IMG/VR virus record: IMGVR_UViG_3300028391_000008
Span: 1 to 34,945 of that record
Length of the DNA: 34,945 nucleotides
Strand: one strand, 5' to 3'
From: a virus
Shown: positions 1-34,945 of the stretch, one piece after another
Numbering within the stretch: position 1 is the stretch's first letter
Layout: every line of letters begins with the position of its first letter
The notes under the pieces: model-generated
Databases searched by the model: none
What the model was told of the DNA's origin: nothing
What the model saw: only the letters and a program-made list of their open reading frames with translations
Program-made: the position numbers and the translations under genes

Positions 1-1
1 T

Positions 2-1150
2 ACTCCTTATTCAGGAAGATTAAGTTTTGCGAGCGATGGATTTGTTATTGATAGTAGCAACGATGGATGGAATGGAAATAATGAAACCTACATCTACCTA
101 GCTATAGCAGCAGACCCTGATACTACTACTCCAACTGTAGAGAATAGCTTTGATGTTGTTACTTATAGTGGTAGTAATAGTGCACAAAGTATTGATACAG
201 GCTTCAAACCTGACCTTGTATGGGTTAAGAATAGGGATGACTCAAGAAACCACGTACTATCTGATTCAATAAGAGGAGCGGAAAATTTTATAGTATCAAA
301 TTCAACTGGAGCAGAAATAACTAACGACCCACAAATTACAAGTTTAAATGACAACGGATTTAGTTTAATAGGTAATTCAGCTTCCGTAAATAGAAGTGGT
401 TATGACTACGTAGCTTGGGTTTGGAAAGCAGGTGACCACGATGATAACCTCCCACAGATAAACACAGAGGGTGATATAGATAGTATAGTAAGTGTAAATG
501 CAGAGGCAGGGTTTAGCATTGTGAAGTATACAGGCACAGGATTAGCTGTAAACAATACGATAGGACACGGACTTTCTTCTGCTCCTGAAATGATTATCTT
601 AAAAAGATTAAATTCAACAAACCCTTGGATAGTTTACCATACTGCTATGGGAACAGGAAAACATATGGAATTAAATTCTTCAGGAGGTGAAAGTGGTACA
701 GGTAGTTTGTTTGGTTATCCAGCTGATGTGGGAGTTGCTCCTACTTCAACTGTTTTTACTGTTGGTGTGAGTAGTAGTTCAAATGCAAGTAGTAGTCCTT
801 TTATCGCATACTGCTTCCACTCTGTTACAGGTTATCAGAAGGTAGGGAGTTATACGGGGACAGGAACAACTTCATCTTTTACAAATTTTGGATTTGAACC
901 AAGATGGATAATGATAAAAAGTACTAGTTCAGGTAATTGGTGGATTTTTGATAATGTAAGAGGAAATAATAAGGGTCTTAGGGCAAATGTATCAAGTCAA
1001 GAAGACACAACTGATGCTGATGCAAACACTAATGAATATAGAATTAATTTCTTACCTGATGGATTCCAATATGAAATTGATGACTCAACAAGTGTTTCTC
1101 CTGATTTAAACACACTTGACCAAGAATACATCTATTTAGCAATAAAATAA
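2..1150 (+). CDS. Tail fibre / receptor-binding protein, C-terminal part (5' truncated by window edge)
   Basis: The frame is open from base 2 to the TAA at 1148-1150 (382 residues), so the gene starts outside the window. It carries W-V-K-x-R-type repeat modules (VWVKNRDDSRNHVL near residue 67, IMIKS near 304) and paired YTGxG and AYCFHS motifs, the pattern of marine phage fibre repeats that I believe is catalogued as DUF7483. Residues 24-141 are almost identical to the last ~118 residues of the gene ending at 34937, in the same frame, so the two are probably halves of one fibre gene broken at the contig join. It would sit at the tail tip and bind the host surface. The gene directly precedes the lysis cassette, with a TAATG junction at 1148-1152. 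Domain type is reasonably sure; the receptor is unknown. Confidence 0.8.
   Translation, partial: TPYSGRLSFASDGFVIDSSNDGWNGNNETYIYLAIAADPDTTTPTVENSFDVVTYSGSNSAQSIDTGFKPDLVWVKNRDDSRNHVLSDSIRGAENFIVSNSTGAEITNDPQITSLNDNGFSLIGNSASVNRSGYDYVAWVWKAGDHDDNLPQINTEGDIDSIVSVNAEAGFSIVKYTGTGLAVNNTIGHGLSSAPEMIILKRLNSTNPWIVYHTAMGTGKHMELNSSGGESGTGSLFGYPADVGVAPTSTVFTVGVSSSSNASSSPFIAYCFHSVTGYQKVGSYTGTGTTSSFTNFGFEPRWIMIKSTSSGNWWIFDNVRGNNKGLRANVSSQEDTTDADANTNEYRINFLPDGFQYEIDDSTSVSPDLNTLDQEYIYLAIK
71..423 (+). repeat. Terminal direct repeat, left copy
   Basis: This 353-bp stretch matches 34584-34936 with seven single-base differences that I counted by eye and no indels. It lies inside the fibre reading frame in both places. 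Similarity stops abruptly at the left edge: upstream, both copies still encode the same kind of module but with different residues. It can be read as the overlap of a circular genome assembled from mixed strains, or as two copies of a fibre module. Confidence 0.9.
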
Positions 1151-1290
1151 TGGAGCAATTGAAGATATACGGATTCAACGCAATAGCATTAGCTATATCA
1201 ATAACAGAGATTAATCCTTATCTTCAGACAATATCGCTTGTATTGGCAATAGGGTATACAGTAATACAAATAACAAAGAAACTAAAATAA
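1150..1290 (+). CDS. Small membrane protein, 46 aa
   Basis: The ATG at 1150 overlaps the fibre stop by one base (TAATG). The product is a 46-residue hydrophobic peptide with one or two short membrane segments (about residues 8-38) and a basic tail ending KKLK. Its place at the head of the lysis cassette suggests a role in lysis, for example a holin partner, but no family is recognised. Length, frame and tight coupling on both sides support a real gene. Confidence 0.6.
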   Translation: MEQLKIYGFNAIALAISITEINPYLQTISLVLAIGYTVIQITKKLK

Positions 1291-1291
1291 G

Positions 1292-1576
1292 ATGGCAAAA
1301 GTAGATTTAGATGGAGATGGAAAAGCTGATGTTTCAATTAGTATCACACAGATAATAACTATAGCTGCAATGTTTGCTTCTATTATAGGTTCTTATTATA
1401 CTTTAAGTGCCAAGATAGAAACTAATGCTGCTGATGTTAAAAAGCTAAAGTATAACGAAAAGGAATATACTTGGAAGAACCAAAGAGAGCTTGAGGCTAA
1501 AATGAGAGAGCAAGAAATAAAGCTAAACAACTTTATGAAAGACCTTGAGTATTTACAAAAAGACAAAAGAAGATGA
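1292..1576 (+). CDS. Membrane-anchored coiled-coil protein with Ca-binding-like N-terminal loop (spanin-like position)
   Basis: This 94-residue protein has three visible parts. Residues 5-13 form a DLDGDGKAD loop matching the DxDxDGxxD calcium-loop pattern. A membrane segment runs from about 18 to 38. A charged coiled coil rich in K and E runs from about 45 to 92. One membrane anchor plus a coiled coil, beside an endolysin and holin, resembles an inner-membrane spanin (Rz) or a lysis regulator. No lipoprotein partner (o-spanin) is visible next to it, so spanin function is inferred from architecture only. It follows the 46-residue gene by 1 bp, and its TGA overlaps the next ATG (ATGA). Confidence 0.65.
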   Translation: MAKVDLDGDGKADVSISITQIITIAAMFASIIGSYYTLSAKIETNAADVKKLKYNEKEYTWKNQRELEAKMREQEIKLNNFMKDLEYLQKDKRR

Positions 1577-1650
1577 GTCAAGTAAAATGTAAATGTGGAT
1601 GTACTACAAACCCTAATGGGTATTGTGATGGTAGCCACTTAAATAAATAA
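1573..1650 (+). CDS. Mini CDGSH-motif protein, 25 aa
   Basis: The ATG at 1573 overlaps the previous stop (ATGA), which implies translational coupling. The peptide contains C6-x-C8-x-C10 followed by CDGSH at 18-22, and a proline at 14. The classical CDGSH iron-sulfur motif is C-x-C-x8-CDGSH; here the gap from C8 is nine residues, one longer, and there is an extra cysteine at 10. Known CDGSH domains are longer and usually dimeric or tandem, so 25 residues may bind metal (Fe-S or Zn) only as an oligomer or on a partner. Function is unknown. The packed position between two genes supports reality. Confidence 0.6.
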   Translation: MSQVKCKCGCTTNPNGYCDGSHLNK

Positions 1651-1652
1651 TT

Positions 1653-1808
1653 ATGATAAAAGAATATTATAACAAAGCGGTAGCTTGGGTGAAGGATTGG
1701 TATATCACTAATTGGGATAGAGGTATGTTTCATAGAGGTAAAACTATCTTTGTTAGTGTAGTAGCTTTCTTCCTTATTTGGAAACTATTATACGCTATAT
1801 TTGTATGA
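1653..1808 (+). CDS. Small single-pass membrane protein, 51 aa
   Basis: This 51-residue protein has an N-terminal amphipathic, Trp/Tyr-rich half and a hydrophobic segment at about residues 31-51. It starts 2 bp after the CDGSH-like gene, and its TGA overlaps the endolysin ATG (ATGA at 1805-1808). The position immediately before the endolysin suggests a lysis accessory, such as a second holin or a spanin-like anchor. No family is recognised. Confidence 0.6.
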   Translation: MIKEYYNKAVAWVKDWYITNWDRGMFHRGKTIFVSVVAFFLIWKLLYAIFV

Positions 1809-2161
1809 ATCTTAATTACTTTTCTTTATCGGAATTTGACTGTCCTTCTCTTCCTGATTCAGGTAAGAATATGGATAGTAACTTTCTTTACAAACTTGAC
1901 CACGCTAGAGACATTGCAGGTATATCCTTTAAGATCACAAGTGGTTACAGAACAAAAGAGCATAACGAACAAGTCGGTGGAGTGCCAAACTCATCACACC
2001 TTATTGGAGTCGCAGCAGATATTGCTGTTGGAAGTGGGAGTGAAAGATACATTATCCTTAACGCCCTTATCAAAGCAGGATTTAAAAGGATTGGAGTTGC
2101 AAAAACCTTTATACATTGTGATACCGATGACTCCAAACCTAATTCTGTCTGGACATACTAA
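1805..2161 (+). CDS. M15-family peptidase endolysin
   Basis: This 118-residue protein is a compact M15A/VanY-like zinc peptidase (Peptidase_M15_3 type), expected to cleave peptide cross-links of peptidoglycan at lysis. The metal site is intact: H65 in SSHLIG, D72 in AADI and H104 in FIHCD (HxD with D106), plus the conserved R49 in SGYRT. There is no signal peptide, so it would need the holin at 2180-2605 to reach the wall. An upstream in-frame TTG at 1778 exists, but ATG 1805 gives the family start and overlaps the previous stop by 4 bp. A related protein with changed residues lies at 2929-3294. Confidence 0.88.
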   Translation: MNLNYFSLSEFDCPSLPDSGKNMDSNFLYKLDHARDIAGISFKITSGYRTKEHNEQVGGVPNSSHLIGVAADIAVGSGSERYIILNALIKAGFKRIGVAKTFIHCDTDDSKPNSVWTY

Positions 2162-2179
2162 TACAGTAGGAAGTACGTT

Positions 2180-2605
2180 ATGTCTAAACCAAAAAAGAAA
2201 TTTAAAGATACTCAAGTAGGTCAGTTCTTACTTAATAAGATACCTAATGTAGTAGAGGCTGTAGCAGGTGATACTTTAGCAGGTAATGTAATTCAAGCTA
2301 TTATTGGTGGTTCTGAAATGTCTGATGAAGATAAGCAAGTAGCACTTAAAAAACTTGATATTGAACGTGCAGAAATAGATGGTACAACTAGAAGATGGGT
2401 TGCAGATGCTAGATCAGGTAGTTGGTTAGCAAGTAATGTTAGACCATTGACTTTAGTGTTTTTAACTGTTAGTTATGTTGTAGGGTGGTATTTAGGGTAT
2501 CCGCTAGACTCAATAACCGGTCTTTTATCAATAGTTATAGGTGGATATTTTGGTTCTAGGGGTGTAGAGAAAGTATTCGGTAATAAAATGCATAAAGGTG
2601 GCTAA
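2180..2605 (+). CDS. Holin of the GTA 3TM type
   Basis: This 141-residue protein matches what I know of the GTA_holin_3TM family: an acidic and basic helical region, then the signature around DARSGSWLASNVRPLTL (about residues 74-90), and hydrophobic segments at about 86-105 and 110-128. The N-terminal half contains a weaker hydrophobic helix near the VIQAIIGG motif. Holins of this kind form pores in the inner membrane and release the endolysin encoded 18 bp upstream. The last 8 bp overlap the start of the basic 44-residue gene. Confidence 0.8.
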   Translation: MSKPKKKFKDTQVGQFLLNKIPNVVEAVAGDTLAGNVIQAIIGGSEMSDEDKQVALKKLDIERAEIDGTTRRWVADARSGSWLASNVRPLTLVFLTVSYVVGWYLGYPLDSITGLLSIVIGGYFGSRGVEKVFGNKMHKGG

Positions 2606-2732
2606 ACTTCAAATAAGTGATTATAAGGGCGGTTCTAAGATTAAACGACCAGGGGTACACAGTAAGTCTAAATCAAGCTCTCTAAAGTCCTCTAAGAACT
2701 ATAAGAAGAAGTATAAAGGGCAGGGTCGTTAA
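2598..2732 (+). CDS. Small highly basic protein, 44 aa
   Basis: It starts with GTG at 2598 inside the end of the holin gene and ends at TAA 2730-2732. The 44 residues are rich in K, S and G, with KIKRPGVHSKSKSS followed by a Tyr/Lys run and ending GQGR. Similar tiny basic proteins occur in flavobacterial phages next to lysis genes, as far as I recall, but their role is unknown; nucleic-acid binding or a lysis accessory are guesses. It is the last gene before a polypurine tract and a new transcription unit. The GTG start is inferred. Confidence 0.6.
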   Translation: MAKLQISDYKGGSKIKRPGVHSKSKSSSLKSSKNYKKKYKGQGR

Positions 2733-2750
2733 ACGTAGTATATAACTCTA

Positions 2751-2803
2751 AAAGAAAAGAAAGAAAGAAAAAAGAGTAAAAAAGAAAGAAAGAAAAGAAA
2801 AAG
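2751..2803 (+). repeat. Polypurine (GA-rich) low-complexity tract
   Basis: Fifty-three bases on the + strand are A or G except for one T at 2777, made of GAAA-type steps. The tract is the 3' flank of the lysis operon, followed by CCCCCT. It could form triplex DNA, mark an mRNA 3' end, or simply be slippage-derived. Confidence 0.8.
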
Positions 2804-2892
2804 CCCCCTAGAAAAACAAAATTTCAAAGTATCTGATCCAACTATATCTCTATAGAAGTTTGGTAATTTTTAAGGTAGATTTACTGCTACCG

Positions 2893-2923
2893 TTTTGCAA
2901 ATATATATTTTTTAGTTAATTTC
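2893..2923 (+). promoter_or_regulatory. Possible Bacteroidota-type promoter
   Basis: TTTTG at 2893-2897 is followed after 19 bases by TAATTTC, a partial match to TAnnTTTG. If real, transcription would begin almost at the ATG at 2929, giving a leaderless or very short-leader mRNA for the second M15-like gene. The match is imperfect. Confidence 0.25.
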
Positions 2924-2928
2924 ACAAA

Positions 2929-3294
2929 ATGGAATATAAATATTTTCGTTTTGAGGAATTTGATTCCCCTGATCAACCAGGCTCCGGCTATAAGTATATG
3001 GATAGAGAATTCCTTGGTATGTTAGATGAAGCTAGGGATATTGCAGGGATAAGATTTAAGATACTTAGTGGTTATATAAGTGGCACCCATAATAACATAC
3101 ATTACAAGGCTTCTACGACATCTTCTCACTTAATAGGTAGGGCAGCACATATTGAGTGTGTAAATGCGGGAAAACGCCTCAAAATCGTTGAGGCACTGTC
3201 TATGGTTGGATTTAGGAGGTTTGGATTGCACCATAAATACATTCACGTTGACAATGATGATCAAAAACCAGATATGATTTGGTTTATAACGTAA
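2929..3294 (+). CDS. M15-like peptidase paralogue with altered metal ligand
   Basis: This 121-residue protein aligns end to end with the endolysin at 1805-2161: same N-terminal FxxEFDxP, DEARDIAGIxFKI, SSHLIG and the final HVD. Two key positions differ. The zinc-ligand aspartate (HxxGxAxD) is His74 (SSHLIGRAAHIE), and the conserved arginine of SGYR is Ile50. H67, H106 and D108 remain. A His could still bind metal, so the protein may be an altered-metal peptidase, a wall-binding pseudo-enzyme or a regulator of lysis. It stands alone, about 200 bp from the lysis operon and followed by a terminator, so it is probably expressed separately. Confidence 0.8.
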   Translation: MEYKYFRFEEFDSPDQPGSGYKYMDREFLGMLDEARDIAGIRFKILSGYISGTHNNIHYKASTTSSHLIGRAAHIECVNAGKRLKIVEALSMVGFRRFGLHHKYIHVDNDDQKPDMIWFIT

Positions 3295-3344
3295 CCTATT
3301 GTAATTTTATAATGCAATTAATCGGATATTAATTCTTGGACGAA

Positions 3345-3379
3345 GAAGGAGGGTGAATAGTAGTAGCCCTCTTTTTTTT
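3345..3379 (+). terminator. Intrinsic terminator after the M15-like gene
   Basis: A GAGGG (3349-3353) and CCCTC (3367-3371) stem, extendable by a wobble and an A-T pair, has a 13-base loop and is followed by eight T residues. It separates the M15-like gene from the recombination operon. Confidence 0.8.
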
Positions 3380-3407
3380 GCATAAATGTTAAAATTTGTT
3401 AAAATTG

Positions 3408-3436
3408 TTGTTGATAATGATTTTTTTGTAATTTAG
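3408..3436 (+). promoter_or_regulatory. Likely Bacteroidota-type promoter of the early/replication operon
   Basis: TTG at 3408-3410 is followed by an 18-base spacer and TAATTTAG at 3429-3436, one substitution from TAnnTTTG. Just downstream is an A-rich leader ending at ATG 3453. Placement between a strong terminator and the first gene of a long operon supports it. Confidence 0.45.
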
Positions 3437-3452
3437 TACAAAATAAATAACA

Positions 3453-3647
3453 ATGAAACACTTTTATGACCTTTCCTCTTACTTCACAATGAGGATATCA
3501 GCATTAGAAAAAAAGAACAGAGAGTATACCGAAGAGATTGATAGACTCAGAACATTCTTGTTTGAAGTGTGTGATCCAGATTGTCCTAATGAATATAAGG
3601 GTATTGTGAGAAAGGAGATTGTTAAAGAAGAATTATTAACCGATTAA
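3453..3647 (+). CDS. Small coiled-coil protein, 64 aa
   Basis: This 64-residue charged protein has a probable coiled coil at residues 15-40 (ISALEKKNREYTEEIDRLRT) and a CDPDC cysteine pair near 42-46. It is the first gene of the recombination/replication operon, 11 bp before the ERF gene. No family is recognised. A role as an early regulator or partner of the annealing protein is only contextual. Confidence 0.65.
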   Translation: MKHFYDLSSYFTMRISALEKKNREYTEEIDRLRTFLFEVCDPDCPNEYKGIVRKEIVKEELLTD

Positions 3648-3658
3648 TTTTTATTATT

Positions 3659-4210
3659 ATGAACATTGTAGAGAAACTACTAGCAATTCAAACGGAGCTT
3701 AAAGCTCCTAAGAACCAGACTAACAAGTTTGGTAATTACAAGTACAGAAGTGCAGAGGATATCCTTGAAGCACTTAAGCCTTACCTTAAAAAATATAAGG
3801 TTAGTGTAAAAGTCAATAATGTGACTACAGAAATATGTGGTATGCCTTGCGTAACTGCTACAGCTAAGATAATTGATGCGGAAGACCCTAATTCAGTTAT
3901 AGAGGCCACAGATGATGCCTTTATTGAACTCAATGCAAAAGGTATGCAAATGCCACAGAAGTCCGGTTCAGCATCTTCATACGCTAAGAAATATGCTTTA
4001 GGTAATCTATTCTTATTAGATGACACTAAAGATTCAGATGCCACTAATGATCACAAATCCACTTATTCAGCTAAGCCTAGTTTGACTAAAAAGGATGCAG
4101 CTTATGAAAGAGTTGTAAGCTATATTACTAGTGGAGGTGATATTAGTGAAGTGTTTAAAAAGTATAGTGTGAGTTCTACACTCAAAAAAGAACTTGAGAG
4201 TTTAGTTTAA
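3659..4210 (+). CDS. erf: ERF-family single-strand annealing protein
   Basis: This 183-residue protein has the ERF hallmark: an N-terminal helical start with YKYRSAEDI, and the strongly conserved GSASSYAKKYALGNLF followed by DDTKDSD at about residues 101-125. ERF proteins anneal complementary single strands and drive phage recombination and recircularisation in the cytoplasm. It probably works with the exonuclease at 8787-9575 and the small protein next to it. Length is near the short end of the family, with a Ser/Lys-rich linker from about 130. It starts 11 bp after the previous gene with an A/T-rich leader. Confidence 0.88.
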   Translation: MNIVEKLLAIQTELKAPKNQTNKFGNYKYRSAEDILEALKPYLKKYKVSVKVNNVTTEICGMPCVTATAKIIDAEDPNSVIEATDDAFIELNAKGMQMPQKSGSASSYAKKYALGNLFLLDDTKDSDATNDHKSTYSAKPSLTKKDAAYERVVSYITSGGDISEVFKKYSVSSTLKKELESLV

Positions 4211-4227
4211 TTAATTAAATATTTTTT

Positions 4228-4494
4228 ATGAGTACAATTATTAATGCAAGTTTAGACTTGACTAAGATAGAGAAGTCTAAAATCATCAAAGGTAAAAAGG
4301 GTAGCTATATTAATGTTACTATGTTTGTCAATGATGAGGTAGATCAGTATGGGAACAATGCTTCTATTATTATGTCCCAGACTAAGGAAGAGAGAGAAGC
4401 TAAAACACCTAGAGTTTATTTAGGGAATGGTAAGACGGTTGGTAATGGCCAACCAAAAGAGGAGGAAACCGTAATTGACGTTTTAAACCTCTAG
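4228..4494 (+). CDS. Small protein next to ERF, possible ssDNA-binding protein
   Basis: This 88-residue protein has a beta-strand-rich core (GSYINVTMFVNDEVDQYGNN, then SIIMSQTKEEREAK) and a very acidic C-terminal tail (KEEETVIDVLNL). Short beta proteins with acidic tails next to ERF or RecT are often single-strand binding proteins, so that is my preferred reading; I cannot see a definite OB-fold signature. It lies 17 bp after ERF and is followed directly by an intrinsic terminator. Confidence 0.65.
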   Translation: MSTIINASLDLTKIEKSKIIKGKKGSYINVTMFVNDEVDQYGNNASIIMSQTKEEREAKTPRVYLGNGKTVGNGQPKEEETVIDVLNL

Positions 4495-4501
4495 ATTAAA
4501 T

Positions 4502-4535
4502 AGGGTGGCTTAACGGTCACCCTCTTTATTTTTTT
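4502..4535 (+). terminator. Intrinsic terminator abutting the next gene
   Basis: A perfect six-base stem AGGGTG (4502-4507) / CACCCT (4518-4523) with a 10-base loop is followed by a T-rich run that ends exactly at the next ATG (4536). There is no room for a promoter between them, so downstream genes depend on read-through or on promoters inside genes. Confidence 0.8.
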
Positions 4536-4964
4536 ATGATAGAGAACAAGATTAAAATATTATCCGAATACTTATCCAAGCAAAACAATATGACTTGGAA
4601 AGAAAAGAAAGCATTTAATGATGTTGTAGAGCATTGTACCTATTTAGATAATCATTATAAAGATAAAACAATGCACCTTGAAAGGTTAGCGTCTTGGTAT
4701 ATTGACCATATGTTTGAACTTAATCAAGACCATATAGATGAGGTTAGTTATGAATTTGTTAAACATATATTGATTGACAAGCTATCTTTTATATTAAAGA
4801 CACCATCCAAATACAATTATGATAGTATTGAAAATAACATTATGGCTTTAGATATTGCTAATAATAATAAATTAAAGCCTTATGGAAGTATATCCGAAGC
4901 TATAGAGCTGTTCGTAAAGGATGCTATAGTTTACAACACCAAGGATGAATATGAACCAACTTAA
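4536..4964 (+). CDS. Hypothetical protein, 142 aa, upstream of the ATPase
   Basis: This is a 142-residue, mostly helical, acidic protein with no recognised motif. Its position just before, and 20 bp overlapping, the RecA-like ATPase resembles a helicase loader or replication accessory, but nothing in the sequence proves it. Its start is fixed by the ATG right after the terminator T-run. Confidence 0.7.
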   Translation: MIENKIKILSEYLSKQNNMTWKEKKAFNDVVEHCTYLDNHYKDKTMHLERLASWYIDHMFELNQDHIDEVSYEFVKHILIDKLSFILKTPSKYNYDSIENNIMALDIANNNKLKPYGSISEAIELFVKDAIVYNTKDEYEPT

Positions 4965-5778
4965 GATAGATTATGAAACAAAATACAAAAGAATCTTGGA
5001 GGATAGCTATGTTGACCCTAAAGCAAATGTATCACTCCCGCCCATTGCCGTTTCTTTTGGCTGCAGTAGTGGTGCTAATCCTGTCCCCATTGGTATTGGT
5101 AGTTATGGGAATTTCAGCTTTGTACAGGCTCCTCCAAAAAGCAAAAAGACATTCTTCCTCTCATTAATGGCTATGGCCTATATGGCAGGAGAGACTAATA
5201 GAACTACAGGTATGAAAGGTTATAGAGAAGGTAAAAAACTTATTCACTACGATACTGAGCAAGGTAGGTTCCACGCTCATAGAGTATTCCGCAGAGTTAC
5301 AGATACTTGCGGTCAATCTGGTGACTACCTTACCTATGCTCTTAGACAGTATTCACCTATGGAAAGGTTAGATTTTATTGATTGGCACTTGAACACTACT
5401 GATGATATTGGGTTAGTAATAATAGACGGTATTGTAGATTTAATGTTAGACAGTAATGATCTAAAGGAATCTAGCAAGGTCGTTCAGTATTTAATGAAAT
5501 GGACTCAAGAACTGAATATCCATATAATCACAGCAATTCATTCGAATTGGAACTCGGAGAAACCTACCGGACACTTAGGTTCATTCTTGGAGAAGAAAGC
5601 AGAGACACAAATAGCATTAGAATTATCAGACCAAAAGAACATAGCGATTGTCAAATGTATGCGAAGTAGAGGATTTCCCTTTGATAAATTTGCATTTGAA
5701 GTGGACCAGGAGGGTTTACCTAATATATTAGAGTCCATACCTGAAGAGATAGACAAAGATAAATATTTAAGAATATGA
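4945..5778 (+). CDS. RecA/RepA-like P-loop ATPase (AAA_25 type), probable replicative helicase-like protein
   Basis: This 277-residue protein has a RecA-fold layout. Residues 62-69 (APPKSKKT) sit at the Walker A position after a beta strand (FSFVQ), and LVIIDGIVD with D161 is Walker B. A helix-rich section and IITAIHSNW with H192-S193, like a RecA/RepA motif 3, follow. The Walker A is unusual because the invariant glycine before K-T is lysine and the first glycine is alanine; I recall similar K-S-x-K-T loops in Bacteroidota mobile-element ATPases. It is the only recognisable helicase-like gene here, so it may unwind DNA at the phage origin with host polymerase. It overlaps its neighbour upstream by 20 bp and ends in ATGA. 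Confidence 0.78.
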   Translation: MNMNQLKIDYETKYKRILEDSYVDPKANVSLPPIAVSFGCSSGANPVPIGIGSYGNFSFVQAPPKSKKTFFLSLMAMAYMAGETNRTTGMKGYREGKKLIHYDTEQGRFHAHRVFRRVTDTCGQSGDYLTYALRQYSPMERLDFIDWHLNTTDDIGLVIIDGIVDLMLDSNDLKESSKVVQYLMKWTQELNIHIITAIHSNWNSEKPTGHLGSFLEKKAETQIALELSDQKNIAIVKCMRSRGFPFDKFAFEVDQEGLPNILESIPEEIDKDKYLRI

Positions 5779-5849
5779 TATTTTATATAGCTTTTTTAAT
5801 TATATTAATGGTGTTGATCATTTCCTTGTTATGGCGAGTTGAAGAATGA
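5775..5849 (+). CDS. Tiny single-pass membrane peptide, 24 aa
   Basis: The start overlaps the ATPase stop and the end overlaps the next start, both as ATGA. The 24 residues are one hydrophobic helix (about 2-19) with a short charged tail. The double coupling argues for a real gene. It joins three other tiny membrane peptides in this operon (6298, 8063 and, outside it, 13346). Function unknown. Confidence 0.5.
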   Translation: MIFYIAFLIILMVLIISLLWRVEE

Positions 5850-6301
5850 GGAGAAGAAAATCTAGGAAGAGAGGCCCAGTACAAGCAAAGAAAATAACCT
5901 ATGACGGGATTAAGTTTGCTTCAGGTTTAGAGAGATATATGTATATGGTATTAAAGAAAAATAAAATTAAAGCTGACTATGAGGGACGAACTTTCGTTCT
6001 TATAGATAGATTTGATTTCCCTAATGAATCTTATGAGAGACAAGCCAATAGTAAAGGTGAATTTAAGAATAGAGGTTCAAAGAGGATATTACCAATTAAA
6101 TACACACCAGACTTTATCGGTGAAGATTTTATAATAGAGACGAAGGGTAGAGCTAATGAGTCATTCCCTATGAGATGGAAACTGTTTAAAAAATTAATTG
6201 CAGAACAGTATCCTGCGTACACCTTATACAAACCACAAAATCAAAAGGAATGTGATAGGGTTGTAGAACTAATATTAGAAAACCAAGAATCTAAGAAATG
6301 A
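5846..6301 (+). CDS. DUF1064-type PD-(D/E)XK phage endonuclease
   Basis: This 151-residue protein starts with a basic RRRKSRKRG stretch. It then shows FASGLE (E29), TPDF (D89) and IIETKG (E98, K100), the ordered E...PD...ExK residues of a restriction-like nuclease fold as in DUF1064 phage endonucleases. Such proteins are thought to process branched DNA or recombination intermediates. Position between ATPase and sigma-like genes fits a DNA-metabolism operon. It overlaps the genes on both sides by 4 bp. Confidence 0.82.
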   Translation: MRRRKSRKRGPVQAKKITYDGIKFASGLERYMYMVLKKNKIKADYEGRTFVLIDRFDFPNESYERQANSKGEFKNRGSKRILPIKYTPDFIGEDFIIETKGRANESFPMRWKLFKKLIAEQYPAYTLYKPQNQKECDRVVELILENQESKK

Positions 6302-6420
6302 TACAATTATTCAAGCGATTTTTTACTTACACCTTGATAATTTCAGGGTTTATGTTAACTAGTACACTTTGGGTGTATATCCTTATGGTAATCATAAAGA
6401 AACTTAAATATACAATATGA
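6298..6420 (+). CDS. Small membrane protein, 40 aa
   Basis: The ATGA overlaps at both ends place this 40-residue peptide firmly in the operon. It has a basic/aromatic start (KRFFTY), a hydrophobic helix at about 11-33 and a basic end (KKLKY). No family recognised; it could be an early membrane-active accessory. Confidence 0.5.
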   Translation: MIQLFKRFFTYTLIISGFMLTSTLWVYILMVIIKKLKYTI

Positions 6421-6584
6421 ACATACAGCTAGAATTTATTAAAGGATTCCTACTTGGAATCGATTATTTAGAAGACGTTGAACACTCTTCCTTCGAGGAA
6501 GGTGATATAGTGTTTGACTTACTTAGAATTAGTTTAGGAATAGTATTTATACACATACCATTGAATGTTAGAAATCCTCAGTAA
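6417..6584 (+). CDS. Small hypothetical protein, 55 aa
   Basis: The 55 residues comprise an acidic first half (DYLEDVEHSSFEEGD) and a hydrophobic stretch at about 38-49. It overlaps the upstream gene by 4 bp and the sigma-like gene by 20 bp. No family recognised. Confidence 0.5.
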   Translation: MNIQLEFIKGFLLGIDYLEDVEHSSFEEGDIVFDLLRISLGIVFIHIPLNVRNPQ

Positions 6585-7137
6585 AAATCATAATGTTTGG
6601 ATAGCTATGGGTTTGTCTATTGGCATCCCTGAAGATATAGTTGAGGACTTTGTCCACGAGGCTTATCTAAGGCTAAACAAGTATGTTGAAAATCCTGAGA
6701 AGATAATGTATAATAAAACAGAGATTAACAAGTTTTATGTTTATATAACCATAAAGAATCTCTGGAGCGATTATTCTAAAGCTAAATCAAAGTATGTTGT
6801 CTACAGAATAGACAATTACGATAGCGAATACACTTTTAACACCAGTGATAATATAATCTATGAAGAGGTTAATTATGAGAAGGAGAGAGCCGAGGCTTCA
6901 ATATTGAATAAGATAAATGAAGAGGTGGAGTCTTGGGATCACTGGTATGATAAAAAGTTGTTTAAGCTGTATTATAAGACCGATATGAGTATGCGTAAAC
7001 TCGCTAAAGAAACTAAGATATCGGTGACATCCATTTTTAATAGCTGTAAGAATTACAAGGATATATTGAAAAGTAAATTCGGTGAAGACTTTGAAGACTA
7101 TCTGAATGGAGACTTTAACTTAATAGACCAAGAGTAA
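6565..7137 (+). CDS. Sigma-70-like transcription factor (phage sigma)
   Basis: This 190-residue protein has a sigma-region-2-like segment, EDIVEDFVHEAYLRLNKY (about 23-40), matching the helix of ECF-type factors that binds core polymerase. It also has a C-terminal helix-turn-helix, MSMRKLAKETKISVTSIFNS (about 147-166), in the place of region 4. The middle is charged and lysine-rich, unlike classical sigmas. It probably redirects host RNA polymerase to phage promoters; it could instead be a phage HTH regulator that mimics sigma. The ATG lies inside the preceding gene. Confidence 0.68.
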   Translation: MLEILSKNHNVWIAMGLSIGIPEDIVEDFVHEAYLRLNKYVENPEKIMYNKTEINKFYVYITIKNLWSDYSKAKSKYVVYRIDNYDSEYTFNTSDNIIYEEVNYEKERAEASILNKINEEVESWDHWYDKKLFKLYYKTDMSMRKLAKETKISVTSIFNSCKNYKDILKSKFGEDFEDYLNGDFNLIDQE

Positions 7138-7256
7138 TGGAAGATCAATTGTTAGACTTCATAGATTGGTATAATGCTATGTATGAAGACCTAAAAGGTA
7201 AAACTTCTAGAGAGATAGTTAATATGTATATGTACTTTTTAAATAATAAGATATGA
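7137..7256 (+). CDS. Small acidic protein, 39 aa
   Basis: Joined to the sigma-like gene by TAATG and to the next by ATGA, this 39-residue peptide is helical and aromatic (WYNAMYEDL). Unknown function; its conserved spacing suggests it is translated. Confidence 0.45.
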   Translation: MEDQLLDFIDWYNAMYEDLKGKTSREIVNMYMYFLNNKI

Positions 7257-7693
7257 GCAGTGAAGAACAAATCCCTCCAAAGCCTAAAGATAAAAGGACT
7301 AAGAGGTACAAAGAATGGGTTGCTAAATATGAAAGCGACTCAAGCGGTTTTGGTGATACCGTAGAGAAAATCACTAAAGCTACAGGGATAAAGAAGGCGG
7401 TTGAATTTGTGGCCGGAGAGGACTGTGGTTGTGACGAACGTAAGGATAAGTTGAATTACCTATTCCCCTACAATAAACCTAATTGTTTTACAGAGGAAGA
7501 ATTTGATTACCTAGAAGGTATTTTCTCTGATAAACTATGGCAAAGAAGATCACCTAAAGCGGAGCAAGTTAGAAAGATATACGCTATATACAATAGAGTA
7601 TTTAATGTATCTGATGCTCCTAGCGGTTGTGGTTCTTGTGTACTTAATAGACTTAATAAGTTAGAGAGATTATATAAAGAATATCTTGATTGA
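7253..7693 (+). CDS. Cysteine-motif phage protein, 146 aa
   Basis: The protein has a basic, proline-containing start (about 8-25) and the segment GFGDTVEKITKATGIKK (about 32-48). It also has a DCGCDERK motif (about 57-64) and a C-terminal GCGSC (about 128-132). The two cysteine pairs could form a four-Cys metal site. I recall this layout as a conserved but unnamed family of flavobacterial phages. It overlaps the genes on both sides by 4-8 bp. Function unknown; DNA or RNA binding is a guess from the basic start and metal motif. Confidence 0.72.
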   Translation: MSSEEQIPPKPKDKRTKRYKEWVAKYESDSSGFGDTVEKITKATGIKKAVEFVAGEDCGCDERKDKLNYLFPYNKPNCFTEEEFDYLEGIFSDKLWQRRSPKAEQVRKIYAIYNRVFNVSDAPSGCGSCVLNRLNKLERLYKEYLD

Positions 7694-8066
7694 AAAACAG
7701 CTTTTCGAATTCCTAAGAAAAGATTATTATCCCGACCTGGTCAAGGCTAAAAGTCAAATGAGTAGGTGGGATTGTTACAGTCCGATTACATTTCACAGAA
7801 TAGAGCTGAAGTGCAGAAAAACGCATTACAGTGAATTACTTATAGAGAAGAAGAAGTATGATGCTATGGTCCTTAAATGCAAGGACAACCTAGACATACC
7901 TATCTATATTAATTCTACTCCGGAAGGGGTTTATAGATGGAATCTATATAATGTTGAGCCAGAGTGGTTTACTAAGAAGATAAAGGCTACAACTGAATTT
8001 GCAAACAATAATTTAATAAATAAAGAGATTGCCTTACTTGAGGTGATTGATGCTGAAGTGTTATGA
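7686..8066 (+). CDS. Putative ELK-motif nuclease of the PD-(D/E)XK superfamily
   Basis: This 126-residue protein contains RWDCYSP (D29), then RIELKCRKTHY with E40 and K42, and YDAMV. The D...ExK order with a small alpha/beta context resembles phage VRR-like or resolvase nucleases. The start is a TTG at 7686, overlapping the previous gene by 8 bp; an ATG at 7758 would lose the N-terminal helix, so TTG is preferred but unsure. Assignment rests on the motif alone. Confidence 0.6.
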   Translation: MIEKQLFEFLRKDYYPDLVKAKSQMSRWDCYSPITFHRIELKCRKTHYSELLIEKKKYDAMVLKCKDNLDIPIYINSTPEGVYRWNLYNVEPEWFTKKIKATTEFANNNLINKEIALLEVIDAEVL

Positions 8067-8149
8067 GTCAATTTGTAGTTGGATACATAGCTCTAAGAAT
8101 CATAGAATGGTTAATTGTTAAATTAATAAATTTTTTTATCAATGAGTGA
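8063..8149 (+). CDS. Tiny membrane peptide, 28 aa
   Basis: ATGA with the preceding gene and an 8-bp overlap with the next bound this 28-residue hydrophobic peptide. One membrane helix (about 4-26) is interrupted by R and E residues. Unknown function. Confidence 0.4.
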   Translation: MSQFVVGYIALRIIEWLIVKLINFFINE

Positions 8150-8405
8150 TAGTATAAAGAAGTATAATGAAATGATAGAGTCTGGAGAATGGACCGCAGA
8201 CTCAACAGGGTATAATCATTTACCTAAAGACCCTATAGTTGAGGATGTGATTAATAAGTATAAGGTGAGGAGTAGAGATGGTATTACAAAATATGGTACT
8301 ACACTTTATGATTCCCCTGATGGATTTTATAAGTTCCTTAATCATTTACAAGAGGAGCTTATGGATGCCACCTTATATATAGAGAAACTAAAAAGACAGA
8401 AATGA
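8142..8405 (+). CDS. Small MazG-like / NTP-pyrophosphatase-related protein
   Basis: The 87 residues end in a helix HLQEELMDATLYIEKL (about 68-83), preceded by a KYGTTL motif near 51-56. The E-E-x-x-D pattern in the helix resembles all-alpha NTP pyrophosphatases (MazG/dUTPase-like) found in phages, which may remove unwanted nucleotides. The domain is shorter than full MazG, so it may be only a partial relative. Confidence is moderate to low for function, good for being a gene. Confidence 0.6.
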   Translation: MSDSIKKYNEMIESGEWTADSTGYNHLPKDPIVEDVINKYKVRSRDGITKYGTTLYDSPDGFYKFLNHLQEELMDATLYIEKLKRQK

Positions 8406-8569
8406 AGGAGAGTACTTTAGTTATGATGCAGAAGGATATAAAGATTCTTCAACAGGCATTGGCGGTAGCCTTATACAAAATAGAACAATTAGAAAAAGAA
8501 AATGATAACAGAGGAAAGAATACGGAAGATTCAGGGGTACAAGACCTGGTCGACAAAAAAGAAAGTTGA
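8402..8569 (+). CDS. Small coiled-coil protein, 55 aa
   Basis: The start is ATGA-coupled to the previous gene. Residues 10-34 form an amphipathic coiled-coil helix followed by a charged tail. Its last 68 bp overlap the next gene in a different frame, which is long for this genome, so either the tail or the next start could be mis-set. No family recognised. Confidence 0.45.
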   Translation: MKESTLVMMQKDIKILQQALAVALYKIEQLEKENDNRGKNTEDSGVQDLVDKKES

Positions 8570-8750
8570 TGAGCTCCTAAAGGAGGATGCTTGGATGTAT
8601 ACTAATCTAGGTATAGACTCAACTGCTACAGAGAAGAAGAAAGTTAAGAATATGAGTAGGAAGATTTACAAAGCTATCTCTTTGATAAGCCCTCTAGACG
8701 GATATATCTTAGAGGCCCATATGAATGAAAAAGATTTAACTGACAAATAA
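8502..8750 (+). CDS. Hypothetical protein, 82 aa
   Basis: A lysine- and glutamate-rich 82-residue helical protein (TEERIRKIQGYK, then KKKVDELLKEDAW). It ends immediately before the exonuclease leader. A later in-frame ATG is possible because the first 68 bp overlap the upstream gene. No family recognised. Confidence 0.55.
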   Translation: MITEERIRKIQGYKTWSTKKKVDELLKEDAWMYTNLGIDSTATEKKKVKNMSRKIYKAISLISPLDGYILEAHMNEKDLTDK

Positions 8751-8786
8751 TTGTGTATATCTAAAAAAAATATTAGCTTAGCCAGT

Positions 8787-9575
8787 ATGGAAAGAATAAA
8801 ACTATTTGACGGTAAGAACTGGGGTGTAGATGAAATCCTTAAACAGATGGAGGATGACTCCTTCTACTATGGCTACTTAGGTCAGAATGCCCTATCATCT
8901 TCATCAGCTAAAGATTTATACAAGTCACCAAAAACATACTTCAACAAAACAAAAGAAGTTAATTCAGATGCACCTCCACTAAGAGAGGGTAGGTTAATAC
9001 ACACTGTTGTACTAGAGGAAGAGAAACTTAATGATAAATATGATTTTGTCAATATAGGTAGTAGAAGGACTAAGACTTTTGATGCAGCTTATACTGAAGC
9101 TAGACTCAAAGGTAAAGAGGTTATGCTAACTAGCGAACTCAATAAGGCTAATGAACTTTGTAATGCTATTAGATTCAATAGTCACGCTAATGAACTCTTC
9201 ACTGGTGGCACAGCAGAAACACCCGCAATAGGTGAGTTGTATGGTCTACCTTTTAGGGGTAAGGCTGATTACCTTAAGGATGGTCACCTTATTGATCTTA
9301 AGACAACAGCTAAGTTAGATGGTTGGGAGAGAACTGCTAAATACCTTTGGCATTATGATATGCAAGGGTGGATTTATTGTGAACTCTTCGGGGTGACTAA
9401 ATTCACTTTTGTTGTAATAGAGAAAGGTACAGGTGATATAGGAATATTTGAACTCAGTGATGAGACAAGAGAGCTTGGTGGTAATAAAGTCAAGCAGTGT
9501 GTTAACACCTATAAGGAATACTTTATAGATAAAAGAAGTAAATTGAATGACTACACGATTAGAGGAATACTCTAA
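8787..9575 (+). CDS. DUF3799-type PD-(D/E)XK exonuclease (RecE/RecB-like)
   Basis: This 262-residue protein has LSSSSAKDLYKSPKTYF near the start, then GRLIHT (H72), FRGKADYL (D161), HLIDLKTT (D170, K172) and MQGWIY (Q193). That is the H...D...DxK...QxxxY order of RecB-type nucleases. It should degrade one strand at DNA ends, giving substrate to the ERF protein at 3659: an exonuclease-annealase pair. The start is set at ATG 8787; a TTG at 8751 directly after the upstream stop would add 12 residues not typical of the family. Confidence 0.85.
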   Translation: MERIKLFDGKNWGVDEILKQMEDDSFYYGYLGQNALSSSSAKDLYKSPKTYFNKTKEVNSDAPPLREGRLIHTVVLEEEKLNDKYDFVNIGSRRTKTFDAAYTEARLKGKEVMLTSELNKANELCNAIRFNSHANELFTGGTAETPAIGELYGLPFRGKADYLKDGHLIDLKTTAKLDGWERTAKYLWHYDMQGWIYCELFGVTKFTFVVIEKGTGDIGIFELSDETRELGGNKVKQCVNTYKEYFIDKRSKLNDYTIRGIL

Positions 9576-9798
9576 GAAGTTCAAAGAAGAAGAAGGTTTG
9601 TATTATTATCTCACTATATTAAGTTTACTAGAAGGAGTCCCTGTTTATGAACTAGACTTGGAGCTGAAGTTCCAGGAGAAGTTGGAGAACTATGAGGCTT
9701 GTTCCGGTATCAAGAAAGCAATAGATGAGGCAGACTATAAAACCTATTCTGAATTAAAATTAATAGCCCTAGAATTAGATAACAAGTATAACTTATAA
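9547..9798 (+). CDS. Hypothetical protein, 83 aa
   Basis: This 83-residue, Glu/Lys/Tyr-rich helical protein overlaps the exonuclease end by 29 bp. Its position suggests a nuclease or replication accessory but no motif confirms it. Confidence 0.6.
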   Translation: MTTRLEEYSKKFKEEEGLYYYLTILSLLEGVPVYELDLELKFQEKLENYEACSGIKKAIDEADYKTYSELKLIALELDNKYNL

Positions 9799-9808
9799 AT
9801 AACAAATA

Positions 9809-10282
9809 ATGGAACAAGAATTAGTAAGATCAATTGTAGAAGAATATTATAAATTAGATTTAAGTGTGAAGTCTAGGAAGACTACTTATGTAGAGGCTAG
9901 GGCTATGTACTACAAGTTATGTAGAGTACACTTCCCTCAGTTATCCTTAGATAGAATAGGTAAAGAAGTTGATAGGGATCACGCTGTAACTATTAACGGT
10001 ATTAAAAGACTTGAGGGTTGGCTTACTTATGAAGATAGGATACAAAAGATATATGCAGAACTAAACGAAAAGGTTTGTGAGGTGAGTTATAAATCTAAAG
10101 GTTATGTTCGCTTTGAAGATACAGAGGAACTTTATGAGTCTAAGTATAGAAAGTTATTAGAAGACTACAATGAACTAGCAAGGAAGTTTTTATTCCTAAG
10201 AGCTTCTTTAGCTAAGTATGAACCCAACAGGGTTAACTCAGATGTATTTGCACTAAAAGAAGAGAAGTATGCAAAAAATTAA
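9809..10282 (+). CDS. Stand-alone DnaA domain IV-like DNA-binding protein
   Basis: Residues about 21-70 follow DnaA domain IV: KSRK (21-24), EARAMYYKLCR (29-39, matching the RQIAMYL helix of DnaA), then LSLDRIGKEVDRDHAVTI (45-62) with the R-D-H signature of the DnaA-box-reading helix. There is no AAA+ ATPase domain; the rest (about 95-150) is a charged helical tail. It probably binds specific DNA sites, for example in the phage origin. Candidates are the 17-bp repeats at 12969-13070. It is 10 bp after its upstream neighbour. Confidence 0.8.
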   Translation: MEQELVRSIVEEYYKLDLSVKSRKTTYVEARAMYYKLCRVHFPQLSLDRIGKEVDRDHAVTINGIKRLEGWLTYEDRIQKIYAELNEKVCEVSYKSKGYVRFEDTEELYESKYRKLLEDYNELARKFLFLRASLAKYEPNRVNSDVFALKEEKYAKN

Positions 10283-10288
10283 AGAACT

Positions 10289-10570
10289 ATGAAAAAAGGT
10301 GATAAGAGTGAAGCTAAAGATCTTTTTGAGTGGGAATCTGTAATAAATCAGAAGGCTGCTAAGTGGTGTATGGATAGAGGCTATAGGATATATCCTGTGC
10401 CTGTAGAATTTAAACATCTTAGGCACAAGCAAAGTCTAGGTGTTAAATTTAAACTTGTTGTAGAATTTGGTGGCGATAAGAGGATAGGTGAGAAGCTGTA
10501 CACACAAAGAGAATGGCCAATAGCAATATGGTCTGTATATAATTTTCTATATAATAAACATAATGGGTAG
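10289..10570 (+). CDS. Hypothetical protein, 93 aa
   Basis: This 93-residue basic/aromatic protein has a beta-rich centre (LGVKFKLVVEFGGDKR) and a TQREWPIAIWSVYNFLY end. It lies between the DnaA-like gene and the small terminase, overlapping the latter by 8 bp. Unrecognised. Confidence 0.6.
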   Translation: MKKGDKSEAKDLFEWESVINQKAAKWCMDRGYRIYPVPVEFKHLRHKQSLGVKFKLVVEFGGDKRIGEKLYTQREWPIAIWSVYNFLYNKHNG

Positions 10571-10973
10571 GAAGCCTAAAGAAAGGAAGTACGTCAAACC
10601 TACTGATGGTAGAAAGAACAATGGTAGGAAGAGAGGCGAGAAGGTGAACAAGCCTGTTAAGAAGGTTATGGCTACCCCTAGTGCTATGAACAAGGCCAAG
10701 AAGGATAGAGTCAACATCTACGCTTTAAACGCAATGAAGCAGGTGTTTGGTTCTGAAGAGGCAGCCTGGGAATCACTAGCAGAAAAAGCTAAGGATTCAT
10801 TCCCTCACCTTAAATTATTATTTGAATATAAATATGGTAAGCCAGAAGATCAAGATATGAATGAAGGAAAACCTAAAGTGAATATAAACATTAAGAATTT
10901 ATTCGCAGGGAATCAAGATGATGACACTGAGAATGATGACCCAGATATAATTGATATTACAGATGAAGGATGA
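10563..10973 (+). CDS. terS: Probable terminase small subunit
   Basis: This 136-residue protein has a very basic N-terminus (about 1-50), then a helical section with FPHLKLLFEYKYGKPEDQ (about 79-96) and an acidic C-terminus (DDDTENDDPDIID). This pattern, with position upstream of the large terminase, matches small terminases of flavobacterial phages. It would recognise the packaging site and recruit TerL. Context gives most of the support; I do not see a classical HTH signature. Confidence 0.65.
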   Translation: MGRKPKERKYVKPTDGRKNNGRKRGEKVNKPVKKVMATPSAMNKAKKDRVNIYALNAMKQVFGSEEAAWESLAEKAKDSFPHLKLLFEYKYGKPEDQDMNEGKPKVNINIKNLFAGNQDDDTENDDPDIIDITDEG

Positions 10974-10974
10974 T

Positions 10975-11115
10975 ATGCCACATAACTTTTGGGATTACGG
11001 TATCAACCCTATACTAGGTTATAGATATATGCCAGACGGTAAAAGTAAACCGGTTAGATTTAGAGAAGAAAAGAACAACAGAAGCAAAAAGAATGAAGGT
11101 ACTAATAGCTTGTGA
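10975..11115 (+). CDS. Small hypothetical protein, 46 aa
   Basis: Starting one base after the small-terminase stop, this 46-residue peptide has an aromatic/glycine core (FWDYGINPILGYRYMPDG) and a basic tail. It overlaps the methylase start by 23 bp. Probably real; function unknown. Confidence 0.5.
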   Translation: MPHNFWDYGINPILGYRYMPDGKSKPVRFREEKNNRSKKNEGTNSL

Positions 11116-11752
11116 GGAAAGTCAAGCCATAACCAAGGAGTTCAGAGCTTTAGGTTATGAGGCTTATAGTTGTGATATTTTGCCTTGTTCTGGAGGTCAT
11201 CCTGAATGGCATATACAAGGTGATGCAATAGCAGAGGCTTACAGTGGTAAATATGATTTAATGATAGCACACCCTCCCTGCACTTACCTAGCTGTTAGTG
11301 GTGCTAGGTGGATGTATAACAAGGATGGTTCTGTTAATCAAGATAGATTTGAGAAGCAGAAAGAAGCATTATTCTTTGTCAAACAATTGTTAGATGCACC
11401 CATTAAACATATTGCTGTTGAGAATCCTGTAAGTGTAATAAGTAGTCAGATAAGAAAACCTAACGATATTATACAGCCTTGGCAGTTTGGTGATAAGGCT
11501 ACAAAGACAACTTGTTTGTGGACCAAGAACTTACCTAAACTATCCCCAACTAATATTGTTGAGAAGGGGGAATTTTTTGAATGGACAGATAAGAACGGAA
11601 AGAAGAAAAGACAAGCTCAATGGTATATGGATGCATTAGCAAAAGCTAAGACACCAGAAGAAAGAAGGACCTTAAGGAGTAAAACCTTTCAAGGTATGGC
11701 CAAAGCAATAGCAACTCAATATAGTGAATACATATGTCAGTACCACAACTAA
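11093..11752 (+). CDS. C5-cytosine DNA methyltransferase-like protein
   Basis: This 219-residue protein begins with a Rossmann-like MKVLIACEESQAITKEF. It has a P61-P62-C63 catalytic-type loop in AHPPCTYLAVSGARW and an ENP (110-112) element. These correspond to motifs IV and VI of cytosine-C5 methylases, in the shortened form common in phages; a full target-recognition domain is absent. It could modify phage DNA against host restriction. It sits between the two terminase genes and overlaps TerL by 19 bp, so it is co-transcribed with packaging. Substrate is inferred from family. Confidence 0.75.
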   Translation: MKVLIACEESQAITKEFRALGYEAYSCDILPCSGGHPEWHIQGDAIAEAYSGKYDLMIAHPPCTYLAVSGARWMYNKDGSVNQDRFEKQKEALFFVKQLLDAPIKHIAVENPVSVISSQIRKPNDIIQPWQFGDKATKTTCLWTKNLPKLSPTNIVEKGEFFEWTDKNGKKKRQAQWYMDALAKAKTPEERRTLRSKTFQGMAKAIATQYSEYICQYHN

Positions 11753-12939
11753 ATCCTAAGTATCAAGCCTTAGGTAATGATAGTCGGTACTTTGTTGTAA
11801 CCGGTGGTAGAGGTAGTGGTAAGTCATTTGCTGTAGGGGCATTCTTAGCCCTCCTAACGATGGAACAAGGTCATAAGATACTCTTCACTAGGTATACTAT
11901 GAGTTCGGCCTCTACATCCATTATTCCAGAGTTTATAGAAAAGATAGAGTTGTATGGTATCTCTGAACATTTTAGGATAACTAAAGATGAAATACTAAAT
12001 ATGTCCACAGGGAGCTCTATTATCTTCAAAGGTATAAAGACCTCAGCAGGTAATCAAACGGCTGCACTGAAGTCCTTACAAGGTATTACAACGTTTGTAT
12101 TGGATGAAGCAGAGGAACTTATTAATGAAGATGACTTCGACAAGATAGATCAGTCTGTAAGGGCTAAAAATAAACCTAATAGAGTTATACTTATACTAAA
12201 CCCTACAACTAAGGAGCACTGGATATATCAAAGGTTCTTTGCTGCTAAAGCTGTTAATGGTGGACACAATGGTTGGAAGGATAATGTAACTTACATTCAC
12301 ACTACTTTCAAGGATAATATGGAGCACCTATCTGACTCCTTCCTTATGCAGATAGAAGAGATTCGTAGACGTAGACCAGATAAATATAATCACCAGATAC
12401 TCGGTGGTTGGTTAGATAAAGCTGATGGTGTTGTATTTACTCGTTGGACTATTGGACCATTCAATGAATATGCCCCTTATATATATGGGCAAGACTTTGG
12501 GTTCTCAGTCGATCCTACCGTTCTACTGAAGGTGGCTATTGATAAGGATAGGAAGAAGATGTGGTTAAAGACAATGTACTGTAAGGTTGGGTTATCTACA
12601 AAAGAGATAGGGGAGATGAATAGAAGATATACCCAAGATGAACTTATTATCTGTGATTCAGCAGAGCCTAGATTGCTCCAGGAACTCAAGGTATATTGTA
12701 ATGTCAAGCCTGCAATAAAGAGGCAGGGTAGTATCTTAACCGGTATAGCATTAATACAAGACTTTGATTTGATTATTGACCCAGATTCCTTAGAACTTAT
12801 AAAGGAACTCAATAACTATGTATGGCACAGTAGGAATGAAAGGCCAATAGATAAATGGAATCACCATATGGATAGCCTACGTTATGCAGCTCAATACTTC
12901 CTTGCTAATGCAAACAAAGGGAGTTATGTTATCCGATAA
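11734..12939 (+). CDS. terL: Terminase large subunit
   Basis: This 401-residue protein has Walker A GGRGSGKS (24-31), Walker B TFVLDEAEE with D124/E125, a coupling segment NPTT, and a C-terminal RNase-H-like nuclease with D254 (GQDFGF), D308 (IICDSAE) and D380 (HHMDSLRYA). It powers DNA packaging into procapsids and cuts concatemers. The layout is the Terminase_3 type. The ATG overlaps the methylase end. It is followed by 406 bp without genes that hold the tandem repeats. Confidence 0.95.
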   Translation: MSVPQLNPKYQALGNDSRYFVVTGGRGSGKSFAVGAFLALLTMEQGHKILFTRYTMSSASTSIIPEFIEKIELYGISEHFRITKDEILNMSTGSSIIFKGIKTSAGNQTAALKSLQGITTFVLDEAEELINEDDFDKIDQSVRAKNKPNRVILILNPTTKEHWIYQRFFAAKAVNGGHNGWKDNVTYIHTTFKDNMEHLSDSFLMQIEEIRRRRPDKYNHQILGGWLDKADGVVFTRWTIGPFNEYAPYIYGQDFGFSVDPTVLLKVAIDKDRKKMWLKTMYCKVGLSTKEIGEMNRRYTQDELIICDSAEPRLLQELKVYCNVKPAIKRQGSILTGIALIQDFDLIIDPDSLELIKELNNYVWHSRNERPIDKWNHHMDSLRYAAQYFLANANKGSYVIR

Positions 12940-12968
12940 TTTTTTTCCCTCTGTCAAAAAATTCTATT

Positions 12969-13070
12969 AAACGCAGTAGGTTCTTAAACATAGTAGGTTC
13001 TTAAACGCAATACCCTCTTGAACGCAGTACCTTCTTAAACGCAGTAGGTTCTTAAACGCAGTAGGTTCGG
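12969..13070 (+). repeat. Six tandem 17-bp direct repeats (iteron-like)
   Basis: Six head-to-tail copies of a 17-bp unit, consensus AAACGCAGTAGGTTCTT, starting at 12969, 12986, 13003, 13020, 13037 and 13054. Copies 2, 3, 4 and 6 carry a few substitutions. A period of 17 is not a multiple of three, so this is not a coding repeat. Iteron size and position directly after terL suggest a replication origin or a packaging (pac) site. Confidence 0.9.
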
Positions 13071-13086
13071 TTCTCACTGTTGTACC

Positions 13087-13131
13087 TACAAATGTTGTCA
13101 CTACAAATGTTGTCACTACAAATGTTGTTGA
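13087..13131 (+). repeat. Three tandem 15-bp direct repeats
   Basis: TACAAATGTTGTCAC occurs at 13087 and 13102 exactly and again at 13117 with three changes at its end. It begins 16 bp after the 17-bp array and has a different unit, so the two arrays may bind two different proteins. Confidence 0.85.
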
Positions 13132-13191
13132 TACAATCAAGGTTGATATTTTTTGAGTTTTCATTTGGTAAACTTTGGAAACTATTGAACC

Positions 13192-13220
13192 AAAAAAAAC
13201 TGTGTTAAGGCTTGCACAGT
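13192..13220 (-). terminator. Hairpin resembling a minus-strand terminator
   Basis: A perfect 6-bp inverted repeat, ACTGTG (13199-13204) and CACAGT (13215-13220), with a 10-base loop, has eight A residues on its left. Read on the minus strand it is a stem followed by T8. No minus-strand gene is seen, so its role may instead be structural. Confidence 0.35.
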
Positions 13221-13282
13221 AAAAAAGTTTTTATTATTCGCGTGCGTACCTTAATTATATATGAATAAAAGTTTTTTACATT

Positions 13283-13316
13283 TTTGTTAATTACTAAGAT
13301 ATTTTTACTACATTTG
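13283..13316 (+). promoter_or_regulatory. Bacteroidota promoter of the accessory operon
   Basis: TTTTG ending at 13286 is followed after 22 bases by TACATTTG (13309-13316), an exact TAnnTTTG. The predicted start is about 7 bp downstream, leaving a short A-rich leader to ATG 13346. This is the best promoter match I found outside coding sequence and supports a Bacteroidota host. Confidence 0.65.
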
Positions 13317-13345
13317 AATATTAATAACTATTAAAACAAATAACA

Positions 13346-13483
13346 ATGGAAACAAAATTCATTTCAATTTTAGACAAAGCGACAAAGATTTTAATCGCTT
13401 TACCTATTTTAGCTTTATTGGCTTTAGTACTTTATCACGGCATCATTCAAGGCGGTTTTAATTCCGCTTCGTGGGGGCTTTAA
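13346..13483 (+). CDS. Small membrane protein, 45 aa
   Basis: First gene of the accessory operon. The 45 residues have a basic amphipathic start and one membrane helix (about 15-33). Unknown role; small membrane proteins at this place may modify the host envelope or exclude other phages, but this is a guess. Confidence 0.55.
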   Translation: METKFISILDKATKILIALPILALLALVLYHGIIQGGFNSASWGL

Positions 13484-13508
13484 TTATTAACTATTAAAAA
13501 CTATTAAA

Positions 13509-13853
13509 ATGACTTATCAAAATTTAATTAATGAAATGACTAGCGGTAAAATCTTCACCGCTGAATTTATCAAAAAAGACGGTTCAAGACGTATCATAAA
13601 TGCTCGAACCAATGTAACAAAAGGAAATAAAGGAATAGGACTAAGTTTTAACCCTATTAGCAAAGGTTTACTACCCGTTCTAGATGTTGCACTATCTCGC
13701 AAAGTTGACGATATTAATAAGGCTAAAAGATTTCTAAATTTAAACTCCTTAATATGGGTAAAGATTAAGAATCAAAAATACTTTATTAATGACTTAATAA
13801 TCGATGAAAGCATTGAAGAAATAGACAGAATTAATAAAACCCTTTCAAGATGA
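13509..13853 (+). CDS. WYL_2 / DUF2693-like SH3-fold protein
   Basis: This 114-residue protein has KIFTAEFIKKDGSRRIINAR (about 14-33), then TNVTKGNKG, and a C-terminal LIWVKIKNQKYFIND. It resembles the short beta-barrel DUF2693/WYL_2 proteins common in Bacteroidota phages, thought to bind nucleic acid or other regulators. The ATG follows a double A-rich ACTATTAAAA leader. Its stop overlaps the next ATG (ATGA). Confidence 0.65.
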   Translation: MTYQNLINEMTSGKIFTAEFIKKDGSRRIINARTNVTKGNKGIGLSFNPISKGLLPVLDVALSRKVDDINKAKRFLNLNSLIWVKIKNQKYFINDLIIDESIEEIDRINKTLSR

Positions 13854-14032
13854 TATTTAGAGAATTTATAAAAAAAGAAATGATAAAATTGCAAAGTAAT
13901 AGTTTTTATTATGGCAGTAAAGAGCAAATAAAAGCTGAAAAATTCATCTTAGAAAACAGTAAAATAAAAATGGAATTTAGAGAATGTATAGAAGAATACT
14001 ATTACAGAATTTTAAAAACCCTATCAAGATGA
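13850..14032 (+). CDS. Hypothetical protein, 60 aa
   Basis: ATGA-coupled on both sides. A Lys/Glu-rich helical peptide ending RILKTLSR, which repeats the LSR end of the preceding protein (INKTLSR); the nucleotide context of both ends is alike (aaaaccct-tcaagatga), suggesting a small duplication at the gene ends. No family recognised. Confidence 0.55.
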   Translation: MIFREFIKKEMIKLQSNSFYYGSKEQIKAEKFILENSKIKMEFRECIEEYYYRILKTLSR

Positions 14033-14193
14033 AAGTAACTATAAAAGATGCTGAACTTTATGCAAATTGGCTATTAACTCAATGCAGTTGCCCCATTGAA
14101 GAAATTACTTTTTTAGTTAATACAATTTTAGAAAGTGATAACAGCCATATTATTGAAGAGGTGATAGAAATAACTAAAAACGAAAACAAATGA
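14029..14193 (+). CDS. Hypothetical protein, 54 aa
   Basis: The start is put at ATG 14029, overlapping the upstream stop as ATGA; an earlier ATG at 13984 in the same frame would overlap by 49 bp and is less likely. It has a CSCPIEE motif (about 19-25) and is otherwise an acidic helical protein. It overlaps the Gp88-like gene by 4 bp. Confidence 0.55.
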   Translation: MKVTIKDAELYANWLLTQCSCPIEEITFLVNTILESDNSHIIEEVIEITKNENK

Positions 14194-14801
14194 ACCTATT
14201 AACACAAAATACCAAAATAAAAGAGACGGGGGATAAATTAAATAAAAGAGTATTTAATTTCAGTATCCCCGCTTATAAAAGTCAAACGGGTAAAGTTACT
14301 TGTCCCTTTGCGGATAAATGTATAAAATTCTGTTATGCTCAAAAGGGTAACTACAAACGCTTCCCTAGTGTGCGTAATGGAATGGAGAAAAAATATCAAT
14401 TAACAAAGGAACCTAATTTTGTAGACTTAATGAATAAAGAGATACAAAAGAAAAAACCCGATTTCATTAGGGTGCACGATAGCGGAGATTATTACTCAAA
14501 AGCCTATTTGGATAAATGGTTGACTATTGCAAAGGAAAACCCAAAAGTTAAATTTTATTCCTATACCAATAGTATTAAGTTTATTAAAGAGCTCCAGGAG
14601 ATCCCCAGAAACTTTGACTTTATTTTTTCCGATTCTGGTAAACAAGTCAACCTAATAGATAAGTCAAAAGATAGGCATACAAAGATTTTTGATAGCATTG
14701 AAAGTCTTAATAAATTAGGCTATAAAAATGCTTCTAAAATAGACTTATTTGCTACTAAATGGTTTAACCCTACAAATAAAGTAGGTCTAATCTTTCACTA
14801 A
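14190..14801 (+). CDS. Phage Gp88-like cysteine-cluster protein
   Basis: This 203-residue protein has the cluster CPFADKCIKFCYA (C38, C44, C48), then NYKRFPSVR, and IRVHDSGDYYSKAYLDKW (about 93-110), followed by KVKFYSYTNS. These match my knowledge of the phage Gp88 family, whose C-x5-C-x3-C cluster is radical-SAM-like or Fe-S binding. The enzymatic role is unknown. Its codons differ from the structural genes (more CCC and ACC), as in the rest of this island. It ends before an A-rich leader and the next small gene. Confidence 0.7.
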   Translation: MNLLTQNTKIKETGDKLNKRVFNFSIPAYKSQTGKVTCPFADKCIKFCYAQKGNYKRFPSVRNGMEKKYQLTKEPNFVDLMNKEIQKKKPDFIRVHDSGDYYSKAYLDKWLTIAKENPKVKFYSYTNSIKFIKELQEIPRNFDFIFSDSGKQVNLIDKSKDRHTKIFDSIESLNKLGYKNASKIDLFATKWFNPTNKVGLIFH

Positions 14802-14816
14802 TTAAAAACTAATAAA

Positions 14817-14942
14817 ATGAATATTATAATTGATAAAGAATACATAAATTATATAAAAGATAAAAGGGAAAGTAAAAACGAAAAACTATTCCTTTCACTT
14901 GATAACAGATACAATAAATTTGGAACCTTAAACAAATACTAA
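14817..14942 (+). CDS. Small basic protein, 41 aa
   Basis: A 41-residue Lys/Tyr-rich peptide preceded by an ACTAATAAAATG leader like those of the other island genes, ending 1 bp before the next ATG. No family recognised. Confidence 0.5.
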   Translation: MNIIIDKEYINYIKDKRESKNEKLFLSLDNRYNKFGTLNKY

Positions 14943-14943
14943 A

Positions 14944-15249
14944 ATGAAAAATCAAATAAAATTAGATAATATTAATTTAATAAAAGCCTTATTAAATGAA
15001 GGGAATAAAAAAGAGTTTAACCAAACCCCCGAAAATGTTTGGGCTGTTTGTTATGAATTTTACAAATTCTTTGAAGTTTACAAAGATGAATTAAAACAAA
15101 ATCACGAAATATATTTAAAAGAAACTATCGACAAAATAATTGAAACAAACGAAACCCCAAACAATTATCACGAATTCCCGTTATTTTGTTTGACAGCTTT
15201 CGCAAATAGTTACAGTAATTATAAACAAAAAGAAAATGAAGTATATTAA
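14944..15249 (+). CDS. Hypothetical protein, 101 aa
   Basis: This 101-residue helical, acidic protein has aromatic clusters (VWAVCYEFYKFFEVYK at about 32-47). It overlaps the following gene by 14 bp. Unrecognised; it belongs to the accessory island. Confidence 0.6.
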   Translation: MKNQIKLDNINLIKALLNEGNKKEFNQTPENVWAVCYEFYKFFEVYKDELKQNHEIYLKETIDKIIETNETPNNYHEFPLFCLTAFANSYSNYKQKENEVY

Positions 15250-15370
15250 AAAACTTAGTCAGTGTTTTTATACCGTTGAATTAGACAATAAGTACTTTAT
15301 ATCAAATCAAAATGGCTTTAGTAAAAGGATATCATTTGACCAATTCGATAAACTAAACACTAAAGAATAA
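15236..15370 (+). CDS. Small hypothetical protein, 44 aa
   Basis: Last gene of the island: a 44-residue basic peptide with a beta-like YTVELDNKYFISN centre. Starts inside the previous gene and ends 30 bp before a terminator. Confidence 0.5.
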   Translation: MKYIKKLSQCFYTVELDNKYFISNQNGFSKRISFDQFDKLNTKE

Positions 15371-15400
15371 CAATACTTTTTTTTATTTGGTTTTTGTTTG

Positions 15401-15438
15401 ACCGCCTTGTAAATTAATTTTTATAGGGCGGTTTTTTT
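15401..15438 (+). terminator. Intrinsic terminator of the accessory operon
   Basis: ACCGCC (15401-15406) pairs with GGCGGT (15427-15432) across a 20-base AT loop, followed by a T7 run. Confidence 0.75.
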
Positions 15439-15583
15439 GTAGCTATATTTTAGTAATGAATTGAGAATGAATGTAAGTATTTTATAGAGTGATGCCGACC
15501 CTCTTAATTTCAGCCCCTCTAACGGACTCTCTCTAATCCTGGGGGGTATTATATGCAACAACCCGAGAAGATGCCTTAAAACG

Positions 15584-15681
15584 ACGTAAAATGAATCGTA
15601 TGGGTGGTGAGGTATGCAGTTTTAGAAAATCAACGTAAAATGAAGATGGCGGGGTGTGAGGTATCAGGTTTTAAAAAATCA
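15584..15681 (+). repeat. Two tandem 49-bp imperfect direct repeats
   Basis: Units 15584-15632 and 15633-15681 share ACGTAAAATGAA at the start, GTGAGGTAT in the middle and AAAATCA at the end; by eye 37 of 49 bases match. Equal length without indels suggests a conserved function, such as an RNA element or protein-binding site. Confidence 0.75.
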
Positions 15682-15712
15682 AGCCCCCTGAAAAGGTCTA
15701 AACAGGAGGCTT
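15681..15712 (+). other. Stable hairpin after the 49-bp repeats
   Basis: AAGCCCCCTG (15681-15690) pairs with CAGGAGGCTT (15703-15712) with one mismatch and a 12-base loop. Only TTTG follows, so it is a poor terminator; an RNA leader or processing structure is more likely. Confidence 0.5.
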
Positions 15713-15733
15713 TGCAAATAACTAAAAACCATT

Positions 15734-15758
15734 ATAACAATGAAACAGACATTGTTAT
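15734..15758. promoter_or_regulatory. Perfect 9-bp inverted repeat, possible operator
   Basis: ATAACAATG (15734-15742), 7-base spacer, CATTGTTAT (15750-15758). The symmetry fits a dimeric repressor site or a small hairpin in the leader. Confidence 0.5.
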
Positions 15759-15979
15759 TACAAATATAATAAAGTAGATTGGAAATAAAAAGGATGATTT
15801 GAAAAAAGAATGTATTTACCCTTCTCTGAATAAAAGCGTTGTGATAATCTAAGGTCTAGTTAATAGTTTAAGGGTCTCTGTAGGAGCCCCTATTGATTAT
15901 CTATAGATATAACTGAATATTTACAAAGTGTTTTATTTTGCATTCTAGTACAGAACAGTTATTGTTTAGTTATATAGGT

Positions 15980-16684
15980 ATGAGTCAAAAGTTTACTTTA
16001 GAAGTACCCAAAGAATTATCCGCTATCACACTACAGCAGTATCAGAAGTATCTAAAAGTTATGGAAGGTAATGAAGATGCTGAAGACACAGAGTTTATCA
16101 ATCTAAAGGTATTGGAGATATTCTGTGGGGTGACAATGAAGGAGGCTTATAAGTTACCACTAGCAGAGTTTTCATTTATCATAAACCACATTGTAGAGAT
16201 ATTTAAGGAGGATACTCCACTGCAAAGGGACTTTACATTAACAGATCCTCAGGGTAACTCCGTTACCTTCGGGTTCATCCCTAAGCTAGATGATATTAGT
16301 CTAGGTGAGTTTATTGACTTAGATAATTATATAGGTGATTGGCAGGAGATACATAAGGCAATGGCTGTGCTATATAGACCAATAACATTCCGTAAAGGGG
16401 ATTTGTATTTGATAGAGGACTATGAAGGTTCAGATAAGTATGCTGAGGTAATGAAGGATGCTCCGGTAAATGTAGCTTTAGGTTCAGTTGTTTTTTTTTA
16501 TCGTTTAGGGAACGTTTTGTCGAGTTATTTACTGGACTCTTTGACGCAGAAGTTGAAGAAGGACCCGGAACTAATAAAGGATTTGGAGCAAAATGGGGAT
16601 GGTATCAATCAATATACGCAATCGCTAGAGGAGATGTCACAAAATTTAAAGAGATTACAAAACTATCAGCTTCCGAATGTCTAA
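15980..16684 (+). CDS. Tail assembly chaperone, short form (G-like)
   Basis: This 234-residue protein starts with SQKFTLEVPKELSAITLQQY, typical of tail assembly chaperones of Bacteroidota phages, and ends with an NGDGINQYTQSLEEM segment. It should bind the tape measure protein (22850-24676) and guide tail tube assembly; such proteins are not in the virion. The start is set at ATG 15980; a TTG at 15938 would add 14 residues and overlap a promoter candidate. A T9 run at 16491-16499 lets some ribosomes shift -1 and make the longer GT form. Confidence 0.78.
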   Translation: MSQKFTLEVPKELSAITLQQYQKYLKVMEGNEDAEDTEFINLKVLEIFCGVTMKEAYKLPLAEFSFIINHIVEIFKEDTPLQRDFTLTDPQGNSVTFGFIPKLDDISLGEFIDLDNYIGDWQEIHKAMAVLYRPITFRKGDLYLIEDYEGSDKYAEVMKDAPVNVALGSVVFFYRLGNVLSSYLLDSLTQKLKKDPELIKDLEQNGDGINQYTQSLEEMSQNLKRLQNYQLPNV

Positions 16685-16752
16685 CCTGGTTAGAGTTTGA
16701 GAAGGAGAAGAATGACTTAGAGGCTAAAATGATAAAACAAAAGACTAAATGA
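15980..16752 (+). CDS. Tail assembly chaperone, frameshifted long form (GT-like)
   Basis: Beyond 16498 the -1 frame stays open to TGA 16750-16752 and encodes an 84-residue extension with KWGWYQSIYAIARGD and CLTWLEFEKEKNDLEAK. This is the pattern I know from the T domain of GT chaperones (W-G-W-Y, then a helical E/K end). Its stop overlaps the next gene's ATG (ATGA), as real genes do here. The predicted fusion is about 257 residues: 173 from the 0 frame plus 84. From 16499 to 16684 both frames look coding. Confidence 0.72.
16492..16498 (+). other. Programmed -1 frameshift slippery site T_TTT_TTT
   Basis: Within the T9 run (16491-16499) the 0-frame codons are TTT TTT TAT. The heptamer T-TTT-TTT allows perfect re-pairing of both tRNAs after a -1 slip, continuing TTA TCG. 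The -1 frame is open from 16447, so this is the best site for the G to GT shift. Confidence 0.7.
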
Positions 16753-17210
16753 GACAAGTATACACCGTAATACAAAAGCTAAACGACAAACTCAAAGAGA
16801 ATGGAATTACTAATACAGTCACCTTCGGGGATATATTGGAGGTTGATTTGGACAAAACAACTATCTATCCACTATCCCATATATCAATGGGGGATGTCGT
16901 ATTCTCACCACATATCATAACCGCTACCATACAAGTATTTTGCTTAGATGTAGTTGATAAGACTAATGATCTAACTGATGAAGACCTCATCTACGGTAAT
17001 GACAATCTACAAGATATATTAAACACTCAATTACAAGTTGTAAATGACATACAGCAAGAGTTGAGGAGGGGTGAGCTGTTTAGTGATAAATTACAAATAA
17101 ACACTGATATAACCGCTTCACCATTTATAGATAACTTTGAGAATCAGTTAGCCGGTTGGGCAGCCACAATAGATATTGAGATGGCTAATAACGAACACAC
17201 TATTTGTTAA
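16749..17210 (+). CDS. Tail completion / minor tail protein
   Basis: This 153-residue protein has the sequence VTFGDILEVDLDKTTIYPLSH and an acidic, beta-rich body, as in short tail-completion proteins of Bacteroidota siphophages. It is ATGA-coupled to the GT frame and TAATG-coupled to the gp10-like gene, so the three are one unit. Function is inferred from context and general resemblance. Confidence 0.65.
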   Translation: MRQVYTVIQKLNDKLKENGITNTVTFGDILEVDLDKTTIYPLSHISMGDVVFSPHIITATIQVFCLDVVDKTNDLTDEDLIYGNDNLQDILNTQLQVVNDIQQELRRGELFSDKLQINTDITASPFIDNFENQLAGWAATIDIEMANNEHTIC

Positions 17211-17686
17211 TGGCTAAGAAAAAGTATACAACAAAGGTTCTTGATAAATACAAGAAGATACTAGTCGCTGAATTAAAGAGGGAGTTAAATAAGCCTGGTA
17301 GTGACTTGGAGAAGAGTATTGTTGGTAGGAAACTAAAAGGTCGGGATGGTTTTGGTATCTATATGAATGAATACGGTATCAATGTTAATTACGGAAGAAA
17401 TCCTGGTAAAATGCCAGGTAAACCGCCAATGCTTAACTTACGAGATTGGATTGAGAGAAAAGGCATTAAACCCCAAAAAACATCAAGCAAAAAACCATTA
17501 ACCATAAGAGATCTCACATTTATAATAGGTAGGTCTATAAAAGAAAATGGTATAAAGCCAGTTAGATTCATAGATGGAGTTATAGATCGATTTGAACCAA
17601 GTATAACAAAAGAACTTACCGAAGCATATCAAAAACAAATACAAGAAGAAATACACGAGGCCACTCCTTCAGCTAAGAAGAGTTAA
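17210..17686 (+). CDS. HK97 gp10-like head-tail / tail completion protein
   Basis: This 158-residue protein is basic. It has a GINVNYGRNPGKMPGKPP segment (about 57-74) and a C-terminal FIIGRSIKENGIKPVRF (about 103-119), as in HK97-gp10-like minor tail proteins. ATG 17210 overlaps the previous stop; an in-frame TTG at 17204 is less likely. It probably caps or joins the tail to the head. Confidence 0.7.
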   Translation: MAKKKYTTKVLDKYKKILVAELKRELNKPGSDLEKSIVGRKLKGRDGFGIYMNEYGINVNYGRNPGKMPGKPPMLNLRDWIERKGIKPQKTSSKKPLTIRDLTFIIGRSIKENGIKPVRFIDGVIDRFEPSITKELTEAYQKQIQEEIHEATPSAKKS

Positions 17687-17730
17687 GGTTACACTTTAGT
17701 AAAACGCAGTTATATTATAAAGGAAGTTAA

Positions 17731-19338
17731 ATGAGTGATGTTAGAATAAATACTAGGAGTCCATACTATATTGAGGCAAACCCTACAGCACCTGAAGTAC
17801 CAGAAACACCTGAGGTTCCAGACCCACCAACTAATATACCACCTACGGTAACTATTACTGCTAGTAATACAACACCTTATGTTGGCGATACAATTACTTT
17901 AACTGCGGTAGCTACAGATAGTGATGGGACTATAGTGAGTTATTTATGGGGTGGCACATCATCACCAGAGACAACAGTATCTATAGACGTTACAAATACT
18001 ACAGTTGAACCTAAAATATACAATGTAGCAGTTACAGATGATGATGGAGATGTAGGATTGGCACAAATAACTATTAACTGGCAAGAAGTACCTGAACAAA
18101 TTACAAACACAGATATAGAAGTAAATTGTGGTGATATTATAAATCAGGCTTCTTTCGTAGGAACTAAAACTTATAATTTAGTAGGTGTTGGAGATAAAGT
18201 TGGAGAAGTAGAGATTGAATTTATGGATGGTGGTTCACAACAGGATTCACCTGTTAAATTTAATATTACTTGGAATAATACTACAAATACCACAGGATAT
18301 ATAGGAGATTCTAATTATACTATTACAGACCCAATTCCATCACCAAATAATACTGCATATCCAACCAATAAAAAGCAACCTACAACATTAACTATAAATA
18401 AAACAGCAGCAACTCCAACAGAAGTTGTATTGACTGCTGAGGCATTTGTTCCTAATGATAGTTTTAGTTTTAGATTAAATTGCCCAGATGTAGAAGCTAC
18501 AGAAACATTTTACTATACACTTACAGGTACTTGTACGACAGGTGATACTACATTTACCTACACAGATGTAAATGGAGTGGCTCAAACAGTTGTATTAGCT
18601 AATGGAGAAACACAATTAGCATCTGCTCAAGAAGATACTGTATCTGCTGCTATATGTACTGGTACTGCTGAAAAAGGAGGGCAAAGTTTTGATCTAGGAA
18701 AACCAGAACAAACAGTAGATACATTAACTGAATTTAAATTTTGGCTAGACAATTCAGGGTCTTTAGGATATTTAGGAAGAAGCGGTGAAATAGATGAGAT
18801 AGCTAAAATGACCGAAAATGAACTTAAAAATTCATTCTTACAATATTATGATAATGATACTGCATTGTATAACGAAAGAGTTATATATGAGCAAAACTAT
18901 AATGAAAGATTTTTAAACTGGGCTACAAATGATGCGATATCTCCTACAGCCACAAAGCTAGTGCATTTAACTTTTATAGATGAAGCAGCATCTAGTTATC
19001 ATAATAGTGATGTAGGTGATAATACAAAAACAGGAGCTTATACAACGGATTTATCAAATTTCAGAAATAAATTAGATAGTAAGACTACTTTTGGAGAACA
19101 TCTATTTATTATATTTTGTATAGAAAAAGAAAAAGGTGGACCCCCATATGATAGTTGGATGCAGTTTTCACACTTTATAGATAATATTTCTACTGGGGCT
19201 AATGGTTTTGATGGCAGCAATGGGCTTTCAGACCGCTCTGAAGTTATTTTTGTGAGAAATGTATTACCGGCACAAAATTCAGCATATTATCATCAGGTAA
19301 CAATAGATGCACTACAAAGTTTAGGATATAAAATATAA
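17731..19338 (+). CDS. Virion protein with PKD/Ig-like domain and vWA-like domain
   Basis: This 535-residue protein has a proline/glutamate N-terminus (about 16-36) and a PKD-like domain (about 38-118: PPTVTITASN, then IVSYLWGG and AVTDDDGDVG). A beta-rich, Thr-rich middle follows. From about 334 there is a vWA-like C-terminal domain: FWLDNSGS gives the DxSxS MIDAS motif (D340, S342, S344), with LTFIDEA at about 413-419 in the place of the third metal-binding motif. Such adhesion domains are known in some tail and fibre proteins, so it may help surface binding. Genes around it are tail genes; its leader has an AAGGAAG run, uncommon here. Confidence 0.7.
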   Translation: MSDVRINTRSPYYIEANPTAPEVPETPEVPDPPTNIPPTVTITASNTTPYVGDTITLTAVATDSDGTIVSYLWGGTSSPETTVSIDVTNTTVEPKIYNVAVTDDDGDVGLAQITINWQEVPEQITNTDIEVNCGDIINQASFVGTKTYNLVGVGDKVGEVEIEFMDGGSQQDSPVKFNITWNNTTNTTGYIGDSNYTITDPIPSPNNTAYPTNKKQPTTLTINKTAATPTEVVLTAEAFVPNDSFSFRLNCPDVEATETFYYTLTGTCTTGDTTFTYTDVNGVAQTVVLANGETQLASAQEDTVSAAICTGTAEKGGQSFDLGKPEQTVDTLTEFKFWLDNSGSLGYLGRSGEIDEIAKMTENELKNSFLQYYDNDTALYNERVIYEQNYNERFLNWATNDAISPTATKLVHLTFIDEAASSYHNSDVGDNTKTGAYTTDLSNFRNKLDSKTTFGEHLFIIFCIEKEKGGPPYDSWMQFSHFIDNISTGANGFDGSNGLSDRSEVIFVRNVLPAQNSAYYHQVTIDALQSLGYKI

Positions 19339-19340
19339 TT

Positions 19341-20420
19341 ATGGCAACATTAACTTCTGCAACATTAAAACTTTGGATATATGATGGTTTGATAAATTCT
19401 TATTCAGGAGACCCTGAATATACTATAACCAAATCCATAATACCTGGCGAAGAAACTATATTATTTGAAATATCAGAACTGATAAAGGACTATGTTGAGA
19501 TATCTTTTAGTGGAAACTATGATAAGGCAAGTTTATCTAAATGGGCGTCTTGGGAAATAACAAATACTTTTGATGATTCTTCATCAACAATAAATAAAGG
19601 AACTAGACTTGTAAATCACGGATATGGTTATTTTGAAGATGAAATAAACCCTCAACTTACCACACCCTTACAGCAATCAAATACTTGTATTTATTGGAAA
19701 AAGGGGGAGAAAGTTAGAGTACCATTATACAAAGAGAATGAATTATATAGTGTTGAATTCTTTGAAGGGACTGTATCAACAGGAACTTTAACATTTGGAA
19801 AAACAATTACTGAATTAACTGCTGACACAACAGACTATAGAGCAGATACTACATTAATTAAAGCAGATGCAACTTCTTTAATGAGTAGTACTGCTAATGG
19901 CATAACATCAGGCATTAATGCTCCTATAAATTCAGATACTGTAATTATAACAACAGAAGATAACAGAACAATTACTCTTTCTGTAACTTATATAGATGAA
20001 TGTAAAAACACACCGTACAAGGTTACTTTCTTAAATAAGTTTGGTGTATTACAAGATATATGGTTCTTTGGTAGAAGAAAAGAGAGTGCTAATGTAACTA
20101 GGGAGCAGTATAAGATAAATACAATACAATCAACTGCGACTAGTAAATTCTACCCTACATATTCACCTACAGATAAAACTCACAATGTAGAGTCAGAGAA
20201 ATCCTTAGTCTTAAACACAGGATTCTTGTGTAGTGACTATAATGAAGTTATTCAACAAATGATGCAGTCTGAATATGTATGGATTCACGAAGACAATAAA
20301 GTTTATCCGGTAACACCTACAGACAATACTATAGATTATAAAGATGATCGATATGATAAGTTATTGAACTTCACTGTAAGGTTTGATTACGCTTTTAGTG
20401 AATTAAACTCAGTTAGATAA
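19341..20420 (+). CDS. Tail structural protein, 359 aa
   Basis: A beta-rich 359-residue protein without a named domain I can recognise; it starts MATLTSATLKLWIYDG and has FLNKFGVLQDIWFFGRRK at about 232-249. It is the last-but-one protein before the tape measure and overlaps the next by 1 bp. Similar large proteins sit at this place in Bacteroidota siphophages as distal tail or baseplate components. Specific role inferred from order only. Confidence 0.6.
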   Translation: MATLTSATLKLWIYDGLINSYSGDPEYTITKSIIPGEETILFEISELIKDYVEISFSGNYDKASLSKWASWEITNTFDDSSSTINKGTRLVNHGYGYFEDEINPQLTTPLQQSNTCIYWKKGEKVRVPLYKENELYSVEFFEGTVSTGTLTFGKTITELTADTTDYRADTTLIKADATSLMSSTANGITSGINAPINSDTVIITTEDNRTITLSVTYIDECKNTPYKVTFLNKFGVLQDIWFFGRRKESANVTREQYKINTIQSTATSKFYPTYSPTDKTHNVESEKSLVLNTGFLCSDYNEVIQQMMQSEYVWIHEDNKVYPVTPTDNTIDYKDDRYDKLLNFTVRFDYAFSELNSVR

Positions 20421-22717
20421 TGCAGAGACTTCAGTTATATATTGAGGATAATAATGGTGATTATCCACTAGTTGATATGTTTGATAATGAGACAGTACAA
20501 CTGACATCAACAATACAAGATGTTAAAGATATCGGTAAAGTATTCACTGACTTCTCTATGCCTTTCACTGTACCTGCATCTGAAACCAATAACAAGATAT
20601 TTAGACACTTCTATAACTATAATATCACTGGCAATGCTTTTGACGCTAGGAAAAAGAAAAAAGCTAAGATACACATAAACTACGCACCGTTCAGAGAGGG
20701 TAAGATATTCTTGAACAGTGTTAAGATGAGGAATAATAAAGCGTATGCTTATGAAATTATCTTCTACGGGAATACAGTATCATTAAAGGACTTATTAGGT
20801 GATGATGAATTGACGGATTTAGATTACTTATCTAATTACAATCACGAATATTCTGAGGCTAATGTAAGAGCAGGTTTCGTAACGGGTTTAAATCTAAACA
20901 GCCAAACCAATTCAGTTATTTATCCATTAATAACATCTAAAAAGAGATTGTTCTTTAACTCAGACACTGCTTCAGAGATGGCAGCTTATGGCTTTTACAA
21001 TTCATCTGGTAATTTATATTGTGATGAATCAAATCTACCATCATCACTAGATAGGACTAGAGGATTAGAGTATACGGATTTAAAACCTGCTATAAGGGCT
21101 ATACATATAATAGAAGCCATAGAGTCGAAATATAATTTATCATTCACTAGAGACTTTTTTGATTCACCTGCATTTGATAATCTTTATTTGTGGATAAATA
21201 GTAAGAAGGGTGAATTTAATGACCTGGATGATGATGAGGGATACTTATTCACTCATAAACTAACTGGATATACAACTACAGGGACTCCTTTAGCTAGTGC
21301 TAATTTTGATGGCAGTGAAATTACTCTAGGCAGTACTTTTGGGTCTCATAGTTTTTCATTAGACTTGACTGTGTCTAATCAAGGTGTTCCGTATAAAGTA
21401 ATATTCAGAGACAAAACTAGAGGTAATGAAAAGGTTGAGGCAGGTTTAGGGGACTCTGTTTTTGATTTTGATTTGAATGATATAGATTATACTGGAGACA
21501 TTGTAATGGAAATTGAGATACAGTCCGAAAGCGAATTCTCAATAACTGCTGCAGATTTAGATATCATATTTACAAGTTCTATAACTGGTCAGTCATTCAC
21601 ATATAATTATTCAGCCACTGGTTCAGCAGGACAAACAACTACTGCGGAAATATTAATGGAAAATCGTTTTCCTAAAATGAAAGTTATAGACTTTCTCACG
21701 GGTTTATTTAAGATGTTTAATTTAACCGCATATTATATTGATGACGAAGATGACAGTGACTACAATCTAAATGATAGACCTACAATATATGTAGATACCC
21801 TTGATAATTATTATGCTGATGCTGTAAACAATAAATTAGGTGGGCTTATAGAGATAGAAAAATATGTGGATGCATCTCAACATAGTGTGGATTCTGTTCT
21901 ACCATTCACGGATATTAATTTCAACTATCAAGACACTAAAACGGTTTTAATGGAAAATCACTTTGAGCAATTCAATGAGGTTTTTGGTGATGCTGAATTT
22001 AATGTTAGAGAGGGCACTAAAAATCAAACTACAGGGGAATATACCGTTGATAGAGGGACTAAATATGATATACAGCTACCATTTTCCCATATCAAATATG
22101 AAAGATTGTCTGATTTAGGTCAAAATTTAGGGGCTAATGCTACAACAAGTACAGTCATACAGTGGGGGTATTGTGCAGGTGGTGATTTTAATGCAGATAC
22201 TGATGAAAATACTGGTGATTATGATAGTATTTCTATACAACCATTACTGTTCTATGCTATAAAAGTAACTGATTTACCTGCTGCAAGTAATAGTAATTCT
22301 GATAGAAGTGGTAAAATAAATTGGATATCATCTTCACCTAATTCAACTAATCTAGATAGCTACTGGAGACCTTCAAACAGTAATGATGAGGGTAACTCAA
22401 CAACCGCTCCGACATATTCACTGAATTTTGATGCTGAAGTTGATGAATGGCAGACAGTAAATTACGGGATTGATGATACAAACTCTCTTTACAAGGTGTT
22501 CTATAAAAGTTATGTAGAGAGTGTGTTTAACCCACTTAAAAGGATGTTCAAGCTAAAAGCATTTTTACCGCCAAACATTATCATAAACTATAGACTGAAT
22601 GACCAGATAAAGATTCGTGATAAGATTTTTAGGATTAACTCAATAACTACTAACCTAATGACCGGAGAGTCCGAATTAGAATTGTTGAATATATTTTCAA
22701 ATGAGATAGTACAATGA
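20420..22717 (+). CDS. Large tail structural protein (baseplate/hub candidate), 765 aa
   Basis: The N-terminal RLQLYIEDNNGDYPLVDMFD and DVKDIGKVFTDFSMPFTVPA are the conserved start of a family I know from Bacteroidota phages as a tail protein. A middle jellyroll-like beta section (about 290-410) and a C-terminal receptor-like section follow. It may form the hub or a distal tail ring. No enzymatic motif is visible. ATGA-coupled to the next tiny gene. Confidence 0.62.
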   Translation: MQRLQLYIEDNNGDYPLVDMFDNETVQLTSTIQDVKDIGKVFTDFSMPFTVPASETNNKIFRHFYNYNITGNAFDARKKKKAKIHINYAPFREGKIFLNSVKMRNNKAYAYEIIFYGNTVSLKDLLGDDELTDLDYLSNYNHEYSEANVRAGFVTGLNLNSQTNSVIYPLITSKKRLFFNSDTASEMAAYGFYNSSGNLYCDESNLPSSLDRTRGLEYTDLKPAIRAIHIIEAIESKYNLSFTRDFFDSPAFDNLYLWINSKKGEFNDLDDDEGYLFTHKLTGYTTTGTPLASANFDGSEITLGSTFGSHSFSLDLTVSNQGVPYKVIFRDKTRGNEKVEAGLGDSVFDFDLNDIDYTGDIVMEIEIQSESEFSITAADLDIIFTSSITGQSFTYNYSATGSAGQTTTAEILMENRFPKMKVIDFLTGLFKMFNLTAYYIDDEDDSDYNLNDRPTIYVDTLDNYYADAVNNKLGGLIEIEKYVDASQHSVDSVLPFTDINFNYQDTKTVLMENHFEQFNEVFGDAEFNVREGTKNQTTGEYTVDRGTKYDIQLPFSHIKYERLSDLGQNLGANATTSTVIQWGYCAGGDFNADTDENTGDYDSISIQPLLFYAIKVTDLPAASNSNSDRSGKINWISSSPNSTNLDSYWRPSNSNDEGNSTTAPTYSLNFDAEVDEWQTVNYGIDDTNSLYKVFYKSYVESVFNPLKRMFKLKAFLPPNIIINYRLNDQIKIRDKIFRINSITTNLMTGESELELLNIFSNEIVQ

Positions 22718-22857
22718 TAAGAGAAGTGATAGACTTATTGAAGGCTGATGATTTTTATGGGGTTGATCCTATAATAGATATAGCTAAGGGTAAATATAAA
22801 GCCCCTACGAAATTTAAAGAATTTAAGGAATCTGTAAAGAGAAGAGCAAATGGCTAA
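22714..22857 (+). CDS. Small basic protein, 47 aa
   Basis: Starts ATGA-coupled to the large tail protein and overlaps the tape measure start by 8 bp. The 47 residues are charged and helical (KYKAPTKFKEFKESVKRR). Position just before the tape measure suggests a tail assembly accessory; no family recognised. Confidence 0.55.
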   Translation: MIREVIDLLKADDFYGVDPIIDIAKGKYKAPTKFKEFKESVKRRANG

Positions 22858-24676
22858 TAAACAGAGTAAATTAACTTTTGTTATCGATATAGATAATAAG
22901 GGAAAAATCAAGATTGATGGAATAAAGAGTAATTTCAGTGATTTAGAAAAAAAAATTAAATCAGCAACAACATCAACAGATACTTTCAATAAAAAAAATG
23001 TTGATTTAATTGCTACATCTGGACTAGCCGGAGCCACTTTGACTGAAGTTGGTCGTACTGTATCTGATTTTAACTATGGAATTAGGGGTATGGCAAACAA
23101 CTTATCTCAGTTGTCTACCTTATTTATTACTTTAATAGGAAAAGCGGGTGGATTTAGGAAAGCTCTTTCGATATTGGGAACTCAGTTGATGGGTCCAATG
23201 GGAATAATACTAGCCTTTCAAGCTGCAATAACTATAATTGAGGCTTTTTCTATGAAACAAGATAAGGCTAAAAAATCAACGGATGGATTGACCGAGGCTT
23301 TAGGTAGACAGGCTCAAAGGTTTATCGATTTTCAACAGGGTTTAGGTAGGTATAATACTGATCTAGAAAAGACAGAGGATATAGTCAAGGTTATGTCTAA
23401 TAGATTCCCAGAATTTAAAAAATTAGTTGAAGGATTAGGAGATAAACCTAGCAGGGAAAATTTAGAAGCATTAATTGCAATGTATACAGATTTCTTGTTA
23501 ACTCAAGATAAGCTGACAAAAAAAGAAAAAGAATTATCTGGTTTGAGAGGAGAGTTCTTTAAGATTCCTGAGGCAGAAAGAACTAAGAATATATCAGATA
23601 AGTTTTTTGCTGACAGTGAAAAATTAAAAGGTCAAATATTTGATTTAGAGTTAAGGATAGCTCAATTCAAAGATGTATTCGAGAAGGAAGGTGGTGCTCC
23701 AACACCTCCTGAATTTATAAGAAAACAACTTGAGGCCTTAAATCCATTCTTTGAAAAATTCTTTTTTGATATAAATAAAAAGGGTGAGATTGTATTTAAG
23801 AGTGCTTTAGAGGACGTTGAATTTACTGCAAGTGCTTTGGCTAAAAGTGCACTAGAGGCTACGGATGAGTTAGAGCAAATGGGTGAGAGGTATGATGATC
23901 ATATAAAAAGACTTGATGAGTCTGCAAAAGCAGGAATCAAGGCTATAAAAAATCAAGCAGCAGAAATACAAGGTGTTTTTTCTGCAACTCAAAAGTCTTT
24001 GGGATATCTAAATGATGTTTTTTCTTCGTACAATAATGCTAGAATGGAAGCATTAGCTAGAGAAAGAGATTACATACTTAATTCAGGAAGATTAACTGGA
24101 GCTGCTCAGAAAAAGGCATTAGAAGAGATAGAGAAGAAAGAACTAAAGGCTCAAGAAAGAAAAATAAAATCCGAGAGAGATATGTTCACTATAAAGCAAT
24201 CTTTGCTTATAGCTGAGGAAATTATGAGAGCAAAGGCTTTTGCTGCTGAACAAATAAGAACTGCTCAGTTGGCGGTAGAAAAAGGTAAGGCAACCGCACA
24301 GCAAATAGCTCTTGATTCGGTTTCAAGCATAGGTGCTGCTAATATGTCTATAGGGGCTTTTGTTAAGGCTCTTGGTCCTTATGGAACGGCAGCCTTTGCA
24401 ATAAGTATAGGTGGTATTATAGCATCAATAGTGGCTGCAAGGAAAAAGGCAAGTTCTGCAATAGCTGCATTGGGAGCCCCATCAACAGGTGGAGGTGGTG
24501 GATTAGGTGTTGAAGCCCCAGATTTCAATGTAGTTGGTGCTTCACCCGAATCACAATTAGCACAATCTGTATCTAGACAGCAAACACAGCCATTAAGAGC
24601 GTTTGTAGTCAATAAAGACATAAAAGATGCTGAGGAATTGGATAGAACCATTGATTTTAATAGGTCTTTAGGATAA
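22850..24676 (+). CDS. Tape measure protein
   Basis: This 608-residue protein has a charged N-terminus, hydrophobic segments at about 78-125 (containing LGTQLMGPMGIILAFQAA) and again near 500-530. Between them are long K/E coiled coils and a Gly-rich tail. These features, and placement after the chaperones, identify the ruler that sets tail length and may pierce the membrane. By the usual ~0.15 nm per residue rule, the tail would be about 90 nm (inference). The start ATG 22850 lies inside the upstream gene. Confidence 0.82.
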   Translation: MANKQSKLTFVIDIDNKGKIKIDGIKSNFSDLEKKIKSATTSTDTFNKKNVDLIATSGLAGATLTEVGRTVSDFNYGIRGMANNLSQLSTLFITLIGKAGGFRKALSILGTQLMGPMGIILAFQAAITIIEAFSMKQDKAKKSTDGLTEALGRQAQRFIDFQQGLGRYNTDLEKTEDIVKVMSNRFPEFKKLVEGLGDKPSRENLEALIAMYTDFLLTQDKLTKKEKELSGLRGEFFKIPEAERTKNISDKFFADSEKLKGQIFDLELRIAQFKDVFEKEGGAPTPPEFIRKQLEALNPFFEKFFFDINKKGEIVFKSALEDVEFTASALAKSALEATDELEQMGERYDDHIKRLDESAKAGIKAIKNQAAEIQGVFSATQKSLGYLNDVFSSYNNARMEALARERDYILNSGRLTGAAQKKALEEIEKKELKAQERKIKSERDMFTIKQSLLIAEEIMRAKAFAAEQIRTAQLAVEKGKATAQQIALDSVSSIGAANMSIGAFVKALGPYGTAAFAISIGGIIASIVAARKKASSAIAALGAPSTGGGGGLGVEAPDFNVVGASPESQLAQSVSRQQTQPLRAFVVNKDIKDAEELDRTIDFNRSLG

Positions 24677-24713
24677 AATATAGAACGTATCAATAATAAA
24701 TAGTTAATTATAT

Positions 24714-26057
24714 ATGGAACGCATTATAGAACTTATTATAGACGAAGAAAATGAGTTTAGCGGTATTGAAGCTATCTCAGTTGTAGAAAATCCGGCTATT
24801 GAAGAGGATTTTATCGCTCTAAAAGAGCATAAGGAAGTAAAACTTGCTGAAGTTGATAAAGAAAAGAGGATTTTGATGGGTGCAGCCCTAATCCCTAACA
24901 AAAAGATATATAGAAACAGTGGTGAAGAGGAATATTACATATTTTTCTCTGAAGATACCGTCAGAAAGGCTTCTGAACTGTTTTTAATGAAAGGCAATCA
25001 AAATAATAGCACTTTAGAACACAACGTAGAGCTCGAAGGTATGTCTGTAGTCGAATCTTGGATTATAGAGGACGAAAAAAAGGATAAATCTAGAAAATAT
25101 GACTTTGATTTACCTGTAGGAACCTGGATGGTATCTGTAAAGGTTAACAATGATGACGTTTGGAATCAAGTTAAGGCAGGCGAAGTAAAAGGATTCTCTA
25201 TAGAGGGGTATTTTGCAGACAAAATGGACGGCCCTAAGGAGTCTTTACCCGAACAAATGTGTTCTGAGTGTCTAGATGAATTAAATGCCGAATACGAGCT
25301 CCTAGAAGCCTTAGAAAGCCTATCTGAAGAAGTAGAATTAGAGTCTTATGGTGGTTATCCTGAATCTGCATCTAATAACGCTAAATTAGGGATTAAAAGG
25401 AACAAAGAGCTAGGGAATAAATGTGCTACCCAAGTAGGTAAGGTTAGAGGACAGCAATTAGCTAGAGGTGAGAAGTTTACTTTACCAACTCTGAAGAGAA
25501 TTTACTCCTATCTAAGTAGAGCTGCTGAATATTACGATCCTAGTAAGCCTGAGGCTTGTGGAACTATCAGTTATCTTCTATGGGGTGGTAAAAGTATGCT
25601 TAATTGGACTGAGTCTAAGCTAAAAGGTATTGAGGCTGCTGAAGTAGGTCCAAAAGGTGGTATCAAGTCTTCACCTAAAGCCCCTAAGTCAGGTACTAAG
25701 AATCCTAATCCAAAAGGTAAGGGTAGTGCAAAAGGTGATGCTAGTGGAAAGACTGGTGCAAAAGTATCTGCTAAAGATAGGGCTACACTTCAAAATAAAG
25801 CTAATGACTTTAATAAGAGATATAAAGAAAAATTAGGTTATGGTGCAACTGTAGGTGCTTTGGCTAGTGTATTTCAAAGAGGACTAGGTGCATTCAACAC
25901 TAGTAGGTCACCTCAAGTAAAGTCAGCTTCACAGTGGGCATTTGCTAGGGTTAATGCTTTCCTTTATTTACTAAAGAATGGTAGGCCTCAGAATCCCAAG
26001 TATACAACAGATTATGATTTATTACCTAATAAACATCCAAAATCAAGTAAAAAATAA
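24714..26057 (+). CDS. XkdF-like prohead serine protease with extra C-terminal domain
   Basis: Residues 1-170 are XkdF-like: SVVENPAI, STLEHN with H103, then PVGTWMVSVK and GFSIEG with S162, giving a His/Ser pair of a herpes-type prohead protease. It should cut scaffold and capsid proteins during maturation. Residues about 215-310 form a helical domain (TLKRIYSYLSRAAEYYDP, SYLLWGGKSM), then a Lys/Gly/Ser linker, then QWAFARVNAFLYLLKNGRP with NPKYTTDYDLLP. That last segment is often fused to head proteins of these phages. At 447 residues it is much longer than protease-only relatives; an embedded scaffold or portal-binding role is possible. Confidence 0.78.
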   Translation: MERIIELIIDEENEFSGIEAISVVENPAIEEDFIALKEHKEVKLAEVDKEKRILMGAALIPNKKIYRNSGEEEYYIFFSEDTVRKASELFLMKGNQNNSTLEHNVELEGMSVVESWIIEDEKKDKSRKYDFDLPVGTWMVSVKVNNDDVWNQVKAGEVKGFSIEGYFADKMDGPKESLPEQMCSECLDELNAEYELLEALESLSEEVELESYGGYPESASNNAKLGIKRNKELGNKCATQVGKVRGQQLARGEKFTLPTLKRIYSYLSRAAEYYDPSKPEACGTISYLLWGGKSMLNWTESKLKGIEAAEVGPKGGIKSSPKAPKSGTKNPNPKGKGSAKGDASGKTGAKVSAKDRATLQNKANDFNKRYKEKLGYGATVGALASVFQRGLGAFNTSRSPQVKSASQWAFARVNAFLYLLKNGRPQNPKYTTDYDLLPNKHPKSSKK

Positions 26058-26431
26058 TGATAGGAAAGAAAATCAAAGCTACACCAAGTTACTCTTCACC
26101 TAAAGGTGGTAGTAGAGGTTGTCTTTGTAAAGACGGTAGAACATACTCAAGTAAATGTTGTGATGGTTCATTACAAGCTCAAGGAGTTGGAAGTGTTACA
26201 AAATCAACAACAACTTATTATTATAAATTACAGAAGTGTGGGCATAGTTCACAAAAAGAAATTTACATAGAGGGTGTTGAATTAACAGTAAATAATATCT
26301 ATTATTTTGATTTTGCTAATGGTAATCATAATGGATGTTACACTGTTACACATACAAGAACATCAGGAGACCAAAAAGTAAATTCAGTTGTAGCTTACAA
26401 TGATTGTGATGACTGTATAGCAGCAAACTAA
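26057..26431 (+). CDS. Cysteine-rich small virion protein, 124 aa
   Basis: The 124 residues include GCLCKDGRTYSSKCCDGSLQAQGVG (paired cysteines, about 21-45, shown here by key residues C22, C24, C34, C35) and a second Cys group near the end (YNDCDDC). I recall a CLCKDG...CCDG family in Bacteroidota phages. It is located among head genes, overlapping the protease by one base, so a head decoration or connector role is plausible but unproven. Confidence 0.62.
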   Translation: MIGKKIKATPSYSSPKGGSRGCLCKDGRTYSSKCCDGSLQAQGVGSVTKSTTTYYYKLQKCGHSSQKEIYIEGVELTVNNIYYFDFANGNHNGCYTVTHTRTSGDQKVNSVVAYNDCDDCIAAN

Positions 26432-26481
26432 AAATACAACACTTTAATTTAAATCAGTAATAATTATAAACATCAATTTTT

Positions 26482-26943
26482 ATGAAAGCAACAGAAATCG
26501 TTTCTAAACTAAAGGACGTGCTTTTGTCTTCAACTGAAGAGGTGGAAACTCAAGAAGCTGTACAACAAGAAGTGCAGGAAGATGTACAAGAAGAAGTACA
26601 ACTTGAGGCTGCCACTGAAGAAGTTACAGAAGAAGAGGTACAGTTAGAGGAAGCTCCTGAAGTGGAGGCTTCTGAAGAGGTTGAGGCTATGGAGCCTAAA
26701 TCTGAAATGTCTTATGCCACTAAAGAAGAGTTAGCGGAAGTTAAGGCAATGGTCGAAAAACTAATGGGTCAATTAGAGGCTAAAGAAGAATCTAAGCAAG
26801 AAGTTCCTCAAGAACTATCTGCTGATGAAGCTCCTTTAACTCACAGCCCAGAGAACGCAACAGAGACTAAAAATTTACATTTATATTCTCAAAACGCACC
26901 TGCAACTACTCTTGATAGGGTTTTAGCAAGATTAAATAAATAA
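26482..26943 (+). CDS. Probable scaffolding protein
   Basis: This 153-residue protein is extremely acidic with Glu/Val repeats (about 19-75), a short coiled coil (YATKEELAEVKAMVEKLMGQ) and a C-terminal TTLDRVLARLNK. The acidic, helical nature and the position between protease and major capsid gene mark a scaffold, which would be cleaved or expelled during maturation. The C-terminal segment is typical of the family. The leader to the next gene is A-rich. Confidence 0.72.
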   Translation: MKATEIVSKLKDVLLSSTEEVETQEAVQQEVQEDVQEEVQLEAATEEVTEEEVQLEEAPEVEASEEVEAMEPKSEMSYATKEELAEVKAMVEKLMGQLEAKEESKQEVPQELSADEAPLTHSPENATETKNLHLYSQNAPATTLDRVLARLNK

Positions 26944-26970
26944 TAAAAACAATTTTCTAAATTACCAAAA

Positions 26971-27924
26971 ATGGCAACAACTACATCAATTACTACTACT
27001 TACGCAGGAGAGTTCGCAGGTGAATATATCGCTGCTGCTCTACTCGAAGGTTCTACTATCGCTAACGGTGGTATTACTGTAAAACCAAACGTAAAGTTAA
27101 AAGAGGTGATCAAAAAAGTAGCTACTGACGATATCGTTAAGGACGCAACTTGTGATTTTGACCCTACTTCAACTATTACACTTACTGAAAGAATTCTTCA
27201 ACCAGAAGAGCAACAAGTTAACCTACAATTATGTAAGAAAGACTTTATCTCTGACTGGGAAGCACTTTCTATGGGCTTTTCTGCTCACAGCGATATGCCT
27301 TCTAAATTCTCTGACTTCTTAATTGCACACGTTGCAGCTAAAGTTGCTCAAAGAACTGAAAACTCTATCTGGGCAGGAGACACTTCTACAAACGGACAGT
27401 TTGACGGACTATCTACTATCTTGGCTGCTGACGCTGCTCTACCTACTGCAAACGAAGTTGCGGGTACTACAGTTAATGCAGGAAACGTAATCACTGAATT
27501 AGGTAAAATCGTAGATGCGGTTCCTTCTGCTCTTTACGGTGCTGAAGACTTAAGCATCTATGTATCTCAAAACATTGCTAGAGCTTACGTAAGAGCTTTA
27601 GGTGGATTTGGTTCTAGCGGACTAGGTGCAGCCGGTACAAATGCAATGGGAACTCAATGGTGGAATAACGGTTCATTATCTTTTGACGGAGTGAAAATCT
27701 TTGTTGCTAATGGACTGGCTTCTGATACTGCTATTGCTGCTGAAAAGTCTAACTTATTCTTTGGCACTGGTCTATTATCTGACCATAACGAAGTTAAAGT
27801 CATTGATATGGCTGATCTTGACGGTTCTCAGAACGTAAGAGTCGTAATGAGATTTACTGCAGGTGTACAGTATGGTATTGTTGATGACATCGTAACTTAC
27901 GGTATCACTAACTCTGCTAACTAA
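26971..27924 (+). CDS. Major capsid protein
   Basis: This 317-residue Thr/Ala/Gly-rich protein, in the place of the capsid gene, is followed by a strong terminator. Its codons are enriched in C-ending forms (ATC, GAC, AAC) unlike neighbours, as expected for the most highly made protein. I do not see a specific HK97 motif, but length, composition and the protease-scaffold-capsid order strongly support it. Confidence 0.82.
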   Translation: MATTTSITTTYAGEFAGEYIAAALLEGSTIANGGITVKPNVKLKEVIKKVATDDIVKDATCDFDPTSTITLTERILQPEEQQVNLQLCKKDFISDWEALSMGFSAHSDMPSKFSDFLIAHVAAKVAQRTENSIWAGDTSTNGQFDGLSTILAADAALPTANEVAGTTVNAGNVITELGKIVDAVPSALYGAEDLSIYVSQNIARAYVRALGGFGSSGLGAAGTNAMGTQWWNNGSLSFDGVKIFVANGLASDTAIAAEKSNLFFGTGLLSDHNEVKVIDMADLDGSQNVRVVMRFTAGVQYGIVDDIVTYGITNSAN

Positions 27925-27943
27925 GAATAATAATTAATTAACT

Positions 27944-27984
27944 AAAAAGGGTGGGTAAGCCGAAAAGCCTACCTACCCTTTTTT
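27944..27984 (+). terminator. Strong intrinsic terminator after the capsid gene
   Basis: A long stem (about 12 pairs plus an A/T base, one mismatch) from 27944 with loop CGAAAA near 27961-27966 ends in a T run. The next gene begins only 13 bp later, so it must be partly read through. Confidence 0.85.
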
Positions 27985-27997
27985 AATACCTTATAAT

Positions 27998-28546
27998 ATG
28001 GCTTGTGATTTAACTAAAGGTAGAAAAGAACCCTGTAAAGACGTAGTTGGAGGACTGAACGCAATATACTTTATTGACTATGGTGATTTAGGTACAGTTA
28101 CAGAAACTGATGACGAGATTACAGATTTGTCTGGGACTTTTACTGCTTACAAATATGAATTGAAAGGTAATAGTAGCTTTGAGCAAACTATTACTGCTTC
28201 AAGAGAGAATGGTACAACATTCTTTGAGCAAACGCTAAACCTAACTCTTAAGAAACTTTCTAAAGAAGATCATAAAGAGATTAAGTTATTAGCTTACGGA
28301 AGACCTCACGTTGCTGTTGAAGACTATAATGGAAATGTATTCATTATGGGTCTTGAGCACGGAGCTGATGTGTCTGGAGGAACAATCGTAACTGGTGCTG
28401 CTATGGGAGATTTATCAGGATACACACTTACTTTAAGTGGTATGGAAGTAAAACCTGCTAACTTTGTTTCTTCACCTACTGCTGCTGATCCATTCGCAGG
28501 AATGAGTTCTGCAACAGCTACTATTACTGAGGGAACTAACTCTTAA
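27998..28546 (+). CDS. Major tail tube protein (candidate)
   Basis: A 182-residue protein with MACDLTKGRKEPCKDVVGG, then YKYELKGNSSFEQTITASRE (about 51-70) and KLLAYGRPHVAVED, as in the abundant tail-tube-like proteins of Bacteroidota siphophages. It sits between two terminators, consistent with separate high expression. The split position among head genes is odd for a tail gene. Alternative: another abundant virion protein. Confidence 0.68.
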   Translation: MACDLTKGRKEPCKDVVGGLNAIYFIDYGDLGTVTETDDEITDLSGTFTAYKYELKGNSSFEQTITASRENGTTFFEQTLNLTLKKLSKEDHKEIKLLAYGRPHVAVEDYNGNVFIMGLEHGADVSGGTIVTGAAMGDLSGYTLTLSGMEVKPANFVSSPTAADPFAGMSSATATITEGTNS

Positions 28547-28565
28547 TAGTATTCATTTGATAACT

Positions 28566-28598
28566 AAAGGGGTTACAGAGATGTAACCCTTTTTTTTT
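28566..28598 (+). terminator. Intrinsic terminator after the tail tube gene
   Basis: GGGTTAC (28570-28576) and GTAACCC (28583-28589) form a perfect 7-bp stem with a 6-base loop, followed by nine T residues. Confidence 0.85.
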
Positions 28599-28630
28599 GA
28601 ACAGAAATCAAGTTATTTAGTTATACTTAT

Positions 28631-28987
28631 ATGATAAGGTTATTACCAAGTACAGGCACTCAGACCATAAGTATTGTTCCTAGAGAATATACTGAGGCTA
28701 GTGATTTAGAATTATCAATTAGGGAAGACGGTACTAGAAAGAAAGAAACATTAGAGGCCTTAACGTCTACTATAAACGGTAACTTTTTAGACATAGAATG
28801 TACTTTTAGTATTCTATCTGAGGAAAGTTCTTATTCTATAGAAATCAAGCAAGGTGATACTTTACTTTATAGAGACAAGGTTTATTGCACTTCTAAAACG
28901 GATACTACAATATCACATACTTTAAATACTGATGAATATAATCAGCACGATTCCGAAACCGAAGAGCAACAATATATAATAATATGA
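28631..28987 (+). CDS. Small beta-rich virion protein, 118 aa
   Basis: The sequence TGTQTISIVPREY (about 8-20), SYSIEIKQGDTLLYRDKVYC (about 67-86) and an acidic end resemble small structural proteins in this position in Bacteroidota phages. ATGA-coupled to the portal gene. Function inferred by context. Confidence 0.55.
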   Translation: MIRLLPSTGTQTISIVPREYTEASDLELSIREDGTRKKETLEALTSTINGNFLDIECTFSILSEESSYSIEIKQGDTLLYRDKVYCTSKTDTTISHTLNTDEYNQHDSETEEQQYIII

Positions 28988-30264
28988 GTCGAAAAAATAT
29001 TAGATCAGCTAGAAAAATACAAGCCCCTAAGGAGGTTAAAAACAGTATGAGGGTTTTGAACTTATCTGGCTATGAAATCCCAAGCATCAAGGAGAACACT
29101 AGAAATGATTGGGTTGAGTACGGTGACAATAATGATTATTTCGCTGAACTTATAGAGAGATATTTAGGTAGTCCTACAAACTCAAGATGTATCAATGGTA
29201 TTGTTGATATGGTTTATGGTAGAGGACTAAACGCAACAGACTCAACAGAGAAGCCTGAAATGTTCGGCAAGATGCAAAGTGTTCTTAGATCGAGTGACGT
29301 AAAGAAGATGGTTAATGACCTTAAGATGTTAGGTCAAGCTGCTATCCAGGTTGTATATAAAACTGGTAAAAAAGAAATTGCAGGTCTTTATCATTTCCCT
29401 ATGGAAACATTAAGGGCTGAGAAGGCTAAAGATGGTAAAGTAAAAGGTTATTATTATCACCCTGATTGGGCCAATATAAAGCCCTCTGACAAGCCTAAAA
29501 GAATACCTTCATACAAGAACGGTAGTAGGTCAGAGAAGATTGAAATATACTGCGTTAAACCGTACAGAGCAGGGTTCTATTATTATTCCCCTGTAGATTA
29601 TCAAGGATGTTTACAGTATTGTTCTTTAGAGGAAGAGGTGTCAAACTATCACCTAAACAATATTAAGAATGGATTACAACCTTCTTTGTTATTGAACTTT
29701 AATAATGGTATTCCTTCTGATGAGATTCAAGAAAGAATCGAAAGAAAGATATATGATAAATTCAGTGGGTCTTCTAATGCAGGTAGATTTATACTAGCAT
29801 TTAATGAAAGTTCAGAGGATCAGTCTACGGTTGAACCTATACACTTACCGGATGCTCACGCTCAATATGAGTTCTTAGCTAAAGAAAGTAGAGAGAAGAT
29901 TATGATAGGCCACGGTGTTGTTTCACCTATTCTATTGGGTATAAAAGATAATACTGGATTTGGTAATAATGCTGAAGAACTTAGAACTGCTTCTATCCTT
30001 ATGGATAATATTGTTATTAGACCATTCCAAACTTTACTTATTGATGCATTCAAAGAATTACTTTCCTTCAACGGTATAATGCTAGACTTATATTTCACTA
30101 CTCTTCAACCAATTGAGTTCACAGAGCTTGATAATATTGCAACTAAGATTAAGAGAGAAGAGGAGACTGGTGAGAAGTTATCTAGTCAAAAAATAGATGA
30201 AGAGGAGGAGTTATTAAACATAGAGGTTGAAGAAGAGATAATAGAACCTAACGAGGAAGAATAA
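28984..30264 (+). CDS. Portal protein
   Basis: This 426-residue protein has the portal-like IMIGHGVVSPILLGIKDNTG (about 310-329) with FGNNAEELRTAS after it, an N-terminal basic stretch, and an acidic C-terminal tail. It forms the ring at the capsid vertex through which DNA passes. It lies downstream of the capsid genes, not between terminase and protease as usual. The connector gene follows after 1 bp. Confidence 0.85.
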   Translation: MSRKNIRSARKIQAPKEVKNSMRVLNLSGYEIPSIKENTRNDWVEYGDNNDYFAELIERYLGSPTNSRCINGIVDMVYGRGLNATDSTEKPEMFGKMQSVLRSSDVKKMVNDLKMLGQAAIQVVYKTGKKEIAGLYHFPMETLRAEKAKDGKVKGYYYHPDWANIKPSDKPKRIPSYKNGSRSEKIEIYCVKPYRAGFYYYSPVDYQGCLQYCSLEEEVSNYHLNNIKNGLQPSLLLNFNNGIPSDEIQERIERKIYDKFSGSSNAGRFILAFNESSEDQSTVEPIHLPDAHAQYEFLAKESREKIMIGHGVVSPILLGIKDNTGFGNNAEELRTASILMDNIVIRPFQTLLIDAFKELLSFNGIMLDLYFTTLQPIEFTELDNIATKIKREEETGEKLSSQKIDEEEELLNIEVEEEIIEPNEEE

Positions 30265-30265
30265 T

Positions 30266-30763
30266 ATGAAAGCATTATTTATAACATTAAAAGAACTAAA
30301 GAGAAAATCAATATTTGACGGTAATCTCGATGCTGATAAATTAATTCAATTTGTTGAGGTGGCCCAGGATACTGAGATACAACAGTTCTTAGGTACTAAA
30401 CTTTATGAAAAATTACAGACGGAAATTATAGGTGATACCCTATCTGGTAACTACGAAACATTAGTAAATGAATATATTAAGCCAATGCTTATTTGGTATA
30501 CTCAAGCGACTTATATTCCTTATGCAGCATATCAAATATCTAATGGGGGAATATATAAACATAATTCAGAGAATGCTACATCTGTAGATGAATCTGAGAT
30601 TAGGACTTTAGCTGCTCACGCAACGGAAACTGCTGAGTTCTATACGCAAAGATTTATGGATCATATGAACTACAATAGTTCTTTATACCCTGAATATGTA
30701 AGTAATCAAAATGATGGGATGTATCCGGAGAGAGATGTAAACTTTACTGGGTGGGTTTTATGA
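30266..30763 (+). CDS. Head-tail connector (DUF6712-like)
   Basis: The segment LDADKLIQFVEVAQDTEIQQ with FLGTKLYEKL (about 21-50) and an overall helical 165-residue length match the DUF6712 connector-like proteins of Bacteroidota phages. It directly follows the portal. The role in joining head and tail is inferred from the order. Confidence 0.7.
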   Translation: MKALFITLKELKRKSIFDGNLDADKLIQFVEVAQDTEIQQFLGTKLYEKLQTEIIGDTLSGNYETLVNEYIKPMLIWYTQATYIPYAAYQISNGGIYKHNSENATSVDESEIRTLAAHATETAEFYTQRFMDHMNYNSSLYPEYVSNQNDGMYPERDVNFTGWVL

Positions 30764-30876
30764 TAAAGGAAGTGAAGAAGGTTTATAAGCCAAAAAAAGA
30801 AAACGAAATTAAATTAAATAGTTATTTAAAAAAGAGAGATGGCGAATCAAATAAATTGGGGAAAGGTATATTGTGA
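30760..30876 (+). CDS. Small basic protein, 38 aa
   Basis: ATGA-coupled to the connector; 38 residues rich in lysine and asparagine. It overlaps the next gene by 38 bp in another frame, which weakens it somewhat. Unknown function. Confidence 0.4.
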   Translation: MIKEVKKVYKPKKENEIKLNSYLKKRDGESNKLGKGIL

Positions 30877-31063
30877 TATGGAGACCAACGATGCCTTCGG
30901 TGTCGATGAACAATGGTCAACATTTGCAATCAACGATTTATCTACTCCCACTTGTTGGGGACTTGTTCCAGTAACACCGTTTACAGCAGATATGGTTAGC
31001 TATTTTGGAGGTAATATAACAACAGATACAACACAATTTACAGCAGATAAAACACAATTATAA
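30839..31063 (+). CDS. Small virion-associated protein, 74 aa
   Basis: The 74 residues begin MANQINWGKVYC and have INDLSTP (about 31-37), a pattern of small structural proteins preceding fibre genes in these phages. The C-terminal TADKTQL resembles TADTT motifs in the 19341-20420 tail protein. Located just before the fibre module. Confidence 0.55.
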   Translation: MANQINWGKVYCDMETNDAFGVDEQWSTFAINDLSTPTCWGLVPVTPFTADMVSYFGGNITTDTTQFTADKTQL

Positions 31064-31073
31064 ATAAAATAAA

Positions 31074-31799
31074 ATGGCACAACAACTAATTGGAATTGGG
31101 ACAACAGCTAATGATGGTACTGGAGACCCGTTAAGAAGTGCGTTTGATAAATCTAATGACAACTTTACGGAGCTATATGGAAAGCCTGATTTATCTTTAG
31201 CTACTAATACGCTAACGCTAACAAAACCTGATGGTACTACAGATACTGTAGATCTAGCTCCTTATTTAGACGATACTGCAATAGTGAGTGCTTCAATCGA
31301 TGGGTCAGGCATTGTAACTTTTGTAAATAGTGATACGTCTACTTTTACTCTTGATTTGTCTAGTCTGTTAGATGACACTAATTTAATCACTAGTGTAGAT
31401 GGTGGTACAGGATTAGAAGTTGATACTACTACTGGAGATGTTACGGTAAGCATTTCTGATGGTGGTGTAGATACTTTGCAATTAGCAGATGATGGAGTTA
31501 CTTATGATAAAATGGCGGAGGAATTTACTACTGCTGCTGTTATTTCTGCAAGTGATGTAGACTTTAGTTCTGCTGCGGTATTTACAAAAACAATATCAGG
31601 TAACACTACACTTACATTTTCAAGCGTAGAAACAGGAATGGTTAAGGATTTAGTCATTACAGGTGCTTATACTTTAGCACTACCTGCTTCGGTTAAGACA
31701 ATCACAGGAACGTATGATGGTTCAGTAGGAAACCTAATTCAAATAGTATCAACTAATGGCTCAACAGAACAATGGGCAACAATCTCTCAAGAAGCATAA
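31074..31799 (+). CDS. Tail fibre / structural protein with fibre N-terminal motif
   Basis: The N-terminus QLIGIGTTANDGTGDPLRSA, then FDKSNDNFTELYG, is the common attachment motif of many marine phage fibre and virion proteins. The rest (241 residues in all) is a Thr/Asp/Val-rich beta-repeat region. It probably attaches to the tail and connects to the large fibre encoded downstream. Confidence 0.72.
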   Translation: MAQQLIGIGTTANDGTGDPLRSAFDKSNDNFTELYGKPDLSLATNTLTLTKPDGTTDTVDLAPYLDDTAIVSASIDGSGIVTFVNSDTSTFTLDLSSLLDDTNLITSVDGGTGLEVDTTTGDVTVSISDGGVDTLQLADDGVTYDKMAEEFTTAAVISASDVDFSSAAVFTKTISGNTTLTFSSVETGMVKDLVITGAYTLALPASVKTITGTYDGSVGNLIQIVSTNGSTEQWATISQEA

Positions 31800-31801
31800 T
31801 T

Positions 31802-32284
31802 ATGGGAAAGAAAGCAATAAATAGAAACGGTGTAATAAAGGTTTACGAAGGTGTACCTAAAACCTTATACTCTTCAACAGGAACTTACTTAAATGCTCCT
31901 GCTATGACAAGTGGAGAGTTAAGAAGTGCAGGTTTATTTGATGTAGTATTACCTGATGGTTATGATTCACAAATACACGATCTATCGGAAATCTATTGGG
32001 ATAGTGCCAACACACAATTTACTTACGACAAATCAAATAAGACTTGGTCGCAAACAGTAGCTGAACTTAAAGAACAAAAGATAGCTAACTTAAAATCATC
32101 TGCTAACTCTGAACTATCAAAAACCGATTGGTATATAGTAAGAGAAGCTGAAGGTGGTACTGCTGCACCTCAAGATATTTTAGATGAGAGAGCAGGTATA
32201 AGAACTACAGTAGCTACAAAAGAGAGTGAAATAAACGCTAAAACTACAAAGGCATCAGTTATTACTTACGATATAAGTCTATAA
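31802..32284 (+). CDS. Fibre-associated protein, DUF4376/fibre-assembly-like C-terminus
   Basis: The 160-residue protein has a C-terminal LSKTDWYIVREAEGGT (about 102-117) followed by DERAGIRTTVATKE, similar to tail-fibre assembly/DUF4376-type proteins. ATG 31802 is preferred; an earlier in-frame ATG/other start at 31772 would overlap the upstream fibre gene by 28 bp. Stops one base before the large fibre gene. Confidence 0.6.
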   Translation: MGKKAINRNGVIKVYEGVPKTLYSSTGTYLNAPAMTSGELRSAGLFDVVLPDGYDSQIHDLSEIYWDSANTQFTYDKSNKTWSQTVAELKEQKIANLKSSANSELSKTDWYIVREAEGGTAAPQDILDERAGIRTTVATKESEINAKTTKASVITYDISL

Positions 32285-32285
32285 T

Positions 32286-34937
32286 ATGATTGGTAAAAGA
32301 TTAATAAATACAGGAGCAGCAGCAGATGCGGTATTCACTCCATCAGAACACTTTAACACTGTACTCTATACAGGTAACGGAGGTACTCAACGTATAGGAG
32401 GGTATATAAATAGAGGAGCAGAATTTAATGGGAGTAGCAGCTATATTGATTTAGGCAATAACGAATCAAATAACAAATCTTTAATATCTGTTTCCTGTTG
32501 GTTTAGAACTTCTTCTACTTCAACAGCAATTATTTGGAATAATGGCGGTAACGACTCATCCTCTACAGGTTTAGCTTTAAAATCTTTAGCTTCAGGTGTG
32601 CTTTATTTTCAGGCAAATACAAGTGGAACAAGTGTTACTGATACAGGAACAACTACCATAAATGATGGAAATTGGCATCACGTTGTAGTTAATTATGATA
32701 ATGGAGATTTTAATGTATATCTTGATGGTAATTCTACTGCTGAATTAACAGGAACTTCTTCTGCCTTTACAACTACTGCAAATCAAAATTTTATAATTGG
32801 TAGGCTTTCAAGAGTATTAGTAGATTATTTTAACGGTGCAATAGACCAATTTAGAATATTCAATAGAGAGCTTACAACTACAGAAGTAACTACTCTATAT
32901 GGAGAAACATTTGCTTCAGCATCTAAATCAGTTACTGATATATTCTCGGATAGTTCAGCTGTTGCTTTATACCAATTAGATGGTAATGCAAATGATACAG
33001 GAGGAGCAAGTGGTAAGTTTGGAAGTGCTGCTATATTTAATGGGAGTAGTAGTTATATAGATTTACCGTTAACAACTTCAAATCTTTTTGCAGGAAAAAA
33101 CACATTTACTTTATCTTTATGGTTTAACACTACTACTACAGGTAGAAATGATTTTTTTAATGACTACGCAGGAACAAGTTTTAATCAAATATGTAGAATA
33201 AACAATACTGGTACAGCAGGTAATTTATACTTTTCGGAAAGATATAGTGGAGGAACAACCTCATATACAACGTCAGGAACCGCATATAATGATGGTGTTT
33301 GGCATAATGTTATTATAGTTTTTAATAATAGTAATAACACAAAAACAATTTACATAGATGGTTCATTAGAGACTACATATAGTGTTTCCAGTAATGGGTG
33401 GAACTCAAGTGTTTCACAAAAAACTGTATTAGGTGCCGAATATGGAGGGTCTTACAACAAATTCCTAAACGGCAAAATAGACGACGTAAGAATCTATTCA
33501 GACGTACTAACCTTAACAGAAGTAGGATATTTATACAACAATACAACGGCTTCAATTCCAACAGATAATCTTGAGGCATACTACAAATTAGATGGAGATG
33601 CAAGAGATGAACAACAGCTATACGATGGTACTGCAACTAACGTAACTTACGCTTATGATGGTACTGCTACTAACGTAACTTACCAAGAGGCTACGAATTT
33701 TTCTCCTGATTTAATTTGGATAAAAAACCGCTCAACAGGTTCTAATCATATTTTGCAAAATACTGTCGCAGGTATAAACCATCCCCAATACTCTGATGCG
33801 ACTTATTTAGGTTCTGCAGATTCAGTATTTGGTCACGTTGATTTAGTCTCAAGTAATGGTTTTGCGGTTGATGAAGGAAATTCAGGAGAGGCTAATGCAA
33901 ATAAGTCAGGAGATGACTACGCAGCTTGGTGTTTCAATGCAGGAGAAGGTGCAGCAGCTACTAATAACGATGGAACTATAGCAAGTACTGTAAAGGCTAA
34001 TCAGGATGCAGGGTTTAGTATTGTGAAGTATACGGGAAATGGTATTGCAACTGCAACTGTTGGTCACGGACTTTCTTTAGCACCTGAATTGGTTATTGTT
34101 AAAATATTAAATGCTGCTGATAATTGGGCTGTTTATACTGAACCAACAGGAACTCTTGGAATGCGACTAAATTCAACATCAGCGGCTTTTGCAACTACAG
34201 GCAATAATAACTATTGGAATAATACTGAACCAACAAACACAGTTATAAGTATTGGAGACGGATACTCAACTAATTTAAGTTCATCATATAACTACATCGC
34301 CTACTGCTTCCACAGCGTGGACAACTACCAAAAAATCGGCAGCTATACAGGGAATGGCTCTACTAATGGAACTATTGTAGAGACAGGATTTGAACCTGCA
34401 TTTGTAATGATTAAATCATCCTCAACTACGGCTCATTGGAATATAGTGGATAACAAGAGAGATACAACAAACCCTGCAACACAAAGATTATTTGCAAACT
34501 TAAGTAATGCAGAATCAGCAGGTATAAATGTTTTAGATTTTTTAAGTAATGGTTTTCAGATAAAAAATAATGATGTTGGATTTAATGGTAATAATGAAAC
34601 CTACATCTACCTAGCTATAGCAGCAGACCCTGATACTACTACTCCGACAGTAGAAAATAGCTTTGATGTTGTTACTTATAGTGGTAGTAATAGTGCACAA
34701 AGTATTGATACAGGCTTCAAACCTGACCTTGTATGGGTTAAAAATAGGGATGACTCAAGAAACCACGTACTATCTGATTCAATAAGAGGAGCGGAAAATT
34801 TTATAATATCAAATTCAACTGGAGCAGAAATAACTAACGACCCACAAATTACAAGTTTAAATGACAACGGATTTAGTTTAATAGGTAATTCATCTTCCGT
34901 AAATAGAAGTGGTTATGACTACGTAGCTTGGGTTTGA
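32286..34937 (+). CDS. Large tail fibre with two LamG-like domains (true 3' end at 2-1150)
   Basis: This 883-residue open frame has two concanavalin/LamG-like domains. The first, at about 46-205, has FNGSSSYIDLG and WHHVVVNYD. The second, at about 250-415, has FNGSSSYIDLP and WHNVIIVF. These bind sugars in many surface proteins. From about 470 it has the W-I/V-K-x-R and YTGxG modules also seen in 2-1150, so it is a modular receptor-binding fibre. The stop at 34935-34937 falls in a 10-bp fold-back and is probably artificial; after WV the sequence at the window start continues the frame (WKAGDHDD). The complete protein would be about 1,150 residues. Its gene lies just before lysis. Confidence 0.82.
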   Translation: MIGKRLINTGAAADAVFTPSEHFNTVLYTGNGGTQRIGGYINRGAEFNGSSSYIDLGNNESNNKSLISVSCWFRTSSTSTAIIWNNGGNDSSSTGLALKSLASGVLYFQANTSGTSVTDTGTTTINDGNWHHVVVNYDNGDFNVYLDGNSTAELTGTSSAFTTTANQNFIIGRLSRVLVDYFNGAIDQFRIFNRELTTTEVTTLYGETFASASKSVTDIFSDSSAVALYQLDGNANDTGGASGKFGSAAIFNGSSSYIDLPLTTSNLFAGKNTFTLSLWFNTTTTGRNDFFNDYAGTSFNQICRINNTGTAGNLYFSERYSGGTTSYTTSGTAYNDGVWHNVIIVFNNSNNTKTIYIDGSLETTYSVSSNGWNSSVSQKTVLGAEYGGSYNKFLNGKIDDVRIYSDVLTLTEVGYLYNNTTASIPTDNLEAYYKLDGDARDEQQLYDGTATNVTYAYDGTATNVTYQEATNFSPDLIWIKNRSTGSNHILQNTVAGINHPQYSDATYLGSADSVFGHVDLVSSNGFAVDEGNSGEANANKSGDDYAAWCFNAGEGAAATNNDGTIASTVKANQDAGFSIVKYTGNGIATATVGHGLSLAPELVIVKILNAADNWAVYTEPTGTLGMRLNSTSAAFATTGNNNYWNNTEPTNTVISIGDGYSTNLSSSYNYIAYCFHSVDNYQKIGSYTGNGSTNGTIVETGFEPAFVMIKSSSTTAHWNIVDNKRDTTNPATQRLFANLSNAESAGINVLDFLSNGFQIKNNDVGFNGNNETYIYLAIAADPDTTTPTVENSFDVVTYSGSNSAQSIDTGFKPDLVWVKNRDDSRNHVLSDSIRGAENFIISNSTGAEITNDPQITSLNDNGFSLIGNSSSVNRSGYDYVAWV
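33621..33686 (+). repeat. Two tandem 33-bp direct repeats in the fibre gene
   Basis: Units 33621-33653 and 33654-33686 encode nearly the same 11 residues (YDGTATNVTYA / YDGTATNVTYQ). They differ at few bases. The in-frame duplication lies in the linker between LamG and the W-I-K-x-R modules, a likely length-varying site. Confidence 0.9.
34584..34936 (+). repeat. Terminal direct repeat, right copy
   Basis: Right copy of the 353-bp repeat at 71-423; seven mismatches by eye. It ends where the fold-back begins, at 34936/34937. Confidence 0.9.
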
Positions 34938-34945
34938 ATTACCTA
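34882..34945. other. Fold-back at the window end (10-bp inverted repeat)
   Basis: The last ten bases (34936-34945, GAATTACCTA) are the exact reverse complement of 34882-34891, with a 44-base loop. Compared with the left copy, sequence diverges exactly at this point. This looks like a chimeric fold-back read or assembly end, not real genome sequence. Confidence 0.7.

Follow-up and report, generated by a model that had tools for sequence, protein, structure and literature searches.

A T run of at least nine and a two-frame overlap in a candidate tail-assembly chaperone gene of marine Bacteroidota phages

Frameshifting in tail-chaperone genes is a textbook case of ribosomal recoding in phages. 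The chaperone genes of lambda and of P2-type phages use a ribosomal -1 slip, and the G/GT chaperones bind the tape measure and tail-tube proteins and are absent from the virion. A ribosomal slip on T_TTT_TTT requires only seven Ts in one phase, and the elements that stimulate frameshifting are common, not universal. Transcriptional slippage sites give rise to an mRNA population that is heterogeneous in run length; we know of no description of slippage in vivo in Bacteroidota. Transcription of homopolymers inserts mostly single bases, does so only in A/T, and does so at a frequency that increases exponentially as the run lengthens (PMC5574713). E. coli RNA polymerase has a bias to poly(T) (PMC6260861), and selection against A/T runs appears at nine in many bacterial genomes (PMC1088944). 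Known bacterial cases of transcriptional realignment include Shigella mxiE, Thermus dnaX, and IS transposases (PMC3711429, PMC5009743, PMC1088944). A tail chaperone made by such slippage was not found in the literature searched.

The locus described here lies in a viral contig of 34,945 nucleotides (IMG/VR record IMGVR_UViG_3300028391_000008), the whole of which is called the window. It is best explained, with a probability of roughly 0.6, as a G/GT chaperone pair produced by RNA polymerase slippage on a run of nine Ts (T9).

Reading frames of the locus and its homologues

Gene G (15980–16684, plus strand) starts with ATG and encodes a short product of 234 aa in frame 0. A T9 run inside the gene (16491–16499, plus strand) is the putative slip site, and frame 0 across it reads GTT TTT TTT TAT, starting at 16490. 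The -1 frame, open from 16447 to 16752, lacks a usable start in its early part and ends in a TGA that overlaps the ATG of the next gene (16749) as ATGA. The T extension in this frame (16498–16752, plus strand) runs LSFRE...KTK for 84 aa and then TGA; the read-through product would consist of G as far as VFF followed by these 84 residues. In frame 0, the tail of G continues beyond the run for ~61 codons. The -1 frame encodes KWGWYQSIYAIARGD and the 0 frame NGDGINQYTQSL. The T domain is accessible solely via the T run. The first-pass annotation had placed the run at this position with T-TTT-TTT in the 0 frame, and had described the -1 frame, its want of a useful start, the 84-residue extension, and the ATGA junction; all of these were confirmed in the letters of the window. 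It had also staked its reading on conservation of the -1 frame across homologues, and that frame is conserved.

The G query matched 74 homologous loci, each in a different viral contig, and those that cover the site carry T9 in all but one (L065, T10), with G in frame 0 and T in frame -1. At least 589 relatives were found among viral contigs with a T-domain query; 80 of them were kept and examined, and they have T9 or T10 wherever the site is covered. Distinct G homologues collected blind to the run gave the same picture in 166 of 166 cases (T9 in 127, T10 in 36, T11 in 3), with G always in frame 0 and T always in frame -1. Across the wider family, T9 and T10 are both common and T11–T12 also occur, and the frame relation is constant. 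Run lengths differ by codon substitutions or by insertions of whole codons, so the G and T frames stay in place, and no in-frame fusion of G and T was seen among family members. Related coding-oriented DNA totalling 647 kb contains 24 T8 and 75 T9 runs, and the majority of the T9 runs are the G/T site. Taken with the presence of the run throughout the homologues, these counts indicate that T9 stands at the G/T site more often than by chance. As judged from these contigs, a run of nine or more Ts is maintained within one tail gene in hundreds of phages of the marine flavobacterial type.

Two isolated relatives are the Nonlabens phages P12024L and P12024S (JQ823123 and JQ823122; genus Inhavirus), which have T9 and the same frame relation. 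They are like the window in the order of G, T, terminator-like, completion-like, and tape-measure-like genes, and unlike it in that the 0-frame tail has only ~30 codons and that G and T are annotated as two proteins, the products of two separate hypothetical genes. A scan of cellular-genome contigs gave only two matches, both in flavobacterial metagenome-assembled genomes, which suggests the host group. In PHROGs, gene G matches phrog_32199 (E 7e-16) and pieces of T match phrog_38404 and phrog_16793, all with function unknown.

Three contigs depart from the common pattern in one frame or the other. In L169 (T8) and L282 (T9), G is in the wrong frame, resembling a one-base deletion in the run, and these are either sequencing errors or real variants. 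In L060 (6001–6740), an in-frame TAG takes the place of the conserved K of KWGWY in the -1 frame; T9 is retained there and frame 0 is uninterrupted. A close relative, L059, is intact, and L060 represents either an assembly error or a broken T.

Run length, phase, and the slipping enzyme

A pattern scan of 2.9 million viral contigs looked for a T run followed, 82–112 bases on, by codons for KWGWY, and the run lengths in this set hinge on the presence of those codons. The scan returned at least 119 sites with T9, at least 120 with T10, and 33 with T11 or more. For T7 and T8 it returned 8 stretches in all from the 2.9 million contigs, a count with no upper limit in play, among which only L163 and L165 (both T8) are intact family members; another is L169 with its apparent one-base deletion, and the rest are unrelated or not assignable to the family. 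A distant scan, blind to the run and made with a single distant T domain as query, yielded 40 distinct sites with T9 (7), T10 (30), or T11 (3).

The codons around the run show how its length is kept. FF is preceded in most members by GTT, CTT, ATT, or TTT, with TAT, TAC, TGG, or TCG possible as the fourth codon. In other members, GAT, AGT, GGT, AAT, GCT, or CAT precedes FF; there the fourth codon is TTN and the run still has at least nine Ts. In a pooled count that omits the spurious L164, the fourth codon is TTN in 58 of 59 sequences with one of the latter codons, compared with 86 of 328 with a middle T. On a tree of 387 sequences (total length 93 substitutions per site; approximate, since the proteins are short), the middle T was lost six times independently, and a 3' extension is present in five of the six, compared with 22% of comparable branch length (binomial p ~0.0025). 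Compensation between 5' and 3' Ts of this kind is predicted by a length threshold near nine and not by a heptamer. On these counts, the conserved feature is a run of at least nine in any phase, beyond a one-phase heptamer. The site therefore has the form of a transcriptional slippage site, an A/T homopolymer of nine or more irrespective of codon phase, and it also has the in-phase X_XXY_YYZ heptamer of a ribosomal site, with T_TTT_TTT in all family members.

Stimulators of ribosomal frameshifting were sought on both sides of the run, and neither a 3' structure nor a 5' Shine-Dalgarno (SD)-like element was found to be enriched there. Downstream pseudoknot-free structure was not enriched across 108 loci (mean z -0.10), and upstream structure gave no signal in 108 loci (mean z +0.24). 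SD-like motifs near the run occur in few of the loci and are not enriched. Single folds of the window contained no stimulatory structure, and the consensus fold of close relatives gave no signal, one of its 45 pairs being double-changed.

A run of at least nine in any phase, together with the lack of enrichment of any ribosomal stimulator, favors transcriptional slippage, which is probably the mechanism and is better supported than ribosomal slippage. One added U leads to exactly frame -1. No ORF with the look of a single-subunit RNA polymerase occurs in the contig, so the host polymerase is the likely slipping enzyme. In most transcripts, T9 would be copied faithfully, giving G with its own 61-residue helical tail. 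In a fraction of transcripts, RNA polymerase would slip on the run and add one U; normal translation of these transcripts would then pass into frame -1 and yield GT, which carries the T domain in place of the tail of G. On the model of lambda, the tape measure protein would be bound through the G part and tail-tube subunits recruited through the T part. We lean toward the view that the chaperone pair in a large family of marine Bacteroidota phages comes from programmed slippage of RNA polymerase in place of ribosomal frameshifting, with the amount of GT relative to G set by run length and the late-gene polymerase, and with the G tail and the T domain co-evolved in two frames.

Conventional -1 ribosomal frameshifting, in which tRNA-Phe in the P and A sites slip together on T_TTT_TTT and the extra Ts only reflect hydrophobic codons on either side, is a possible but doubtful alternative. 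It draws on the in-phase heptamer in every member and the two genuine T8 members, but T7 and T8 are otherwise nearly absent from the family, and neither a stimulatory structure nor an SD-like element is enriched. U_UU.U_UU.U belongs to an efficient -1 motif class in E. coli (PMC4066793), and known G/GT cases are described as ribosomal (PMC5009743). Hydrophobicity, however, leaves the T unexplained where Asp, Ser, Asn, Gly, His, or Ala precedes FF, and with those codons the run is extended on the other side. The idea that hydrophobic codons dictate the Ts flanking the heptamer was rejected on these grounds, as polar codons do occur there, with compensation. The programmed -1 G/GT frameshift that had been proposed for the window thus stands as a conserved frame transition giving a G/GT-like pair, while the lambda-type ribosomal slip on T_TTT_TTT that had been proposed with it is probably wrong. 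Any run of nine or more contains an in-phase T_TTT_TTT, and ribosomal slippage may contribute to, or suffice for, GT synthesis alongside or in place of the favored slippage of RNA polymerase.

Selection on two frames in the overlap

The overlap (16500–16684, plus strand) codes for the G tail in frame 0 and for the T domain in frame -1. Variation in the body of G falls at the third codon position, and beyond the G stop it falls at the third position of the -1 frame, which is position 2 of frame 0. Within the overlap, the three positions vary about equally and little in the window's group. Substitutions were mapped on trees and sorted by their effect in frames 0 and -1. In the window's group, changes that are silent in -1 and alter frame 0 are slowed to 0.37, both relative to their own class past the G stop (p 1e-5) and relative to synonymous changes in the G body (p 8e-15); in three other groups, they proceed at 0.37 to 0.49 of the rate in the body. 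For changes that alter -1 and are silent in frame 0, the figure is 0.20 to 0.30. Doubly silent changes (14 observed in three groups, at few sites) are not slowed, which is evidence against a general nucleotide or RNA-structure constraint. Two frames appear to be in use over the ~60 codons that follow the run, with purifying selection on both. This had been suggested from the window, with synonymous-site constraint across homologues as the check; the slowing of single-frame changes supports it, and both frames are constrained.

It is unlikely that the 0-frame tail is a mere shadow of T coding and itself unselected. The conserved NGDGIN in the tail is a shifted reading of KWGWYQ, the 0-frame stop sits on conserved C-L-T/M codons, and the tail has only ~20–36 codons in P12024L, L074, and a distant clade, so only part of the family has a long 0-frame tail. 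A shadow is nevertheless at odds with the slowing to 0.37 of changes that alter frame 0 alone, and with the unslowed rate of doubly silent changes. Synonymous recoding of T in the window left frame 0 open to the observed extent in 0.45% of trials; in the same test on L031, L066, and L074, frame 0 stays open in 16 to 65%.

Chaperone identity, tail context, and known systems

From their architecture and tail-module context, G and GT are very probably the tail-assembly chaperone pair of a long-tailed marine Bacteroidota phage. The locus encodes, at the level of sequence, a short and an extended product with a shared N-terminus, conserved in relatives, and it lies in a tail module with a putative tape measure protein. 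The next gene, whose start overlaps the T stop (16749–17210, plus strand; 153 aa, 29% identical to P12024L_42), is suggested by its position to be a tail terminator. A 160-aa protein (17204–17686, plus strand) is weakly like tail completion or Neck1 proteins (phrog_5, E 0.035; phrog_29822, E 8e-6), and a 608-aa protein (22850–24676, plus strand) is tape-measure-like in sequence character, with a C-terminus like that of P12024L_50. These three proteins have counterparts in the same order in P12024L. G/GT is upstream of the tape-measure-like gene, with several genes between, and not adjacent to it.

Other features of the window were recorded in passing. The structural genes are in an unusual order (11734–34937): terminase, G/GT, tail genes, tape-measure-like, head protease, capsid-like, portal, and tail fibre. 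A 535-aa protein (17731–19338) has a PKD/Ig-like stretch (K319L-like PKD, E 1e-5, just under its cut-off). An A9 run within the tape-measure-like gene (22947–22955) is a possible slip site, and a second T9 (28590–28598) lies between ORFs 27998–28546 and 28631–28987.

Searches of Pfam, PHROGs, NCBIfam, and PDB sequences gave no match to a named chaperone. The AlphaFold model of G (pLDDT 82) had no match among PDB folds at E 0.001 or better; its matches among viral models are nearly all uncharacterised, and the single named chaperone is weak (E 0.71). VIA-align gave rows on the C-terminal helices of G only (Z up to 7), a result that carries no information where helical bundles are concerned. The T-domain model (pLDDT 70, moderate confidence) was left out of the argument. 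In Flavobacterium phage 6H (L161, 9300–10927, minus strand), gp10 resembles the G model and is upstream of the annotated tape measure gene. It was considered as a bridge from this weak match (E 1e-3) and dropped, as its 3' end is without T9 and its frames look broken; the 3' part seems to run on in other frames, so the gene may be misread or recoded differently.

The frame transition could be real and the protein another tail or head protein made in two lengths, as the missing matches to named chaperones and solved folds and the distance from the tape-measure-like gene would allow. We consider this quite unlikely, given the two-product architecture, the tail-module neighbors, the tape-measure-like gene on the same strand, and the order kept in P12024L. 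The tail-chaperone identity proposed in the first-pass annotation gains from the same architecture and context and is likely. The risk it had raised, that a sequencing error in the run divides what is truly one gene, is negligible, as is an assembly error or a phase-variable tract with the same consequence: homopolymers are prone to errors and L169 and L282 resemble one-base deletions, but the same -1 relation holds in hundreds of independent contigs at any run length and in all 166 distinct homologues, isolated P12024L included, a fused frame is found in none, and the overlap is constrained in frame 0 too.

If a G/GT pair is indeed made by RNA polymerase slippage here, selection keeps the protein pair and not the decoding step, and the family offers its T8 to T12 sites as a natural series on which slippage in Bacteroidota can be measured. 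In PHROGs and GenBank, G and pieces of T are entered as separate proteins without a known function, so public genomes lack the T domain or have it cut short, an annotation that is corrected here. The overlap is a usable example of dual-frame selection.

Compared with known systems, the locus is like lambda gpG/gpGT in having one start, a short and a -1 extended product, and a place in the tail module of a long-tailed phage. It is unlike lambda in its run of at least nine Ts in place of a short one-phase heptamer, in its selected overlap of ~61 codons, and in its position away from the tape measure gene, and no relation in sequence or solved fold was detected between the two. With mxiE, dnaX, and the IS transposases it shares an A/T run of nine or more that is conserved in length but not in phase, free of frame-moving indels, and it differs from them in being a phage tail gene.
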